A stretch of 61,206 nucleotides of DNA from Erysipelothrix rhusiopathiae (lineage in GTDB: Bacteria > Bacillota_I > Bacilli_A > Erysipelotrichales > Erysipelotrichaceae). The first letter of the stretch is position 1; each line of letters begins with the position of its first letter. The stretch is taken from assembly GCA_902772725.1 (NCBI GenBank), contig CACYBS010000014.1, positions 1-61,206 on the forward strand. The letters are read 5' to 3'. Positions 1 through 61,206 of this stretch are shown here, piece by piece. A program made the position numbers and the translations under genes. Under the pieces are notes generated by a model that had not been told where the DNA came from, did no database searches, and saw only the letters and a list, made by a program, of their open reading frames with translations.

Positions 1-3000
1 ATCCCTTTCGTCCCCTTGAACATTCTCAAGATTTTTCACAAATAATGAGTCTTCTCCGGTATTTGCCCAGGCATCCAATCCTGCATCATTCATAAATTGT
101 TTAGCTAAAAGATCTTCAATCAATGCCTGCTGTTTCACATTAAAGGTAACTACACCGATTGACTGTTTTTTCAATGTCGGATCATTGTATCTTCTGACAA
201 TTTCTGCAACAACGGCTTCCGCTTCTTTTAAATTAATTCCGTTTTTATATGTTCCGTCAACATGTACCGATGTAACATGTCTTTCCCTGTCATTGGCAGA
301 TGGGAATGTATACATCTTATTGTCATAGAAACGGTTATTACTGAAGGCAATCAAGCTTTCATGCGTGCTTCGATAATGCCATTGCAGATATTGTGAAGGA
401 ATACCTAAAGCAAGGGCGTCATCCAATATACTGTCGAGATCTGCTAAGGCAAGATCATCTACATTCGGTCCGCTTCCCGCAAAGAAGGAAGTCGGCGGCA
501 TCTGTTTAGGGTCACCGACAATAACCGCATCGGTTGCTCTGAAAAGAGCACCGATTGACTTACATGTCGGAAGCTGGGACGCCTCATCAAATATCACGAC
601 ATCAAACATGTCATTTTCCTGAGCCAGATATTGCGCAACAGAGTTTGGACTCATCAACATACAAGGGCAGAGCTGCTGCAATATATGCGGTATTCTTTCA
701 AACAACGCTCGGATCGTCATTCCCCTGGCATTACTGCTGATTGCCTTTCTCAACAAGTTCAATTCCTTACCGATTTCCGGCGAATCAGAAGCAGATGGTA
801 ACTGCATGGCAAGACGATAATAAATCTCTTTTTTAGTCTGCTCCAACATAGCTTCATCCATCCGCTTAAACTGTTCGATAGCTTCATTGAAGGTAACACC
901 CGAAAAACTGCTTAAGACATCATCTGTGATGATGATTTCATTAATTAATGCATAGTAAAGACCCTTTTTGTATGCCGGAATCAATCCGTTTGGATCCATA
1001 CCGTTTTCAAATGCCTCTACAACTGGCTGTAAACCGGCATCCACACATTTCTTTCGGATTTGATTATAGATAGCCCAATTCTTCAAAGAGGTTACATGCT
1101 CCTGCAGATATTTACATAAACTCTTTTCTTCTTCGATCCAATCGGCTTTCTGACTCGACTTACGTCGTGACAAAGTCTTATTTAAGATACTTTCAGTTTC
1201 TAAAACCTTCAGATATTGCGCTATATAATCTCCAAAATATTTCACGGCATCTTTATTTTTCTGCAGAGCTTCTACAGCTTGAACCCCTCCCGGGAATGCG
1301 GACAGCTTCCGGCGGTATTCTCTTGCCTGGTCCATCGCTGCTAAATAATCCATGCGTGTATGATATTGCCTCAATAAAGTCTTTGCGTTTGATGTCAATG
1401 AATTATACATATCAAAAACTCTGTTTTTCCGACGCTGATAAGACATTACCACTTCTAAAAGCTTAGGAATCATTTCATATGTGATCGGCTGCAATGAATA
1501 CCTTTGTATTTCTGAAACAATCGCATTGATGGCATTATTTCTTCCAAACAGCTTCTTTCCTGCTGCATCATATTTGGTTAAGAAAGATGTTATATCCATA
1601 GAAAGGAATTCACTTCGCCATAAGCGTAATAAATTACTTTCCTGTGCTTGGAAATCCTTTGCCTCAGCTAGATACGATAAAACTGCTGATTGGTTTTTCT
1701 CCAATACTTCCAGAGGGACACTTTTATTATTTTTCTGTCTAAAGAACAATTCGATAAGCTGATACAACTGTGTAAAGTCCTGCTTCTCTATTGGATTATC
1801 TACTTTCAAAAGAGATGCAGCCTTCTTTGATATTTCCTGTATATTGCTTAAATCCGAATCATATTGTTTTAACAGCTTATAAAGATTGGTTCTGATTTCA
1901 GCATTAAAGGAAGTTAATCCAATTTCATTCAATCGACTTCCTTTGATATCATCAATACCGCTGCCGGCAGCCGTCAACTGTCCGATGTATCCGGGATGTC
2001 GAACAATTTGTTCTTTTGTAATCTTTCCGGCTTCATGAGGATCAAAATTTATCATCTTGTCTTCATTACGGATTGTTTCATATAAGTCGATTAAATTTCT
2101 AAGACTGTATCCGCTTCTTTTTACATCATGTAAATGTTTGGCGTAATTATCTAACCTTTCTTTTTCAGCAGTGGTTCTGTTCAACAATTCCGCATAATTT
2201 GTTTTACGGGAAGGCTTCTTAATGGAGAGAACCTTTTCCAGCTGCGATAAAACCTGCTTCTTATTTGCCTTGTTGGAATGTAATTCCAGGCAGAAATCTT
2301 CAATGCCTAATGCTGCCAGTCGCTTCTGTACCACTGTAAGAGCAGCCATCTTTTCAGCTACAAATAATACGTTTTTACCATTGGCCATTAAATTGGCGAT
2401 CATTCCTGTAATCGTCTGAGATTTTCCGGTTCCCGGAGGACCGTGTAAGACAAAGGTAGTTCCCCTGGCTGCTTTTTTAATAGCCTGAAGTTGTGTATCA
2501 TCTACCGGAATCGGCAAATATGTATATTCGGTATCCGGATGTTCCGGAATCGTTGTATCCCATGCCACATGTCCTTCCATTAAACTTCGCACGATTTTAC
2601 TGTTCTCAAGTTTATCACCGGCAGTATGGATATCATTCCACATCGCAAACTGGGCAAAGCTGAAGTTTCCGATGACGCATGTCTCAACAACATCCCATCC
2701 TTTTAATTTGTATACTGCGCCTCTGACAGTCGCAAAGGTTTTCTTAATATCGATACCGTGCTCATCGGCAGGAAGCGGATCTAAACCATGAATATCCAGG
2801 TTATAGTTCTGCCTCAACATCTCTAACAACGTTGTATTGAAATGCGGTTCTTCATCCCGTGCATGTAAGGCATAGCCCTGGTGAGCAGACTTTCGAATAA
2901 TTTCAATCGGCAGCAATATTAAAGGTGCATAAGACGGTAATTGAGCATCTTCTCCTGTAAACCAGCGTAAAAGACCGATCGCCAGATACAGAGAGCTGAC

Positions 3001-5727
3001 ACCGTTTTCCTGCTGGGCAGCTCTTGCCGAGCGATAAATTGAAGTCAATTCACGATCTAATTTTTTAGGTGATGAATAAGTATACAATCTATGATTTCTA
3101 AATTCCTGACGGAATTTCTCATTAAAGTCAAAATCTCTGCCTGCCGGCCAATTTGTGAGTTCAAAAACACCTCTATGTTCAATTTCATACGATAACCAAT
3201 GAATCGGTTTACTTTCTTTACCGTGTTCATCAACCATGGAAAAATTCAACTGTGCAATCCATTCAGGAACGGAAAGCAGATGAAATTCATGACCATCGGC
3301 TAAAGCGTCTTCCAACTCATCAATATGACTGGACATAACCGGCATAACCGAAGCATTTAAAAGCAGATTTAACAGCATATTTCGATTGCTTAAATCTAAA
3401 AGCTTACTTTCCCAAAGATCTTTTTTTGTTCTTATTTTTGCCGGTGATACAGTTTCCGGCTGTGAAATTGAAATATCAAGATTTTTCGGAGCAGCGGTAA
3501 TGTCGGATTCCTTTAATTCTTTAACATCAACTTGATAGCTTCCTTCTTTTGTACGCGAAGGAATTGGTTTAATTCCGTATGCTCTTGAAATGAATACATC
3601 GATCGCATAATCAAATGAACGTATATCCATAAGATTTTGACTTTTCGCAATCATTTCCGCTTCTTCGAAACTAATCTTTTGGCCGGAACACATCGCAGTA
3701 CACTCGATAAAGGTTAATTCATCTGCTCGATTACCGATCCGTTTAATTAATTCTTCCGGATTATCGATCACAACATTTGCTCTTCGAAGTTCTTCCGAGG
3801 TTCTTTCTCTTAGCCATACACCGGCATAGATATGCCCTTTCATCAATACCAGGAGTGGATGTAAGCCGATTGCTTCCAGACAGGCCGCATATAACAGCGT
3901 CATATCCATACAGGTACCCAAATGCTGCTCTAATACAGATTCCGGGGTACGTATTCTCTGTCCGGGAACGCTGAAGCTGGCAGGTGGTTCGGCATAGGTA
4001 ATGTTTTTCTTTTGAATCACTGCATAGGCTGCGGCCGCAAGATCTCTTACACGGTTAGGATCCCCCATTTGATAGCCTTCCAGCGATGTCGGTTTTTTCC
4101 ATTTGCGTAAGCGCTCAGATGCTTCGCGCATCAATACCGGAATTAACGGATGATTCGGAAGTACAAATGCCGGTAATAAATTACGATAAGACCCTGAGCC
4201 CTGCCATTGATCGTAGGCAAGAATTTGCATTTGCGAACTGCATCCGCAGACAACCTCTCCCTCTTTACACAACTCAATTGTGATAGCTGTCATCACAGCT
4301 TCGGTTAATTCAGCTAAAGCCTTTCCGTTGATTATTAATGGAGGATCTTCTAATTTGATTGGTTTCCCGGAAGGTATGGCAGGTAATAAAACATCATATT
4401 CCTGAATAATGTCCGAATCGGAATAGATATGCAGATGCAAACCCTCAAAATCATTGCCGGTGTCATTTTGAAGCTGTATGCCATGAATCGGTGATACATT
4501 ATTTTGATAAAGGGCATAGTTAAAAATATCCACTCCACCGACACGAATGGTCATCCCCTGTCCGGTACCTTCTGTGGTCGGCTTTAGATCTATAAGATGG
4601 ACCGGCTGCTGGCCTGATTTATCAAATACAGAACGTATATTCGAGAGTCTTTCAAAAAGCTTTTTCTCAATAAATACTTTCTGCGTATATCCATTGATTA
4701 TCATGCCGTTTACATCGGTTTTGACAGCCAATTCGAAGGCGTCTGTAAAAGGCATTTTTATCGCATATACTTTCTTTAATACTTCATCATCAATTTGACC
4801 TTCAGAAGAGAATACAGGGAAAGCTTTTTCATTCTTTTCACTTATAAGTACATCCACTGTAATCTGAGATTTCAATTGTTCTTTTTCTTCATCTGAAAAA
4901 CTTTCAAATGTGGTACCGTCTTTTAATTTCTTTAAGATATTTTCAGTGTGTTCATTTAACTCGACTTTACACGGTACATAGACGTGGGTACTTCGAAGTA
5001 TCAACAACATAAATAAGAAAGTATCTTCGTCTTTATTGTTGTTGTAGTAATCTAGAACACCTTTAAAATATGAACCATCTTCCAGATCCTCTCTGGCAAG
5101 GGTCCAGTTGCTTAAATCAACCAGCCATGTTGCTGAACCATCATCTTCATGGCGACCGGAAAATTCTACTGTATCCCCTTTGTTGACTTTGAAATTCTGC
5201 TTAGGCTGCGTCAATAATTCACCAACAATGCTTCTCTCTTTCAAGCCTGTAATGTTTACCCAGCCTTTCTCATCCTCAAATCCCGGCAGAGAAAACAAAA
5301 CTTCAATCTGATCAGGAAAAACGGAATGACGGCGGGAATCCAAGAATTCAAACTTACGGCTTTCCTCAACTTCTTTTGGTGCATCGTACTTTTTTAATTT
5401 CGCGACTTTTTCTTCATAGTCTGTTTCCACTTTAACAGGCAGCGCCTTAAACATTTCAAAAGGAACAGACGCGACCGAAGAAATACTTAACGTTATACTT
5501 TTACCACGGTATGGCGGGGCATAATTAAAAAACAGTTTTCCCTGCTTTCCGCAGCCCAAAACCTCTAACATCAATCCTCTTTTTGGATCAATATATCCGT
5601 ATACAATCACATGAGTCGCTTTTTCCGCATCCGGACACCCTCGAACTTTACTACGTAATGCATCATTTAACTCCAATGCACAATAATTATGATAAAAAGG
5701 TCTAAAGCCTGTTTCTAAATAATTCAT
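1..5727 (-). CDS. DUF4011 superfamily I helicase with transglutaminase-like domain (C-terminus beyond window)
   Basis: At least 1909 residues are in frame from ATG 5727 to the window edge; GGAGGCG lies just upstream of the ATG. The first ~560 residues are beta-rich with no family I recognise. A transglutaminase-like core follows: LGTCMDM with Cys606 and MKGHIYAGVWL with His632. A DUF4011-type segment starts near residue 760 (KDLWESKLLDLSNRN). The SF1 helicase core has Walker A HGPPGTGKSQT from residue 1095, Walker B IFDEAS with Asp1714, and motif V NVQGDERD at the cut end. Relatives usually continue with further helicase motifs, a Vsr/DUF559-like nuclease and DUF3320, which would lie outside the window. 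Family members occur in defence islands, so an anti-phage or DNA-processing role is inferred. It is a single-gene unit, divergent from the AraC gene. I spot-checked the frame at four separated points and found no frameshift. Confidence 0.85.
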   Translation of the reverse strand, partial: MNYLETGFRPFYHNYCALELNDALRSKVRGCPDAEKATHVIVYGYIDPKRGLMLEVLGCGKQGKLFFNYAPPYRGKSITLSISSVASVPFEMFKALPVKVETDYEEKVAKLKKYDAPKEVEESRKFEFLDSRRHSVFPDQIEVLFSLPGFEDEKGWVNITGLKERSIVGELLTQPKQNFKVNKGDTVEFSGRHEDDGSATWLVDLSNWTLAREDLEDGSYFKGVLDYYNNNKDEDTFLFMLLILRSTHVYVPCKVELNEHTENILKKLKDGTTFESFSDEEKEQLKSQITVDVLISEKNEKAFPVFSSEGQIDDEVLKKVYAIKMPFTDAFELAVKTDVNGMIINGYTQKVFIEKKLFERLSNIRSVFDKSGQQPVHLIDLKPTTEGTGQGMTIRVGGVDIFNYALYQNNVSPIHGIQLQNDTGNDFEGLHLHIYSDSDIIQEYDVLLPAIPSGKPIKLEDPPLIINGKALAELTEAVMTAITIELCKEGEVVCGCSSQMQILAYDQWQGSGSYRNLLPAFVLPNHPLIPVLMREASERLRKWKKPTSLEGYQMGDPNRVRDLAAAAYAVIQKKNITYAEPPASFSVPGQRIRTPESVLEQHLGTCMDMTLLYAACLEAIGLHPLLVLMKGHIYAGVWLRERTSEELRRANVVIDNPEELIKRIGNRADELTFIECTAMCSGQKISFEEAEMIAKSQNLMDIRSFDYAIDVFISRAYGIKPIPSRTKEGSYQVDVKELKESDITAAPKNLDISISQPETVSPAKIRTKKDLWESKLLDLSNRNMLLNLLLNASVMPVMSSHIDELEDALADGHEFHLLSVPEWIAQLNFSMVDEHGKESKPIHWLSYEIEHRGVFELTNWPAGRDFDFNEKFRQEFRNHRLYTYSSPKKLDRELTSIYRSARAAQQENGVSSLYLAIGLLRWFTGEDAQLPSYAPLILLPIEIIRKSAHQGYALHARDEEPHFNTTLLEMLRQNYNLDIHGLDPLPADEHGIDIKKTFATVRGAVYKLKGWDVVETCVIGNFSFAQFAMWNDIHTAGDKLENSKIVRSLMEGHVAWDTTIPEHPDTEYTYLPIPVDDTQLQAIKKAARGTTFVLHGPPGTGKSQTITGMIANLMANGKNVLFVAEKMAALTVVQKRLAALGIEDFCLELHSNKANKKQVLSQLEKVLSIKKPSRKTNYAELLNRTTAEKERLDNYAKHLHDVKRSGYSLRNLIDLYETIRNEDKMINFDPHEAGKITKEQIVRHPGYIGQLTAAGSGIDDIKGSRLNEIGLTSFNAEIRTNLYKLLKQYDSDLSNIQEISKKAASLLKVDNPIEKQDFTQLYQLIELFFRQKNNKSVPLEVLEKNQSAVLSYLAEAKDFQAQESNLLRLWRSEFLSMDITSFLTKYDAAGKKLFGRNNAINAIVSEIQRYSLQPITYEMIPKLLEVVMSYQRRKNRVFDMYNSLTSNAKTLLRQYHTRMDYLAAMDQAREYRRKLSAFPGGVQAVEALQKNKDAVKYFGDYIAQYLKVLETESILNKTLSRRKSSQKADWIEEEKSLCKYLQEHVTSLKNWAIYNQIRKKCVDAGLQPVVEAFENGMDPNGLIPAYKKGLYYALINEIIITDDVLSSFSGVTFNEAIEQFKRMDEAMLEQTKKEIYYRLAMQLPSASDSPEIGKELNLLRKAISSNARGMTIRALFERIPHILQQLCPCMLMSPNSVAQYLAQENDMFDVVIFDEASQLPTCKSIGALFRATDAVIVGDPKQMPPTSFFAGSGPNVDDLALADLDSILDDALALGIPSQYLQWHYRSTHESLIAFSNNRFYDNKMYTFPSANDRERHVTSVHVDGTYKNGINLKEAEAVVAEIVRRYNDPTLKKQSIGVVTFNVKQQALIEDLLAKQFMNDAGLDAWANTGEDSLFVKNLENVQGDERD

Positions 5728-5849
5728 GAAATCGCCTCCATATTTAAGTACAAAAGAAACTGTATCTACGAATCTGTTATCTACATAATGATTTAATGAA
5801 TTTAAGTGTAATGATGGTCTAATTATTATAGTGAGTATTTGTGTTATAA

Positions 5850-5878
5850 ATTATACTAAAAATAGAACATATTTTAAA
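5850..5878 (-). promoter_or_regulatory. Putative promoter of the DUF4011 helicase gene
   Basis: On the minus strand TTTAAA (5878-5873), a 17-base spacer and TATAAT (5855-5850) form a sigma-A-like promoter about 115 bases before the ATG. The -10 is perfect and the -35 matches 4 of 6. The whole gap 5728-5976 is AT-rich and holds no other gene I can see. Confidence 0.45.
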
Positions 5879-5976
5879 CAGAACTCTCAGCATCATTAAT
5901 TTTCATAAAATACCTTTTCCATTCGTAAAATCTTTAGTAAAGGGATAGAATAAAATCACATGGATCAAAGAAACAT

Positions 5977-8229
5977 ATGAAACTAATTAATCTAAACATC
6001 ATCAAAAATGAAATCATCAAAAACCAAAACCCAAGAGATTTCTATCTATACTACGTACTAAGAGGACATGCCCATATTGAAGCCAATAATAAATTGTTCC
6101 CTCTTGAAAGCACAGAAATCATTGTGATCAATCCTGATGAAACATATACCGTTCATTGTGATAACGGTATTCTGGTAGAATGTCGAATCAGCCACTCAGA
6201 AGTGTTACGTCTAATGGGCCATCAACGAAAAATGATTGTCTGTTATACACACCGAATCAACAATGAAAACACAGAAGAGTTAAAAAGAACATTAAATGGA
6301 TTGCTTAGATCCTATTATGAATCGGGGCAAAACCGCATCGTACAGGAGCAATACTCACTATCTCTTGTCTACAGCTTAATCACAAATTTCTCAAATAATA
6401 TTTTTGACGATTCTGATATGTCCAGAAAGAATGAAATCACACTCTATATCGAAGCAAACTATGCCGAAGAGTTAACGTTGGATATGATTGCCGATGAATT
6501 TGCCTTAACGCCACAATATTTTTCACGATATTTCAAAAATGAATTTCAAATGCCATTTTTAAAATACCTGAATCAAGTTCGATTAAGATATGCAACAGAG
6601 GATCTTCTAAGTACCGATGAAACCATTTTAAGAATTGCCATCGATAACGGCTTTGCCAATATCGCATCCTTCAACCGTGAATTCAACGAGATGTATCATA
6701 TGACTCCCGGTGCATATCGTCAGATCCATAAAACAAAACAGCAGGAAATTCATCAGGAGGATATTCTTTCTTATCTGGAAGAGGACAAGATAGAAGAAAA
6801 AGGAAATATTGTACAGATTCACGTTACTCCAAAGGATAGCTATCCTACTTTTGAAAAGTATTGGACAGAAATCCTCAATGCCGGAAGCTTTGAGACAATG
6901 ATGAAAAGCAATATGAATGATCAAATTTCTTATTTAAAAGAAACCTTGAAATTCAAACGGGCAAGACTTACTTTAGACACCTATTCTGAAGATGGAAACC
7001 ATCATTACTACACCGCTGACAGAGTTGTTGAATTCTTTGTGAAAATACACATGGATTTGATGATTGTGATTGATTATAGATCCATCAAAAATGAAGACAG
7101 CTTCATTCCTTATTTTCAAAAACAATGTCGCCGTTTTGTGAATCGGTTTGGGAACAGTATAAGAAACCATACAATCTTTGAAATCGAATACAACACAAGA
7201 TACGACAATAAAAAACTAAAAAGCTATACTTCTTTTTATCAAAAGATAAAAGCCATCTTAAAAGAATGCAGCTTTAATTCAGAAATTATCGGTCCCGGTA
7301 TATTAGTTAACGAAGACCCGGAAAACTTCCGCAGTTTTGTCAAGGCAAACCCGGATATGCATATGTTTACAATCATATGTGCACCTTATGCGTTCCATGA
7401 AAAAGGGAATGAGATTTTTATCAATCGGCTGACCGATGCCGGTTATGTTCTGGAACAATATCAACGGGCAAAACGCATCTTGCAGGAAGAAGGCAGAGAT
7501 ACCGATTCTGTTTTGATTACCAGCTGGAAAGACAGAATCAATGATGTAGATGTACTCAACGAAACCCCGTGGATGGGTGCCCGCATCATCCGAAATGTCC
7601 TTGCAGGGTATGGAATCTGCTCTTCCTTACCGATAGATATACCGCTTGATTTGATGTTTGACGAGATTGCTTATGATAAAACCTTCAACCTGCTTCCGGG
7701 TGTCATGACCTCTACGGGCATTCGCAAGCCTTCGTGGCACGCGCTCAAGCTTTTGGATCAGCAGGATGAATTATTAGTGGCGATTTCTGAAGATTACCTC
7801 ATCACAAAGTCAAAGGAACCCGGATTCATCCAAATCCTTGTTCATAACTGCAAGAAACCGGGATATCGATATTATGCCAAAGACATATTGAATCAGATTG
7901 AAGATTACAAGCCTGAACTCTTTGAAGACGATATCCCTAAAAGCTTTGAAATGCGTTTTGAAGGAATGCCTCCCGGCGATTACATCTTAAAAACAAGGAC
8001 CGTTAACGATGAAAACGGATGCGCCTTTGGCCGCTATTTAAACATGCACTACAACGATGATTCTTTTATTGGATCGGGAGAAAGTGAATATTTAGAGGCA
8101 GCTTCTGTATTACCGGTTACCGGTGAAATGATAAAAGTTTCAAAATCCGGTATTTTGGACCTAAAAGTCAGCTTAAAGATGAATGAATTCAAACATCTTC
8201 ACCTCATCAAAACAAAAGATAATTTTTAG
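5977..8229 (+). CDS. AraC-family regulator with C-terminal GH39-like domain
   Basis: A 750-residue regulator. Residues 1-75 resemble a cupin sensor (RGHAHIEANN, then the NPDETYTVHCDNG turn). Residues about 153-248 hold the paired AraC helix-turn-helix motifs (LTLDMIADEFALTPQYFSRYFKNEF in part, then IAIDNGFANIASFNREF). The remaining ~480 residues resemble a glycoside hydrolase family 39 barrel (TSWKDRINDVDVLNETPWMGA, LPGVMTSTGIRKPSWHALKLL), as in AraC/XynB-type chimeras of Firmicutes. The barrel may sense sugar rather than cleave it; I did not identify a catalytic pair. It lies directly upstream of a beta-glucoside PTS operon in the same direction and is the likely activator. The next upstream ATG (5964) runs into a stop after six codons, which supports this start, although the Shine-Dalgarno is weak. 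Confidence 0.85.
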   Translation: MKLINLNIIKNEIIKNQNPRDFYLYYVLRGHAHIEANNKLFPLESTEIIVINPDETYTVHCDNGILVECRISHSEVLRLMGHQRKMIVCYTHRINNENTEELKRTLNGLLRSYYESGQNRIVQEQYSLSLVYSLITNFSNNIFDDSDMSRKNEITLYIEANYAEELTLDMIADEFALTPQYFSRYFKNEFQMPFLKYLNQVRLRYATEDLLSTDETILRIAIDNGFANIASFNREFNEMYHMTPGAYRQIHKTKQQEIHQEDILSYLEEDKIEEKGNIVQIHVTPKDSYPTFEKYWTEILNAGSFETMMKSNMNDQISYLKETLKFKRARLTLDTYSEDGNHHYYTADRVVEFFVKIHMDLMIVIDYRSIKNEDSFIPYFQKQCRRFVNRFGNSIRNHTIFEIEYNTRYDNKKLKSYTSFYQKIKAILKECSFNSEIIGPGILVNEDPENFRSFVKANPDMHMFTIICAPYAFHEKGNEIFINRLTDAGYVLEQYQRAKRILQEEGRDTDSVLITSWKDRINDVDVLNETPWMGARIIRNVLAGYGICSSLPIDIPLDLMFDEIAYDKTFNLLPGVMTSTGIRKPSWHALKLLDQQDELLVAISEDYLITKSKEPGFIQILVHNCKKPGYRYYAKDILNQIEDYKPELFEDDIPKSFEMRFEGMPPGDYILKTRTVNDENGCAFGRYLNMHYNDDSFIGSGESEYLEAASVLPVTGEMIKVSKSGILDLKVSLKMNEFKHLHLIKTKDNF

Positions 8230-8264
8230 ATGCCGATTTTTATCTTTATTATCGGCATCTTTTT
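8229..8264 (+). terminator. Rho-independent terminator of the AraC gene
   Basis: A perfect 9-bp stem GATGCCGAT (8229-8237) / ATCGGCATC (8251-8259) is followed by TTTTT. It separates the regulator transcript from the PTS operon, so the operon must start from its own promoter between 8265 and 8373. Confidence 0.85.
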
Positions 8265-8277
8265 ATATGCAAAAAAT

Positions 8278-8298
8278 TAAGATAATATTTATATCTTA
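8278..8298. promoter_or_regulatory. 21-bp palindrome upstream of the PTS operon, candidate operator
   Basis: TAAGATA (8278-8284), 7 bases, TATCTTA (8292-8298): a perfect inverted repeat about 75 bases before the IIBC ATG, in the only region where the operon promoter can lie. Binding by the adjacent AraC protein is inferred; a core-promoter role of the AT-rich repeat is an alternative. Confidence 0.4.
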
Positions 8299-8373
8299 AC
8301 CAAGCTAAATTAACGACAGAATCAAATCCCTAAAATCGCGATAATAAAGCTGTAAACAGGGAGGACAATTCAT

Positions 8374-9747
8374 ATGTCAAACACACAATTAGCACAAGAA
8401 ATCCTCGAAAAAGTCGGGGGTAAAGAAAACATTTCCACGATGACACATTGTGTCACAAGACTTAGATTCGTACTTAAAAACAACGATGCTGCAGATCGTG
8501 AAGCAATCAAGAAATTAGACGGTGTTATTTCTGTTTTAGACAGCGGCGGACAACTTCAGGTAGTTTTAGGACCGGCCGTTACCGATGTATATAACGAAGC
8601 TGTTAAATTGGTCGGTGATCTTAGCGCATCTGCTGAAGTTGAAGAAACTTCTCCGGAAAAACCGGAAGGAATCAAAGGCTATTTCAAAGCAGCTTTAGAT
8701 ACATTAATTTCCTGCTTTGTTCCGGCTATCATGATCATTGCCGGATCCGGTATGGTAAAGGTGCTGGCGGTTCTTCTCAACACATTTGGATTCATCGCAA
8801 TGGATTCACCTACATATACAATCCTAAATGGTGTAATCGGTGATGGAGTATTCTATTTCTTGCCATTCTTTGTAGCTTACAATGCTGCTAAGAAAATGAA
8901 TGTTGATGTCATGATTTCCATGGCTTTAGCTGCTATCTTATTACACCCATCTTTATCAAGCCTTGGTGAAGTCGGTACAAGTGTCAGCTTCTTTGGAATC
9001 GGACTTAAGATCATGAGTTATTCTGCACAGGCATTACCGGTTATCTTCAGCGTTTGGTTACTCAAATATGTAGATAAATTCGCAGACAAAGTATCTCCGA
9101 ATATCGTAAAAGTATTCTTAAGACCTATGTTAGACTTATTAATCGTTGCACCGATTATGTTGATCTTAATCGGACCTGCTGCTTCCGTACTTGGTGATTT
9201 ATTCTTCAAATTCGTTGAAATCTGCAACAACTGGGGCTGGCTGGCCGTTGGTGTTAACGCTGCTATCTTCCCGCTCATGGTTTTAACCGGAACTCACAAC
9301 GCTACAATTCCACTTTTAGTGCAGATGTTCGCAACACAGGGATTTGACTCCATCTTCTTGCCAAGCGGACTTGCTGCAAATATTGCCGAAGCAGGTGCTG
9401 CAGCCGGTGTAGCATTAAAGACAAAATCCACAAAAATGAAAAGTACCGCATTATCTGCAACCTTATCTGCTTTGTTAGGAATCACAGAACCTGCATTATA
9501 CGGTGTTAACTTACGATTGAAGAAACCATTTATCGCTGTTATCGTCGGATCATTAATCGGCGGAAGTATTATGGGACTTGTAAAAATTACAGCTCCGACC
9601 TTCGTAACACCTTCTGTATTGACATTGCCGATCTTCTTAGGTAAATGCCCTAATATGTTCCTTGGTTTCTTAAGTGTTCCTTTAACATTTGTGATTACCG
9701 CAATCATTACTTACTTCTTCGGATTTGAAGATCCTGCTGACGAATAA
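8374..9747 (+). CDS. PTS beta-glucoside transporter, IIBC component
   Basis: A 457-residue membrane permease that imports and phosphorylates a beta-glucoside. The N-terminal IIB domain has the phosphorylated Cys26 in MTHCVTRLRF. A charged linker (about residues 88-105) leads to the IIC domain with about ten hydrophobic segments from residue ~108. The family motif GITEPALYGVNLRLKKPF lies near residue 370. It belongs to the Glc-superfamily glucoside branch (BglF/AscF-like) but lacks the fused IIA domain, which is encoded separately two genes downstream. A strong GGGAGG lies before the ATG. It is first in the operon IIBC-GH1-IIA. The exact substrate (cellobiose, arbutin/salicin, gentiobiose) cannot be read from sequence. 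Confidence 0.92.
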   Translation: MSNTQLAQEILEKVGGKENISTMTHCVTRLRFVLKNNDAADREAIKKLDGVISVLDSGGQLQVVLGPAVTDVYNEAVKLVGDLSASAEVEETSPEKPEGIKGYFKAALDTLISCFVPAIMIIAGSGMVKVLAVLLNTFGFIAMDSPTYTILNGVIGDGVFYFLPFFVAYNAAKKMNVDVMISMALAAILLHPSLSSLGEVGTSVSFFGIGLKIMSYSAQALPVIFSVWLLKYVDKFADKVSPNIVKVFLRPMLDLLIVAPIMLILIGPAASVLGDLFFKFVEICNNWGWLAVGVNAAIFPLMVLTGTHNATIPLLVQMFATQGFDSIFLPSGLAANIAEAGAAAGVALKTKSTKMKSTALSATLSALLGITEPALYGVNLRLKKPFIAVIVGSLIGGSIMGLVKITAPTFVTPSVLTLPIFLGKCPNMFLGFLSVPLTFVITAIITYFFGFEDPADE

Positions 9748-9754
9748 GCAATAA

Positions 9755-11248
<1,494 letters not shown>

Positions 11249-11250
11249 AA

Positions 11251-11757
11251 ATGGGATTATTCGATAAATTAAAGAAAAAAGAAGCATTGCCGGAAGCGTT
11301 CAATGTTGCGGATGACAACATTGTCGCTTTAGCAGATGGCGAACTGATTGATGTTGCCGGTGTATCCGATCCGATGTTTGCCCAAAAGGTTATGGGCGAT
11401 TCGATCGCCTTTGAGTATAATCAGGATAAGGTAGTCCTTTGTGCACCGGCAAACGGAACACTCAGTGTGCTGTTTCCAACCGGACATGCCTTTGGACTGC
11501 AGATGAAAAACGGTGTACAGCTTTTAGTACACTGCGGTGTAAATACCGTTGAAACAAATGGAGACGGTTTCCGTGTATTGAATAAAAAACAGGGTGACAA
11601 GGTCAAGGCAGGAGAACCGATCGTAGAAGTAAATATGAAAAAATTAAAGGCAAACTATGATATGAGCACGATGTTGATCATCACAGATGCTGCCGGACAG
11701 GACATTCAATTCAAAGGTCCTCAGACAATTAAGCGCGGAGACAGCGTTATTCTCTAA
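11251..11757 (+). CDS. PTS glucose-family IIA component
   Basis: A 168-residue soluble phosphocarrier of the Glc/Crr family. The two active-site histidines are visible: His79 in FPTGHAFGLQM and His94 in LLVHCGVNTV, the latter being the phosphorylated one by homology. The KQGDKVKAGEPI segment is the usual barrel signature. It starts 3 bases after the GH1 stop and closes the beta-glucoside operon, so it most likely supplies phosphate to the IIB domain of the IIBC protein, although an orphan role serving other permeases is possible. Confidence 0.92.
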   Translation: MGLFDKLKKKEALPEAFNVADDNIVALADGELIDVAGVSDPMFAQKVMGDSIAFEYNQDKVVLCAPANGTLSVLFPTGHAFGLQMKNGVQLLVHCGVNTVETNGDGFRVLNKKQGDKVKAGEPIVEVNMKKLKANYDMSTMLIITDAAGQDIQFKGPQTIKRGDSVIL

Positions 11758-11785
11758 CTTCCAACAACAAAACATGAACAGAAAA

Positions 11786-11824
11786 AACCACTCTTTCAGA
11801 TAAATCCTGAGAGAGTGGTTTTGT
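11786..11824. terminator. Bidirectional terminator between PTS operon and AEC gene
   Basis: A 14-bp stem with one G-U pair, AACCACTCTTTCAG (11786-11799) / CTGAGAGAGTGGTT (11807-11820), has T-tracts on the plus side (TTTTG) and, from the AAAAAA run, on the minus side. It serves the convergent gene pair. Confidence 0.9.
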
Positions 11825-11825
11825 G

Positions 11826-12743
11826 TTAGAACGCATTCAATATCATAACCCATACAGGTAACAGCGCAACAGATAGAATTGTAGTCGCTACCACCACATT
11901 GGCCGCAAATTCAACATCCGTTTTATATTGCTCGGCCAATACCGATGTCGTACTGCCTGCAGGCATCGCTGCCAATAATACCGAAACACCGGTAATAAAG
12001 CTATCAACATGACATAATTTACATCCAAGCCATACACATGCCGGAATCGCAATCAGACGCAGGAAGCTGAATTTAAGAATGTCCTTTTTAAACATATTCC
12101 CCATTCCGGTCTCATAAAGGATCATACCTAAGAAAACCATGATTAACGGCGTAGAACATCTGCCTAAAGATGTCAATGTCTTATCAATGGCACCCGGAAT
12201 CGGAATATTCAATAACATTCTTACAAGCCCGATTCCACAGGCAATAATGCAGGGATGGGTAACAATCTTTTTCAACTTATCCATTCCTTTGGAATCTTTC
12301 TCAAAATAAGAAACACCGGCTGTCCACATAATAATTCGTAACGGAATCAAATAAATTTGCGCATACAATAATCCAGTCTCTCCATATACACCTTCGGCTA
12401 CCGCATTTCCTAAAAATCCGGCATTGGAGCAGACTGTCGCATACTGCAGGATAGCCTTACGCTCAGGATTTTCACGGTTATATAACACTCTTGCCAAAAA
12501 AGTACATAGCACCTGTATACCGCAGGATACAAGGAAGATTACGATAAAGTCCCCTATTGTTTTCATATTTAACTCTGCTTTAAAGGAACTGATAATACTG
12601 CAGGGTAAAAATACCTGTACAACAGCCTTTGAAAATACAGACCTTTGATCTGATGATAAAATCTTTCCTTTGCACAAAAGATATCCCACAGTCATCTCCG
12701 CAAACATCATAAATTGAAGCTCAAACAATTCTGTTAAATTCAT
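11826..12743 (-). CDS. AEC (auxin efflux carrier) family transporter
   Basis: A 305-residue integral membrane protein of the AEC/MleP-type fold: about ten hydrophobic helices in two halves, with the repeat-like LPCSIISSF near residue 50 and LAAMPAGSTTSVLAEQY near residue 260. Members export or exchange organic acids, malate or related anions; the substrate here is unknown. GGGGAGTGAG lies before the ATG. It is a single-gene unit convergent with the PTS operon and preceded by the malQ terminator. Confidence 0.85.
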   Translation of the reverse strand: MNLTELFELQFMMFAEMTVGYLLCKGKILSSDQRSVFSKAVVQVFLPCSIISSFKAELNMKTIGDFIVIFLVSCGIQVLCTFLARVLYNRENPERKAILQYATVCSNAGFLGNAVAEGVYGETGLLYAQIYLIPLRIIMWTAGVSYFEKDSKGMDKLKKIVTHPCIIACGIGLVRMLLNIPIPGAIDKTLTSLGRCSTPLIMVFLGMILYETGMGNMFKKDILKFSFLRLIAIPACVWLGCKLCHVDSFITGVSVLLAAMPAGSTTSVLAEQYKTDVEFAANVVVATTILSVALLPVWVMILNAF

Positions 12744-12790
12744 AATCTCACTCCCCGTAAAATGGTAACAGATTTTTAAACTTTGTCATA

Positions 12791-12815
12791 GAAAAAGGAA
12801 GGCCATACGCCTTCC
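12791..12815 (-). terminator. malQ terminator
   Basis: On the minus strand a GGAAGGC / GCCTTCC stem with a 5-base loop is followed by TTTTT, eight bases after the malQ stop. Confidence 0.85.
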
Positions 12816-12823
12816 AGTACATT

Positions 12824-14305
12824 CTATTTTTTGACAATTCGTCCGGCCTGTTCTAACCAAGGTCTGGTCTTCATAAGTTCTGCCGGGAATGTTTTGAAAT
12901 TCTTTAATTTCCAGCTCCAGTTTAAATCGGTTTCTAAGCCCGGTCGATTGATTCGGGCTTCTTCACCATATCCGCAGACATCCCAAAGCGAAAGAATCAC
13001 AAAGTCCGCTTCACAATCAATCAAGTAATGACATACTAAATCGTTGAAGTTGCGGCTTTCATAACCTCTTTTCTTGAAGAAGCGGCGAAGTGCTGTGCGC
13101 TTATTTGGTGAATATGTCTTATACTCTTCATCAAGAGTCGGATTATCATGAGTTCCCGAATAAACAACCTTATTCTTTTCTGCCGGTTTCTTCAGTAATT
13201 TCGGTTCCATTCTAAAGAGCAGTACATCCATACCCGGAAGATTAAAATCTTTTTCCAAGTCCAATACTTCCTGGCGGATATAGCCTAAGTCTTCCGCAAT
13301 TAATTCAATACCCGGACTGGTTTCCAGAATTCTTTGAAGCAATTCATGGCCCGGGCCAAATTCCCAATGTCCATTCACAGCGGTTGGGTGGCCCGCAGGG
13401 ATCATCCAATATGTATCAAAGGCACGGAAATGGTCAATACGCACTAAATCGAAACACCGGTGTGTCCAATTCATACGTTCACACCAGAACTTGTAGTTAT
13501 CTTTTTTCTGCTCGGCAAAATTATAAATCGGCATACCCCAGAGCTGTCCATCCTTAGAGAAATAGTCAGGCGGACATCCTGCCACAAATGTCGGATTACC
13601 ATCTTCATCCAACATAAAGTTTTTCTTTTCAGCCCAAACATCCGCACTGTCATAACCTACATAGAACGGAACATCTCCCATGATCTTCACGTTGCGGGAA
13701 TGAGCGTACTGCAGTACTTCATCAAACTGCTTATAGAAAATAAACTGCAGGAACTTCACATAGAATAATTCATCCTGATAATCATCTAAATCAATGGCGT
13801 GCTCTTCCGGCCAGTTGCGATACTCTTCATCCCATTCATTCCAGACGGCACCATCATGGAAAGAACTGAATAATCGGTAAACTGCCCAATCATCCAGCCA
13901 GAATGCTTCTTTTTCGAATTTCTCGTATTCTTCCTTATAGCGTTTAAAATTTTTCTTAAACGCCTTAAATGCGCGCACAAAATAAGGCTCCTTGAATTCA
14001 CGTATTTTATTATAGTCAGCGCGGTCTTTAAACTTATTACAATTCACAATGGAGCTCTGTGTTAATAAACCTTCTTCACTCAATCGGTCAAGATTGATAT
14101 AAATAGGATCACCTGCATAGCTTGAATATGTTTTATACGGGGAGTGCGTCTCAGCTGTCATCTGCAATGGTAAAATCTGCCAAACAGAATAACCTGCATC
14201 CGCGATGCAGTCGATCATCTTTAACGTTTTCCCACCGAAATCACCGATTCCCTGATTGCCCGGAACCGAAAACAATGGACATAACAGTCCTGCTTTTCTA
14301 GTCAT
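12824..14305 (-). CDS. malQ: 4-alpha-glucanotransferase (amylomaltase, GH77)
   Basis: A 493-residue cytoplasmic enzyme that transfers maltosyl or glucan segments between alpha-1,4-glucans, releasing glucose. The nucleophile Asp is in DLVRIDHFRAF (about residue 293), the acid/base Glu in LIAEDLG (about 338), and the stabilising Asp in GTHDNPT (about 386), the same spacing as Thermus amylomaltase. The N-terminus GLLCPLFSVPGNQGIGDFG is the family hallmark. AGGAGGAG precedes the ATG. It follows the 152-residue membrane protein gene by 33 bases on the same strand and is probably co-transcribed with it from the structured leader upstream. No glycogen phosphorylase or maltose transporter is in the window. 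Confidence 0.95.
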   Translation of the reverse strand: MTRKAGLLCPLFSVPGNQGIGDFGGKTLKMIDCIADAGYSVWQILPLQMTAETHSPYKTYSSYAGDPIYINLDRLSEEGLLTQSSIVNCNKFKDRADYNKIREFKEPYFVRAFKAFKKNFKRYKEEYEKFEKEAFWLDDWAVYRLFSSFHDGAVWNEWDEEYRNWPEEHAIDLDDYQDELFYVKFLQFIFYKQFDEVLQYAHSRNVKIMGDVPFYVGYDSADVWAEKKNFMLDEDGNPTFVAGCPPDYFSKDGQLWGMPIYNFAEQKKDNYKFWCERMNWTHRCFDLVRIDHFRAFDTYWMIPAGHPTAVNGHWEFGPGHELLQRILETSPGIELIAEDLGYIRQEVLDLEKDFNLPGMDVLLFRMEPKLLKKPAEKNKVVYSGTHDNPTLDEEYKTYSPNKRTALRRFFKKRGYESRNFNDLVCHYLIDCEADFVILSLWDVCGYGEEARINRPGLETDLNWSWKLKNFKTFPAELMKTRPWLEQAGRIVKK

Positions 14306-14338
14306 ATCTCCTCCTGATGTACGTAATTGCTGATACTG

Positions 14339-14797
14339 TTATTTTACCACTAAATGCTTGGAATTCCCATAAGAAAAGCCGTCCTCTGTTTTAGATGCTG
14401 CCGCTTCCTTTTTCAATTTAAGAGCCACAATAATTGTCAAAATATATAAAGTCAAAGAAATCCACGGAACGGTATCAAAGGCATATGCTGTTCCATATTC
14501 CATCATTTTGCTGACAAAGTGATATGCCTCTAAAAATAAGCTGAATGAGCACATTGCCAGAGGATAAACGGCAGAAGTAGGGTCATGTGCTGCCTTCATG
14601 CAGGCGTTCCAACAAAGAACATTAATAATAATATTGTAACTTAAAGGTAAAAGAACAGACTGCATCATTCCTGCTTTATGGAATTCAAAGTTATGTGAAT
14701 AACTCCAGATAAACAATCCGCCTAAAAGCACTCCAAATAATACAATCACAAAATAAGCTATACCTAAATATTTCATTCCTTTTTGAGCTTTTGTCAT
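14339..14797 (-). CDS. Small four-helix membrane protein, unknown
   Basis: A 152-residue protein of no family I recognise. Hydrophobic segments lie around residues 10-32, 45-65, 78-98 and 108-130, followed by a basic and polar tail (LKLKKEAAASKTEDG). AGAGGG precedes the ATG. It lies directly upstream of malQ, so it probably shares its transcript and the long leader. The function is unknown; link to glucan metabolism is only by position. Confidence 0.65.
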   Translation of the reverse strand: MTKAQKGMKYLGIAYFVIVLFGVLLGGLFIWSYSHNFEFHKAGMMQSVLLPLSYNIIINVLCWNACMKAAHDPTSAVYPLAMCSFSLFLEAYHFVSKMMEYGTAYAFDTVPWISLTLYILTIIVALKLKKEAAASKTEDGFSYGNSKHLVVK

Positions 14798-15047
14798 ATA
14801 TATTCCCTCTAAAAAACTGTACTTTCTTTTTACAGGGCTAGTTTATCACTCAAAATGTCACAAAACTGTCACTAAAAAGGGAAGCAGGACGTTTTTAGTG
14901 ACTGACTCCGGATTAACACCGGGTCTAAAAAAGCCTCCGTCCTTACTTTGCCCAGACCTTTTCTAACTGTATGCCTACAGCAGAAAGGCCAGGAACATCT
15001 GATTATTCCTGACCCTTTTATCTTATGCCTAATGTAGATAGATATAT
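14798..15047 (-). other. Structured leader or small-RNA region before the malQ transcript
   Basis: A 250-base gap rich in complementary segments on the minus strand. A putative promoter TTGATA-17-CATAAG begins just after the upstream terminator. Next come a 9-bp hairpin GGTCAGGAA / TTCCTGGCC, then TTTCT-CTGT / ACAG-AGAAA, GGTCT / AGACC, CCGG / CCGG, and an 11-bp repeat GTCACTAAAAA / TTTTTAGTGAC (14868-14902). A long-range closing helix is also possible: AAAAGGG (15019-15013) and AGGA (15010-15007) with TCCT (14889-14886) and CCCTTTT (14881-14875). It competes with two of the local hairpins. I cannot match it to a riboswitch class, 6S or SRP RNA. Confidence 0.4.
14868..14902. repeat. 11-bp perfect inverted repeat in the malQ leader
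   Basis: GTCACTAAAAA (14868-14878) and TTTTTAGTGAC (14892-14902) with a 13-base loop. On the minus strand a moderately U-rich tail follows, so it may terminate the leader transcript, but the stem is AT-rich and a protein operator is also possible. Confidence 0.55.
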
Positions 15048-15095
15048 CAAAAAAACTATTATGATCAGGTTCAAATCTTCCTGATTTTATAATAG
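15048..15095 (-). terminator. Second (distal) terminator of the 91-residue gene
   Basis: On the minus strand CTATTAT and ATCAGG pair with CCTGAT and ATAATAG, followed by TTTTTTT. It lies just beyond the first terminator, giving a tandem stop before the malQ leader promoter. Confidence 0.8.
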
Positions 15096-15120
15096 AAAAA
15101 AGTCTGTTTACGCAGACTTT
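15096..15120 (-). terminator. Terminator overlapping the stop codon of the 91-residue gene
   Basis: AAAGTCTG (15099-15106) / CAGACTTT (15113-15120); on the minus strand it is followed by T6. The gene's TAA (15110-15108) lies in the loop. Confidence 0.85.
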
Positions 15121-15383
15121 TCAGTAAAAACAAGATCATAATGTGTCTTTAAATATTCTCTTCCTTCATCGGTCAGGAAAAACTCGTGCTTCGAGAACGT
15201 TCCCGGCAAAGGCAGCTCAGCAGAAACAACGGACGAAACAAAGCCTAATTCGTCCAGCAGAGTAATATCATCCATTTCCTGATCGGTATCGATATCCTCT
15301 GGGAAGCTGACATGCCCGGTACTTGCGATTTTCATTAATAATTCCAAACAGGATTCACTTAATTTAATATCTTTATTTTCCAT
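15108..15383 (-). CDS. Small acidic protein, unknown
   Basis: A 91-residue acidic protein. LTDEGREYLKTHY near the C-terminus resembles the wing/helix end of winged-helix domains, and the N-terminal LSESCLELLMKIASTGHVSFPED could be its first helix, but there is no clear family match. TGAGGA precedes the ATG. It is a single gene with its own double terminator and is divergent from the aro operon. Confidence 0.55.
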   Translation of the reverse strand: MENKDIKLSESCLELLMKIASTGHVSFPEDIDTDQEMDDITLLDELGFVSSVVSAELPLPGTFSKHEFFLTDEGREYLKTHYDLVFTEKSA

Positions 15384-15508
15384 ATATTCCTCACATTTTT
15401 ATATTCGGCAAACAGCTTTCTGCCACTTTCATGATACATCGATTTTACATCTACATCAATCATGTTAAGCACACTGAGATTGAATTAACTGAAAAACAAG
15501 CCAAGAAA

Positions 15509-15517
15509 TGGTATCAT
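15509..15517 (+). promoter_or_regulatory. Putative extended -10 promoter of the aro operon
   Basis: TG-G-TATCAT (15509-15517) is an extended -10 element 20 bases before the aroB ATG; no convincing -35 lies upstream. AAAAGGAG (15521-15528) is the ribosome site. Confidence 0.4.
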
Positions 15518-15536
15518 ATCGAAAAGGAGTCGTTAT

Positions 15537-16550
15537 ATGAAATTGATTGTCAATTTAAATGAAAAATCATATCCTATTCTAATCCAGAGAAAGGGACTGG
15601 ATTTATTGGAAGAATATATAAACACAAATCGCAGGATTGCCATTATTACGGATTCCGGAGTTCCTGAAAAATGGATTCAAAAAGTAAAAGAACACTGCCC
15701 AAATTCTTTTGTATGCATCTTTCCCCAGGGGGAGGCATCCAAGTCTTTACATACCTATGAAGTTCTTCAAAAAGAATTGATCGAGCACAATATGACAAGA
15801 AAAGATGCCGTAATTGCCGTAGGCGGCGGTGTTGTCGGAGATTTAGCCGGCTTTGTCGCTTCTACCTATATGCGTGGTATTGACTTCTACAACATTCCAA
15901 CCACGGTTCTTTCCCAGGTCGATTCTTCCGTAGGCGGAAAGGTTGCGGTGGATATGGGATCCTATAAAAATATCATCGGTGCCTTCTATCAGCCAAAGGC
16001 AGTTATCATTGACCCGGATGTACTCAGTACACTTCCTGTCCGCCATCAAAACAACGGTCTGGTGGAAGCCTTGAAAATAGGTCTTATTCTTGAAGCGGAT
16101 CTGGTTGAAGAATTTGAAAAGGAAACATTAGATATAGAAAAGATCATTACCCGCTCTATTGACTTAAAACGGATAATCGTAGAACAGGATGAAAAAGAAG
16201 CAGGACTTCGCTCCATCTTAAATTTCGGACACACAATCGGTCATGCCATTGAATCCGCCTATGGATTAAATACCTATCTGCATGGAGAATGCGTAGGTAT
16301 GGGCATGTTGTATTTTATTGAAGATTCTTCCTTAAAAGAAAGAGTATTAAAGATCTATAAGCGGCTAAATCTTCCTGTTGTTCCTGAATATGATGTTTCT
16401 GTATTAATGGATTATATCCGCAAGGATAAAAAGAATTCCGCTAAAGGAATTACCATCATCACTGTTCCGAGTATTGGAAATTATTCCATAAAGACAATGT
16501 CTTATGATGAAATTAGAGCTGTCTTAGAAAGAGGTCCTTATGAAAAATAA
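15537..16550 (+). CDS. aroB: 3-dehydroquinate synthase
   Basis: A 337-residue NAD- and divalent-metal-dependent enzyme making 3-dehydroquinate from DAHP, the second shikimate step. Visible motifs are AVGGGVVGDLAGFVASTYMRG in part (NAD and phosphate binding), QVDSSVGGKVAVD, NGLVEALKIG (metal Glu) and NFGHTIGHAIE with metal-binding histidines. It is first in a four-gene aro operon, overlapping aroC by 11 bases. Other shikimate genes (aroF/G, aroD, aroE, aroK) are not in the window. Confidence 0.97.
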   Translation: MKLIVNLNEKSYPILIQRKGLDLLEEYINTNRRIAIITDSGVPEKWIQKVKEHCPNSFVCIFPQGEASKSLHTYEVLQKELIEHNMTRKDAVIAVGGGVVGDLAGFVASTYMRGIDFYNIPTTVLSQVDSSVGGKVAVDMGSYKNIIGAFYQPKAVIIDPDVLSTLPVRHQNNGLVEALKIGLILEADLVEEFEKETLDIEKIITRSIDLKRIIVEQDEKEAGLRSILNFGHTIGHAIESAYGLNTYLHGECVGMGMLYFIEDSSLKERVLKIYKRLNLPVVPEYDVSVLMDYIRKDKKNSAKGITIITVPSIGNYSIKTMSYDEIRAVLERGPYEK

Positions 16551-17652
16551 CTTTGGTTCAAATATATCCTTTACCCTTTTCGGAGAAAGTCACGGCCCTG
16601 AAATCGGTATTGTATTAGATGGTCTTCCTTCCGGCTTTGCGATTGATGAAAACCGCATTCTTGCGGATTTAGACAAGCGTAAGGCAAAAGGAAAATTATC
16701 TACCCAGAGACATGAAGAAGATATTCCGATCTTTATCTCCGGTATTTTCAATGGGTATACCACCGGTACACCGTTAACGATCCTTTTCAAGAACAAGGAT
16801 ACCCGATCACAGGATTATACAAAAATCAAAGGCAGGCTGCGTCCGGGTCATGCGGATTACACTGCTTATGAAAAATATAACGGATTCCAGGATTATCGCG
16901 GCGGAGGTCATTTCTCCGGACGATTAACTGCTCCGATTGTGGCTGCCGGAAGTATCTGCCGCCAGATTTTAGAGCAGAAAGGGGTCAAATTAGGCTCACA
17001 TATCGAACAGCTATACAATATTAAAGACGAAAACTTCTCGGATGATATCTTGCGTTTAAGCGAAGAAATTGATGCGATGAACAACGATACCTTTGCGGTG
17101 TTAGATCACGATATTAAAGAAGATATGAAACAGGCTATTCTTGAAGCTGCTGAAGAAGGCGACTCTTTAGGCGGTATTGTAGAAAGTGCCGTTATCGGCA
17201 TGCCTGCCGGAATCGGTGAACCTTTCTTCGATTCTGTTGAAAGCATATTATCCCACCTTCTCTTTTCCATTCCTGCCGTAAAAGGGGTTTCCTTTGGCAA
17301 AGGCTTTGGGTTTGCGAATATGAAAGGCTCACAGGCAAACGATGCCTTCTATTTCGATGAGAAAATAAAAACACGAACCAACAACAATGCCGGAATCAAC
17401 GGCGGCATCACCAACGGTATGCCGATTCTCATCCATACCGTCATCAAGCCGACTCCATCGATCTATAAGGTACAGGAATCGGTAGATTACAGCACAAAAG
17501 AAAGCGTAGACCTGCAGATTCAGGGACGCCACGATCCATGCATCTTACATCGCGCAAGAATTGTGGTGGATTCGGTAATCGCCCTTGGACTTCTGGATTT
17601 GTGGATGTCAAAAGAAGCAGTAAAGGCATTTGAGGAAGCGTATGAAGGTTAA
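16540..17652 (+). CDS. aroC: Chorismate synthase
   Basis: A 370-residue FMN-dependent enzyme that removes phosphate from EPSP to give chorismate. Signature segments are FGESHGPEIGIVLDG at the N-terminus, RPGHADYTAYEKY, DYRGGGHFSGRLTAPIVAAG and FGFANMKGSQANDAF. The ATG lies within the end of aroB (overlap 16540-16550), with AGAAAGAGGT as ribosome site, so translation is probably coupled. Confidence 0.97.
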   Translation: MKNNFGSNISFTLFGESHGPEIGIVLDGLPSGFAIDENRILADLDKRKAKGKLSTQRHEEDIPIFISGIFNGYTTGTPLTILFKNKDTRSQDYTKIKGRLRPGHADYTAYEKYNGFQDYRGGGHFSGRLTAPIVAAGSICRQILEQKGVKLGSHIEQLYNIKDENFSDDILRLSEEIDAMNNDTFAVLDHDIKEDMKQAILEAAEEGDSLGGIVESAVIGMPAGIGEPFFDSVESILSHLLFSIPAVKGVSFGKGFGFANMKGSQANDAFYFDEKIKTRTNNNAGINGGITNGMPILIHTVIKPTPSIYKVQESVDYSTKESVDLQIQGRHDPCILHRARIVVDSVIALGLLDLWMSKEAVKAFEEAYEG

Positions 17653-18901
17653 AATATATCCTTCCTATTGTGAAGGAGAAGTATCTGTTCCCTGCTCTAA
17701 ATCACAGGCACACCGTGCCTTGATCCTGGCTGCCTTATCCCCTTCTACCGGCATCATTTCCAATATCTCCTACTCAAAGGATATTGATGCGACCATTAAC
17801 TGCTTACAAGCTTTTGGTGCCCAAATTGAGAAAAAGGAAAATTCCTGTATTGTGACAGGAACAGATATTCCCCAATTAACCGGTGAAATCCATTGCGACT
17901 GTAATGAATCGGGATCAACGCTTCGCTTTTTAATTCCTGTTGCGGGAATGTCAAATGCCAGAGTTACCTTTAAAACTCATGGCAGGCTGGCAAACCGTCC
18001 CATGACCATTTATGAAGATATATTTCATTCGCAAAACCTTCTCTACCAGCAGGCCGGGGATTCAATTACCATACAAGGGCCTCTTAGAGAACGGAATTAT
18101 ACGGTGCCCGGAAATATCTCATCTCAATTTATCAGCGGCTTATTGATGGGGTTATCGTTAAGCCATGAAAAATGTACAATCACCGTTACCGATGCCTACG
18201 AATCGAAATCATATGTAGATCTGAGCGTGCAGGCATTAAAGGAATACGGCATTGATGTCTCTTTCAAGGACAGAACGTACTATATTCCGGATGCACATTA
18301 TCAATCCAGAGATATGATCATCGAAGGCGATTGGTCCCAGGCTGCTTTCTTTGCGGTATTAGCTGCCATTAAAGGGAACATTGAATGTTTAAATATGAAT
18401 ATAAACTCCCTGCAGGGAGATAAGGTTATTGTCAAGATTCTGAAGCAAGCCGGCGCTAAAGTTGAAGGGAATAGATTTTCAAACCATCAATTATCCCCTC
18501 AGACTATCGATCTTCAAAACTGTCCGGATCTTGGCCCCATTCTTTTTGTGTTAGCTGCTTATACAGAAGGAATGACCACGATTACTCACTGTCAAAGGCT
18601 CAGAATTAAAGAAAGCGACCGCATCCAGGCAATGGAAGCGGAATTAAAAAAATGGGGAGTCGATATAGAGTCCACAGAAGATACTGTTATCATCAAAGGA
18701 AAATCATCTTATAAAAAAGATGAAACAGTCTATATTGAAGGTCATAATGACCACAGAATTGTGATGGCTATGACCGTATTTGGCTTATGCGCCGATTCAC
18801 CCTGCATTATTGAAGGCGTTGAAGCCATCACAAAATCATATCCAAACTTTTTTGAAGATATTCAAAAAGTGAACGGAAAAATAGAAGGAGGAAAAATATG
18901 A
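17642..18901 (+). CDS. aroA: EPSP synthase (3-phosphoshikimate 1-carboxyvinyltransferase)
   Basis: A 419-residue enzyme joining shikimate-3-phosphate and PEP. Visible motifs are VPCSKSQAHRALILAA, CNESGSTLRFLIPVAG, EGDWSQAAFFAVLAA, RIKESDRIQAM and EGHNDHRIVMAMTVFG. An in-frame TTG exists at 17630, but ATG 17642 with GAGG just upstream gives the usual N-terminus. It overlaps aroC by 11 bases and tyrA by 4 (ATGA). Confidence 0.96.
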   Translation: MKVKIYPSYCEGEVSVPCSKSQAHRALILAALSPSTGIISNISYSKDIDATINCLQAFGAQIEKKENSCIVTGTDIPQLTGEIHCDCNESGSTLRFLIPVAGMSNARVTFKTHGRLANRPMTIYEDIFHSQNLLYQQAGDSITIQGPLRERNYTVPGNISSQFISGLLMGLSLSHEKCTITVTDAYESKSYVDLSVQALKEYGIDVSFKDRTYYIPDAHYQSRDMIIEGDWSQAAFFAVLAAIKGNIECLNMNINSLQGDKVIVKILKQAGAKVEGNRFSNHQLSPQTIDLQNCPDLGPILFVLAAYTEGMTTITHCQRLRIKESDRIQAMEAELKKWGVDIESTEDTVIIKGKSSYKKDETVYIEGHNDHRIVMAMTVFGLCADSPCIIEGVEAITKSYPNFFEDIQKVNGKIEGGKI

Positions 18902-19737
18902 TTTACGGAATTGTCGGATTAGGTGTCATGGGCGGCAGTTATGCCAGAAAATTAATGTCCCTGCAGGAAACCGTATATGGCTTTGCCCGCAGAAAAGAAA
19001 CCATTGATACCGCAATGAAAAAGCACTATATCTCAGATGGTACAACCGACCTTTCGGACGGTCTGTTAAGCCGCTGTGATATCGTAGTGTTGTGTTTATA
19101 TCCAACCTTAGTGGCACCATGGATCAAAGAAAACCAGAAATATCTGAAATCCGGATGCGAAATCATGGATATCAGCGGTGTCAAAACCGGAATTATACTT
19201 CCTTCCCAGGAAGCTCTCACAAGAGAGGATGCAGAATTGATATCTACACATCCAATGTGCGGACGTGAATCCCGCGGGCTTGAATTCTCCGATCCTAACA
19301 TTTTCAATGGAGCTAACTATATTGTCGTTCCTACCGAAAAGAACACCAAAAAGGCCGTGGAAGATGCCATTGCCCTTGGAGAAAAATTAGGCTGTACCAA
19401 CATCTCTACACTTACAATTGAAAGACATGACCGCATGATCGGATTTTTATCCCAGCTGACCCATGTGATTGCCGTCAGCCTGATGAATACCCATGACAGC
19501 GATGAGTTAGTTAAATTTACCGGAGATTCCTTTAGAGATCTCACCCGTATCGCTTCGATCAACGAAGATATGTGGGCAGAATTATTCTTATTAAATAAGG
19601 AAATTCTGTTAAGTGAAATCGATGCCTTTGATGATGCCCTTATGCATTTTAGAGATGCATTGGATCAAGAAGACACGGAAGAGATGAAACGCTTGTTCAT
19701 CCAATCCACTAAAAGAAGAAAGAAATTCAATCGTTAA
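18898..19737 (+). CDS. tyrA: Prephenate dehydrogenase
   Basis: A 279-residue NAD(P)-dependent enzyme converting prephenate to 4-hydroxyphenylpyruvate for tyrosine. The Rossmann motif GLGVMGGSYA starts at residue 7; STHPMCGRESRGLEF holds the catalytic-region histidine, and LTHVIAVSLM and DLTRIAS are family segments. The protein is short and carries no chorismate mutase or ACT domain. AGGAGG precedes the ATG, which overlaps the aroA stop. Confidence 0.93.
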   Translation: MIYGIVGLGVMGGSYARKLMSLQETVYGFARRKETIDTAMKKHYISDGTTDLSDGLLSRCDIVVLCLYPTLVAPWIKENQKYLKSGCEIMDISGVKTGIILPSQEALTREDAELISTHPMCGRESRGLEFSDPNIFNGANYIVVPTEKNTKKAVEDAIALGEKLGCTNISTLTIERHDRMIGFLSQLTHVIAVSLMNTHDSDELVKFTGDSFRDLTRIASINEDMWAELFLLNKEILLSEIDAFDDALMHFRDALDQEDTEEMKRLFIQSTKRRKKFNR

Positions 19738-19757
19738 AGCCCGGAAACGGGCTTTTA
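19738..19757 (+). terminator. Terminator of the aro operon
   Basis: AGCCCG-GAAA-CGGGCT followed by TTT directly after the tyrA stop; GNRA-type tetraloop. Confidence 0.88.
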
Positions 19758-19790
19758 ATTATGTGAAATTATCTGAAATTAGCACTCTGA

Positions 19791-19818
19791 TTGACAGATT
19801 GCCAAAAGTGGTTATAAT
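19791..19818 (+). promoter_or_regulatory. ftsH promoter
   Basis: Consensus TTGACA (19791-19796), a 16-base spacer and consensus TATAAT (19813-19818) lie 25 bases before the ATG; GGAGG (19832-19836) is the ribosome site. It is one of the strongest-looking vegetative promoters in the window. Confidence 0.85.
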
Positions 19819-19843
19819 TAATTTCAATATTGGAGGTAAATCA

Positions 19844-21724
19844 ATGAATAAACAGAAAAAGTCACTGTATAACTTTTATCTTATATTTATGATCGTATTG
19901 TTGGCATTTGATTTTATCGTTCTTCCGATGATTCGAAACTCCACGATGAAGGAAACCACATATTCTGATTTCCTGACTCAGGTAGAAGAAGAGAAAATCG
20001 ATAATGTCGAAATTCAAAACAATAAGATTTATTACACTTTAGAGGAAGATGAAAAACATATCACCTATGTGACCGGTGAAATGAACGATCCGGATTTAGT
20101 CAATCGCTTAAAAGATTCCGGAGCTACATTTACACAGGTAGTTGTTGAACCAACCAACCCACTCTTATATTTTATTTCCCTCTTCGTATTCCCGATGATT
20201 GCCATCTGGTGGTTAGGAAGAAGAGCATTCAACCGTTTTAAAAACAGCTCAGAATCCAACTCCATGGAATTTAATCCGGGAGACTCTGGATTCGGATTCG
20301 GATTTGGCGGATTGGGAAAATCCAATGCCAAGGTCTATAAAGGGGAACAGACAGGTGTTAAATTTAACGATGTTGCCGGTCAGGAAGAAGCCAAGGAAAA
20401 CTTGAAAGAAATCGTTGATTTCTTAAATCATCCTGCCAAATATTCAGAAATCGGTGCCAAAATGCCAAAAGGCGCACTTTTGGTAGGTCCTCCGGGAACC
20501 GGTAAAACATTACTCGCAAAGGCTGTTGCCGGTGAAGCCGGTGTGCCGTTCTTCTCAATTTCCGGAAGTGAATTTGTGGAAATGTTTGTCGGACGCGGTG
20601 CTGCCAAGGTCCGTGACTTATTCTCCCAGGCCCGCAAGCAGGCTCCATGTATCGTGTTCATCGATGAGATTGATACCATCGGTAAAAAGCGTGATGGTTC
20701 CGGATTCTCCGGAAACGACGAAAGAGAACAGACATTAAACCAGCTGCTGGCAGAAATGGATGGTTTTGACGGATCAAAAGGTGTTGTGCTTTTAGCTGCT
20801 ACCAACCGTCCGGAAATTTTAGACCCTGCTTTAACCCGTCCGGGTCGATTTGATAGACGTATCCCGGTTGAATTACCGGATTTAGCAGGACGTGAAGCCA
20901 TCTTACGATTACATGCCAAGAACGTAAAATGTTCTCCGGATATCGATTATCGAGCTGTTGCCAGAGCCGCATCGGGATCTTCCGGTGCCGATCTTGCCAA
21001 TATCGTCAATGAAGCTGCTCTGTTAGCGATTCGTGATAAGCGCAAACAGGTAGTACAGCGCGATATGGAAGAAGCCATTGAAATCGTAATTGCCGGTGAA
21101 CAGAAAAAAGGCGCTGTCATTTCTCCTAAGGAAAAGATGATTGTTGCCTACCATGAAATCGGACATGCCCTTGTTGCCGCTAAGCAGAAAAACTCTGCTC
21201 CGGTTCATAAAATCACAATTATTCCACGCACAAAGGGTGCTTTGGGTTATACTATGCAGGTAGAGGAAGATGAACAGTTCCTCATGTCCAGAGATGAATT
21301 ATATGCCCGTATTGTTACATTGACGGCCGGTCGTGCTGCCGAAGAAATTATCTTCAATTCCATCACAACCGGTGCATCTAACGATATCGAACAGGCTACC
21401 CGTTTAGCCCGCGGCATGGTTACCCGCTTCGGTATGAGTGATACCTTTGGTATGACAGCCTTAGAAACTGTCACTAACCAATATTTAGGTGGAGATACCA
21501 GTCTTGCCTGCTCGAACGATACCGCAACTAAGATCGATGAGGAAGTTATCTCCATTATCCGTCGTGCTCATGATGATGCGGTAAAAATTCTTACAGACAA
21601 TAAGATGAAATTACATGAGCTTGCGAAATTTCTTTATGAACGTGAAACTATTACCGGCGAAGAATTTATGTCTATCTTAAATAAGCCGGCAGAAATTGAA
21701 CATCGCCCAGAATCAGCAGACTAG
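19844..21724 (+). CDS. ftsH: ATP-dependent zinc metalloprotease FtsH
   Basis: A 626-residue membrane-anchored AAA protease for quality control of membrane and regulatory proteins. One TM helix lies at about residues 10-30, then a short extracytoplasmic domain and a second TM near 110-130. The AAA module has VGPPGTGKT, IVFIDEID and the second region of homology NRPEILDPALTRPGRFDR. The zinc site is HEIGHA (HExxH; Ile replaces the common Ala). The C-terminus is short. The ATG follows a perfect promoter and GGAGG; an in-frame extension upstream would overlap the promoter and is rejected. Confidence 0.96.
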   Translation: MNKQKKSLYNFYLIFMIVLLAFDFIVLPMIRNSTMKETTYSDFLTQVEEEKIDNVEIQNNKIYYTLEEDEKHITYVTGEMNDPDLVNRLKDSGATFTQVVVEPTNPLLYFISLFVFPMIAIWWLGRRAFNRFKNSSESNSMEFNPGDSGFGFGFGGLGKSNAKVYKGEQTGVKFNDVAGQEEAKENLKEIVDFLNHPAKYSEIGAKMPKGALLVGPPGTGKTLLAKAVAGEAGVPFFSISGSEFVEMFVGRGAAKVRDLFSQARKQAPCIVFIDEIDTIGKKRDGSGFSGNDEREQTLNQLLAEMDGFDGSKGVVLLAATNRPEILDPALTRPGRFDRRIPVELPDLAGREAILRLHAKNVKCSPDIDYRAVARAASGSSGADLANIVNEAALLAIRDKRKQVVQRDMEEAIEIVIAGEQKKGAVISPKEKMIVAYHEIGHALVAAKQKNSAPVHKITIIPRTKGALGYTMQVEEDEQFLMSRDELYARIVTLTAGRAAEEIIFNSITTGASNDIEQATRLARGMVTRFGMSDTFGMTALETVTNQYLGGDTSLACSNDTATKIDEEVISIIRRAHDDAVKILTDNKMKLHELAKFLYERETITGEEFMSILNKPAEIEHRPESAD

Positions 21725-21733
21725 TTCTGCTGA
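21713..21733 (+). terminator. Weak hairpin after ftsH
   Basis: TCAGCAGA (21713-21720) / TCTGCTGA (21726-21733), overlapping the stop codon, with only a mixed tail (CTTTGTGTTT). Probably partial termination between ftsH and the lipase gene 35 bases downstream. Confidence 0.5.
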
Positions 21734-21759
21734 CTTTGTGTTTCTGACAGGAGAAGATT

Positions 21760-22665
21760 ATGCCAAATAAAACGTATTCAAGAATTACATCCATCCCCAA
21801 AGGCAGCGCATCCAAGCGCCTGACACCGGGCTGTATCTGCTTGGAAGGCGGCGCCTTCCGCGGTCTTTATACCAGCGGTGTATTAGATGCTTTGATGATT
21901 CATGATATCAATATGCAGACCGTTATTGGTGTCTCTGCAGGGGCCATGAACGGTATGAATTATGCAGCCGGACAGATTGGACGCTCAGCGCGAATCAATC
22001 TATCCTACCGTCATGATTCCCGCTATGTTGGGGCCAAAGCGATGATCAGAAATCACGGTGTCATCGGCTTTGACTTTGTACTTGACCAAGTCAAGGAAGA
22101 AGAACCATTTGATGAGGATACCTTCAACAATCCGGTTCGCCGCTTTATTGCGGTGGCAACCTCTTTAGAAACAGGACAGGCCGCTTTCTTTGAAAAAGGA
22201 AAAGATGATATCTATGCAGGGGTACAGGCTTCGGCTTCCATGCAGTTTGTGAGCGAGCCGGTCATGATTGATGATAAGCCGTATCTGGATGGCGGTGTTG
22301 CCATGTCCATTCCGTTTAAATGGGCGCTTGACAACAACTATGAGAAGATCATTGTAGTAAGAACCCGTCCGGGAGATTATCGCAAATCCGTACCGACAGG
22401 CAACGAAGCTTTAATTAAGACCATGTATTCCAAATATCCGGAATATATGCAGGCATTAAGCACCCATCATGAGCGTTACAATGCGGATTGCGATCAAATT
22501 AAGGAACTGGAACGCCAGGGCCGCATATTAGTTATCGAACCGCAGGGACCGGTAGAAATCGGGCGATTGGAGCCGGATATGGAAAAGCTTGGCACTTTAT
22601 ATCACCGCGGCTACGAGGATGTAGAATATAAATTATCGCTGATCAAAAGCTATTTAAGGAAATAA
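21760..22665 (+). CDS. Patatin-like phospholipase
   Basis: A 301-residue predicted lipid acyl hydrolase. The patatin Ser-Asp dyad is clear: GVSAGAMNG (nucleophile elbow GxSxG) and DGGVAMS (catalytic Asp). The oxyanion-hole loop is LEGGAFRGLYTSG. No signal peptide is seen, so it acts in the cytoplasm or at the inner membrane face. CAGGAGAAG precedes the ATG. It follows ftsH and is separated from it only by a weak hairpin. The natural substrate is unknown. Confidence 0.9.
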   Translation: MPNKTYSRITSIPKGSASKRLTPGCICLEGGAFRGLYTSGVLDALMIHDINMQTVIGVSAGAMNGMNYAAGQIGRSARINLSYRHDSRYVGAKAMIRNHGVIGFDFVLDQVKEEEPFDEDTFNNPVRRFIAVATSLETGQAAFFEKGKDDIYAGVQASASMQFVSEPVMIDDKPYLDGGVAMSIPFKWALDNNYEKIIVVRTRPGDYRKSVPTGNEALIKTMYSKYPEYMQALSTHHERYNADCDQIKELERQGRILVIEPQGPVEIGRLEPDMEKLGTLYHRGYEDVEYKLSLIKSYLRK

Positions 22666-22667
22666 GA

Positions 22668-22691
22668 AACTTCCCGTTATGGGAAGTTTTT
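22668..22691 (+). terminator. Terminator after the patatin gene
   Basis: AACTTCCC (22668-22675), loop GTTAT, GGGAAGTT (22681-22688), then TTT. Confidence 0.85.
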
Positions 22692-22724
22692 GTTATGATA
22701 TTCGGGTAGCAAAAGGAGGTTCTT

Positions 22725-23519
22725 ATGATAAAAGCTATATTTTTTGATATTGACGGAACCCTTGTCAGCATGGATACCCACCGTATCCCGGATGATGCTT
22801 ATGAAGCCTTATTTAAATTAAAAGAAAAAGGAATAAAATTGTTTATTGCCAGCGGACGCCCGCCCATTCAGCTTCCTTTGATCGGTGAACAATTCAATGC
22901 GTTTGAATTTGACGGCTATGTCTTATTAAACGGCCAGTACTGTATGGATCACAATAAAGAAGTATTTCATAAAATGCCGATTGATAAAGAAACATTACAT
23001 ACCGTTGTTCCTTATATTAAATCGCATCCCGATATGATCTGCACCTTTATGGAATTGGACTACAGCTATGATACTACCTTTAATCCAAGCTTTGTCGAAT
23101 ACCTCAAAAGCATCGGCAAAGAAGATATGATCACACCGGTCGATGACCCGGAACGAAGTTATACCCATGACACGTATCAAATCTGCCCGTATGGACCTCC
23201 GGAAATGGACGAAGAGTTTCTTTCTCATGCCAAAGGAATGAAATCAGCAAGATGGACACCACAGTTTGCGGATATGATTCCTATCAACGGCGGAAAACAA
23301 GTCGGCATCCAGAAAATGTTAGACCGCTATGGCATTCAAAAAGAGGAATGTATGGCATTTGGAGATGGCGGAAATGATATTTCGATGTTGGAGTATGTTG
23401 AGATCGGCGTAGCGATGGGAAATGCGCTGCCAAATGTTAAAGCAGCTGCAGATTATGTAACCGACGCCATTGATGATGGCGGTTTAGTCAAAGCATTTAA
23501 ACATTTTGAACTTTTATAA
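22725..23519 (+). CDS. Cof-type HAD-superfamily phosphatase
   Basis: A 264-residue cytoplasmic phosphatase of the HAD IIB (Cof) group. Motif I is FFDIDGTLV (Asp8 and Asp10 by position), motif II is in IASGRPP, and motif IV is FGDGGNDISML, with a C2-type cap between about residues 85 and 190. Such enzymes dephosphorylate sugar phosphates or cofactors; the substrate cannot be predicted. AAAAGGAGG precedes the ATG and the gene has its own terminator. Confidence 0.88.
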   Translation: MIKAIFFDIDGTLVSMDTHRIPDDAYEALFKLKEKGIKLFIASGRPPIQLPLIGEQFNAFEFDGYVLLNGQYCMDHNKEVFHKMPIDKETLHTVVPYIKSHPDMICTFMELDYSYDTTFNPSFVEYLKSIGKEDMITPVDDPERSYTHDTYQICPYGPPEMDEEFLSHAKGMKSARWTPQFADMIPINGGKQVGIQKMLDRYGIQKEECMAFGDGGNDISMLEYVEIGVAMGNALPNVKAAADYVTDAIDDGGLVKAFKHFELL

Positions 23520-23542
23520 GGCAGCCCTCATGACTGCCTTTT
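23518..23542 (+). terminator. Terminator of the HAD phosphatase gene
   Basis: AAGGCAG (23518-23524) / CTGCCTT (23534-23540) followed by TT; overlaps the stop codon. Confidence 0.75.
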
Positions 23543-23546
23543 AACA

Positions 23547-23573
23547 TGAAAAAAAGAGCTCTTTCAAGCTCTT
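23547..23573 (-). terminator. Terminator of the small multidrug export gene
   Basis: AAGAGCT (23554-23560) / AGCTCTT (23567-23573); on the minus strand a T-run follows. It begins right at the stop codon. Confidence 0.8.
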
Positions 23574-24068
23574 CTACACAAACGATAACAATCCGTAGGA
23601 TAAAGTTGCCACGATCACAGTTGCCATCAATACGCCAAGAAAGATAGCTATAGAAGCTTTTTTAATATCCATCTCCATCAATGATGCAATCAACGATCCT
23701 GTCCATGCACCGGTTCCCGGTAAAGGGATTCCTACAAACAACAACAAGCCGATAAATTCTCCGTTGGCTATGCTGTCGCTTTTACTCATGGCTCGTTTTT
23801 CTAATTTATCCACGATCTTTTTCGGTCCCTTATATTTTTTCATCCACGCAAAGATCTTATGAATCCAGATCAGAATAAATGGAATCGGTAAAATATTTCC
23901 AATAATGCATATAGGAACTGCTCTTGCAACCGGCACCTGCAATAAAGATGCCACGATTAAGCCTCCCCTGCACTCCAGAATAGGAATCATCGATACTATA
24001 AATATAACAACTTCAGAAGATACATATTTTCCCAGTGTTGTTGCGAACCAGGCTGCTAAACCTTCCAT
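23574..24068 (-). CDS. Small multi-drug export family membrane protein (COG2426)
   Basis: A 164-residue membrane protein resembling the Sm_multidrug_ex family. Recognisable pieces are SMIPILECRGGLIVASLLQVP, GNILPIPFILIWI and LLLFVGIPLPGTGAWTGSLIAS, a DedA-like re-entrant pattern with Pro-Gly motifs. Transport of drugs is a family label and not established. GGAGG precedes the ATG. It is 53 bases downstream of ispD on the same strand. Confidence 0.8.
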   Translation of the reverse strand: MEGLAAWFATTLGKYVSSEVVIFIVSMIPILECRGGLIVASLLQVPVARAVPICIIGNILPIPFILIWIHKIFAWMKKYKGPKKIVDKLEKRAMSKSDSIANGEFIGLLLFVGIPLPGTGAWTGSLIASLMEMDIKKASIAIFLGVLMATVIVATLSYGLLSFV

Positions 24069-24121
24069 ACATTTTTCCTCCGACTAAAACGTTAGTATCA
24101 TATCGAAATCGGTACTTAAAG

Positions 24122-24769
24122 TCAATTTTTTAAATCGGTTGGATGGGTAATTTTAATATTGGAAGGATCAGATAATACCGCTTTTACAGGAACATTTGAA
24201 TACCACTCCACCAGCTGGGCATCATCGGTTGCCTCTTTTTTCTCTTCCTTTCCCTTTTGATAACATTTTTTGATAAGATCGGTCTTAAAACACTGCGGGG
24301 TCTGGGCATTATAGACCGTGGAGCGAACAAGCGTCTCCTTTACATATCCATCTTCTACGATCTTAGAAGTATCTGTACTTGGCACCATTAAAAGACAAGC
24401 ATCTTCCGTCTCCAGCGTTTTCTTTAAATCTTCAATCTGCTGCTGCTTCACATAGGGTCTTGCACCATCATGGATAAAGACATAGTCCTCTTTCACCATT
24501 GTCAATCCATTATAGACGGATTCCTGTCTTGTAGCACCTCCGATACAGGTTGAAATAAGCGGGCTGCGGCAATACTCTTTTTTCATCTTATCTTCTTCAT
24601 ATTCTGCACATACAATGATAATACCCGTGCAGTCCGCATCTGCCAGAAACAAATCCAGAGAACAGTCTAAAACAGTTTTGGAGTCCGTAATTGGATAGAA
24701 TACTTTATTGTAGGATAAACCGGAACGACTCCCTTTCCCGGCCGCTAATAAAATGACATTATATTTCAT
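24122..24769 (-). CDS. ispD: 2-C-methyl-D-erythritol 4-phosphate cytidylyltransferase
   Basis: A 215-residue enzyme of the non-mevalonate isoprenoid pathway that joins MEP and CTP. It shows the nucleotide-binding start LLAAGKGSRSG, then HDGARPYV, NAQTPQCF, ATDDAQLVEW and DPSNIKITHPTDL, the last binding MEP. The related activity TarI (ribitol-5-phosphate cytidylyltransferase) shares this fold, but no teichoic acid partner is nearby. It begins 12 bases after the small protein upstream. IspF is not fused or adjacent. Confidence 0.88.
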   Translation of the reverse strand: MKYNVILLAAGKGSRSGLSYNKVFYPITDSKTVLDCSLDLFLADADCTGIIIVCAEYEEDKMKKEYCRSPLISTCIGGATRQESVYNGLTMVKEDYVFIHDGARPYVKQQQIEDLKKTLETEDACLLMVPSTDTSKIVEDGYVKETLVRSTVYNAQTPQCFKTDLIKKCYQKGKEEKKEATDDAQLVEWYSNVPVKAVLSDPSNIKITHPTDLKN

Positions 24770-24781
24770 AAACCTAGTATA

Positions 24782-25033
24782 TCAATATTTCTCGGGGTGG
24801 AATATCCCTGTTTCTAAAAACCATTTATCTTTTTCCCAATATAAATTACGAACCTGCTTACCAAATTGACATTCAAAACAGATGCCGCATCCCCCGGTCA
24901 ACGACAGTTTTTCCTGGGCAGATAAAATCTTATCTATTTTATATATACGATTCTTCCAGCGGACCGATAACGGTTTTATTTTGCCGTTTTTTTCAATCAT
25001 TGTGATTACATCCACATAATACTTATATACCAT
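24782..25033 (-). CDS. 83-residue conserved-looking protein divergent from the S24 repressor
   Basis: A small, basic, beta-strand-rich protein: KPLSVRWKNRIYKIDKIL, a Cys pair segment GGCGICFECQ, and a closing NLYWEKDKWFLETG. The W.NR.Y.ID layout with a final YW..D.WFLE strand recalls the small DUF6504-type proteins that accompany SOS genes in other phyla, a weak resemblance only. CAGGAG precedes the ATG. It faces the LexA/HdiR-like repressor across a shared control region with GTTGC half-sites, so co-regulation by that repressor is likely. Confidence 0.6.
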   Translation of the reverse strand: MVYKYYVDVITMIEKNGKIKPLSVRWKNRIYKIDKILSAQEKLSLTGGCGICFECQFGKQVRNLYWEKDKWFLETGIFHPEKY

Positions 25034-25066
25034 TCACATTACTCCTGATTTCATTATAAGTTCATC

Positions 25067-25134
25067 AAGTTGCGCTTTTCAATATTTTATGCAACATTTG
25101 CGCAACTTATTTCAATTTATGCCATATATGTTGC
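25067..25134. promoter_or_regulatory. Candidate S24-repressor operator: four GTTGC/GCAAC half-sites
   Basis: GTTGC at 25069-25073 and 25130-25134; GCAAC at 25091-25095 and 25102-25106. The outer arms of the first cluster form a perfect 9-bp inverted repeat AAGTTGCGC (25067-25075) / GCGCAACTT (25100-25108). The first three starts are 22 and 11 bases apart, i.e. on one face of the helix. The last half-site overlaps the repressor's -35 box. Confidence 0.55.
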
Positions 25135-25159
25135 CTATTTAACGCTTTTCAGTTACAAT
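25131..25159 (+). promoter_or_regulatory. Promoter of the S24 repressor gene, probably giving a leaderless mRNA
   Basis: TTGCCT (25131-25136), a 17-base spacer, TACAAT (25154-25159). Only six bases separate the -10 from the ATG at 25166, so transcription would start at or next to the A of the start codon. No Shine-Dalgarno is present. Confidence 0.7.
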
Positions 25160-25165
25160 AAGACC

Positions 25166-25765
25166 ATGAATATACAAGATTTAATTGTCGAATATAAAAG
25201 ACAGAACAACGCAACCAACGATTCGATTGCCAAAGCATTAGGCGTCACAAAATCTACGGTATCCAGATGGGTAAGAGGACAGATTAAAAATGTATCCCCT
25301 GATACCTTAGATAAGCTATCCGAGCTCCTTCAAATTGATCCGGACCAGATGACCCGCCTTACCGAGTTCAGCTTTGAAAAGCCCCTTCTAGGCATCGTAA
25401 AAGCCGGATACGGTCTTTTCGCGGAAGAAAATTTACAGGGATACATTCCTGTCAGCGAAGAAGATTATCATAACGGAGATTATTTTTTACGAGTTACCGG
25501 CAATTCTATGATCGGCGCAAAGATCCATGACAATGATTTATTGTTTGTCAAACAGGTAGACGATGTTCCCAGCAACACCATTGCGGTCGTTTTGATTGGA
25601 CAAGATGAGGTTTCTGTAAAACGGGTCATTAAAACAGATAAGTATTTATTACTCGAAGCTGCCAACCCAGATGTAGAGACCAAAGTGTTCACAAAAAAAG
25701 AAGTCATGGAGCTTCCGGTCCGCATTATCGGAAAAGTAATCTATTCCCGTACTGAAATTCAGTAG
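25166..25765 (+). CDS. LexA/HdiR-like repressor (XRE helix-turn-helix plus S24 autoprotease)
   Basis: A 199-residue self-cleaving repressor. Residues about 15-60 are an XRE helix-turn-helix (SIAKALGVTKSTVSRWVRGQ). IVKAGYG holds the Ala-Gly cleavage pair. The S24 peptidase has nucleophile Ser in TGNSMIG and general-base Lys in VSVKRVI. This is the HdiR type (Cro-like DNA-binding domain), not classical LexA with a winged helix. It may be the cell's SOS regulator or of prophage origin, but no phage genes are near. In-frame codons extend upstream to 25070, but those bases carry the operators and promoter. Confidence 0.88.
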   Translation: MNIQDLIVEYKRQNNATNDSIAKALGVTKSTVSRWVRGQIKNVSPDTLDKLSELLQIDPDQMTRLTEFSFEKPLLGIVKAGYGLFAEENLQGYIPVSEEDYHNGDYFLRVTGNSMIGAKIHDNDLLFVKQVDDVPSNTIAVVLIGQDEVSVKRVIKTDKYLLLEAANPDVETKVFTKKEVMELPVRIIGKVIYSRTEIQ

Positions 25766-25840
25766 TGACATTCATAATGTCTAATTATTCTTTATTGTAT
25801 GAGTAGGAATTCCAAAGAAAAAAGTTATTTTTTTCACAAC

Positions 25841-25854
25841 GCTTTATATAAAGC
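25841..25854. promoter_or_regulatory. 14-bp perfect palindrome upstream of nrdD
   Basis: GCTTTATATAAAGC, ending 30 bases before a putative -35. It does not match the NrdR box or the FNR site as I know them. Candidate operator for the anaerobic reductase operon. Confidence 0.35.
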
Positions 25855-25883
25855 ACCAATGTATTTTCAGCGAAAAAATAGTC

Positions 25884-25911
25884 TTGTTTTTTATTTTTTT
25901 CCGTATATACT
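25884..25911 (+). promoter_or_regulatory. Putative nrdD promoter
   Basis: TTGTTT (25884-25889), 16-base spacer, TATACT (25906-25911). It would give a leader of about 80 bases containing the terminator-like hairpin at 25925. Confidence 0.45.
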
Positions 25912-25924
25912 ATCATGTACAGGC

Positions 25925-25952
25925 AAAATAGTTGAACCTTCAACTATTTTTT
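25925..25952 (+). terminator. Terminator-like hairpin in the nrdD leader
   Basis: AAAATAGTTG (25925-25934), loop AACCTT, CAACTATTTT (25941-25950), then TT. It lies between the putative nrdD promoter and the nrdD ATG. It could be an attenuator or, if the promoter call is wrong, the terminator of the repressor gene 160 bases upstream. Confidence 0.65.
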
Positions 25953-25997
25953 CGTAAGATGTTAGTAAAGCATCAATTAGGGATAGGAGTAGATGAT

Positions 25998-28193
25998 ATG
26001 AACGTTATTAAACGGAGCGGTGAAGAGGTCAATTTTGACATCACCAAGATAGAAAATGCCATTCGGAAAGCCAATAAAGCAACTTCCCATTCACAAATGA
26101 GTGAGGCACAGATCCTTAAAATCGCAAAGGATGTTGCCAATCGCTGTGAAGAAATGAAGCGAAGTGTCAGCGTAGAAGAAATTCAGGACATGGTTGAAAC
26201 CGAAATCATGCGCGCTAAATACTTTGCAGTCGCTCACAACTATATCACTTACCGTTATGAAAGAGCTCTTGTTCGTAAAGCCAACTCAACCGACCAGCAG
26301 ATCATGAGCTTATTAGAGAGAAATAATGAAGAAGTTAAACAGGAAAACTCAAATAAAAACCCATTAGTTAACAGCGTACAAAGGGACTATATGGCCGGTG
26401 AAGTATCGAAAGATATCACCAAGCGTTTCCTTCTTCCTCAGGACGTTATCGAAGCACATGAGCAGGGATTGATTCACTTCCATGATTCAGACTATTTTGC
26501 TCAACATATGCATAACTGTTGTCTTGTAAACCTTGAAGACATGCTTCAAAACGGAACTGTTATCTCTGAAACAATGATTGAAAGACCGCATAGCTTTACA
26601 ACAGCCTGTAATATTGCGACCCAGATTATTGCTCAGGTAGCAAGTTCACAATACGGTGGACAGAGTATTACACTTTCCCACCTCGCACCGTTCGTTGAAG
26701 TAAGCCGTCAGAAAGCCCGTGCAGAAGTTCGTGAAGAATTCCAGATGTCCGGTCTTCCTGTTGACGAAGAAAGAATAAATCGAATTGCTGAAATGCGCGT
26801 ATTGCGTGAAATTGAAAAAGGGGTTCAGACGATTCAATATCAGGTTATCACTTTAATGACAACCAACGGTCAAGCACCGTTTGTCACCGTATATATGTAC
26901 TTAAACGAAGTACCGGAAGGACAAACCCGTGATGACCTTGCCCTGATTATCGAGGAAATGCTGAAACAGCGTATCAAAGGTGTAAAGAATGAAAAGGGCA
27001 TTTACATTACACCTGCATTCCCGAAATTAATCTATGTCTTAGCCGACAACAACATTAAAAAGGATGACCCTTACTACTACTTAACCCGCCTTGCAGCAGA
27101 ATGTACCGCAAAGCGTATGGTTCCGGATTATATTTCTGAAAAGATCATGAAGGAATTAAAGAACGGCGATGTATACCCATGCATGGGATGCCGCAGCTTC
27201 TTAACTCCGGATACAGAAGGTAACTTCTATGAAGTATCCGGTGCTAAAAATGATAAGCCGGGGCAGCACAAATATTACGGACGTTTCAACCAGGGTGTAG
27301 TAACGATCAACCTAGTTGATGTGGCATGCTCTTCAAAAGGCGACATGGAAGAATTCTGGAAGATTATGGATGAACGTCTTGCATTATGTTATAAAGCATT
27401 GATGTGCCGTCACAACCGCTTAAAAGGAACACCTAGCGATGTTGCGCCGATCTTATGGCAGGACGGAGCTCTTGCCCGCTTAAAGAAAGGTGAAAAGATC
27501 GACAAGTTACTCTTCAATAACTATTCAACCATTTCACTTGGTTATGCCGGATTATGCGAATGTGTCCGCTATATGACAGGCGTTTCTCATACAGAACCGG
27601 TAGGAACCGAGTTTGGTTTAAAAGTTATGCAGTATCTGAATGATGCATGCGCTAAATGGAGAGCTGAAACAAACATTTCCTTCAGTTTATATGGAACCCC
27701 TATGGAATCTACAACATATAAGTTTGCGAAATGTCTGCAGAACCGTTTTGGTTCAATCCCTGATGTAACAGATAAAAACTACATCACAAACAGCTACCAC
27801 GTACATGTAACCGAAGAAATTAACGCATTTGATAAATTAACTTTTGAAGCTCAATTCCAGAAGTTATCACCTGGTGGAGCAATCAGCTATGTAGAAGTTC
27901 CGAACATGACGAACAACATTGACGCTATTCTTGCCGTCATTGAACATATCTACAACAACATCATGTATGCAGAATTAAACACAAAGAGTGATTTCTGTCA
28001 GGTATGCGGTTATTCCGGTGAAATTCAGATCATCGAAGATGAGAATTCAAAACTGGTTTGGGAATGCCCATGCTGCGGCAACCGTGACCAGGAAAAGATG
28101 AATGTCGCAAGACGTACCTGCGGTTATATCGGAACACAGTTCTGGAACCAGGGACGCACACAGGAGATTCGCGAACGCGTACTCCACCTGTAA
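25998..28193 (+). CDS. nrdD: Anaerobic ribonucleoside-triphosphate reductase
   Basis: A 731-residue class III reductase making dNTPs without oxygen. An ATP-cone lies at about residues 1-90 (VIKRSGEEVNFDITKIENAI). The catalytic barrel includes the HDSDYFAQHMHNCCLVN region. Near the C-terminus the zinc site uses CQVCGYSG and CPCCGN, and the glycyl radical is in RRTCGYIGTQ (Gly about 709). ATG 25998 with AGGAGT 8 bases upstream is preferred; an in-frame extension to 25932 overlaps the hairpin. It is followed by nrdG after two hairpins. Confidence 0.96.
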   Translation: MNVIKRSGEEVNFDITKIENAIRKANKATSHSQMSEAQILKIAKDVANRCEEMKRSVSVEEIQDMVETEIMRAKYFAVAHNYITYRYERALVRKANSTDQQIMSLLERNNEEVKQENSNKNPLVNSVQRDYMAGEVSKDITKRFLLPQDVIEAHEQGLIHFHDSDYFAQHMHNCCLVNLEDMLQNGTVISETMIERPHSFTTACNIATQIIAQVASSQYGGQSITLSHLAPFVEVSRQKARAEVREEFQMSGLPVDEERINRIAEMRVLREIEKGVQTIQYQVITLMTTNGQAPFVTVYMYLNEVPEGQTRDDLALIIEEMLKQRIKGVKNEKGIYITPAFPKLIYVLADNNIKKDDPYYYLTRLAAECTAKRMVPDYISEKIMKELKNGDVYPCMGCRSFLTPDTEGNFYEVSGAKNDKPGQHKYYGRFNQGVVTINLVDVACSSKGDMEEFWKIMDERLALCYKALMCRHNRLKGTPSDVAPILWQDGALARLKKGEKIDKLLFNNYSTISLGYAGLCECVRYMTGVSHTEPVGTEFGLKVMQYLNDACAKWRAETNISFSLYGTPMESTTYKFAKCLQNRFGSIPDVTDKNYITNSYHVHVTEEINAFDKLTFEAQFQKLSPGGAISYVEVPNMTNNIDAILAVIEHIYNNIMYAELNTKSDFCQVCGYSGEIQIIEDENSKLVWECPCCGNRDQEKMNVARRTCGYIGTQFWNQGRTQEIRERVLHL

Positions 28194-28202
28194 AACTTCG
28201 CA

Positions 28203-28257
28203 AATAACCTGCGATAATTATGGGATCCCCCTTCTTGCTCATATCTCACAGGTTATT
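28203..28257 (+). repeat. 9-bp inverted repeat between nrdD and nrdG
   Basis: AATAACCTG (28203-28211) and CAGGTTATT (28249-28257), 37 bases apart. They bracket the first part of the intergenic spacer and would form a long-loop helix in the message, just before the intercistronic terminator. Confidence 0.5.
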
Positions 28258-28260
28258 ATA

Positions 28261-28289
28261 AAAAGGCAGGGCCACCTGCCTTTTATTTT
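28261..28289 (+). terminator. Intercistronic terminator between nrdD and nrdG
   Basis: AAAAGGCAGG (28261-28270), loop GCCA, CCTGCCTTTT (28275-28284), then ATTTT. The nrdG ribosome site AAGGAG starts one base later at 28290, so any readthrough message begins nrdG right after the hairpin. Confidence 0.85.
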
Positions 28290-28303
28290 AAGGAGAATAA
28301 CGT

Positions 28304-28825
28304 ATGAATTACGGTATGATAAAAAAATTTGATATTGCGGATGGTGAAGGCGTCCGCGTTTCCCTCTTTGTTTCAGGCTGCACAAACCATTGTTTCAACT
28401 GTTTCCAGCCGGAAACCTGGGATTTTGACTATGGTCAGCCTTATACAAAAGACACGGAAAACGAAATCATTGAAGCCCTAAAACCATCCTATATTCAGGG
28501 ACTCACCCTGCTTGGAGGAGATCCTTTTGAATTTCAGAACCAAAGAGAAGTTGTTAAGCTGCTACGCAGAATGAAGGCAGAACTTCCCGACAAGAATGTA
28601 TGGGCATATACCGGATTTATTTTAGATCAGGATTTATTGGATGGCGGCAGACGCCATTGTGAAGTAACCGATGAAATGTTGTCCTATATCGATGTTCTGG
28701 TAGACGGTCCGTTTATCGATGCTCAGAAAAATATTTCTCTGGCCTTCAGAGGCAGTGAAAATCAGCGTGTTATCGATTTAAAAAAATCATTAAAAGAAAA
28801 GGAAGTTATCCTCTATATAGAGTAA
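28304..28825 (+). CDS. nrdG: Anaerobic ribonucleotide reductase activating protein
   Basis: A 173-residue radical SAM enzyme that installs the glycyl radical on NrdD. The cluster motif is CTNHCFNC near residue 23, followed by LTLLGGDPFE (SAM-binding GGE-like motif). The length is typical. AAGGAG lies 8 bases before the ATG. Its stop codon falls within the terminator stem-loop. No other start is plausible. Confidence 0.95.
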   Translation: MNYGMIKKFDIADGEGVRVSLFVSGCTNHCFNCFQPETWDFDYGQPYTKDTENEIIEALKPSYIQGLTLLGGDPFEFQNQREVVKLLRRMKAELPDKNVWAYTGFILDQDLLDGGRRHCEVTDEMLSYIDVLVDGPFIDAQKNISLAFRGSENQRVIDLKKSLKEKEVILYIE

Positions 28826-28838
28826 ACTTCCTTTTTTT
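28797..28838. terminator. Bidirectional terminator, nrdG / lipoprotein gene
   Basis: AAGGAAGTT (28799-28807) / AACTTCCTT (28825-28833) with an inner CTCTATATAGAG palindrome. T-tract on the plus side; on the minus side TTTTCTTTT. Confidence 0.85.
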
Positions 28839-29475
28839 AAGATTCATCTTCTTCGATGCTGATAATCTTCCACTGTTCTTCGTCTTTAACCAAAGATATC
28901 ACATAAGTTTTGGTTTCACTGACAGCCCCATCTATAATGCGGTCTAAATCTTTAAAGTAGATCTGCGCTGCTTCTTCCAGCACTTTCTGCAAAGCCGCAT
29001 CCTGCCCTTTCTGGTTACGTATCTCAGCCAATTCGTCGCTATGCTCATTCATGTAATTTGTCGCATTGGCGGTTATATCGGAAGATGCCACCGATATAGG
29101 GCCGGCAACAGATGCAGGAGAAATTCCGTTAATTTCAACAGTTGCCGCAGCTGAATTTCCGTTGATATTTACTGCTTTAATCTCATACGATTGAACTGTT
29201 TTGGAAAAGAGCTTGGTAATGAACGCATCTGCCCGACCCTCAAAATCATCGGATAAATTTGCGTTTTTTAATGCGTTCTTTATATTGTCCTCTAAATGTA
29301 AGATTTGAAAATCATCCGAAACATCCAGATATTTAATAGACTCGGATACATCTCCTTTTCGCATCGCATCTAAATATGCTGCGACAGTACTTTCAACTTC
29401 TTTTCTTTCACCGGAACATCCTACCGTACAAAACAATAGAATAACCGCAATAAATGCGGTTATCTTTTTTCTCAT
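28837..29475 (-). CDS. Lipoprotein, DUF5105/DUF4878-like, distal paralogue
   Basis: A 212-residue predicted lipoprotein: basic N-terminus MRKK, hydrophobic core and lipobox TVGCS (Cys20). The mature part, KEVESTVAAYLDAMRKGDVSESIKYL, then a closing EEQWKIISIEED strand, looks like an NTF2-like/cystatin-like fold as in DUF4878/DUF5105 proteins. It overlaps the end of the upstream paralogue by 4 bases. The two share the amphipathic start and the QWKI.SI ending, so they are probably a tandem duplication. The function is unknown. Confidence 0.7.
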   Translation of the reverse strand: MRKKITAFIAVILLFCTVGCSGERKEVESTVAAYLDAMRKGDVSESIKYLDVSDDFQILHLEDNIKNALKNANLSDDFEGRADAFITKLFSKTVQSYEIKAVNINGNSAAATVEINGISPASVAGPISVASSDITANATNYMNEHSDELAEIRNQKGQDAALQKVLEEAAQIYFKDLDRIIDGAVSETKTYVISLVKDEEQWKIISIEEDES

Positions 29476-30116
29476 TCTTCTGCAACCTTCTTAATTGAAA
29501 CGATCTTCCACTGGTCGCCTTCCAGTTTCAATTCTACTTTCAGCTTATATGTTTTGCGGGTAGTTTCCTGGAAAGTTGTCTGCAATTCGCTGTTAAAATC
29601 ATTGACCATATCTTCCATAGTCTTATCGCCTTTGCCTGTCAGGGCACCGAACAGCTGCTCATAATTACTTGTCAGATATTCGCCAATTGTACTCATATAG
29701 TTTTTCACCAGTTTTGATACCAATTCATCCAAATTATCCGGATCAACACCGGTTACTGTCAAATCTACAACGGCTGTATCGCCTTCGATTGTTACATTAT
29801 CAATTTTGTAGTTATCAATCGCTTTTCCGATTGTAGAATGAACAGATTCAGTTAATTGTGTTTCTGTCTCTGCATCAAGACCCAGAGCATGAATGGATTG
29901 GTCAATTGTTTCTGTCATCTTTCCATAGTTAAGCTCATCTACAATATCAACATCAGTAAATTGGGCTGCATCTGAGTAGGCTCCTTCCTGGATATCATTG
30001 AAATAACTTGTTACAGTTTGTTCAATCTGCTCAGTCTGCTCTTCAATGCTGGCACCGCAGCCGGCCATTGTTAAAACCAAGGCTGCACTTAAAATAGAAT
30101 AAAATAATTTACGCAT
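29472..30116 (-). CDS. Lipoprotein, DUF5105/DUF4878-like, proximal paralogue
   Basis: A 214-residue predicted lipoprotein with lipobox TMAGC (Cys20) after a short hydrophobic signal. The mature region begins SIEEQTEQIEQTVTSYFNDIQEG and ends LEGDQWKIVSIKKV, the same layout as its downstream neighbour but clearly diverged. AAAAGGAG lies before the ATG. The pair forms a two-gene unit that ends at the bidirectional terminator shared with nrdG. Role unknown; surface-anchored. Confidence 0.7.
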   Translation of the reverse strand: MRKLFYSILSAALVLTMAGCGASIEEQTEQIEQTVTSYFNDIQEGAYSDAAQFTDVDIVDELNYGKMTETIDQSIHALGLDAETETQLTESVHSTIGKAIDNYKIDNVTIEGDTAVVDLTVTGVDPDNLDELVSKLVKNYMSTIGEYLTSNYEQLFGALTGKGDKTMEDMVNDFNSELQTTFQETTRKTYKLKVELKLEGDQWKIVSIKKVAEE

Positions 30117-30195
30117 TTTTTCATCTCCTTTTACGCCTTGAATATAGGTATTATTTGTGCCCTTTTCTACATTATACTTTATTAAGTTTCACAAA

Positions 30196-30221
30196 AAAAG
30201 AAAAAGCGGTAAAATCACCGC
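30196..30221 (-). terminator. copA terminator
   Basis: GCGGT / ACCGC with a 6-base loop directly after the stop; on the minus strand followed by TTTTTC and further Ts. Confidence 0.8.
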
Positions 30222-30434
30222 CTATTCAATCGATACAGGTTTATATCCGGCTTCTTCTACTGCCTTAAATAAATCTGCTTCCGCAACATCTTTTGAAAGC
30301 TTAATCTGTGCTTTTTTGGCATCTAGATCAATCGTTGCTTCATTTACACCATCCACACCTTCTAAAGCTTTCTTTACATGAGCAGCGCAATTTTTGCACA
30401 TCATCCCTTCAACAACCATTACTTTTTCTGACAT
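30222..30434 (-). CDS. Possible free CopZ-like chaperone from an internal copA start
   Basis: In-frame ATG at residue 924 of CopA, preceded by a perfect AGGAGG (30448-30443) with 8-base spacing. The product would be 70 residues, MSEKVMVVEGMMCKNC to the shared stop, which is the size and layout of CopZ copper chaperones (one GMxCxxC site and the beta-alpha-beta-beta-alpha-beta fold). E. coli makes a chaperone from its copA gene by frameshifting; internal initiation here is an inference from sequence. Confidence 0.45.
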   Translation of the reverse strand: MSEKVMVVEGMMCKNCAAHVKKALEGVDGVNEATIDLDAKKAQIKLSKDVAEADLFKAVEEAGYKPVSIE

Positions 30435-33203
30435 TTTTTCTTCCTCCTTTTCTGTCATTGTATATCCGGCATCTTCTATTGCCTGTTTCAACACCAAATC
30501 TTCGATTGGCTTTGTAAGAAGAAGGTTCACAATTCCACCTTCCAGTTGAACATCTGCTTCTTTTACACCTTCTACTTTTTCCAGTGCCGTTTTTACTCTA
30601 TTTACACAATGTTCACACATCATGCCCTCTACCACAATCGTCTTTTGAACAGGAGTGTCATCTACCAAAACATATCCGGCATTTTCAACAGCTTTCTGTA
30701 CAGTAGATTTATCAATCTCACAGGTAGAATGAACGATGGCTTCGTTCTTATCCAAAGATACATCTGCCATTATAACTCCGTCAATGGATTCCAATGCCTT
30801 TTTTACCCGTGCAACGCAATGTTCACACATCATTCCTTCGATTTGGTATTCGGAAATAATCTCAGGAGCACTTTTTTCTTCGATAATTGGGTCTTCTTCT
30901 ACTTCCTCATTTACTTCAACTTCCGGCTTAAACCAGCGTAAGCGCAGCGCATTTGTGCAGACACATACGGAACTTAAAGACATAGCTGCTGCTCCAAACA
31001 TCGGAGACATCTGCCATCCAAATACCGGATAAAATAATCCGGCTGCGATAGGAATACCAATCACATTATAGAAGAAAGCCCAGAATAAATTCATATGAAT
31101 ATTTGAGATGACCTTACGGCTAAGATCAATCGCCGTATTTACATCCATCAATGAATCCTTTACAAGGATAATATCCGCAGAATCCATGGCGATATCCGTT
31201 CCTGCGCCAATGGCTGCACCGATATCGGCACGCATCAATGCCGGGGCATCGTTAATGCCATCGCCAACCATCATTACCTTACGGCCTGCTTCCTGCAGCG
31301 AACGTACTTTTGATTCCTTATCGGCAGGAAGTACTTCACTGATTACTTCATCTATTCCTACGGATTGGGCAATGGCTTTGGCAGTGAGTGCATTATCCCC
31401 TGTCAACATGACTGTATGAATGCCTTTTTTCTTAAATTCCCGGATTGCCCTGGCAGAAGCGGCACGAACAGTATCGGATACCGTCATCATTCCAATGACC
31501 TTTGATTCATCGGCAAATAATATCGGTGTTTTTCCTTGAGAGGCAAATTGCTCCATATCTTTTTTTACAGATTCTGTTACCTCAACACCCAGCTCACTCA
31601 TAAAAGAAAGATTACCGGTATAAGCCATTCGGCCATCGACCAGAGCCTTCACTCCTTTTCCGGATACCTCTTCAAATTGCTCTGTATGTAAGCGGATATT
31701 TGATTTTTTCCTGGCGTACTCAGATATTGCCTGTGCCAACGGATGGGCAGAACCTTCTTCCAGTGCTCCGGCAATTTGAATCAGCTTATTTTGATCGGTA
31801 CCGTATGCAAGTACATCCTGTACCGACATCTTACCTTTTGTGATCGTTCCGGTTTTATCTAATACAATGGTATCGATATTCTGTAAATTCTCTAAACTCT
31901 CTGCATTTTTCACTAAAATCCCATATTGGGCAGCTTTACCGGTTCCTACCATAATCGCAACCGGTGTTGCCAAACCTAAAGCACATGGACAGGAAACCAC
32001 CAGCACACTGATCGCGCAGGTTAAGGCAAAGGTAAAATCAGCCCCTATCAACATCCATATAATCAATGTTGCAACAGAAATTCCGATCACAATTGGAACA
32101 AACACGCCGGCAACCTTGTCCGCAACTCTGGCAATCGGAGCTTTGGAGTTACCTGCATCATCGACAAGACGAATAATCTTTGCCAGCGTTGTATCATCGC
32201 CAACCTTGGTCGCTTCAAAACGGAAGGTACCGTTGGTATTGATCGTGGCAGAAATCACTTCATCCCCAGCCCGCTTGGTAACAGGCAGGCTCTCACCGGT
32301 AATGGCAGATTGGTCGAGATACCCTACGCCTTCAATCACTTTACCGTCAACGGGAATGCTCTCACCGGGACGAATCACAACAACATCGCCTTTCGTTACA
32401 TCTTCGCTGTTGATCATAATTTCATTGCCGTTACGTATAACATGCGCCTGTTTAGGGGCTAAGTCGACTAACTTGCTTAACGCATCTCCGGTCTTTGCCT
32501 TCGATAAGGACTCCAAATATTTACCTACACTGACTAAAGCTACAATCATCGCAGCCGAGTCAAAATACATGCCCCGCATCATAGCTGAGTGCGCCATCTC
32601 CATATTCATTCTTCCAAGCGCATATGCCATGACTAACGTATTTGCCCATGCGAATACATACGAAGCCGATGATCCTACCGCAACTAAAGAATCCATATTC
32701 GGAGCTCTTTTGATTAATGCCTTGAATCCGTGGATGTAGAAATTACGCTGAATAATCATAATGATTGTGGATAAAATAATCTGAACCAATACATTGATCA
32801 TCATGTTTTCCATACCCGCAAGAATAGGAATCATAGGTAATCCCATCATTTCTCCCATTGCGATATACATCAACGGAATCATCAAAACAACAGACCAGAT
32901 CAAACGCTTTTTGGCAGCCTTCTGCTGGAGCTCCGCTTCCTTTTGACGGCTCTCCCATTCACTTCGCAAGCTGTTTTTCTCCGTTTTATTGGCCCCTTTT
33001 AAGGAAGCCCCATATCCAATATTAGATACTGCCTGACAGATTGTATCAGGGTCTACCGTATCCGGGTCATAATCCACCTTCATAGAATTTCCCAGTAATG
33101 ATACATCGACGGCACTTACACCGTTTACCCCGGATACTGCTTTGGTGACATTGGCCTGGCAGGCTGCACAGGTCATCCCTGTCACATTAAATGTTTCCTG
33201 CAT
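30222..33203 (-). CDS. copA: Copper-exporting P-type ATPase with one N-terminal and three C-terminal HMA domains
   Basis: A 993-residue Cu(I) P1B-ATPase. HMA1 is at the N-terminus (GMTCAAC, Cys12/Cys15). The pump core has the transport motif CPC at 405-407, phosphorylation motif DKTGT with Asp449, GDGINDAPAL, and the Cu(I) signatures YN and MSLSS in the last helices. After the final helix three more HMA domains follow: GMMCEHC (Cys793/796), GMMCEHC (863/866) and GMMCKNC (936/939). Typical CopA proteins carry one or two HMA domains, at the N-terminus only, and end soon after the last helix. An in-frame internal start precedes the last HMA. It begins 8 bases after csoR in one operon. Confidence 0.95.
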   Translation of the reverse strand: MQETFNVTGMTCAACQANVTKAVSGVNGVSAVDVSLLGNSMKVDYDPDTVDPDTICQAVSNIGYGASLKGANKTEKNSLRSEWESRQKEAELQQKAAKKRLIWSVVLMIPLMYIAMGEMMGLPMIPILAGMENMMINVLVQIILSTIIMIIQRNFYIHGFKALIKRAPNMDSLVAVGSSASYVFAWANTLVMAYALGRMNMEMAHSAMMRGMYFDSAAMIVALVSVGKYLESLSKAKTGDALSKLVDLAPKQAHVIRNGNEIMINSEDVTKGDVVVIRPGESIPVDGKVIEGVGYLDQSAITGESLPVTKRAGDEVISATINTNGTFRFEATKVGDDTTLAKIIRLVDDAGNSKAPIARVADKVAGVFVPIVIGISVATLIIWMLIGADFTFALTCAISVLVVSCPCALGLATPVAIMVGTGKAAQYGILVKNAESLENLQNIDTIVLDKTGTITKGKMSVQDVLAYGTDQNKLIQIAGALEEGSAHPLAQAISEYARKKSNIRLHTEQFEEVSGKGVKALVDGRMAYTGNLSFMSELGVEVTESVKKDMEQFASQGKTPILFADESKVIGMMTVSDTVRAASARAIREFKKKGIHTVMLTGDNALTAKAIAQSVGIDEVISEVLPADKESKVRSLQEAGRKVMMVGDGINDAPALMRADIGAAIGAGTDIAMDSADIILVKDSLMDVNTAIDLSRKVISNIHMNLFWAFFYNVIGIPIAAGLFYPVFGWQMSPMFGAAAMSLSSVCVCTNALRLRWFKPEVEVNEEVEEDPIIEEKSAPEIISEYQIEGMMCEHCVARVKKALESIDGVIMADVSLDKNEAIVHSTCEIDKSTVQKAVENAGYVLVDDTPVQKTIVVEGMMCEHCVNRVKTALEKVEGVKEADVQLEGGIVNLLLTKPIEDLVLKQAIEDAGYTMTEKEEEKMSEKVMVVEGMMCKNCAAHVKKALEGVDGVNEATIDLDAKKAQIKLSKDVAEADLFKAVEEAGYKPVSIE
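30435..30448 (-). promoter_or_regulatory. Internal Shine-Dalgarno inside copA
   Basis: AGGAGG (30448-30443) followed by AAGAAAAA and ATG. In the copA frame these bases encode the linker KEEEK between HMA3 and HMA4, where codon choice is free to create the site. Confidence 0.55.
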
Positions 33204-33211
33204 TTTATCAC

Positions 33212-33502
33212 CTACTTTAACTTCTTTATCATATCCATGACTTCATCCATGGTCTCATTCTTTCCATCCAGAACATCCTGTGTTACACAGGTTTTCAGAT
33301 GATTAGACAAGACAATATATCCAAATGACTCCAAGGCTTTTTCTACAGCTGCGATCTGAATCAAAATATCCCCGCAATAGCGGTTTTCGTCCAACATCTT
33401 TTCAATACCGTTTAACTGTCCGGTAATTCGATGAATTCGATTCTTAAGCTGTTTCACTTCTTCATCGCTTCTTGGTTTATGTTTATAATGAACGTCTGTC
33501 AT
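33212..33502 (-). CDS. csoR: CsoR-family copper-sensing repressor
   Basis: A 96-residue all-helical repressor that releases DNA on binding Cu(I). The C-H-C ligand set is present: Cys43 in RYCGDIL, His68 and Cys72 in NHLKTC. The N-terminal helix holds the family pattern KQLKNRIHRITGQLNGIEKML. ATG 33502 has GAGGTGAG upstream; the longer frame from 33520 starts inside the -10 box and is not used. It is first gene of csoR-copA and has an operator inside its own promoter. Confidence 0.93.
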   Translation of the reverse strand: MTDVHYKHKPRSDEEVKQLKNRIHRITGQLNGIEKMLDENRYCGDILIQIAAVEKALESFGYIVLSNHLKTCVTQDVLDGKNETMDEVMDMIKKLK

Positions 33503-33519
33503 GTTCTCACCTCGCAACA

Positions 33520-33548
33520 AATATATACCCTCGGGGGGTATATGTCAA
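33520..33548 (-). promoter_or_regulatory. csoR-copA promoter with CsoR operator in the spacer
   Basis: On the minus strand TTGACA (33548-33543), 17 bases, TATATT (33525-33520). Centred in it is the inverted repeat ATATACCC (33523-33530), 5 bases, GGGTATAT (33536-33543), the C-tract/G-tract pattern of CsoR operators. Repressor bound here would block polymerase directly. Confidence 0.88.
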
Positions 33549-33562
33549 ATTTGAAGCACTAT

Positions 33563-33590
33563 AAAAAAAAGATACAATATAAAATTGTAC
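33563..33590 (-). terminator. Terminator of the pyrophosphatase gene
   Basis: TACAAT / ATTGTA stem with a TTTTTTTT tail on the minus strand, ending 15 bases before the csoR -35 box. Confidence 0.75.
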
Positions 33591-33594
33591 CTTT

Positions 33595-35211
33595 CTAACC
33601 AAGAGCCTCCATCAACATCGGAACCATCTGTTTTTTTCGGGAAAAAATTCCCTTTTGAATCTTTCCGTTTTGGAATACATCGATTACCTTATTAGCTCCA
33701 TCTCCAACGATATAGAAAACAGATCCATTTTCAATCACAGAAGTGAAACATACCACCAATAAATCCAATTCTTTTTGATCATTTAATATCTCCATATCAT
33801 GGTAGATTTCACTTTCCCTTTTTGCGATTGATTCAATCGACGGAACAATGATTTGGGAAATCATCGTCCTGGTACCGTTAAGATCAAAATACTTGATATC
33901 CTGTATCAACATTTCATAGATGGTCTGCTTCTCACTTGAAGCAGACTTTGAAAACATCTCCTTTGCGAATACATCGATATCTAAACCTGCTGTTTGTGCC
34001 AATCGATGTGCTACTTCAATATCTTTTTTTGTCGTAGTCGGTGACTGGAAAATCAATGTATCTGAAAGAATAGCCCCCAGAAGTAAACCGGCTAAATTAT
34101 TCGGAATCTCAATTTGATTTTCCTTAAAGATGGTGGCAATGATCGCGGCACAGGAGCCGATAATTTCGTTTCTAAACGAGATGGGCTGACTGGTCGCAAA
34201 ATCGTTAATTCGATGGTGATCAACTACCTCTAAGATTTGCGCTTTATCGATATTTTTTACCGATTGAGAAAATTCATTATGATCCACTAATATGATTTTC
34301 TTATTGTTCTCATGTAAAATATGGAATCTGGATACATAACCAATCAGTCTTTCCTTTTCATCCAGTACCGGATAACTGCGATATCTGGTTTTAAGCATTT
34401 TAGCCCTTACATCTTCCACGAACTCAGAATCTTTAAAAGAAACAACCTCCTTAGTCATGATAAGACGCACCGGCGGTGCTAAAAATAAATAACGGCTGGT
34501 ATTCATGGCCCCATGTCCGGATATAATCAAAGGACAGTGGTACTTCCTTGCGAGCTCACGCACCGATTCATCAATGGAATCGCTCCATACCACAATCAAC
34601 ATTCCTGCACCTTTTTGAATTAATTCTTTCTGGGCATCGGCATCATTTCCTACAATGACGATGCGGTTTTCTACGGAATAATTGGCAACCTTGTATTGAT
34701 TTAGAGCAACAATGGAAGTTCTACCGTCATAATGATAGTCTTCATCCGTATATATGATGGTACCATCAATAGCCCTGGCGATTTCATCAACCGAGGTATG
34801 CCTCAACAATTCGATTTCAGCAGCGGTATCTCCCAAACCGATATTGGCCAGATCACTTTTGGATACATACCCGGCCAGGGTATGATCCTCATGTAAAACC
34901 GCAAAGGACGGTCGATTGTACTTTTCCATCAATTGAATGGCTTCCCGTACTGTTGTATACGGAGTTATCGCATATGGCTCATCAATCACAAGATCGGCAA
35001 GGGTAATTCTTGCATCCTTGAGTAACATCGGTGTCTCAAAGCCAAAGCGGTTTAATAGATATTCTGTCTCTGAATTCAAATTGCCCAGTCGGCATGCAGC
35101 CGCATGCATTCCCGTTTGATTTTTCAGGTAAGCATAGGCGATGGCAGAAGCAATTGAATCTGTATCGGGATTTTGGTGTCCTGTAATGTATACAATATCT
35201 TGTTTATGCAT
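33595..35211 (-). CDS. ppaC: Manganese-dependent inorganic pyrophosphatase with CBS and DRTGG domains
   Basis: A 538-residue family II pyrophosphatase. The DHH catalytic domain is split by an insert: ITGHQNPDTDS at the N-terminus, then after the insert VDHNEFSQS, VDHHRINDF and SDTLIFQSPTTT, with the DHHA2 part ending SRKKQMVP (substrate-binding Arg-Lys-Lys). Residues about 70-250 hold two CBS modules flanking a DRTGG-like segment, which bind adenine nucleotides and regulate activity in known CBS-PPases. AGAGGATGG precedes the ATG. It is a single-gene unit. Confidence 0.93.
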   Translation of the reverse strand: MHKQDIVYITGHQNPDTDSIASAIAYAYLKNQTGMHAAACRLGNLNSETEYLLNRFGFETPMLLKDARITLADLVIDEPYAITPYTTVREAIQLMEKYNRPSFAVLHEDHTLAGYVSKSDLANIGLGDTAAEIELLRHTSVDEIARAIDGTIIYTDEDYHYDGRTSIVALNQYKVANYSVENRIVIVGNDADAQKELIQKGAGMLIVVWSDSIDESVRELARKYHCPLIISGHGAMNTSRYLFLAPPVRLIMTKEVVSFKDSEFVEDVRAKMLKTRYRSYPVLDEKERLIGYVSRFHILHENNKKIILVDHNEFSQSVKNIDKAQILEVVDHHRINDFATSQPISFRNEIIGSCAAIIATIFKENQIEIPNNLAGLLLGAILSDTLIFQSPTTTKKDIEVAHRLAQTAGLDIDVFAKEMFSKSASSEKQTIYEMLIQDIKYFDLNGTRTMISQIIVPSIESIAKRESEIYHDMEILNDQKELDLLVVCFTSVIENGSVFYIVGDGANKVIDVFQNGKIQKGIFSRKKQMVPMLMEALG

Positions 35212-35254
35212 AATACCATCCTCTTCTTATCTTTATCTTATCATGTTTGATCAA

Positions 35255-35284
35255 CAAAAAAGCAGGATACAAAGTATCTCTGCT
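35255..35284 (-). terminator. Terminator of the aldolase / glycyl radical operon
   Basis: AGCAGAGATAC / GTATCCTGCT stem (one mismatch) followed on the minus strand by TTTTTT. Confidence 0.82.
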
Positions 35285-35961
35285 TAACAATCTTTCATCG
35301 TTTTGCCGGGTCCGACTAAACCTTCAAAATCCTTATTAAATTGGACCACCGCTGCATCAATGGCCGGATTTTTAAACATTCCATCAATCACATCCGGAGC
35401 TACTGTTGCCGCTTTAACGCCATACTTTGCCAGTTCCAGTACCTGCTGGGAATTTTTAAAGCTTGCCGCCAACAAACCGCAGTCAAGGTTGTTGTTGACC
35501 ATAATATCATGGATATCCTTCGATACCTGAACACCGTCAAATCCCATATTATCAATTCTGTTTACATAAGGAGCCACATATTCAGCCCCACACTTTGCGG
35601 CTATAAAGGCCTGCATCGGAGTATAGATGGCAGTACCGATAAAACGAATACCTTCCTTTTTCAAAAACTTCATAGCCTTAAAGCCTTCCGGTACACACGG
35701 AATCTTTACCAATGTGTTTTTACCGGTTTCCTTAATAATACGGTATGCATCTTCTACCATGCCTTCTGCCGTACCCGCAACAACCTGCACGAACAATTCG
35801 CCATCATCACCGATAATCTCGCGGATTTCCTTTAATACTTCATAAGGCTCTCTGCCGCTTTTTGCCAGAATCGTAGGATTGGTAGAAACACCGTCAATTG
35901 GATAATACTCATAAATTCTGCGAATTGCGTTAACATCTGCGTGATCGATACATAACTTCAT
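35284..35961 (-). CDS. Fructose-6-phosphate aldolase / transaldolase-like protein
   Basis: A 225-residue TIM-barrel enzyme of the FSA/TalC group. Schiff-base Lys is in TLVKIPCVPEG, and the APYVNRIDNMG segment holds the catalytic Tyr region that separates FSA from transaldolase. In E. coli, FsaA and FsaB cleave 1-deoxy-fructose-6-phosphate, made by YbiW or PflD, to glyceraldehyde-3-phosphate and hydroxyacetone. Position 12 bases after a glycyl radical enzyme gene suggests the same job. GGAGGAAAG precedes the ATG. Confidence 0.85.
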   Translation of the reverse strand: MKLCIDHADVNAIRRIYEYYPIDGVSTNPTILAKSGREPYEVLKEIREIIGDDGELFVQVVAGTAEGMVEDAYRIIKETGKNTLVKIPCVPEGFKAMKFLKKEGIRFIGTAIYTPMQAFIAAKCGAEYVAPYVNRIDNMGFDGVQVSKDIHDIMVNNNLDCGLLAASFKNSQQVLELAKYGVKAATVAPDVIDGMFKNPAIDAAVVQFNKDFEGLVGPGKTMKDC

Positions 35962-35973
35962 TTTTCTTTCCTC

Positions 35974-38385
35974 CTATAGTACCTGTTCCGTTCTTCCGAT
36001 AATATCGTCCTGGGTTGCCTTGGAAAGTACATTGAAGAATGCACTGTATCCCGCAACACGTACAATCAAATCTTTGTGCTTTTCAGGGTGAGCCTGAGCA
36101 TCTAATAAAGTAGCTTTATCTACTACATTATATTGAACATGATATCCTTCCAAACGATTGAAGAAGGTGCGAATAATCATCTCTAATTTCTTTGTGTTTT
36201 CCTCGGTCGACAACATGGCCGGTGTTACTTTCTGGTTTAATAAAACACCACCGGTAATTTCATGTGTCGGTAATTTCGATACCGATTTAAATACGGCAGT
36301 CGGTCCGTGTTTATCCATCGAATGAGCCGGAGAACAGCCTTCTGCCAATGGATCATGGGCATGACGTCCGTTAGGTGTTGCCATGGTACCAAATCCCTGT
36401 CCGACATTGGCCGAGATGGAAGAAGTTCCTGCATAGCGGATTCCGCCGATCGGACCGCGTCCGTGTCTTGTATTTGGATATTTCTTCATTTCATCGATAT
36501 AACTAGCGTAGGCATCTACAATCATCTGATCAGCATAATCATCATCGTTGCCATACTTCGGGGCATCGTTTATTAACATATGACGAATTCTTTCACCATT
36601 CTCACCTTCAAAATCGGTTTCCAATGCTGTCATCAACTCATCCTGCGTCAATTTATGATCATCAAATACCAGCTTTTTAATCGCTGCAAGGCTGTCTGCC
36701 ATATCCGCAATTCCTACCTGCAAGCCGGAGATATAATCATAGATGGCTCCGCCTTCCTTAATGGTTTTGCCTCGGCCTAAACAATCCTGTGTTAAAGTAG
36801 AACACAAAATATCCGGCACTTCTTTTTCACTGGCGATATCTACAGCGTTTTCAATCACAACGCTGGCTCTTGTCATTTCACGGATACCCTTATCCCAGGC
36901 TTCCATTAACTGTTCAAAGGATTCCATATCTCTAAAATTGCCTCTATCCGTTACAAAACGGACACCGGAAGTCATATCAATTCCGTTATTCATGATTGCC
37001 AATAATACTCTTGGGAAATTGATGTAGCTCATTCCGGTACAGCGATATCCCCATTTGCCCGGAACGGCCGTTTCAACACATCCGACAGCGGAGTAGTTAT
37101 AGGCATCTTCTTTTTTGACACCCTTTTCCATAAAGGAAGGAATGATGACTTCATCGCTGTTGAAAGCCGGCATACCGGTTCCCAGTTTTAATACTTCTAA
37201 GGCCTCATCCATAAAAGCCTGGTTGATATTTCGATGATAGCGAACCGTTAAGTTTGGCTGCGGCAGGCGTGTCTGTCCAACTGATTTGAGCACCAAAAAG
37301 GATAAGCGGTTTACTGCATCTTTACCATCCGGAGTCTGTCCTCCTACGGTAACATTTTGATACATCGGACTTCCTGCAGAAGAGAAAGTATGTGCCTGAG
37401 AGCGAACCTTATTTATAGTTAATGTTTTGATCCATAAGTTTGTCAGTAACTCAACAGCTTCTTCTTCCGTAATTTTATTTTCTTCCATATCCTTCTTGAA
37501 ATACGGATATACATATTGATCAAAACGACCGTAAGATAATGAATGCCCGTTTGATTCAATCTGTAAAATCAATTGAATAAACCAGGTAGACTGCACAGCT
37601 TCATGGAATGAAGCTGCCGGTTCATACGGTACTCGATCACAGATGTCCGCGATTTTTAACAATTCAATGCGGCGTAAAGTATCTGCACTCTGTGCTTTCT
37701 CTCGAGCCAGCACGGCATATCTGTGGGCAAAGTTTTTTACCGCCTCAATGACGATAAGCACTGCCTTATAGAATTGGTATTTTGAGATGGATTCCGGATC
37801 GGTTAAATCCAGGTTATCCTTATATTCTCTGGCTCTTCTTTCATAATCCTTTAAACCAACCTTTAATACGTTGGCATAGTCCACTGCGATATGGGCATCA
37901 CCGGCATTTAACTTACCTTCCATTCCGAAGAAACCGGTATCCATGTACGGCTTCATCTCTTCCGGAATCAAAGCTTCCCCTTTTGCCCTTAAACAGATTT
38001 TTTCCCAGAAAGGAGCAATTTCACGAAGCTGTTGTTTTGTTTCTTCGGTAATGTAGAAAACATCCCCATCTCTTTTTTCAAACAGATCCAGTTCATCAAT
38101 AACAAACTTTAGTGTATATTCAGGAAAAATCGGAGCATCCTTATTGGAAGATGCCTGGTTTCCTACCAGAATGGTTTCATCTTCAATATAGATGTGCATC
38201 TTTTCCAAAATATTTTTGACCATTAAGGCACGGCGCATAACTGCCGGTTTTTCAAGGTGTTCACGATATGCCTCCGTTGCCAGCAGTGCACGCTGGGCAT
38301 CGATATATGGTTTTTTGTCCAATACGCTTTCACGATAAGCCTGCATTCTTTCTGTTAAGCTTCCAAAATGTTCACGATTTTCCAT
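35974..38385 (-). CDS. Glycyl radical enzyme, YbiW/PflD-like
   Basis: An 803-residue anaerobic radical enzyme. Active-site Cys436 is in SAVGCVETAVPGKWGYRCTGM; the glycyl radical is Gly779 in VRVAGYSAFF. The GCVE loop places it with the glycerol-dehydratase/PflD branch and not with true pyruvate formate-lyase, which has an adjacent Cys pair. Linked aldolase, activase and DeoR genes match the E. coli ybiW/pflD setting, where the substrates are 1,5-anhydroglucitol- or anhydromannitol-6-phosphate. Glycerol or another dehydratase substrate remains possible. AAAAGGAG precedes ATG 38385; an in-frame ATG 24 bases further upstream lacks this spacing. Confidence 0.88.
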   Translation of the reverse strand: MENREHFGSLTERMQAYRESVLDKKPYIDAQRALLATEAYREHLEKPAVMRRALMVKNILEKMHIYIEDETILVGNQASSNKDAPIFPEYTLKFVIDELDLFEKRDGDVFYITEETKQQLREIAPFWEKICLRAKGEALIPEEMKPYMDTGFFGMEGKLNAGDAHIAVDYANVLKVGLKDYERRAREYKDNLDLTDPESISKYQFYKAVLIVIEAVKNFAHRYAVLAREKAQSADTLRRIELLKIADICDRVPYEPAASFHEAVQSTWFIQLILQIESNGHSLSYGRFDQYVYPYFKKDMEENKITEEEAVELLTNLWIKTLTINKVRSQAHTFSSAGSPMYQNVTVGGQTPDGKDAVNRLSFLVLKSVGQTRLPQPNLTVRYHRNINQAFMDEALEVLKLGTGMPAFNSDEVIIPSFMEKGVKKEDAYNYSAVGCVETAVPGKWGYRCTGMSYINFPRVLLAIMNNGIDMTSGVRFVTDRGNFRDMESFEQLMEAWDKGIREMTRASVVIENAVDIASEKEVPDILCSTLTQDCLGRGKTIKEGGAIYDYISGLQVGIADMADSLAAIKKLVFDDHKLTQDELMTALETDFEGENGERIRHMLINDAPKYGNDDDYADQMIVDAYASYIDEMKKYPNTRHGRGPIGGIRYAGTSSISANVGQGFGTMATPNGRHAHDPLAEGCSPAHSMDKHGPTAVFKSVSKLPTHEITGGVLLNQKVTPAMLSTEENTKKLEMIIRTFFNRLEGYHVQYNVVDKATLLDAQAHPEKHKDLIVRVAGYSAFFNVLSKATQDDIIGRTEQVL

Positions 38386-38403
38386 AGGTTTTCTCCTTTT
38401 ATC

Positions 38404-38528
38404 TTTCATTCGAAATCTATATTGATTTCGTTTTGTGATTATATCGTAACATTATTTTCAAATATGTCAATATTTTTTTTATTCGAAATTATATTTGCTT
38501 TCATTCGTAAGTTTATTATTGACGAAAC
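38404..38528. promoter_or_regulatory. Divergent control region of the glycyl radical module with TTTCRTTY repeats
   Basis: TTTCATTC (38404-38411) and TTTCGTTT (38426-38433) are 22 bases apart; TTTCATTC recurs at 38499-38506 and an opposite-strand TTTCGTC lies at 38527-38521, again 22 bases from it. The pairs flank the two divergent starts (glycyl radical enzyme and activase). The same two words lie upstream of the DeoR gene, so they are candidate DeoR operators. Confidence 0.55.
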
Positions 38529-38568
38529 GATAAGATATGGTACTATAGTATCGTAAGGAAGAAAAATT

Positions 38569-39465
38569 ATGAAAAAAGGTATCACATTTAATATTCAAAA
38601 ATTCAGTATTCATGATGGACCCGGTATCCGCACCACTGTTTTTCTAAAAGGCTGCCCACTTCGGTGCAAATGGTGCGCTAACCCGGAAAGCCAGCTTACA
38701 AAGGTTCAGATCCTCTGGGATTCCCGAAAATGCGTACACTGCCAAAAGTGTGTAAACAATTGTCCTACACAGGCCATAAAACATGTTGACGGTAAAATCC
38801 TAATTGATGACACAAAGTGCGTTGGCTGTCTGACATGCGTTGGAAACTGCCCGCAGGATGCTCTTGAACACGAAGGTGAATCAAGAACTGTGAGAGAAAT
38901 TGTAGATATCTGTCTGCAGGATCAGGTATTCTATGAAGAATCCGGTGGCGGAATTACGATTTCCGGAGGAGAAGGAATGGTACAGCCGGAATTCTTAAAG
39001 GAACTGTTACCGGAATTAAAAAAGCACAAGCTTCATCTTGCGATTGAAACTACAGGATACATCCCGCAGGAAACATTTAAAGAATTAGCGGTATTGTTTG
39101 ATTTATTATTATTTGATGTGAAACAGTATGATAGACAGAAACATTTTGACGGAACCGGCGTCTATAATGATTTAATCAAAGAGAACTTAAAATGGGCGAT
39201 TGAGCAGGGTATAGAGGTCCTACCGCGTATTCCTGTTATTCCGGGGTTTAATGAAACATTAGAAGATGCCAAAGGATTGGCTGACTTATTGTTAGAAGTG
39301 CATGCCGCGAAAGTTCAGTTACTGCCTTTCCATCAATTTGGAGAACGCAAGTATGAAATGTTGAATCGTGAATATGCCTACAAAGGAGTTAAAGCACTTC
39401 AAAAAGAAGATTTGAAAGATTATAAACAAGTATTTATTGATAAGGGACTTGATTGTTTCTTCTAA
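38569..39465 (+). CDS. Glycyl radical enzyme activating enzyme (radical SAM)
   Basis: A 298-residue activase. The radical SAM cluster is CPLRCKWC near residue 30, followed by a two-cluster ferredoxin insert (CVHCQKCVNNC and CVGCLTCVGNC) typical of activases for PflD, GldA-type and YbiY-like systems, but absent from PflA. SGGEGMVQPEFL is the SAM-binding GGE motif. It is transcribed divergently from its presumed target enzyme; AAGGAAG precedes the ATG. Confidence 0.93.
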   Translation: MKKGITFNIQKFSIHDGPGIRTTVFLKGCPLRCKWCANPESQLTKVQILWDSRKCVHCQKCVNNCPTQAIKHVDGKILIDDTKCVGCLTCVGNCPQDALEHEGESRTVREIVDICLQDQVFYEESGGGITISGGEGMVQPEFLKELLPELKKHKLHLAIETTGYIPQETFKELAVLFDLLLFDVKQYDRQKHFDGTGVYNDLIKENLKWAIEQGIEVLPRIPVIPGFNETLEDAKGLADLLLEVHAAKVQLLPFHQFGERKYEMLNREYAYKGVKALQKEDLKDYKQVFIDKGLDCFF

Positions 39466-39495
39466 AAACAGCAGGATTCATTCTCCTGCTGTTTT
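39465..39495. terminator. Bidirectional terminator, activase / DeoR gene
   Basis: AAAACAGCAGG (39465-39475) / CCTGCTGTTTT (39485-39495), 11-bp perfect stem with A/T tracts on both sides, between convergent genes. Confidence 0.9.
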
Positions 39496-40240
39496 ATATT
39501 GTGATGAGTTGAATTTGGTTCTGCTCCAATTCCTCTTTTATGTTTTCCGGTATACCTTGATCGGTAATTACTTTAGAGATTTGATGCAGATCGACAAGTG
39601 CCACAACGCCTGTCTTGGTAAACTTAGAGCTATCTGTCACCAGAACAACTTCACGAGCCTGTCTTGCCATATCGCGGACAGCCTGGGCGCGCATAAAATC
39701 ATTTCCGGTAAATCCGCTGCCCGAGACATATCCATCCGTTCCGGCAAACAATATATCCACAAAAAAATTATGGGCGCATTCAGCAACCAGGGGGCCTACC
39801 ATGACCTGGGATTCATTCTGGTACTGGCCACCCAGTAAAATAATGGATACATTGGATATCTTTCGTATATATCCTGCGATAAAAGCAGAATTGGTGATGA
39901 TGGTAATATCCTTTTTTGTCGTTGCAAGCTCTTGGGCTAACAGGGCACAGCTTGAACCGGATTCAATCATAACGGTCTGTCCGTCCTGCACCAGATTGGC
40001 AGCCGCTTTAGCGATTTTCTGTTTAGTTTCAAATTTATATGCTAAGCGTAAATTAATATCATCGCTGTCATTTAACGCAGCATATCCGTGTTCCCTTTTG
40101 ACAATACCGTTTGTTTCTAATACATCTAAATCCTTTCGTATTGTCACCTGAGATACCTTCAACAATTGGGATAAGCGGGTTACTTCAATGCGTTTTTCTT
40201 CTTCCAATAATTCAATAATTCTAGCCTGTCTGTTATTCAT
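39494..40240 (-). CDS. DeoR/GlpR-family transcriptional regulator
   Basis: A 248-residue repressor. The N-terminal winged helix is RIIELLEEEKRIEVTRLSQLLKVSQVTIRKDLDVLE (split here as residues 4-39) with the DeoR signature, and the sensor domain carries the sugar-phosphate isomerase-like ESGSSCALLAQEL and FAGTDGYVSGSGFTG. Family members sense phosphorylated sugars. It is convergent with the activase gene and is the likely regulator of the module. No clear Shine-Dalgarno precedes the ATG; an overlapping ATG upstream is out of frame. Confidence 0.9.
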   Translation of the reverse strand: MNNRQARIIELLEEEKRIEVTRLSQLLKVSQVTIRKDLDVLETNGIVKREHGYAALNDSDDINLRLAYKFETKQKIAKAAANLVQDGQTVMIESGSSCALLAQELATTKKDITIITNSAFIAGYIRKISNVSIILLGGQYQNESQVMVGPLVAECAHNFFVDILFAGTDGYVSGSGFTGNDFMRAQAVRDMARQAREVVLVTDSSKFTKTGVVALVDLHQISKVITDQGIPENIKEELEQNQIQLITI

Positions 40241-40263
40241 AAGTCCATGTTACCAAATATTAG

Positions 40264-40292
40264 TTTCGTTTTCAATTAATACAGTTTCATTC
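40264..40292. promoter_or_regulatory. TTTCGTTT / TTTCATTC pair upstream of the DeoR gene
   Basis: TTTCGTTT at 40264-40271 and TTTCATTC at 40285-40292, 21 bases apart, 24 bases upstream of the DeoR start. The same two words occur in the glycyl radical divergent region, suggesting autoregulation. Confidence 0.5.
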
Positions 40293-40386
40293 AAAAGGTT
40301 ATAGAGTTGAATAAATGTTCTCTAACCATAGAGAGGTCTTTTGTGTTAAAATTCTTTTATTAGTAAATAGAAAGAGGGTTTTTATT

Positions 40387-41667
40387 ATGTCACAAGGTCT
40401 AGGAACTAAATGTGTTCAAGCCGGCTATACTCCGGGAAACGGAGAACCGCGTCAGATTCCTATTGTACAAAGTACTACATTCAAATACGCTACCAGTGAG
40501 GCAATGGGTCAACTGTTTGACTTAGAAGCTTCCGGTTATTTCTATACCCGCCTACAAAATCCAACCAATGATTCTGTAGCCGCAAAAATTGCCGCATTAG
40601 AAGGCGGAACAGCCGCCATGTTGACAAGCTCCGGACAGGCTGCTACATTCTTTGCCGTATTTAATATCGCATCTGCCGGCGATCACATCGTATCGTCTTC
40701 CAGCATCTATGGCGGAAGCTTCAACTTATTCAATGTGACAATGCGCCGTATGGGTATTGATTTTACCTTCGTATCTCCGGATTGCACAGAAGAAGAATTA
40801 AATGCCGCATTTAAGCCAAACACAAAAGCTGTATTTGGTGAAACAATCGCCAACCCGGCATTAACTGTTTTAGATATTGAAAAGTTTGCGAAAGCTGCTC
40901 ATGCGCATGGCGTTCCGTTAATCGTTGATAATACTTTTGCGACTCCGGTATTATGCCGTCCATTTGAATGGGGTGCAGACATCGTTACTCATTCCACCAC
41001 AAAATATATGGATGGACACGGTGTAGCAGTCGGTGGCGCTATCGTAGATTCCGGTAAATTCGACTGGACCAAATATCCGGACAAATTCCCTGGTTTAACA
41101 ACACCGGATGAATCTTACCATGGAATTACTTATACCGAACGTTTCGGTTTAGAAGGTGCTTTTATCACAAAGGCTACAGCGCAGATCATGCGTGACTTAG
41201 GAAGTATTCAGTCTCCGCAGAATGCCTTCTATTTAAATCTTGGATTGGAAAGCCTGCATGTACGTATGCCTCGCCACAGCGAAAACGCATTAAAGGTTGC
41301 CAAATTCCTTGAAAGCCATCCAAAGATCCGTACAGTACACTACAGCGGACTGGAAAGCGATCCTTATTATCCTTTAGCACAGAAATATCTGCCAAAGGGA
41401 TCCTGCGGTGTAGTATCCTTTGAAATTGAAGGTGGAAGAAAAGCTGCCGAAGCCTTCATGAAAGGATTAAAAGTCGCTGCCATTGAAACCCATGTTGCCG
41501 ATGCCAGAACATGCTGCCTGCATCCTGCAAGCTCAACTCACCGTCAGATGACAGACGAAGAATTAGTAGCTGCCGGCGTATCTCCGGATATGGTTCGTTA
41601 TTCCTGCGGCTTAGAAGATGCTGAAGATCTAATTGCCGATTTAGCTCAGGCATTAGATGCTGCTTAA
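40387..41667 (+). CDS. metY: O-acetylhomoserine sulfhydrylase (O-acetylhomoserine aminocarboxypropyltransferase)
   Basis: A 426-residue PLP enzyme of the Cys/Met metabolism family that makes homocysteine (or methionine from methanethiol) from O-acetylhomoserine. PLP Lys is in HSTTKYMDGHG; the YTRLQNPTNDSVAAKIAALEGG start and the insert FPGLTTPDESYHGI are typical of MetY and separate it from cystathionine gamma-synthase. ATG 40387 has AGAGGG upstream; further in-frame Met codons upstream lack a ribosome site. No SAM riboswitch or T-box precedes it. MetA in this window can supply its substrate. Confidence 0.93.
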   Translation: MSQGLGTKCVQAGYTPGNGEPRQIPIVQSTTFKYATSEAMGQLFDLEASGYFYTRLQNPTNDSVAAKIAALEGGTAAMLTSSGQAATFFAVFNIASAGDHIVSSSSIYGGSFNLFNVTMRRMGIDFTFVSPDCTEEELNAAFKPNTKAVFGETIANPALTVLDIEKFAKAAHAHGVPLIVDNTFATPVLCRPFEWGADIVTHSTTKYMDGHGVAVGGAIVDSGKFDWTKYPDKFPGLTTPDESYHGITYTERFGLEGAFITKATAQIMRDLGSIQSPQNAFYLNLGLESLHVRMPRHSENALKVAKFLESHPKIRTVHYSGLESDPYYPLAQKYLPKGSCGVVSFEIEGGRKAAEAFMKGLKVAAIETHVADARTCCLHPASSTHRQMTDEELVAAGVSPDMVRYSCGLEDAEDLIADLAQALDAA

Positions 41668-41673
41668 AAAATA

Positions 41674-41710
41674 ATGGAGGAAATTTTATTTATTTCCTCC
41701 ATCTTTTTTT
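41674..41710. terminator. Terminator between metY and STAS gene
   Basis: ATGGAGGAAAT (41674-41684) / ATTTCCTCCAT (41692-41702) followed by CTTTTTTT; A-run on the other side allows use by both convergent genes. Confidence 0.9.
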
Positions 41711-42005
41711 ATTCAATTGTTAAGATTTCCGTAAATCCTGTAAGTTCTAAGATTTCCTCTACTTCCGGTTTAACATTTGTAACCTTCATGCTTCCCTGCT
41801 GGTTCATTTTTTTCTGAGCACTGAGAAGGACGCGCAGACCGGTTGAAGAAATATAATCCAATTCAGAAAAATCAAACACAAGCTCTGTTACTCCATCTAA
41901 TGAAGAATCCAAAAATTTTTCCACTTCCGGAGAAGAATTTGTATCCATTTTACCTACAGGACATACTGTTAATTTATCATTTTCTCTATTGCTCTTTAAT
42001 TCCAT
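41709..42005 (-). CDS. STAS-domain anti-sigma factor antagonist-like protein
   Basis: A 98-residue single STAS domain. The phosphorylation loop DYISSTGLRVLL contains the conserved Ser expected to be phosphorylated by an RsbW/SpoIIAB-type kinase and dephosphorylated by a SpoIIE-type phosphatase. AGGAGG precedes the ATG. Its gene lies 41 bases after the gene for a protein that combines both catalytic activities, so the pair likely forms one partner switch. No sigma factor gene is nearby. Confidence 0.88.
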   Translation of the reverse strand: MELKSNRENDKLTVCPVGKMDTNSSPEVEKFLDSSLDGVTELVFDFSELDYISSTGLRVLLSAQKKMNQQGSMKVTNVKPEVEEILELTGFTEILTIE

Positions 42006-42046
42006 ACTGCCTCCTATATTTGAGATTATACTGCTGTCAATTACTA

Positions 42047-44113
42047 CTAATTATTTTTTTTATTCGTTCCTATTTTATCGAAACATTTCCGCATATACAA
42101 CTGATTCATATCATTTTTGTACTCATAACGGATTTCATCCATAATATTTTTTGTGATAAAAATACCCAATCCGCCGATTTGACGTTCTTCGCTGGAAAGA
42201 TGAACATCCGGATCTTCTTTTTGGAGCGGATCGAACGGAATACCGGAATCCATAAAGGTAATCTCTGCTTCATTTTTATAATTAGCAACCTTAACAGTTA
42301 CTGTACCCTGCTTATCTCCATATGCATAGCAGGCAATATTCACAAAGATTTCTTCCACAGCTAAATTAATCTGCATCTGCGTTTTCATCGAACAGTGAAT
42401 ATTTTCGTCAACAAATTCGATGACTGTATCTAAATTTTCTTTCTTAGCCTCAAATACTGCGGTTTTTACATCCTTATATTGGAAACACAACATCGTAATA
42501 TCATCAAATTGTTCGGTACCGTCTTCAAACTCTAATATGCGCTCGGTTACTCTATCCACAACATTCAATGACCTGGAAGTATTTGTTTCCTTCAGAACAT
42601 TCATTAAGCCTTCAGCTTTGAATTGTTCACCCTCGATATTTTGAGCTTCCGTAATTCCATCGGAATACTGGAAGATCATATCCCCTGCTTCCAACTGTAC
42701 CGTGAAATTTTCATAAGTCATGTTTTCAATTCCGCCTAAGACTAAGCCATGTTTCTCTTTTCGATAATTCCATTCCCCATTTTGGAAAAGAGCAGGATTT
42801 TCATGTCCGGCATTGGCATAAATCAATGTTCCGTTAGCTAAGTCAACATAACCAAGCCACATCGTCACAAACATGTTCATAGTATTATCCTTACAGATAA
42901 TGTTGTTTAAAGCATGTAGTACTTCTCCCGGTGTGCTCATCGTGTAAACCAGGCTGTGAATTCTTGCCTTCACATTGGTCACCACAAGCGATGCAGGAAC
43001 ACCTTTACCGGATGCATCCGCAACAACCAGAGCAACATGTGTATCATCCAGCTCGATAAAGTCGTAGAAGTCTCCACCAACCTCTCTTGCCGGTAACATC
43101 ATGGCATAAATATCATATTTATCAGAGTCCGGTATATCCGGTAACATACTGCTTTGAATTTTAGATGCCAGACTTAACTCCGTATGGATACGGGCATTCT
43201 CTTCTGTGACTTCCTTTAAGTTCGTAATATATTCATTTAACTGCGACTCCAGAATAGACAGAGATTGTGAGAGTTGAACAATTTCTTCTCCGCCTGCTTC
43301 TACCTGCAAATTACTGAAGAAACTTGTCGGTCCTTCTTCGTTATTTTTACAGTTCTTGATAAATCGATTGGATGCAGTAGTGATTGTTTCCAAAGGCTGT
43401 ATCAAATAATGACCGGCTAGGAATACCGCAATCATACCCATTGCGAAAATAATCGCAATAAGGTAAGGCGCATAAAGAATAGTTGACTTCCTTGCTCTTT
43501 CCTGCATTTCCGTCAAAGATAAATCTGCGACCACAAAGGCAACCGGTTTACCATCCACACCTCTTACGGCACTGGCGGCACTGCATAGATAATCTTCATG
43601 TTTATCCATGTTGGTAACATGCGCTGGTAAGACAACCTGGTGTTCTCTATACAGATCTAATTCCTCATCTGTCAATTTCCAGGAATCGCCCGGATAACTG
43701 ACGCTGCCCGTCAGATTTTCATACGCATCCGCATCAGCAAGAAATACATATACTCCTTTTTCTTCATCAACCGTAACAACGGTCAAATATTTAATCGAAT
43801 TTGTCTTTCGAAAGCTGTTGAGATACTTAATCAGGTTAAGATACGCATCACTTTGCATAACCGATGAATAATCTTTTACTTCCGCATCTGAATTATAAAC
43901 ATCCATTACATCTTTAGCTAAAACCCTGGTATATGCCTGCACATCATCATCTTCCGATAAATTATCTGCCGTAATTTCCACGCTGACCCCATAAACACCA
44001 AAGGCAAGATCACGGCATGCCGAATAACTCACCACTAACATAATTAACATTAGTCCTACGGTAATCACAGTAGCACCAATAAATACTCTTCGTTTAATTG
44101 AACCCATTTTCAT
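42047..44113 (-). CDS. Membrane sensor: HAMP, SpoIIE/PP2C phosphatase and RsbW-like ATPase in one chain
   Basis: A 688-residue protein. TM1 is at about residues 10-31, an extracytoplasmic sensor domain at 32-205, TM2 at about 210-235 with a HAMP-like linker (QPLETITTASNRF), and a coiled coil. The PP2C/SpoIIE phosphatase (about 330-525) has REVGGDFYDF, VADASGKGVPASL and EQFDDITMLCF. The C-terminal HATPase_c_2 domain (about 545-680) has INLAVEEIFVNIACYAYG and GGLGIFITKNIMD. Usually the phosphatase and kinase of a partner switch are separate proteins. Ribosome site is weak. The target is presumably the adjacent STAS protein. Confidence 0.9.
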   Translation of the reverse strand: MKMGSIKRRVFIGATVITVGLMLIMLVVSYSACRDLAFGVYGVSVEITADNLSEDDDVQAYTRVLAKDVMDVYNSDAEVKDYSSVMQSDAYLNLIKYLNSFRKTNSIKYLTVVTVDEEKGVYVFLADADAYENLTGSVSYPGDSWKLTDEELDLYREHQVVLPAHVTNMDKHEDYLCSAASAVRGVDGKPVAFVVADLSLTEMQERARKSTILYAPYLIAIIFAMGMIAVFLAGHYLIQPLETITTASNRFIKNCKNNEEGPTSFFSNLQVEAGGEEIVQLSQSLSILESQLNEYITNLKEVTEENARIHTELSLASKIQSSMLPDIPDSDKYDIYAMMLPAREVGGDFYDFIELDDTHVALVVADASGKGVPASLVVTNVKARIHSLVYTMSTPGEVLHALNNIICKDNTMNMFVTMWLGYVDLANGTLIYANAGHENPALFQNGEWNYRKEKHGLVLGGIENMTYENFTVQLEAGDMIFQYSDGITEAQNIEGEQFKAEGLMNVLKETNTSRSLNVVDRVTERILEFEDGTEQFDDITMLCFQYKDVKTAVFEAKKENLDTVIEFVDENIHCSMKTQMQINLAVEEIFVNIACYAYGDKQGTVTVKVANYKNEAEITFMDSGIPFDPLQKEDPDVHLSSEERQIGGLGIFITKNIMDEIRYEYKNDMNQLYMRKCFDKIGTNKKNN

Positions 44114-44203
44114 AAATTCATTTTAATACAAAACAATACGTCTGTGTGAACATAATCCCTCTTAAATCAATTGATTACCATTTTTTTACATTTTTTGATA
44201 CAA

Positions 44204-44220
44204 TATACTCTATCAGTATA
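44204..44220. promoter_or_regulatory. Inverted repeat overlapping the likely metA promoter
   Basis: TATACT (44204-44209), CTATC, AGTATA (44215-44220): a 17-base palindrome 16 bases before the metA ATG; TATACT could itself be the -10 box. Candidate operator. Confidence 0.35.
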
Positions 44221-44235
44221 GAAGGGGGCTTTAAA

Positions 44236-45195
44236 ATGATAATTATCCCAAATGATCTTCCGGCGCATAAAACATTAACTGAAGAGAACATCTTTGTCAT
44301 GACCCAGAGAAGAGCAGATACCCAACAAATCCGCCCTTTAAAAATATTGTTGTTGAATCTGATGCCAACTAAAATCGAAACCGAAACACAGTTTGCCAGA
44401 CTATTAGGTAACACACCCATTCATGTAGAATTGGATTTAATGCAGATGAAATCACACGTTTCGAAAAATATATCTGCAGAACATATGTTGAAATTCTACG
44501 ATACTTTTGATGAAGTAAAGAATCGTTACTACGATGGCTTTGTGATTACAGGGGCTCCTGTTGAACAGATGGAGTTCGAAGAAGTCGAATATTGGGATGA
44601 GCTGTGTCAGGTAATGGAATGGTCAAAAACGCATGTTTATTCAACCGTTCATATTTGCTGGGGAGCTCAGGCAGGATTATATTATCACTACGGAATCGAT
44701 AAGATTCCTTTAGAAAAAAAGCTGTTTGGCGTATTCCCTCATCAGGTAGAAAGAAAGACATCCATCCTGTTTAGAGGATTTGATGACTCCTTTATGGTTC
44801 CGCATTCCCGCCACACTGTCAGTGATGAAGATGAAATCCGCCAGTGCCCTTATTTAAAGGTCTTGGCCTCTTCAAAGGAAGCCGGTATCTATTGTGTATC
44901 TAATCAGGGTGCCAGACAGATCTTCGTGACAGGGCATTCCGAATATGATAAAAGGACATTGGAAAAGGAATATCTCCGTGATAAAAATAAAGGACTTCCG
45001 ATTGAAGTCCCAAAGAATTATTATCCGGATAACGATGACTCCAAAGAACCTATCCAATCCTGGAGAAGTTCTGCCAACCTGTTATACTCCAATTGGCTCA
45101 ACTACATCGTATATCAGATGACACCGTATAAGATTGATGAAATTCCGCCTCTGGAGAAAAAATTTACGACCGATGTCGTAGATGCGATTGAATAA
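44236..45195 (+). CDS. metA: Homoserine O-acetyltransferase (MetA family)
   Basis: A 319-residue enzyme activating homoserine for methionine synthesis. The catalytic Cys141 is in [10 protein letters not shown]; a His and Glu of the triad lie in VTGHSEYD. Acyl-donor choice in this family depends on the residue equivalent to position 111: Glu gives acetyl-CoA, Gly succinyl-CoA. Here [11 protein letters not shown] has Glu110 at that place, so acetyl is predicted, which suits the acetyl-specific MetY encoded nearby. AGGGGGC lies before ATG 44236; the longer frame from 44146 overlaps the promoter. Confidence 0.92.
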
Positions 45196-45199
45196 AATA

Positions 45200-45237
45200 A
45201 GCTGAAGTCCGACAAATCGTCAGATTTCAGCTTTTTC
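45200..45237 (+). terminator. metA terminator
   Basis: AGCTGAAGTC (45200-45209) / GATTTCAGCT (45223-45232), one G-U pair, followed by TTTTT (the last T of the stem plus four). Confidence 0.85.
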
Positions 45238-45288
45238 ATTGTTGATATAATATTGTATATAATGTTTTGAAATAGCACTTTTATAATA

Positions 45289-47373
45289 TTAATTAATTAA
45301 CATAGATTCTCTTTTGGTTGAAAAAATCTCAACCATTATTGATTCACGTTCAGAAACAAATTCGTCTAAATGAGTATAATCAGAATATTTATCAAAATCG
45401 TCGAGTTTTATTCCTGTGTATGCTGCTACTTCTGTTTTTAACCAATTATCAGTTATTGAGTTCAGTGTCTTAGATCCTTTTTTAATATTATCTTTTTTCG
45501 GTAACAATGCAAAATTTGCTAAACTATCTTTTATTTGTTGATTAGTGATAGCACTTCCTACAAATGATTCCTGTGGGATAATATGATCAACCTCAAATTG
45601 AGTATTGCCTGTGTGAATAGGGGATTGCAAATTTAACACATAAGAATAGTAAAGTACCGGTGTTAACAATTTTTTAGTAGTCTGCTGTCCATTATACATG
45701 CCATGGCAAGCTTTACTTATAAAATCCTTCCATTCATCCTTACTTACTCTTGATTTAATTCTAGTTTTCCAATCTTTAATATCGTTATGCATTTTAGAAT
45801 CACCAGAGCCCCGCCATACTTTCGTTGAATATTCAAATACTAATCGGTCAAATAGTGCTCTTCCATCTTTAATCAGTGCCTTCAATTCCCCGGAAGAAAC
45901 TACTGGTTTACCTCTGTCTTTCCAATCTTTATGCATCACAGTTATAAACTCCAAAGCAATCGCATTACCTAACAGTTTACTCATAGGCTGTTTCCAGCTA
46001 AGTAGATAGTTAAAAAATGAATCTGTTTCTAAAATATTAATAACTGTATTTAATTCATTAACGATTTTATCAATATCTAAATCCCAATTAATATTCTCAT
46101 TATTTTCGAGTTCGATAACTGATTTTGCAGACATTCCCTTGTCATAAATAGAGCTAATCAACTTAAATCCCATGCTTAATTTATCCATAGAAAGCGAAGA
46201 ATTTTTATCATCGTAATTATCAAAAATTAAATGGTTTTTATCGATTCGAGAAAGCATTATCGCGGCCATATCCCAGCGTACCACAGTATCGGGAGCGTCA
46301 ATTTCCAGTCTTCTGTACATGTCTTTGACCATACTAATGACATTTTGATCTAAAACATTAACTTTTTTATTCCAATATGGCTTGGCCGATAACAACTCTT
46401 CAGCCTTAAGTTGAGTTCCTCCTCTATTAATTCTAGAAAAAATATTTTGTGCATCTAATGGAGATGCATTTGTTAAACGAATAATACCAATTCTTCCATC
46501 ATTAAAGATTTTTTCTGATTCTCCAATTGTTTGAATGCTTTTCTTTATATCGCTCCACCTTTTTGACAATTCTTTTTTAAAATTATCTTCATCTGTTATA
46601 TAGGTATTATCATTGAAATACTCATAAACGTTGGTTTCAGTAAGTAACTCTGCACTACGTTTTTCGGTGGCATCATAAATATCTAAAATAAACTTTCTAA
46701 GCAATCTGGGTTCAATTTTGTAATTATTCCTCTCCGGAGCATATTTTAGTTTTTTTGTATATTTAGTAAAGTCGAAATTCTTCTCCCATTTGCTTCCATC
46801 TTTTTTATTCTGGTGAACCATTAAAATCAAATCCAAAAGAATATTTAATCCTTTTCTTTGCTTTTCACTATCGAAAGAATCAGGAATATTGTCTTCTTCA
46901 CCTTCATATGGCTGTTGGTCTGTGTCACTTTCTCTTTGTTCTTCGGTGACAAGATATTTTTCAACTTTATTCCAATATGCATTTCTTACTTCGCTATCAT
47001 CTGCTGTATTTTTAAATGCAAGATATGTACGTGCCCATTCATATAACTCAACTGGATTTTCCCTCATGGTCTGCAAAGCATTTCTTCTTTGTCGTCCATC
47101 CAGCAACCAACCAGCATCTCTTTCTTGATTGACAATGACTACCCCGACTGGATAGTCTTGAAAAACACTCACTGCTAATTCAAAGTTTTGTTTTTTATCC
47201 CAGGTAGCCTTCCGTTGAAACCTTGGAAGCTTTAACTGATTGCCATCTAAAAAATTTACCAATGACATTGGTTCAATCGTATATCCCATACTATAGCCTC
47301 TCATTCCGTTTGTTTTAATAATTAGATCACAATCTTCAATTAACATCAAGATCTCTTTTAAAACCGAAGACAT
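45289..47373 (-). CDS. DUF262 and HNH (DUF1524-like) protein, GmrSD/SspE-type
   Basis: A 694-residue protein. The N-terminal DUF262 domain (ParB-like) carries LLDGRQRRNAL near residue 92, a variant of the DGQQR nucleotide-binding motif, preceded by LKLPRFQRKATWDKKQ. The C-terminal nuclease has EVDHIIPQESF near residue 594 and an Asn-rich follow-up (LLPKKDNIKKGSKTLN) as in DUF1524 HNH enzymes. This domain pair is that of GmrSD type IV restriction enzymes and phosphorothioate-sensing SspE. Base composition is more AT-rich than its neighbours, suggesting transfer. No modification or Ssp/Dnd partner is nearby, so it may act alone. AGAGG precedes the ATG. Confidence 0.85.
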   Translation of the reverse strand: MSSVLKEILMLIEDCDLIIKTNGMRGYSMGYTIEPMSLVNFLDGNQLKLPRFQRKATWDKKQNFELAVSVFQDYPVGVVIVNQERDAGWLLDGRQRRNALQTMRENPVELYEWARTYLAFKNTADDSEVRNAYWNKVEKYLVTEEQRESDTDQQPYEGEEDNIPDSFDSEKQRKGLNILLDLILMVHQNKKDGSKWEKNFDFTKYTKKLKYAPERNNYKIEPRLLRKFILDIYDATEKRSAELLTETNVYEYFNDNTYITDEDNFKKELSKRWSDIKKSIQTIGESEKIFNDGRIGIIRLTNASPLDAQNIFSRINRGGTQLKAEELLSAKPYWNKKVNVLDQNVISMVKDMYRRLEIDAPDTVVRWDMAAIMLSRIDKNHLIFDNYDDKNSSLSMDKLSMGFKLISSIYDKGMSAKSVIELENNENINWDLDIDKIVNELNTVINILETDSFFNYLLSWKQPMSKLLGNAIALEFITVMHKDWKDRGKPVVSSGELKALIKDGRALFDRLVFEYSTKVWRGSGDSKMHNDIKDWKTRIKSRVSKDEWKDFISKACHGMYNGQQTTKKLLTPVLYYSYVLNLQSPIHTGNTQFEVDHIIPQESFVGSAITNQQIKDSLANFALLPKKDNIKKGSKTLNSITDNWLKTEVAAYTGIKLDDFDKYSDYTHLDEFVSERESIMVEIFSTKRESMLIN

Positions 47374-47395
47374 AAGAGCCTCTATTTTTCACTAA

Positions 47396-47426
47396 AAACT
47401 GGCTAGTTATAAATACTAACCAGTTT
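47396..47426 (-). terminator. Terminator of the dut operon
   Basis: AAACTGG-CTAGT / ACTAA-CCAGTTT with one mismatch; on the minus strand followed by TTAG after the TTT of the stem. It separates dut from the DUF262 gene. Confidence 0.65.
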
Positions 47427-47458
47427 ATCTGAAGCCAATAATTGATTCATAAATCAGC

Positions 47459-47959
47459 TTATTTTCCGGAGCTGCCTAACTTTCCGGCCCCCCTTTTTGA
47501 TTCAATATTTTTTAAGGATTCATAGTCCAATTCTTCGCTTTCAAGCTGCGGCATACGAACCAATACACCCTGACATAAAGCCTTTTCATAAGGATAAATA
47601 ATATATTTTTCCTTTTGTTCATCACTCCATGTATCAACGATTTCTTTTTTTGCGATACGGATTGGCTTATCATTCACATTCGTAACAGGCGCAATATACT
47701 CTCCGCGATAACCGGAATCTATAACACCGGAGCGCTGAGCGATTCCTTTTGTACCGGTTGAACCTCTTTCTTTTAAAATCATGACATATTCCGGATCAAA
47801 GGCACTGGCAACGCCTAAAGGAACCATTTTAGTATGTAATGGTGCAATCTCAATATAATCTTCATCAAAGCAGGCATAAAGGTCGTATCCTGCATCTTCC
47901 TGTCTCTTGGAAGGGACTTTCCCATTTGGTTTTACTTTTGCCCAATAGAGTTTATTCAT
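47459..47959 (-). CDS. dut: dUTP diphosphatase (trimeric dUTPase)
   Basis: A 166-residue enzyme hydrolysing dUTP to dUMP, keeping uracil out of DNA. Motif 1 is DAGYDLYA, motif 2 ERGSTGTKGI, motif 3 GVIDSGYRGEYIAPVTN, motif 4 KALCQGVLVR, and motif 5 KRGAGKLGSSGK at the C-terminus. The chain is somewhat longer than usual, with a charged insert (VDTWSDEQKEKYIIYP) between motifs 3 and 4. ATG 47959 has GGAGGAAT upstream and overlaps the glycosylase gene by 8 bases. Confidence 0.94.
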   Translation of the reverse strand: MNKLYWAKVKPNGKVPSKRQEDAGYDLYACFDEDYIEIAPLHTKMVPLGVASAFDPEYVMILKERGSTGTKGIAQRSGVIDSGYRGEYIAPVTNVNDKPIRIAKKEIVDTWSDEQKEKYIIYPYEKALCQGVLVRMPQLESEELDYESLKNIESKRGAGKLGSSGK

Positions 47960-48434
47960 ATGTATTCCTCCAAATTGTTTTGTACTTTTCAATCAACTGT
48001 TCCAAAGACCATCTGGCATTGGCAGCAGAGGTCGAAGGCATAGATACTACATCCAGTTCCGGGAAATATTTTTTCATATATTTCAAACTCGTTTTACCGT
48101 TACATACAATCGTCTGAATGGATGGATTCTTTATAAGTAACCCTTTAATATCGTTGGGTTCTACTTCTTTGATGTCGGCATCCATGCTTCCTTTACGAAT
48201 GCATGTGTGACATATATCCCATAAGGCAATGTGTCCTTTTTTCAAAAGCGCCAGCTTTTGATCGTGGGTCTCATATTCCTCATCAAAAATATTCCCTAAT
48301 ATTTTCCAGAATCGATTTGTTCGATTCGCGTAATACATCGCTTGTTTTAAACTTTCAACGCTGGGCATTGAACCAACAATCAAAACCGTGTCATTACCAT
48401 GCGTAATGGGATCAAATCCTATGATTCTTTCCAT
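47952..48434 (-). CDS. DNA-deoxyinosine (hypoxanthine-DNA) glycosylase, UDG superfamily
   Basis: A 160-residue base-excision repair enzyme. The start GFDPITHGNDTVLIVGSMPSVESL (split motif GSMPS), then MYYANRTNRFWKIL and IALWDIC, and the late SMPSTSAANARWS match the single-domain hypoxanthine-DNA glycosylases of the UDG/MUG fold. It would remove deaminated adenine from DNA. It overlaps rimO by 16 bases and dut by 8, so it is translationally coupled to a nucleotide-sanitising neighbour. Confidence 0.87.
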   Translation of the reverse strand: MERIIGFDPITHGNDTVLIVGSMPSVESLKQAMYYANRTNRFWKILGNIFDEEYETHDQKLALLKKGHIALWDICHTCIRKGSMDADIKEVEPNDIKGLLIKNPSIQTIVCNGKTSLKYMKKYFPELDVVSMPSTSAANARWSLEQLIEKYKTIWRNTYE

Positions 48435-49723
48435 ACACCAATCAAATCATATGTTTTGGCATCGGTAATTTCCACCTGTACAAAATCACCTAAGGCTAAA
48501 TCTTTTTCAGATGTAAAGATAACCTGACCATCCACTTCATCCGGTGCATCCCCATAGGAACGTCCGCGATAACGGTTATTGAATGCCTCTTTTTCTTCGA
48601 CCAGCACTTCCAATGTTCGGCCGATGTTCTCTTTATTCTTTTCTAAGGAAATTTCTTCCTGTACTTCCATTAATCGTGCCAGACGGCGGTTTGCGACTGT
48701 TTCATCAATTTGATCTTCCATGTTGTAAGCAGGTGTTCCCTCTTCTCTGGAATAGGCAAAAGCACCAAAACGGTCCCAGCGGATTTCTTTAATGAAATCA
48801 ACCAGCTCCTCAAACTCTTCTTCCGTTTCCGAAGGAAAACCGACAATCGCCGTGGTTCTCAAAATCGGATGATCAAACATCTCGCGGATCTTTTTCACTA
48901 CACGAATGACATCTTCTTTTCTGCCTCTTCGATTCATCTTTTCTAAAAGACGATTCGAAGCGTGCTGCATCGGTATATCAAAATACGGAACCACCTTTTT
49001 AGATGCCTTCATGGCATCCAGAATTTCATCGGTAATTTCATCCGGATACATATACAGAATACGCAGCCAGTGAATACCATCCATCTGATCTATGTCACGA
49101 ATCAATTCCGGAAGCATCAGCTTTCCGTAATTATCCAATCCGTACTTTGTGGTATCCTGAGCAATCAGAGTTAACTCCTTGATACCATAAGAATTTAAAA
49201 CTCTTATCTCTTCCAAAATATCTTCCATCGTACGGCTTTTCTGAGGTCCGCGGATTAACGGAATAGCACAGAATGTGCAGCAGTTAGAACATCCATCCGA
49301 TATCTTACAATATGCCTGCCATGGATTTCCTGCCAGTACCCGCTCACTCTTTAAGGCTTCTATTTCTATCGGAAGACCCATAACACTGGCAAAGGTCTTC
49401 GCAAAAGATCCGTAATCGCGAATCGGAATTACCGCATCAATTTCCGGAATTTCTTCCTCCAGCGCTTTTTTATAACGCTGGGCAAGGCATCCGCATACAA
49501 TTAACTTTCCATGGTTTTTCTCTTTATATTGGGCCATCTCAAAGATGGTATCGATCGATTCTTCTTTTGCCGGTGCAATAAAACCGCAGGTATTTACTAC
49601 AATCACATCCGCATCCTCCGGTTTTGGAACGATTGTATGATTATAGGAGCGAAGCATTCCCATAATCTGTTCGGAGTCTACTAAATTTTTTGCGCAGCCT
49701 AACGATACAAATCCTACTTTCAT
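48419..49723 (-). CDS. rimO: Ribosomal protein S12 (Asp89) methylthiotransferase
   Basis: A 434-residue radical SAM enzyme that methylthiolates S12. The N-terminal UPF0004 domain has SLGCAKNLVDSE and NTCGFI with cluster Cys residues and CGCLAQRY; the radical SAM site is CSNCCTFC; a TRAM domain closes the protein. SLGCAKNLVDSE is diagnostic for RimO versus MiaB. It overlaps yhaM by 4 bases (ATGA). Confidence 0.95.
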   Translation of the reverse strand: MKVGFVSLGCAKNLVDSEQIMGMLRSYNHTIVPKPEDADVIVVNTCGFIAPAKEESIDTIFEMAQYKEKNHGKLIVCGCLAQRYKKALEEEIPEIDAVIPIRDYGSFAKTFASVMGLPIEIEALKSERVLAGNPWQAYCKISDGCSNCCTFCAIPLIRGPQKSRTMEDILEEIRVLNSYGIKELTLIAQDTTKYGLDNYGKLMLPELIRDIDQMDGIHWLRILYMYPDEITDEILDAMKASKKVVPYFDIPMQHASNRLLEKMNRRGRKEDVIRVVKKIREMFDHPILRTTAIVGFPSETEEEFEELVDFIKEIRWDRFGAFAYSREEGTPAYNMEDQIDETVANRRLARLMEVQEEISLEKNKENIGRTLEVLVEEKEAFNNRYRGRSYGDAPDEVDGQVIFTSEKDLALGDFVQVEITDAKTYDLIGVWKES

Positions 49724-50652
49724 TTCTTTTCATCCTTTCGCCGATAAATCATGCGATTTTCTAATGCGAAAACCTTAGGTCCGAAATGACCCGGATCTGT
49801 CACTTCCATAGATGCCTTCATCATAAATAATTTGGCATCTAAGTTATCAATAGAAGCTAACACCTCTGCCTCCGGAATCATCGGTAATACAGGGGAGCCA
49901 AATTCCATTCTTCCATGATGGGATAAAACCATATGTTTAAGCAGCAGAACGCTTTCACTGTCCTGTAATCCTAAATCCCATGCGATGCGGTCGATTCTGG
50001 AAGCCATCAAAGAAATATGTCCGATCAAATTACCGGCTGTTGTGTATTCCGGTAAAACCGGTTCGGATAACTCTTCGATTTTCCCGATGTCGTGCATTAA
50101 TACACCCGCTACCAGTAAATCGTGATCCAGCCAGTCATAAAGCTGTTCAATAGCCATGGCCATACGCATCATGGAAATCGTATGGTAAGCCAGTCCGCCA
50201 ACATAGTTGTGATGATTACGGGTAGCAGCAGGATAAGTATAGAAATCATTTTCGGATTCCTCCAGAACCTGCGAGACAATGACACGCAATTCCTCATCCT
50301 GAATGGATTCTACATATCCATTGATTTCTTCCTGCATTTTTTCACGGGGAATCGGTGCACCGCGGACATATTTGGAAATGTCCTCATCCGGCTGTTCAAC
50401 CAGCTTGCGCACCCGCATCTGCAGTGCATTGCGGTGTAAAATAATATCACCCTGGGCTTCGACAACCATTCCGACATGATATTTGGAAATCATCTCTTCC
50501 GTCAAATTCCAAAATTTCGCATCCAGAACACCCGATGCATCTTCCAATATTAAAGAAAGATACGGAGTATCTTTCGCTGTTTTTCCTTTATCACACTTTG
50601 TAATTAAACAAAGAAGAGAAACCTTCCCTTCTTCTTGAATATCCTTAATCAT
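49720..50652 (-). CDS. yhaM: 3'-5' exoribonuclease YhaM
   Basis: A 310-residue nuclease trimming RNA and DNA 3' ends. An OB-fold lies at residues about 10-90 (LSLILEDASGVLDAKFW), followed by an HD domain with NHHNYVGGLAYHT, MHDIGK and LKHMVLSHHG, whose histidines and Asp bind metal. The C-terminus is a basic tail (RRKDEKK). GAGAGGG precedes the ATG. It overlaps the glycosyltransferase-RecX gene by 8 bases and rimO by 4. Confidence 0.93.
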   Translation of the reverse strand: MIKDIQEEGKVSLLCLITKCDKGKTAKDTPYLSLILEDASGVLDAKFWNLTEEMISKYHVGMVVEAQGDIILHRNALQMRVRKLVEQPDEDISKYVRGAPIPREKMQEEINGYVESIQDEELRVIVSQVLEESENDFYTYPAATRNHHNYVGGLAYHTISMMRMAMAIEQLYDWLDHDLLVAGVLMHDIGKIEELSEPVLPEYTTAGNLIGHISLMASRIDRIAWDLGLQDSESVLLLKHMVLSHHGRMEFGSPVLPMIPEAEVLASIDNLDAKLFMMKASMEVTDPGHFGPKVFALENRMIYRRKDEKK

Positions 50653-52606
50653 TTAATCCCTCTCTTTCCAAAGCATCCATTATTTCAGAAAGCGAGAAAC
50701 CTTTCCTTAAACAATAGATTTTTATTTTTTCAGTTCTCCGAGGTTCTTCCATCGATTTATACAACCGTTTCGCTTTATCAACCGCATTTTGAACAGCCGC
50801 ATTAGAATCAATTTCAAATTCAAATTGATCGCTTGCTTCTCTGGCTACATCGGACGAAAATCCTTTGGCAATCAGCTTCTGGGTCAGTTCCCATCGAGCG
50901 TTATTGATACTTCGATCCGTTAAAGTAGGCGCAATCATTCTGGCTGCCTCAGCGGCATTGTGAAGCTCCTGCTCTTTATCTAAAGCGTTGCACGCTTGTT
51001 CAATATATGCTTCATCGATTCCGACAAGCCTTAGTTTCTTTTGAATTTTAGGAATACCATAGCCGGAATAGAACCAGTAATTTGCCTTTTCCATGGCATA
51101 TTGATAATCATCCAGGAGCCCTGCATCCAATAAAGCCTCAATAATTGCGTCGGTCTCCATATCGTTGGTTTCTAATTTTGTTTTACAGTAATTGCGCATT
51201 TCCAAGATTGTATAATCATTGGCCATGGCACGTCTTTTGGCCTTCTGCATTCCAATAAACAAATGTTGAACGGCCATGTATTCATCTACAAGATAAGCAT
51301 CGATTGTCTGTCCAACCGATAATTCCATTTCATAGAAATCCTCAAGAGGAAGTAACAGTTTCTTAAAAGCTCCCTCCCGCCAGATAGATAACTCTACATA
51401 ATCCTGCTTCAAAGAAATATTTCGGATCGTATAGGCGATATTCTGCTGGCGTATTGCATAATAATATACATTTAATACATTTTTGGCAAATTCTTCGGTA
51501 GTATAAGGAGCCGCCTTATCGACGCAATACTGGATAAACTTTTCTCTCTCAGTTCTGTCAATCGAAAAATACTGTTTGAATTTTTCAGCAAGTTCTATTT
51601 CGTCATCAAAGTAATAACCGCTCTTGCCTTCATCAATCAAATCTTCCAGCACTTCATCACGGCGTCCAAAAACCGGAAGTCCAGTTGCGAGTGCTTCAAT
51701 ATATGTCATACCCTGTGTTTCAGATAACGAACCGGATACAAAACAATCAAAGGCCGCATAGTAATACGCAATGTCTTCTTTAGGTTTGCGTCCCAAAAAA
51801 TGAACCCGGTCTTCTACCTGATATTCCTCCACCAGCCTATGATAATAGTCTTCATCCGTGCCGCCTCCTACGATCACAAGATGGAGACGCGGATCATCGC
51901 TGCAGGCAACGGCCTTGATAGGAATGCTGATCATTTTTTCCTTAGCAATCCGTCCTACGTATACCACAACATGATCATCTTCGCCTAGATTTAAAGAATT
52001 ACGTATTTCTTTAACTCTTTTTTCGTCTAAAGATTTGCGGTCAAATAAACTGAGATCCAAACCTGTCGGCACGACAAAAATAGGTGTGTGAACACCATAT
52101 TCTAACAATCGATTTTTTGTCTTCTGGCTGGGAGCAATAACCGCCTGCGTGCGGTTTGCGATCATGCTGGAAAGCGAACGAATCGCCTTCTTTTCAACCG
52201 TATCTAATGCTCCGAAATCCAAAGGGTTCACGTAATGCGTATAATCCTCATACATCGTATGATACGTATAAACCAAAGGAACCTTCAACACTTTGGCCAC
52301 ATGACGTGCGAAAAAGCCGATACCGGCTTCTGTTTGCATATGAATAATGTCTAAGTCCATTTTAGTGACATAGTCCTTTCCAACAAATTGAAAAGGACTA
52401 GACATTTTATATCCGTAAAATCTTTTTAATTCAATGCCGGGCAGGCGAAGAATATGATCTTCCAATACAACAGATGGACTGTGATGATTAGAAATCACAT
52501 AAACAACATGCCCCTGCTTTTCCAAGGCTTCTTTCAAAGTGGCGACACTGGAAACAACGCCATTAATATCCGGCAGATATGCGTCAGTAAATAAGCCTAT
52601 TCGCAT
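50645..52606 (-). CDS. Glycosyltransferase family 4 fused to full-length RecX
   Basis: A 653-residue fusion. Residues 1-385 are a GT-B glycosyltransferase like the diacylglycerol glucosyltransferases of Firmicutes: MRIGLFTDAYLPDINGVVSS, VVYVGRIAKEKM and the EX7E segment SETQGMTYIEALATGLP. From about residue 390 the chain matches RecX, including its N-terminal beta region (NISLKQDYVELSIW) and the three-helix repeats (AMANDYTILEMRNYC, LLDDYQYAMEKANYWF, GIPKIQKKLRLVGIDEAYI). The RecX part is about 260 residues, like B. subtilis RecX. I read the junction codon by codon near 51430; it is open, and no in-frame ATG would start RecX separately. GGAGGG precedes the ATG. Confidence 0.88.
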   Translation of the reverse strand: MRIGLFTDAYLPDINGVVSSVATLKEALEKQGHVVYVISNHHSPSVVLEDHILRLPGIELKRFYGYKMSSPFQFVGKDYVTKMDLDIIHMQTEAGIGFFARHVAKVLKVPLVYTYHTMYEDYTHYVNPLDFGALDTVEKKAIRSLSSMIANRTQAVIAPSQKTKNRLLEYGVHTPIFVVPTGLDLSLFDRKSLDEKRVKEIRNSLNLGEDDHVVVYVGRIAKEKMISIPIKAVACSDDPRLHLVIVGGGTDEDYYHRLVEEYQVEDRVHFLGRKPKEDIAYYYAAFDCFVSGSLSETQGMTYIEALATGLPVFGRRDEVLEDLIDEGKSGYYFDDEIELAEKFKQYFSIDRTEREKFIQYCVDKAAPYTTEEFAKNVLNVYYYAIRQQNIAYTIRNISLKQDYVELSIWREGAFKKLLLPLEDFYEMELSVGQTIDAYLVDEYMAVQHLFIGMQKAKRRAMANDYTILEMRNYCKTKLETNDMETDAIIEALLDAGLLDDYQYAMEKANYWFYSGYGIPKIQKKLRLVGIDEAYIEQACNALDKEQELHNAAEAARMIAPTLTDRSINNARWELTQKLIAKGFSSDVAREASDQFEFEIDSNAAVQNAVDKAKRLYKSMEEPRRTEKIKIYCLRKGFSLSEIMDALEREGLND

Positions 52607-52622
52607 AGAATCCCTCCCTTAA

Positions 52623-53675
52623 TTAATCGGGTGAAAAGAAATTCATCTGGTTTGCTGCAGCTTCTTCCTTGTCGTAACGGCCTTTGACAACCGCAAATAC
52701 GATTCCACCAATCAACAGTATAATGTGATACGTTGAGAAACGCCATAAAATCATAACAGCGCTTGTAAGTTTCCCCATGAGTGGGCCAAACAATAATGAG
52801 AATACAATTTCAGTTCCACCGCTGGCACCCGGAACCGGGATAAAGCTGTTTGCCATCGTAACAAATCCGGACAACGCGATTACATCAACAATCTTAGATG
52901 GTGCAAGATCGATGCCTAACGCCCGTCCGATAACATACGGAAGGCTATAGAGTAATGTCAATCGTACAACGTTGATTAATGCACATATAACAATTGTCTT
53001 TTTATCTTTTGTAAGGTTCTTAATTTCTCCGGTAAAAGACTTTACCTGTAATGTCCAGGAATCCAGTGTCTTTTGCGGATCCTTAACGATATGGATCTTA
53101 CCTAAGAAATTGGCTGCCCAGCCTGATAATTTAATATAGACATTAGGGAATAATGCCATTGTATATAATGCCAGGATGACAACCGCATTCACAAAATAGC
53201 CCAATAAGATGATATTAAACCATCCGGATTGCTGGCTGTAATAAGAGAATTTCAAAAGGAACATGATGGTAACATAAATCATCATTGTCGTTTGATAAAT
53301 GATGAAATCCGCCCACAAAAGGCTGGCACCATCACTAACCTTGATTCCCTGCTTTTTCATAATATAAGCCTGAGCAAACTGTCCACCGGTACTACTCGGT
53401 GTAATACCGGAAAAGAAAGTTCCGACAAAGGCAACAATAGCTCCGTTTTTAATACTGTAATCTGGAACATATTTCCGTCCCATCACAAAGTAAACCAATC
53501 CCCAGACTACAGTATAAAGAATACCCCAGGACAGAACAATCAGCAGCCATAAAGGAGACATTTTAGAAATGGCTCCCATTACCTCAGAAAAATTGTCTTT
53601 TAATGAGAAATAGAGTACAACTCCTGTAAATACAAGGATTAAACCAAAATTGAGGAAATAATTGTTCTTTTTCAT
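52623..53675 (-). CDS. UPF0104 / lysylphosphatidylglycerol synthase TM-type membrane protein
   Basis: A 350-residue polytopic protein with about eight hydrophobic helices, resembling the flippase-like membrane half of MprF. Typical pieces are TFFSGITPSSTGGQFAQAYIMKKQG and NSFIPVPGASGGTEIVFSLLFG. Such proteins next to lipid glycosyltransferases are thought to move or anchor glycolipids. AGGTGG lies before the ATG; 16 bases separate it from the downstream fusion gene and 14 from the upstream glycosyltransferase. Confidence 0.88.
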   Translation of the reverse strand: MKKNNYFLNFGLILVFTGVVLYFSLKDNFSEVMGAISKMSPLWLLIVLSWGILYTVVWGLVYFVMGRKYVPDYSIKNGAIVAFVGTFFSGITPSSTGGQFAQAYIMKKQGIKVSDGASLLWADFIIYQTTMMIYVTIMFLLKFSYYSQQSGWFNIILLGYFVNAVVILALYTMALFPNVYIKLSGWAANFLGKIHIVKDPQKTLDSWTLQVKSFTGEIKNLTKDKKTIVICALINVVRLTLLYSLPYVIGRALGIDLAPSKIVDVIALSGFVTMANSFIPVPGASGGTEIVFSLLFGPLMGKLTSAVMILWRFSTYHIILLIGGIVFAVVKGRYDKEEAAANQMNFFSPD

Positions 53676-53689
53676 AATCCACCTGCCGC

Positions 53690-54772
53690 TTATTTTTCAG
53701 TCTGTTTACTGTTCTTTCGCTTATTCTTTATCTGTTTCCGCTTTTCAATATAAGCACTGATGTAAAAGTCTTTCCACATTTTTAATACATGCTCTTTAGA
53801 ATAAAAATCACTGATAGCTTTTGATTCCTTCCGATATTTTTCATATGTTTCAGGATCTTCTTTCAACATGCGAAGACAGTGGATAAAGCCTTCGTTATCA
53901 TCGGCTTTTAAATAATGATCAAAGAGAATATCTTTATATAAATCCAAATCTCTTATAACCATAGGAACTTCGATATTCGATGCTTCCAATATTGTCATCG
54001 GGAACAATTCATTAAAGCTTGGGACAAAGAGAACATCACACATATTATAAATATCAACCATTTCATCCCTCGGAACAATACCTAAGAATGTAACGTTGTC
54101 AGGATGATTCTCTTCGAGCTTTTTCAGTTTTTCATATCCATCCGTAATCCGTCCGAACGAAAAACCTCCCGCCCATACAAATTGAATCTCCGGAAGCTTT
54201 TCAGCTACCTGACAAAATTCCAAAACCCCTTTACGGGTCTGAACCTGTCCGGCTCCCAGCACAACAAATGCTTCCGGATCAATGTTGTACTTTTTTCGAA
54301 TTTGAATTCGTTCTTCATTGGATTTACGATAAAACTTATCTTTAGAAACGTAATTTGGAATGTAATAAATCTGATTTTCCGGAATACCGAGTTTTACCAG
54401 CTTCGGGATAAAGCTTGGATTCACCACTACCAATCGATCGGCAGATTTATAGAAATTTATCAAATACGAATCAAATATTTTCATTATTGGACCGGGCAGC
54501 TGTAAACTCCCTTCCATGGTTTCAGGCAAAAAGTGACAATAAGCAATATTTGAACATGTACTGCTTTTCATTTTGACAAAGAATTGAAGATCAACCGTAT
54601 GAAAATGCTGGATATCCGCTCTCGAATTCCATTTATTCACACGGACATCAAAAAGATCCGGTTCTCCTTCTTTAATCAATTTAACTTGTTCCTCATACGC
54701 GCTTCCAACGCCTTGTCCGTCCACTTTATCAGCACTGGAATAAACGTTAATTCGTAATTTTGGATGTTTCAC
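53690..54772 (-). CDS. Glycosyltransferase family 4
   Basis: A 360-residue GT-B glycosyltransferase. AYCHFLPETMEGSL and the acceptor loop VVVNPSFIPKLVKLG form the N-terminal half; VLGAGQVQTRKGVLEFC and FVPSFNELFPMTILEAS (EX7E) bind the nucleotide sugar. It pairs with the next lipid-type transferase, as in two-step synthesis of diglucosyl-diacylglycerol in streptococci and relatives; that pairing is inferred. The start is GTG 54772: it lies 25 bases after a perfect -10 box, whereas the in-frame ATG 54835 is upstream of the promoter. The C-terminus is Lys-rich. Confidence 0.85.
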   Translation of the reverse strand: MKHPKLRINVYSSADKVDGQGVGSAYEEQVKLIKEGEPDLFDVRVNKWNSRADIQHFHTVDLQFFVKMKSSTCSNIAYCHFLPETMEGSLQLPGPIMKIFDSYLINFYKSADRLVVVNPSFIPKLVKLGIPENQIYYIPNYVSKDKFYRKSNEERIQIRKKYNIDPEAFVVLGAGQVQTRKGVLEFCQVAEKLPEIQFVWAGGFSFGRITDGYEKLKKLEENHPDNVTFLGIVPRDEMVDIYNMCDVLFVPSFNELFPMTILEASNIEVPMVIRDLDLYKDILFDHYLKADDNEGFIHCLRMLKEDPETYEKYRKESKAISDFYSKEHVLKMWKDFYISAYIEKRKQIKNKRKNSKQTEK

Positions 54773-54796
54773 AATAAACACTTCTTTCCTTTTTAC

Positions 54797-54825
54797 ATTA
54801 TAACAATAACTTAATTTTATGTCTA
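54797..54825 (-). promoter_or_regulatory. Promoter of the seven-gene glycosyltransferase-to-dut operon
   Basis: On the minus strand TAGACA (54825-54820), 17 bases, TATAAT (54802-54797). It decides the GTG start at 54772. Confidence 0.8.
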
Positions 54826-54888
54826 TGAGATACATTGAAGGATTGTTAATGGGAATGAAAGAAATTATGTATTAGATTCCTTAAACAT

Positions 54889-54919
54889 GAGAAAGCCCTC
54901 TGTCGGGGAACAAAGGGCT
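54889..54919. terminator. Symmetric hairpin, possible bidirectional terminator
   Basis: GAGAAAGCCCT and AGGGCTTTTCTC pair over 11 bp with one bulged base. Only short T-runs, within the stem, are present. It lies between the glycosyltransferase promoter and the EIIA gene. Confidence 0.5.
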
Positions 54920-54958
54920 TTTCTCTAGAAAGTTTTAAGAAAGGGAATTTGATTATGA

Positions 54959-54980
54959 AGTGAGCCTAATCCTTGGCTCA
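54959..54980. repeat. 7-bp hairpin GTGAGCC / GGCTCAC
   Basis: A perfect inverted repeat with an 8-base loop in the gene-free stretch 54836-55059; no T-tract on either side, so not an obvious terminator. Confidence 0.5.
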
Positions 54981-55036
54981 CCCTTATACTACAAAAAAAT
55001 ATTGAGATAGTTACGTGTAGTTTATGTGAAAGAATG

Positions 55037-55050
55037 TGAATGCGCTTTCA
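55037..55050. promoter_or_regulatory. Near-perfect cre-like site downstream of the EIIA gene
   Basis: TGAATGCGCTTTCA matches the ideal palindromic CcpA site TGAAAGCGCTTTCA at 13 of 14 positions. It lies 9 bases past the stop of the EIIA gene, with no gene starting downstream on either strand within range except the distant glycosyltransferase. Confidence 0.5.
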
Positions 55051-55059
55051 GATCATAAA

Positions 55060-55458
55060 TTAATCAACACATTCTAAAATAGAAGCACGTCCTTCTTCTA
55101 ATACTTTTTCCTTCAATTCATTTAAATCATCAATTTTGTCCTTCATCAATACTGCAGTGACTGCCATCGGTAAGTTCATACCTGCCAGCACTAAAAGATT
55201 GGTAATACCCATCTCCTGTAAAATGTTACGTGCGTTGATGCATGGTGAACCACCGCGGATATCCGCAATAAGAATAACCGTATCTTCCGGTTGAATATCT
55301 TTGACTAAATCCTTAAAGCTGTCCATATATTCATCAGCGTCAGATCCGTCAATCAAACCTAAAGCTAAAACATCTTCTCTCTCTCCGGTCATCATTTTTA
55401 CTGCCGTATACAATCCGTTCGCAAATTCTCCATGACTGACTAAAATTACATATTTCAT
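55060..55458 (-). CDS. Orphan PTS mannose-family IIA protein
   Basis: A 132-residue EIIA-Man/AgaF-type domain. Phosphorylated His9 lies in ILVSHGEFANG, and ADIRGGSPCINARN is the second family signature. No IIB, IIC or IID genes accompany it, so it may serve a permease elsewhere or act in regulation; DhaM-like use in dihydroxyacetone phosphorylation is less likely because DhaK/DhaL are absent. GGAGGC precedes the ATG. Confidence 0.87.
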   Translation of the reverse strand: MKYVILVSHGEFANGLYTAVKMMTGEREDVLALGLIDGSDADEYMDSFKDLVKDIQPEDTVILIADIRGGSPCINARNILQEMGITNLLVLAGMNLPMAVTAVLMKDKIDDLNELKEKVLEEGRASILECVD

Positions 55459-55504
55459 GATTATGCCTCCGTTTTCCTATCCAAAAAAAATATTCATTCA
55501 AACT

Positions 55505-56044
55505 TTATTTTTTCTTTTCCTTTTTTTCCTTACGCCATTGATCTTTTCGACTTTGAAGCTCCTGACCGATTTTATTGGACATTTCAATTACGCTCGAATC
55601 ATTAAAAATAATCTGATACTTTTTAAAGATTCCTTTTTTCTGCTCTATTGATTTGATAGAGCGAAAACGATATTTCTTATCTACATAGAAAAATCCATCT
55701 TTTATGACATAACATCGATTACGAACGACCGTTTCAAATGCCAGTCCAACCATTAATAAGCTGATGGCCACATAGGCGATACGATAATATGTTATTTCGC
55801 CGGAACCGGCACCGTTGATATTACCGCTGAGAACAGACATCACCAGAGCACCGGCAGCTAATACGATGCATAAAACCGTCCATAGCGGTGAACCGGAAAT
55901 CTTTTCTGCATGTTTCTCCTGTTTTAAAAATTCATCAAGCTTACGATTGGAATCGATATACAGCTTAATACTTTCATATGTTGTATACCCGACATAAGCA
56001 GCAAGTATAGTACATATCGCAATCAACAATATTGTATTATTCAT
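55505..56044 (-). CDS. Membrane protein with charged C-terminal tail, unknown
   Basis: A 179-residue protein. An N-terminal helix (about 4-22), then two further helices near 52-70 and 84-104, and a soluble PH-like C-terminal part: FFYVDKKYRFRSIKSIEQKKG, YQIIFNDSSVIEM. It ends in a Lys/Glu-rich tail (QWRKEKKEKKK). The layout suggests a membrane protein with a small cytoplasmic PH-like domain. I do not recognise the family. AGAGGGA precedes the ATG; it sits 46 bases upstream of the EIIA gene. Confidence 0.65.
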   Translation of the reverse strand: MNNTILLIAICTILAAYVGYTTYESIKLYIDSNRKLDEFLKQEKHAEKISGSPLWTVLCIVLAAGALVMSVLSGNINGAGSGEITYYRIAYVAISLLMVGLAFETVVRNRCYVIKDGFFYVDKKYRFRSIKSIEQKKGIFKKYQIIFNDSSVIEMSNKIGQELQSRKDQWRKEKKEKKK

Positions 56045-56189
56045 TGAACACTTCCCTCTTTCATTGAATTATTATAACACTTTAGTACATAACCACCAAA
56101 TCTATCCTGCAAATAAAATAATCTCTGTAAATCAGATTTCAGCAAATTATGCCGCTCATGTTACAATACAAGACAAAAGGAGATTGAAT

Positions 56190-56582
56190 ATGGACCAAAT
56201 TCACATTGACAAAATCAATAACGCTTCCGAATATTTATCTTTTCACGGCATAACGCTTTTAGAAGCAGAGAACGGGTCTTCTAAAGTCGTTATGAACATC
56301 AATGATTCTATAGCTAATATATACGGGACCGTTCATGGCGGTGCCTTATTTACCTTGGCGGATACGGCTGCCGGTTCTGCCTGTTACTCAAGAAAAGAAA
56401 AGTGTGTTACGCTCAATTCTACAATCCATTTTATCCATCCCGGCATCAAAGGTGTACTCACTGCATATGGAAAAGAAGTTTCCCGAGGAAAGAGAACCGG
56501 CATATACGATGTCACCATTACCGATGAAGATGACCGGATTGTATGCAGTGCAACCTTTACATTTTATATTCTGGATCGCTAG
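56190..56582 (+). CDS. PaaI-type hotdog thioesterase
   Basis: A 130-residue hotdog-fold acyl-CoA thioesterase. NIYGTVHGGALFTLADTAAGSAC carries the HGG motif and the Asp of the helix; TLNSTIHFIHPG follows as in PaaI/YdiI proteins. ATG 56190 has AAAAGGAG upstream and a TACAAT box at 56163-56168; the in-frame ATG at 56064 lies upstream of this promoter. The substrate is unknown. Confidence 0.87.
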   Translation: MDQIHIDKINNASEYLSFHGITLLEAENGSSKVVMNINDSIANIYGTVHGGALFTLADTAAGSACYSRKEKCVTLNSTIHFIHPGIKGVLTAYGKEVSRGKRTGIYDVTITDEDDRIVCSATFTFYILDR

Positions 56583-56646
56583 ATATACCATTTTTTTCAA
56601 TATCATAGTATGATAAATACAGAAATTTTACTTAGGAGGTTTTATC

Positions 56647-57447
56647 ATGGAAGGTATTATTTCAACAATCGAAGACATTGCCGTTAATGCGGGTGCAAAG
56701 TTACTTCTTGCGTTATTGGTATTTATTATCGGCCGCATTGTCATCAAGAAAATTGTTTCTGCGTTTACGAAAATCATGAATAAGCAGAATCTTGACCCAA
56801 CCGTTGCGTCCTTTTTAACAAGCTGCGTAAACATCGTATTATATGTGATCATGGTCATCTCCATCATCTCCATATTAGGTGTTCCTATGACTTCCGTACT
56901 AACTGTGCTGGCATCTGCCGGTGTTGCGGTTGGTATGAGCTTACAGGGATCTCTGTCCAACTTAGCCGGCGGTATCATGTTGTTGATCTTCCGCCCGTTT
57001 AATGTCGGCGATTACATCTCTGCAGCAGGTGCATCCGGAACCGTACAGGCTATCAGCTTATTCTATACCATTTTAGATACACCGGACGGTGTTAGAGTAA
57101 CCATTCCAAACGGTGCATTGATGAATGCCAATGTAGAAAACTATTCCTCTCAGCCAATCCGCCGTGTAGATATGGTATTTACATCCGACCGTTTAGAAGA
57201 CTTTAAAAAGATTCAGGACATTATCATGGATGTAATGGAGAAAAATGAATTGGTATTAAAGGATCCGGCTCCGTTTGTAAGCTTATCGGGTGCTACCAAT
57301 GAAGCGATGGAATTTACTGTACGCCCATATTGTAAGAGCGCAGACTATTGGGGTGTATATTTCGGCTTGAACCAGGAAATCTGTGAAGCGCTTGGAAAAG
57401 CAGGAATCAAAGCTCCAAAACTACGCATTGTCCAGGAAGAAAAATAA
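56647..57447 (+). CDS. Small-conductance mechanosensitive channel, MscS family
   Basis: A 266-residue channel that opens under membrane tension during osmotic downshock. TM segments are at about residues 15-35, 58-80 and 85-115; the pore helix is the Gly/Ala-rich LTVLASAGVAVGMSLQGSLSNLAGG, followed by the beta domain (FNVGDYISAAGASGTVQ, TIPNGALMNANVENYS). AGGAGG precedes the ATG. It is a single-gene unit ending in a terminator shared with dnaJ. Confidence 0.94.
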   Translation: MEGIISTIEDIAVNAGAKLLLALLVFIIGRIVIKKIVSAFTKIMNKQNLDPTVASFLTSCVNIVLYVIMVISIISILGVPMTSVLTVLASAGVAVGMSLQGSLSNLAGGIMLLIFRPFNVGDYISAAGASGTVQAISLFYTILDTPDGVRVTIPNGALMNANVENYSSQPIRRVDMVFTSDRLEDFKKIQDIIMDVMEKNELVLKDPAPFVSLSGATNEAMEFTVRPYCKSADYWGVYFGLNQEICEALGKAGIKAPKLRIVQEEK

Positions 57448-57490
57448 AGAGGCTTCTACGAAATGAAAATTTCGTAACAGCCTCTTTTTT
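57446..57490. terminator. Terminator between mscS and dnaJ
   Basis: AAAGAGGCT (57446-57454) / AGCCTCTTT (57479-57487) with an inner ACGAAAT / ATTTCGT helix; T-tract on the plus side and TTTATTTTT on the minus side. Confidence 0.85.
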
Positions 57491-57493
57491 TAT

Positions 57494-58606
57494 CTATTTA
57501 AAAGCCTTTTTGAACTTGTCAAACGGGGACTCCTTTTGAGAAGCTTTTAACTGCTGATATAATTCCTTTTCTTTTTTAGAAAGTTTCCTAGGAATTTCTA
57601 CGGTAACTTCTACATATTCATCACCCTGTTGACCGTTTCTTGTCTTAACACCTTTTCCTTTTAGACGGAATTTTGTGTTTGGCTGAGTGCCTTCCGGAAT
57701 CTTTAATTCTACATCGCCATAAACCGTCGGAACATCAATTGTACATCCGATTGTTGCATCTAAGGCACTGATCGGTACAGAAATGCGGATATCGTTATTA
57801 TCGCGCTGGAAAGTAGGATGCGGATTTACCAATACTTCGATATATAAATCTCCGTTTGGTCCTCCGTTTACGCCTCTTTCGCCCTTGCCGGCAATACGAA
57901 TCTGCTGACCGGTCTGAATACCTGCCGGAATCTTAATATCCAGCTTAATCCGTTTTCTATCATAGCCTTTTCCGTGACAATGCGTGCAGAAACGAATAAT
58001 CTTTTTACCGGTTCCCCGACAATCCGGACACACGGTCTGCTGCTGAATCACACCAAACGGAGTACGCTGCTGGCTCATTACATAGCCGCTTCCTCCACAG
58101 GTTGAACAGGTTTCAACATCCTGCGGAGTTTCAGCTCCTGATCCATTACAATGTTTACACTGTTCTTCTACATCCAATGTGATTGTTTCTGTCTTACCGA
58201 AAATGGAATCCATAAAATTGATTCGCATCTGACGGTAACGGTCCTGTCCCTGACGCGGCGCATTGGAATTTCTTCTTGTAGAACCACCGAATCCACCGCC
58301 AAAGAACGATCCGAATATATCTCCTAAATCACTGAAGTCCGTAAATCCGCCGCTGGCAAATCCCTGCGAACCATAAGCTCCATCCATACCGGCAAAGCCA
58401 AACTGGTCGTAGCTGGCTCTTTTCTGCTCATCGCTCAACACTTCGTAGGCTTCATTGATTTCTTTAAATTTTTCTTCTGCATCCGGTGCCTTGTTTACAT
58501 CCGGATGGTATTGGCGCGCCAATTTACGGTACGCCTTCTTTATTTCATCTTGCGTTGCTGTTTTGTTTACACCAAGCACTTCATAATAGTCTCGCTTTTC
58601 AGCCAT
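57494..58606 (-). CDS. dnaJ: Chaperone DnaJ
   Basis: A 370-residue Hsp40. J domain with the HPD motif (YHPDVNK) in residues 1-70, a Gly/Phe-rich stretch to about 115, four zinc-finger repeats [24 protein letters not shown] and CTHCHGKG, and the two beta-barrel substrate domains. ATG 58606 follows GGAGGGG; a nearby upstream ATG would overlap that site. Last gene of hrcA-grpE-dnaK-dnaJ. Confidence 0.97.
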
Positions 58607-58627
58607 GAGCATCCCCTCCATACTAGG

Positions 58628-58655
58628 AAGAAGTCCCGGCGAACCGGAACTTCTT
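58628..58655 (-). other. Strong hairpin between dnaK and dnaJ
   Basis: AAGAAGTCCCGG / CCGGAACTTCTT: a 12-bp stem with one wobble pair and a 4-base loop in the 55-base gap. No U-run follows on the minus strand, so it more likely stabilises the dnaK message end or lowers dnaJ expression than terminates fully. Confidence 0.7.
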
Positions 58656-58661
58656 AATTAA

Positions 58662-61058
<2,397 letters not shown>

Positions 61059-61084
<26 letters not shown>

Positions 61085-61206
61085 CGCCACCTCCTTCTAC
61101 GGAAAAGACTTCCTCGATCACGTTAGACATATAATCCATTAATGCAACAACTTTTGAGTACTGCATTCGATTCGGTCCGACGATCATTAATTGTCCTTCC
61201 TCATCA
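61059..61206 (-). CDS. hrcA: Heat-inducible repressor HrcA, C-terminal end only
   Basis: The last 49 residues of a protein running in from the right edge: IVGPNRMQYSKVVALMDYMS is the conserved HrcA end, and the tail reads EEVFSVEGGGDDESKRNE. Overlap with grpE and the order hrcA-grpE-dnaK-dnaJ support the call. The CIRCE operator would lie beyond the window. Confidence 0.9.

Follow-up and report, generated by a model that had tools for sequence, protein, structure and literature searches.

The window, that is, the whole 61,206-nt stretch of Erysipelothrix rhusiopathiae DNA that was analysed, carries a copA operon on its minus strand. The operon's first gene (33212–33505) encodes a csoR-family copper-sensing repressor, which matches the Pfam family Trns_repr_metal with an E value of 6.6e-28 and scores 67.7 bits against the NCBIfam RicR model, under the cut-off of 175. 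A sigma-70-like promoter, TTGACA-17-TATATT, lies upstream of csoR (33520–33548, minus strand) and matches the consensus at 11 of 12 positions. It is overlapped by the palindrome ATATACCCCCCGAGGGTATAT (stem-loop 33543–33523), which, by resemblance, we take to be a putative CsoR-type operator. copA itself spans 30222–33203; the coordinates given in the preliminary description were right, and the gene is on the minus strand, the plus strand containing no open frame across this interval. Directly 3′ of the copA stop, a hairpin with a T tail (30204–30223, minus strand) resembles an intrinsic terminator. Two adjacent lipoprotein-like ORFs of 212 and 214 residues, with no Pfam match, are found beyond it (28837–30116, minus strand).

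The copA product has 993 residues and, by Pfam and NCBIfam profiles, the order HMA, P-type ATPase core, HMA, HMA, HMA, with Pfam matches to E1-E2 ATPase, HAD hydrolase and four HMA stretches. It scores 594.8 bits against TIGR01511 (Cu-translocating ATPase), above the cut-off of 397. The translation contains SCPCALGLATP, DKTGTITKG, GSAHPLA and TGES, corresponding to the membrane CPC, DKTGT, HP and TGE motifs that characterize the P1B-1 CopA group. By profile and motifs, the gene product is a P1B-1 copper-exporting ATPase, its transport activity being predicted. The HMA cores lie at residues 9, 790, 860 and 933. The N-terminal HMA (GMTCAAC; 33012–33194, minus strand) scores 60.4 bits against the HMA profile. 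C-terminal HMAs 1 (30672–30848) and 2 (30459–30638), both on the minus strand, recognized by the HMA profile and carrying GMMCEHC, have no Shine–Dalgarno (SD) sequence plus start codon in front of them. The last, C-terminal HMA 3 (30240–30413, minus strand), carries its CxxC as GMMCKNC and scores 57.4 bits against PF00403, for which the cut-off is 24.8. The preliminary description had read one N-terminal and three C-terminal HMAs and regarded the C-terminal ones as a departure from the normal plan of copper ATPases. The domain count stands for this gene; the peculiarity does not, as the layout is usual in this branch of CopA proteins. Nearly all of the nearest relatives have one, two or three C-terminal HMAs, and 107 of 109 loci (L008–L116, copies included and picked by similarity to this CopA) show C-terminal HMAs.

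Ahead of the last HMA, the sequence reads AAGGAGG-AAGAAAAA-ATG. The internal SD (AAGGAGG, 30443–30449, minus strand) precedes by 8 nt an in-frame ATG at 30434–30432, codon 924 of copA, which opens a 70-codon frame (30222–30434, minus strand) for a CopZ-like HMA protein that includes HMA 3. This combination of SD, 8-nt spacing and in-frame ATG before the last HMA, with a CopZ-sized product of 70 residues, had been pointed out earlier and is read directly in the sequence. The predicted pairing with the anti-SD is stronger for the internal SD (−11.8 kcal/mol) than for csoR (−10.2 kcal/mol) or for copA's own start (−9.1 kcal/mol). Residues 1–70 of the internal product align with residues 1–71 of the CopZ chain 1k0v_A, and residues 1–65 with residues 1–66 of 6ff2_A and 2qif_A; both its length and its N-terminal register are those of a free CopZ. 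Its scores against the NCBIfam CopZ models fall under the cut-offs (NF047957, 63.4 against 85 bits; NF033795, 49.8 against 91; NF033794, 47.9 against 95). The start region can form a weak hairpin (−6.3 kcal/mol for a 56-nt stretch, z −2.35). A UGACA/UGUCA stem (30429–30457, minus strand) encloses the internal SD in its 19-nt loop and ties up part of the internal start codon by pairing; this stem might tune initiation there. A separate copZ had been reported missing from the operon, and this extends to the draft assembly (85% complete, 5.5% contaminated), where the only other HMA matches are two single-HMA ORFs adjoining feoB-like frames.

We gathered relatives from near and far genomes as the best matches to the window CopA. 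Among the search patterns was an HMA peptide, EGMMCEHC, which selects for HMA type and not for an SD. Rows identical over the last 300 residues, or identical after residue 100 (five of them), were dropped. Frames were taken from stop to stop, so that the survey of relatives covers internal sites and not copA's own start; contig ends truncate some of the loci (L141, L147). The resulting 157 distinct fused genes, meaning copA genes with a C-terminal HMA, are a similarity-picked sample that gives no estimate of prevalence. They comprise a discovery set of 103 genes, 91 of which have an ATG near the expected place, and a held-out set of 54 genes fetched after the hypothesis had been formed, 47 of which have such an ATG. 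The ATG tested was the one nearest to position −11 from the first Cys, before the last HMA, and it was chosen blind to any SD. As a synonymous null, upstream codons were resampled with each gene's own codon usage. Because the genes share descent, z-scores exaggerate how independent the observations are, but the size of the effect does not depend on these scores.

A start codon with an SD match of at least 5 nt precedes a C-terminal HMA in 139 of the 157 fused genes, and many gut bacteria are among the carriers. Among the 103 genes of the discovery set, an ATG in this place has an SD of at least 5 nt in 93 and of at least 6 nt in 69; the corresponding figures for the other internal ATGs of the same genes are 84 of 2837 (3%) and 13 of 2837. 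At SD lengths of at least 5, 6 and 7 nt, the 91 blind-chosen discovery ATGs gave 88, 65 and 35 observed sites against 36.7, 15.6 and 8.9 expected from synonymous resampling, and the 47 held-out ATGs gave 43, 31 and 22 against 16.2, 5.7 and 3.1. Codon composition as a full explanation is rejected by these counts. The conservation of SD and ATG beyond amino-acid constraint, which the preliminary description had named as a check, thus holds in both sets, and the site has the sequence features of a gene within a gene: an in-frame internal start with an SD, conserved beyond the demands of the protein sequence. The spacing between SD and ATG in the relatives peaks at 8 nt (49 of 93 sites), followed by 7 nt (18 of 93), and in 57 of 93 the Met occupies position −11 relative to the first Cys, which is also the register of free CopZ. 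The 88 SD-bearing discovery sites occur in 80 different seven-residue contexts, with the SD in all three codon phases. In two genes (L132 and L178) Val replaces Met at the start; both valines are encoded by GTG behind an intact SD, and the sisters of these genes have ATG (L125 and L128 beside L132; L177 beside L178). In a position profile, SD and ATG stand far above the A-rich background of the linker, and the start windows are less folded than the rest of the gene, 94% of control windows from the same gene being more stable on average; both profiles took the start with the best SD and are therefore not free of selection. Since the weak hairpin in the window gene pairs part of the start codon, this average is not cleanly transferable to it.

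The signal marks the last HMA in particular. By the a priori choice of ATG, SD and ATG precede 131 of 157 last HMAs, as opposed to 1 of 41 non-last C-terminal HMAs. The non-last domains are 48% identical to the last HMA and 31% to the N-terminal one, and are closer to the last in 38 of 41 cases. Since they resemble the last HMA but almost always lack the signal, copies in other than the last place appear to lose it. In a few genes (L019, L036, L047) the signal precedes the first of two C-terminal HMAs and would give a two-domain product. The net charge is −3.6 for last and −5.1 for other C-terminal HMAs, a difference that is not interpretable.

A start with an SD of at least 5 nt is missing from 18 of the 157 fused genes. 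Six of these have a weaker, 4-nt SD match (L027, L087, L110, L115, L145, L163), four have a separate HMA ORF next door (L038, L044, L106, L159) and for one (L077) the genome encodes a free CopZ-like protein at another locus. The other seven (L063, L064, L149, L179, L191, L194, L198) have neither an SD-bearing start nor a separate HMA ORF in the stretches examined, and a genome search for L063 and L064 returned no free CopZ, only longer HMA ORFs of membrane type. A neighbouring separate HMA ORF accompanies 4 of the 18 signal-less genes as against 4 of the 139 signal-bearing ones (Fisher p 0.006); the latter four are L066, L079, L099 and L133.

Altogether, 27 separate HMA ORFs adjoin copA, 19 behind an unfused copA and 8 behind a fused one. 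They are in another frame than copA in 16 cases, and the majority have an SD-preceded start in the register of CopZ. In the unfused relatives, copZ lies directly downstream of copA with a similar SD and Met register. Fused and unfused forms interleave on a tree of 164 ATPase cores, on which at least ten changes are needed; this is a quick tree with several weak forks and no known root, and 15 of its rows have neither a fusion nor a copZ in the stretch examined. One large clade holds most of the fused genes, and the signal is present in 112 of its 133 rows. Nested among the fused genes of this clade is an Atopobiaceae copA (L109) with a stop codon early in the linker, its ribosome-binding site and start being unchanged relative to a fused neighbour (L065). 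With that stop, a chaperone in L109 would have to come from the internal start; both genomes are metagenome drafts, and the stop could be a sequencing error. In five other loci (L018, L019, L020, L036, L047) a csoR-like frame, recognized by eye, opens at the copA stop or immediately after it, as in TAATG, and csoR there seems to lie downstream rather than upstream of copA.

We scanned 39 genomes with a fused copA using the HMA model, a 40th (G128) serving as unfused control. The 39 genomes contain 19 HMA ORFs of less than 100 residues, of which 13 adjoin a second P-type ATPase as judged by coordinates. Six of the 19 were read: four are beside an ATPase-like ORF, the one in G028 has the same VDCANCA-type sequence with no ATPase-like ORF in view, and the one in G018, of GMMCGMC type, could be a chaperone. 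In G030 an additional HMA ORF overlaps copA. For these 39 fused genomes we rejected the idea that a free copZ simply resides elsewhere. A second small HMA type with the motif GMMCGMCE was seen at L066 and L079, directly behind copA, and at L221 (G018) and L231 (G337); these proteins follow copA or stand alone, and three of the four have a KKGLF tail. Also common are single-HMA proteins of about 120–150 residues (L005, L006, L214–L217, L223–L226, L230, L234) that have a hydrophobic stretch near the N terminus as well as a CC-rich segment. Those that were read look membrane-anchored, and several are beside feoB, which possibly links iron and copper handling; among the neighbours of HMA ORFs, Pfam confirmed FeoB for L215 only and an ATPase for L219 only.

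Several explanations of the conserved signal that involve no free chaperone can be weighed against these counts. The SD and ATG could be the relic of a fusion, an old copZ start that has simply not eroded although the free product is no longer needed. The interleaving of fused and unfused genes, which implies recurring fusion and fission, leaves room for this, because some fusions may be young. We nevertheless consider a relic quite unlikely: the signal persists throughout most of a deeply diverged, mostly fused clade with widely differing linkers, 88 of 91 sites are seen where synonymous choice would leave 37, and its presence before only 1 of 41 similar non-last domains suggests that it decays when not needed. 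An SD-like stretch might also arise as a by-product of a flexible linker rich in Lys and Glu, given that K-E-E can be written AAGGAGGAA. Indeed, 60 of the 88 SDs are in phase 0, often over K-E-E, and the synonymous null alone gives about 40%. The observed counts are far above that null, however; the remaining 28 SDs are in other phases and use other residues, reordering the linker codons gives only about 10 of 91, and the linkers of non-last C-terminal domains bear SD and ATG in a single case among 41. A by-product of linker composition is therefore very improbable. Least credible of all is a pause signal, in which the SD would delay translation of the last domain until the pump has folded, with no initiation taking place. 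SD-like stretches have been proposed to pause ribosomes, but a pause needs neither an ATG at 7–8 nt, nor the N-terminal register of CopZ, nor GTG at the two Val sites.

A different possibility concerns the message rather than the start: free CopZ could be translated from a separate short transcript, made from an internal promoter or by processing, using the same internal ribosome-binding site. Such a route is compatible with initiation at codon 924, and the title of Drees et al. (2017) names differential transcript formation in E. coli besides frameshifting. The scanned region inside copA holds 10 promoter-like sites against 10.0 expected by chance, and the nearest upstream one on the minus strand matches at 9 of 12 positions about 320 nt away, so that we regard a dedicated transcript as unlikely.

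We therefore favour, with a probability of about 85%, the reading that a single copA mRNA would yield both the pump and a free CopZ-type chaperone by internal initiation. The earlier proposal to this effect gains support from the SD and start conserved in relatives, the short protein being predicted from them. Ribosomes entering at the copA start would make the Cu(I) pump with its one N-terminal and three C-terminal HMAs, while others, recruited by the internal SD, would begin at codon 924 and release a 70-residue chaperone identical to the pump's last domain. Judging from CopZ biology, the free product would deliver Cu(I) to the pump and perhaps also to CsoR, and the fused copy may serve as a chaperone domain on a tether. 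The arrangement looks like an old copA–copZ fusion that kept copZ's ribosome-binding site, and not like a one-off. A copZ downstream of copA would have been joined in frame in an ancestor, most simply by loss of the stop or a change of frame between the two neighbours; the extra C-terminal HMAs were presumably added later in some lineages. The copZ start signal would have been kept after fusion because the free chaperone is still needed.

In E. coli, the chaperone CopA(Z) is the first of two N-terminal HMAs of CopA and is set free by frameshifting close to the 5′ end of the mRNA. The mechanism is reported to be programmed ribosomal frameshifting (Meydan et al. 2017; Drees et al. 2017). To our knowledge, a pump and a chaperone from one copA gene were previously known only from this frameshift. 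The likeness is that one copA gene gives a pump and a free HMA copper chaperone; the E. coli frameshift is mentioned in PMC10187127, and the work on it is cited there and in PMC7558416. The window CopA has a single N-terminal HMA and thus lacks the E. coli layout; in its case the 3′ end would supply the chaperone, with the last C-terminal HMA translated in frame behind an SD of its own. On sequence grounds, the system would work like E. coli CopA/CopA(Z) without being a member of it. With the separate copZ of unfused relatives it shares gene order, a similar SD and start register and the HMA domain. It differs from them in having no stop between copA and the copZ part, so that every full-length pump carries a CopZ domain. 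Internal in-frame initiation is described for the bacterial genes-within-genes rpn (RpnL/RpnS) and Cas10d/Cas11d in PMC10327210, and in these pairs, too, an internal start that keeps the frame yields the C-terminal domain on its own. They concern, respectively, a toxin plus antitoxin and a subunit of Cascade, whereas the window gene would pair a membrane pump with a soluble metal chaperone. For copA, our search of the open literature found no report of internal initiation; subscription literature was mostly outside that search, and the absence is not proof.

We consider it likely that across Bacillota and Coriobacteriia copZ has been incorporated into copA at its 3′ end and is still read from its own conserved start, which would supply a tethered and a free domain in a ratio set by the internal ribosome-binding site. 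This would be an old and widely distributed counterpart of the E. coli frameshift that keeps the reading frame. If a second solution by a different mechanism is maintained in these groups, the coupling of the two products recurs. Because fused, unfused and stop-split forms exist side by side, the need for a tethered and a free chaperone is directly testable. Few bacterial in-frame gene-within-gene pairs are well supported, and this gene would add a broadly conserved one. Genomes with a fused copA look copZ-less but may not be, and annotation would be missing a small protein in each of them.

Follow-up and report, generated by a model that had tools for sequence, protein, structure and literature searches.

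A glycolipid-type glycosyltransferase joined in frame to RecX in the Erysipelotrichales, and its probable origin from overlapping operon neighbours

Introduction

Binding of RecX to RecA filaments has been shown for Escherichia coli and Bacillus subtilis (PMC9252578, PMC3527212). In B. subtilis the protein forms foci on the nucleoid and expression of its gene is reported to be independent of SOS (PMC3527212). The long RecX of the Bacillota, represented by B. subtilis YfhG (264 aa) and the solved structures 3d5l and 3e3v, combines a beta region with tandem three-helix repeats. The Acholeplasma-type alpha-monoglucosyl-diacylglycerol synthase (Mgs, NF049988) is a glycosyltransferase (GT) of GT-B fold with an EX7E pair and a His/Arg/Lys motif. 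Related glycolipid synthases bind the membrane peripherally, in the case of Mycoplasma MG517, a different enzyme, with an amphipathic helix (PMC6506492). Gene fusions within operons, such as those of his, join adjacent co-transcribed genes in frame (PMC8305728).

Here we describe a gene that joins a Mgs-like glycosyltransferase to RecX. The window is the whole 61,206-nucleotide stretch analysed, from contig CACYBS010000014.1 of Erysipelothrix rhusiopathiae, and belongs to a fragmented draft genome (404 contigs, 85% complete). An initial sequence-only reading had proposed the fusion and could see no reason for it. No description of a GT-RecX fusion was found in the open-access literature searched, and a paper on Clostridioides difficile UgtA, checked for a link to recX, contained none. 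While each of the two families is well known, neither their joined architecture nor an origin from an overlapping pair was found described in that literature; the architecture is probably already present in protein databases, unremarked.

Results and Discussion

The fusion gene (50645..52606, minus strand) is a single open reading frame of 653 codons without interruption. It is preceded by AAGGGAGGG (52612..52620, minus strand), the sole good Shine-Dalgarno sequence found for the frame. The junction (residues 381-394; 51425..51466, minus strand) does not vary in length among the 42 aligned orthologues, and no gap falls anywhere between residues 366 and 399, which is what a junction formed only once should show. 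In the model of the full-length protein the last helix of the glycosyltransferase (370-390) runs with high confidence directly into the first RecX strand (392-399). The pTM of this model is 0.63, so the placement of the two domains relative to each other is not fixed. None of the internal ATG, GTG or TTG codons near the junction of the window gene has a Shine-Dalgarno sequence before it. In a survey of 100 distinct fused genes, the combination of start codon and Shine-Dalgarno sequence occurred near the junction in 2, compared with 1-6 for other internal regions and with 51 of 61 genes having such a sequence at the true start. Production of a free RecX by internal initiation was rejected on these grounds. 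The open junction and the missing start of RecX, both pointed out in the sequence-only reading, hold for the window gene and for the fused genes surveyed, and the reading frame predicts that glycosyltransferase and RecX are one chain.

The N-terminal half (residues 1-390; 51437..52606, minus strand) matches the GT4 families PF00534 (2e-32) and PF13439 (1.1e-29). Its best NCBIfam match is to Mgs (NF049988, 1.7e-75), covering residues 1-390. However, the score of 254.9 bits lies under the equivalog cut-off of 400, and the half is therefore classed as Mgs-like rather than as Mgs. Residues H116, R219 and K224 and the EX7E pair E296..E304, which we take to be those expected for catalysis in GT4 enzymes, are invariant in 42/42 orthologues. 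Foldseek matches of the full-length model include MshA, BshA and PimB', pointing to a GT-B fold; with this fold, the EX7E pair and the donor-binding residues, the half has the features of a GT4 enzyme. The likeness to Acholeplasma-type Mgs extends to the full-length profile match, fold and motifs. We also count as a likeness that the window glycosyltransferase has a second glycolipid-type glycosyltransferase (IagA/BgsA-like) and a flippase-like gene as neighbours. The window protein differs in its C-terminal RecX, in its lower score and in that its substrate is putative. By its family, the half would be an active enzyme whose product, formed at the inner leaflet, is probably alpha-monoglucosyl-diacylglycerol, and the fusion protein would be membrane-associated.

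The top 50 Foldseek matches of the full-length model were all glycosyltransferases, and the C-terminal half (residues 391-653; 50648..51436, minus strand) was therefore modelled alone. Residues 388-653 gave a complete RecX fold (pLDDT 95.4), in which a three-strand N-terminal region stands ahead of the tandem three-helix repeats; the best fold matches in the PDB were RecX 3d5l, 3e3v and 3dfg, with TM-scores, by target, of 0.80, 0.88 and 0.79, respectively. Structures 3e3v and 3d5l were also the top matches of a profile built from C-terminal halves. Residues 428-650 match the full-length RecX model NF010733 (PRK14135) at 4.7e-23, though the 82 bits scored do not reach the equivalog cut-off of 240. 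Among the Pfam domains, PF21981 (RecX_HTH3) is above its cut-off in the window protein and was detected in 42/42 orthologues, and PF02631 and PF21982 fall just under theirs. RecX signature residues are retained. By profile and by modelled fold alike, then, the C-terminal half belongs to the RecX family, and the proposal that it is a full RecX including the N-terminal beta region, joined in frame to a lipid-type glycosyltransferase, is borne out. It is of the same length class as the long RecX of the Bacillota, with which it shares beta region, repeats and signature residues and on which its model superposes. It differs from YfhG in being the C-terminal domain of a glycosyltransferase instead of a free protein; its score, 82 bits, also lies under the NF010733 cut-off of 240. 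By analogy with E. coli and B. subtilis RecX, it should bind RecA filaments. The approximately 45 N-terminal residues of RecX (within 50648-51445, minus strand) weakly resemble small Mop/OB-like beta barrels (1fr3, rmsd 1.0 over 47 columns, E 0.07).

A search of the draft genome for a second recX, which the sequence-only reading had called for, found none, and the fusion gene holds the sole RecX detected there. The recA gene of this genome lies in two pieces on two contigs (C100:16568-17191 and C83:14558-14713), probably an assembly break.

The fusion gene lies within an operon on the minus strand. Upstream are a flippase-like LPG_synthase_TM/TIGR00374 protein (52623..53675, minus strand), which also precedes the glycosyltransferase in sister families, and a second GT4 enzyme closest to the IagA/BgsA family of lipoteichoic acid glycolipid anchor synthesis (53690..54835, minus strand, exact start uncertain). 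Downstream, yhaM, for a 3'-5' exoribonuclease (49720..50652, minus strand), shares 8 nt with the RecX end of the fusion gene; its place directly behind recX is conserved in the order Erysipelotrichales and in sister families. Next come rimO, for the ribosomal protein S12 methylthiotransferase (48419..49723, minus strand), a DNA-deoxyinosine glycosylase (47952..48434, minus strand, TIGR04274 above cut-off) and a dUTPase-like protein (47459..47992, minus strand). A promoter-like site (54797..54825, minus strand; an 11/12 consensus match with TG before the -10) is found at the head of the operon, and a terminator-like hairpin of 13 pairs (54892..54921, minus strand) lies upstream. The operon had been described as one of nucleic-acid genes, comprising yhaM, the deoxyinosine glycosylase and dut. 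These three are indeed members, but so is rimO, and with the flippase-like gene and the second glycosyltransferase upstream the operon is not confined to nucleic-acid functions. Going by the family names, the BgsA/IagA-like and Mgs-like glycosyltransferases and the flippase-like protein would fit synthesis of a lipoteichoic acid anchor glycolipid. Beside dut lies a gene for a 694-aa protein (45289-47373, minus strand) in which a GmrSD_N (DUF262-type) domain is recognised (PF03235, 3.1e-16). This protein also weakly matches the defence models HEC-05 and PDC-M55C and is a candidate for a role in modification-dependent restriction or in defence.

SOS control of the operon was considered and rejected. 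The SOS-like pattern was found 14 times against 17.5 expected by chance, no such site lies at the operon head, and no canonical LexA scored above the cut-off in the draft genome (85% complete). A LexA-like peptidase-domain repressor is encoded at 25376-25741 (plus strand); it matches LexA positions 79-196 and scores under the cut-off.

The taxa with the fused architecture were then tabulated, as the sequence-only reading had suggested. Full-length fusions were found in 49 of the 58 genera drawn from the window's family. In an order-wide draw, RecX was present in 236/245 genomes; where the reading frame was visible (230 genomes), it was fused in 198, a count that takes in six genes truncated at the edge of a contig or frameshifted within the glycosyltransferase, and unfused in 32 (~86% fused). 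Among these, a second family was fused in 36/36 scored genomes, so that the fused form spans two families of the Erysipelotrichales. Carriers include Faecalicoccus, Holdemanella, Absicoccus, Longicatena, Amedibacillus, Merdibacter, Dielma, Traorella, Breznakia, Floccifex, Bulleidia, Lactimicrobium, Erysipelothrix tonsillarum, E. inopinata and E. aquatica, as well as Thomasclavelia (family Coprobacillaceae, L104), and 29 fusion orthologues were extracted from other genera. Outside the order, a phylum-wide draw of 295 genomes yielded no fusion, the only match being a weak one in a 1002-aa frame (G575). The other families sampled in the class and phylum have a separate RecX of roughly 190-310 aa. 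In one genome assembled as a single 2.9-Mb contig (G097), the fusion gene (L186, 2326-4271) is frameshifted within the glycosyltransferase: the GT model is matched from 24 to 215 in one frame and from 215 to 381, together with RecX, in the next, with a 19-nt overlap. This may be a pseudogene, a sequencing error or a case of frameshifting.

This distribution bears on whether a sequencing or assembly error has erased a stop between two real genes. The window does come from a draft in 404 contigs. However, the number of independent genomes that show the same in-frame fusion is well above one hundred and spans many genera; among them are named isolates (Faecalicoccus, Holdemanella, Amedibacillus, Dielma, Erysipelothrix) and genomes assembled as one contig (G030, G051). 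Such an error can be set aside with near certainty.

Unfused relatives of the two genes point to how they were joined. In two sister families of the same class, f8 and f19, the order flippase-GT-recX-yhaM is found unfused, in the same order and on the same strand, at 14/19 and 2/3 loci, respectively (L142, L155, L166-L168, L173, L175-L184). At 16/16 of these unfused loci the glycosyltransferase stops 27 nt past a conserved Tyr codon and recX continues across the stop in the +1 frame; at 13/16 a GTG, inferred as the start codon, would begin recX 23 nt inside the glycosyltransferase gene. Between the Tyr codon of the last GT motif and the first RecX strand lie 34-43 nt, commonly 37, at the unfused loci where this was measurable; in fused genes the spacing is always 39 nt. 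Given this spacing and the +1 frame, an indel in the overlap that removes a net one base, or adds two, yields the fusion. The sister-family operon thus has the genes, order and strand of the fusion operon, with recX in the +1 frame over the 3' end of mgs, and differs in having two overlapping genes where the Erysipelotrichales have one. The judgement that there was no reason to join the two proteins does not survive this comparison: an ordinary reason is that the same genes overlap in the same operon order in sister families. A resemblance to operon fusions such as those of his is evident in the in-frame joining of adjacent co-transcribed genes; the glycosyltransferase and RecX, however, belong to unrelated processes rather than to one pathway.

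A glycosyltransferase tree rooted on f8/f19 places both fused families together (100/99), with split loci nested within, and requires five changes: one fusion and four fissions. Adjacent unfused genes in the same order are therefore found outside the fused clade, as expected for an operon fusion. Some inner branches of the tree, including the placement of split loci, are weakly supported, and an extra event, for example a second fusion, may have occurred. Because the basal branches of the RecX-only tree are too poorly resolved for counting fusions, the glycosyltransferase tree was used for this. It supports a single fusion followed by at least four re-splittings, along with recurrent loss of one or the other half. 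Most likely, a small frameshift between mgs and recX, which overlapped as neighbours, gave rise to the fusion.

The halves have since met different fates. At a number of loci the glycosyltransferase is lost and recX stands directly before yhaM (L125-L131, L134, L136, L163, L164, L195, L196, L198-L200, L204), and one such group of seven nests within the fused genes in the RecX tree. At L132 (5986-7143) and L135 (5983-7356) RecX carries a stump of the glycosyltransferase N-domain without the catalytic C-domain, which we read as intermediate stages of decay. At L137 the glycosyltransferase is kept with no RecX beside it, and none was found in that genome (G033). The glycosyltransferase is also gone from four f8 loci (L170, L171, L172, L174), where flippase, recX and yhaM are contiguous; its loss thus recurs outside the fused clade. 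Between closely related fused genes dN/dS ranged from 0.03 to 0.13 in the glycosyltransferase half and from 0.02 to 0.28 in the RecX half, indicating purifying selection on both. RecX diverges faster, with a mean pairwise identity of 32% against 52%, is strongly diverged in three genomes (G040, G009, G143) and is absent from a few.

The strong divergence in some genomes and the absence from a few, together with the borderline Pfam scores of the window protein, would suit a RecX half that is vestigial or has been recruited elsewhere, for instance as an oligomerisation or regulatory module of the glycosyltransferase, and no longer regulates RecA. We regard this as improbable, since the half is under purifying selection, keeps its signature residues and full fold, and is the one retained alone once the glycosyltransferase is lost, and since no other RecX was found in nearly all genomes.

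The sequence-only reading had further suggested that the fusion tethers a RecA modulator to the membrane or couples the state of the envelope to SOS. The glycosyltransferase could anchor RecX and RecA filaments at the membrane, or the state of glycolipid synthesis could alter RecX activity, linking the envelope to recombination or SOS. The retention of the fusion in ~86% of scored genomes, the constant junction with its helix running into the RecX fold, the lack of an independent RecX start and the peripheral membrane binding of related synthases are all compatible with such a link. However, the halves have separated at least four times; RecX-only species, stumps and a GT-only locus exist; SOS-like sites are not enriched and canonical LexA was not found; and the pTM of the full-length model does not indicate firm packing between the domains. 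We therefore think functional coupling unlikely. That RecA control is confined to, or modulated by, the membrane and its glycolipids, with the sole RecX carried on a membrane-associated glycolipid synthase, is equally doubtful.

Our preferred explanation, held with fair though not full confidence, is an operon fusion in an ancestor of the Erysipelotrichales that gave one bifunctional chain of largely independent domains. The ancestral operon would have been flippase-mgs-recX-yhaM with mgs and recX as overlapping neighbours, an arrangement that had probably already tied translation of recX to that of mgs. A small indel in the overlap would have joined the genes and turned translational coupling into a covalent one. 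The first half of the chain would be a GT4 glycolipid synthase and the second the cell's only RecX, remodelling RecA-ssDNA filaments, each most likely acting on its own; on the models, they have a GT-B and a RecX fold, respectively. Attachment of RecX to a membrane-associated enzyme would be tolerated rather than needed. Some findings fit the operon-fusion explanation less well. The fusion has long been kept in most genomes and its junction length is constant, so the joined form could be useful; the RecX half diverges faster than its partner; and the weakly placed split loci leave room for more than a single origin.

Conclusions

The Erysipelotrichales include common gut bacteria as well as Erysipelothrix, and in them the only RecA modulator is carried at the C-terminus of a putative membrane glycolipid enzyme. 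If annotation named the glycosyltransferase alone, recX would be hidden in these genomes, and methods based on domain fusion would connect lipid synthesis with recombination, perhaps wrongly. Moreover, fused, re-split, RecX-only and GT-only species exist side by side. They constitute a natural experiment, which lets the cost or use of fusing unrelated proteins be tested directly.
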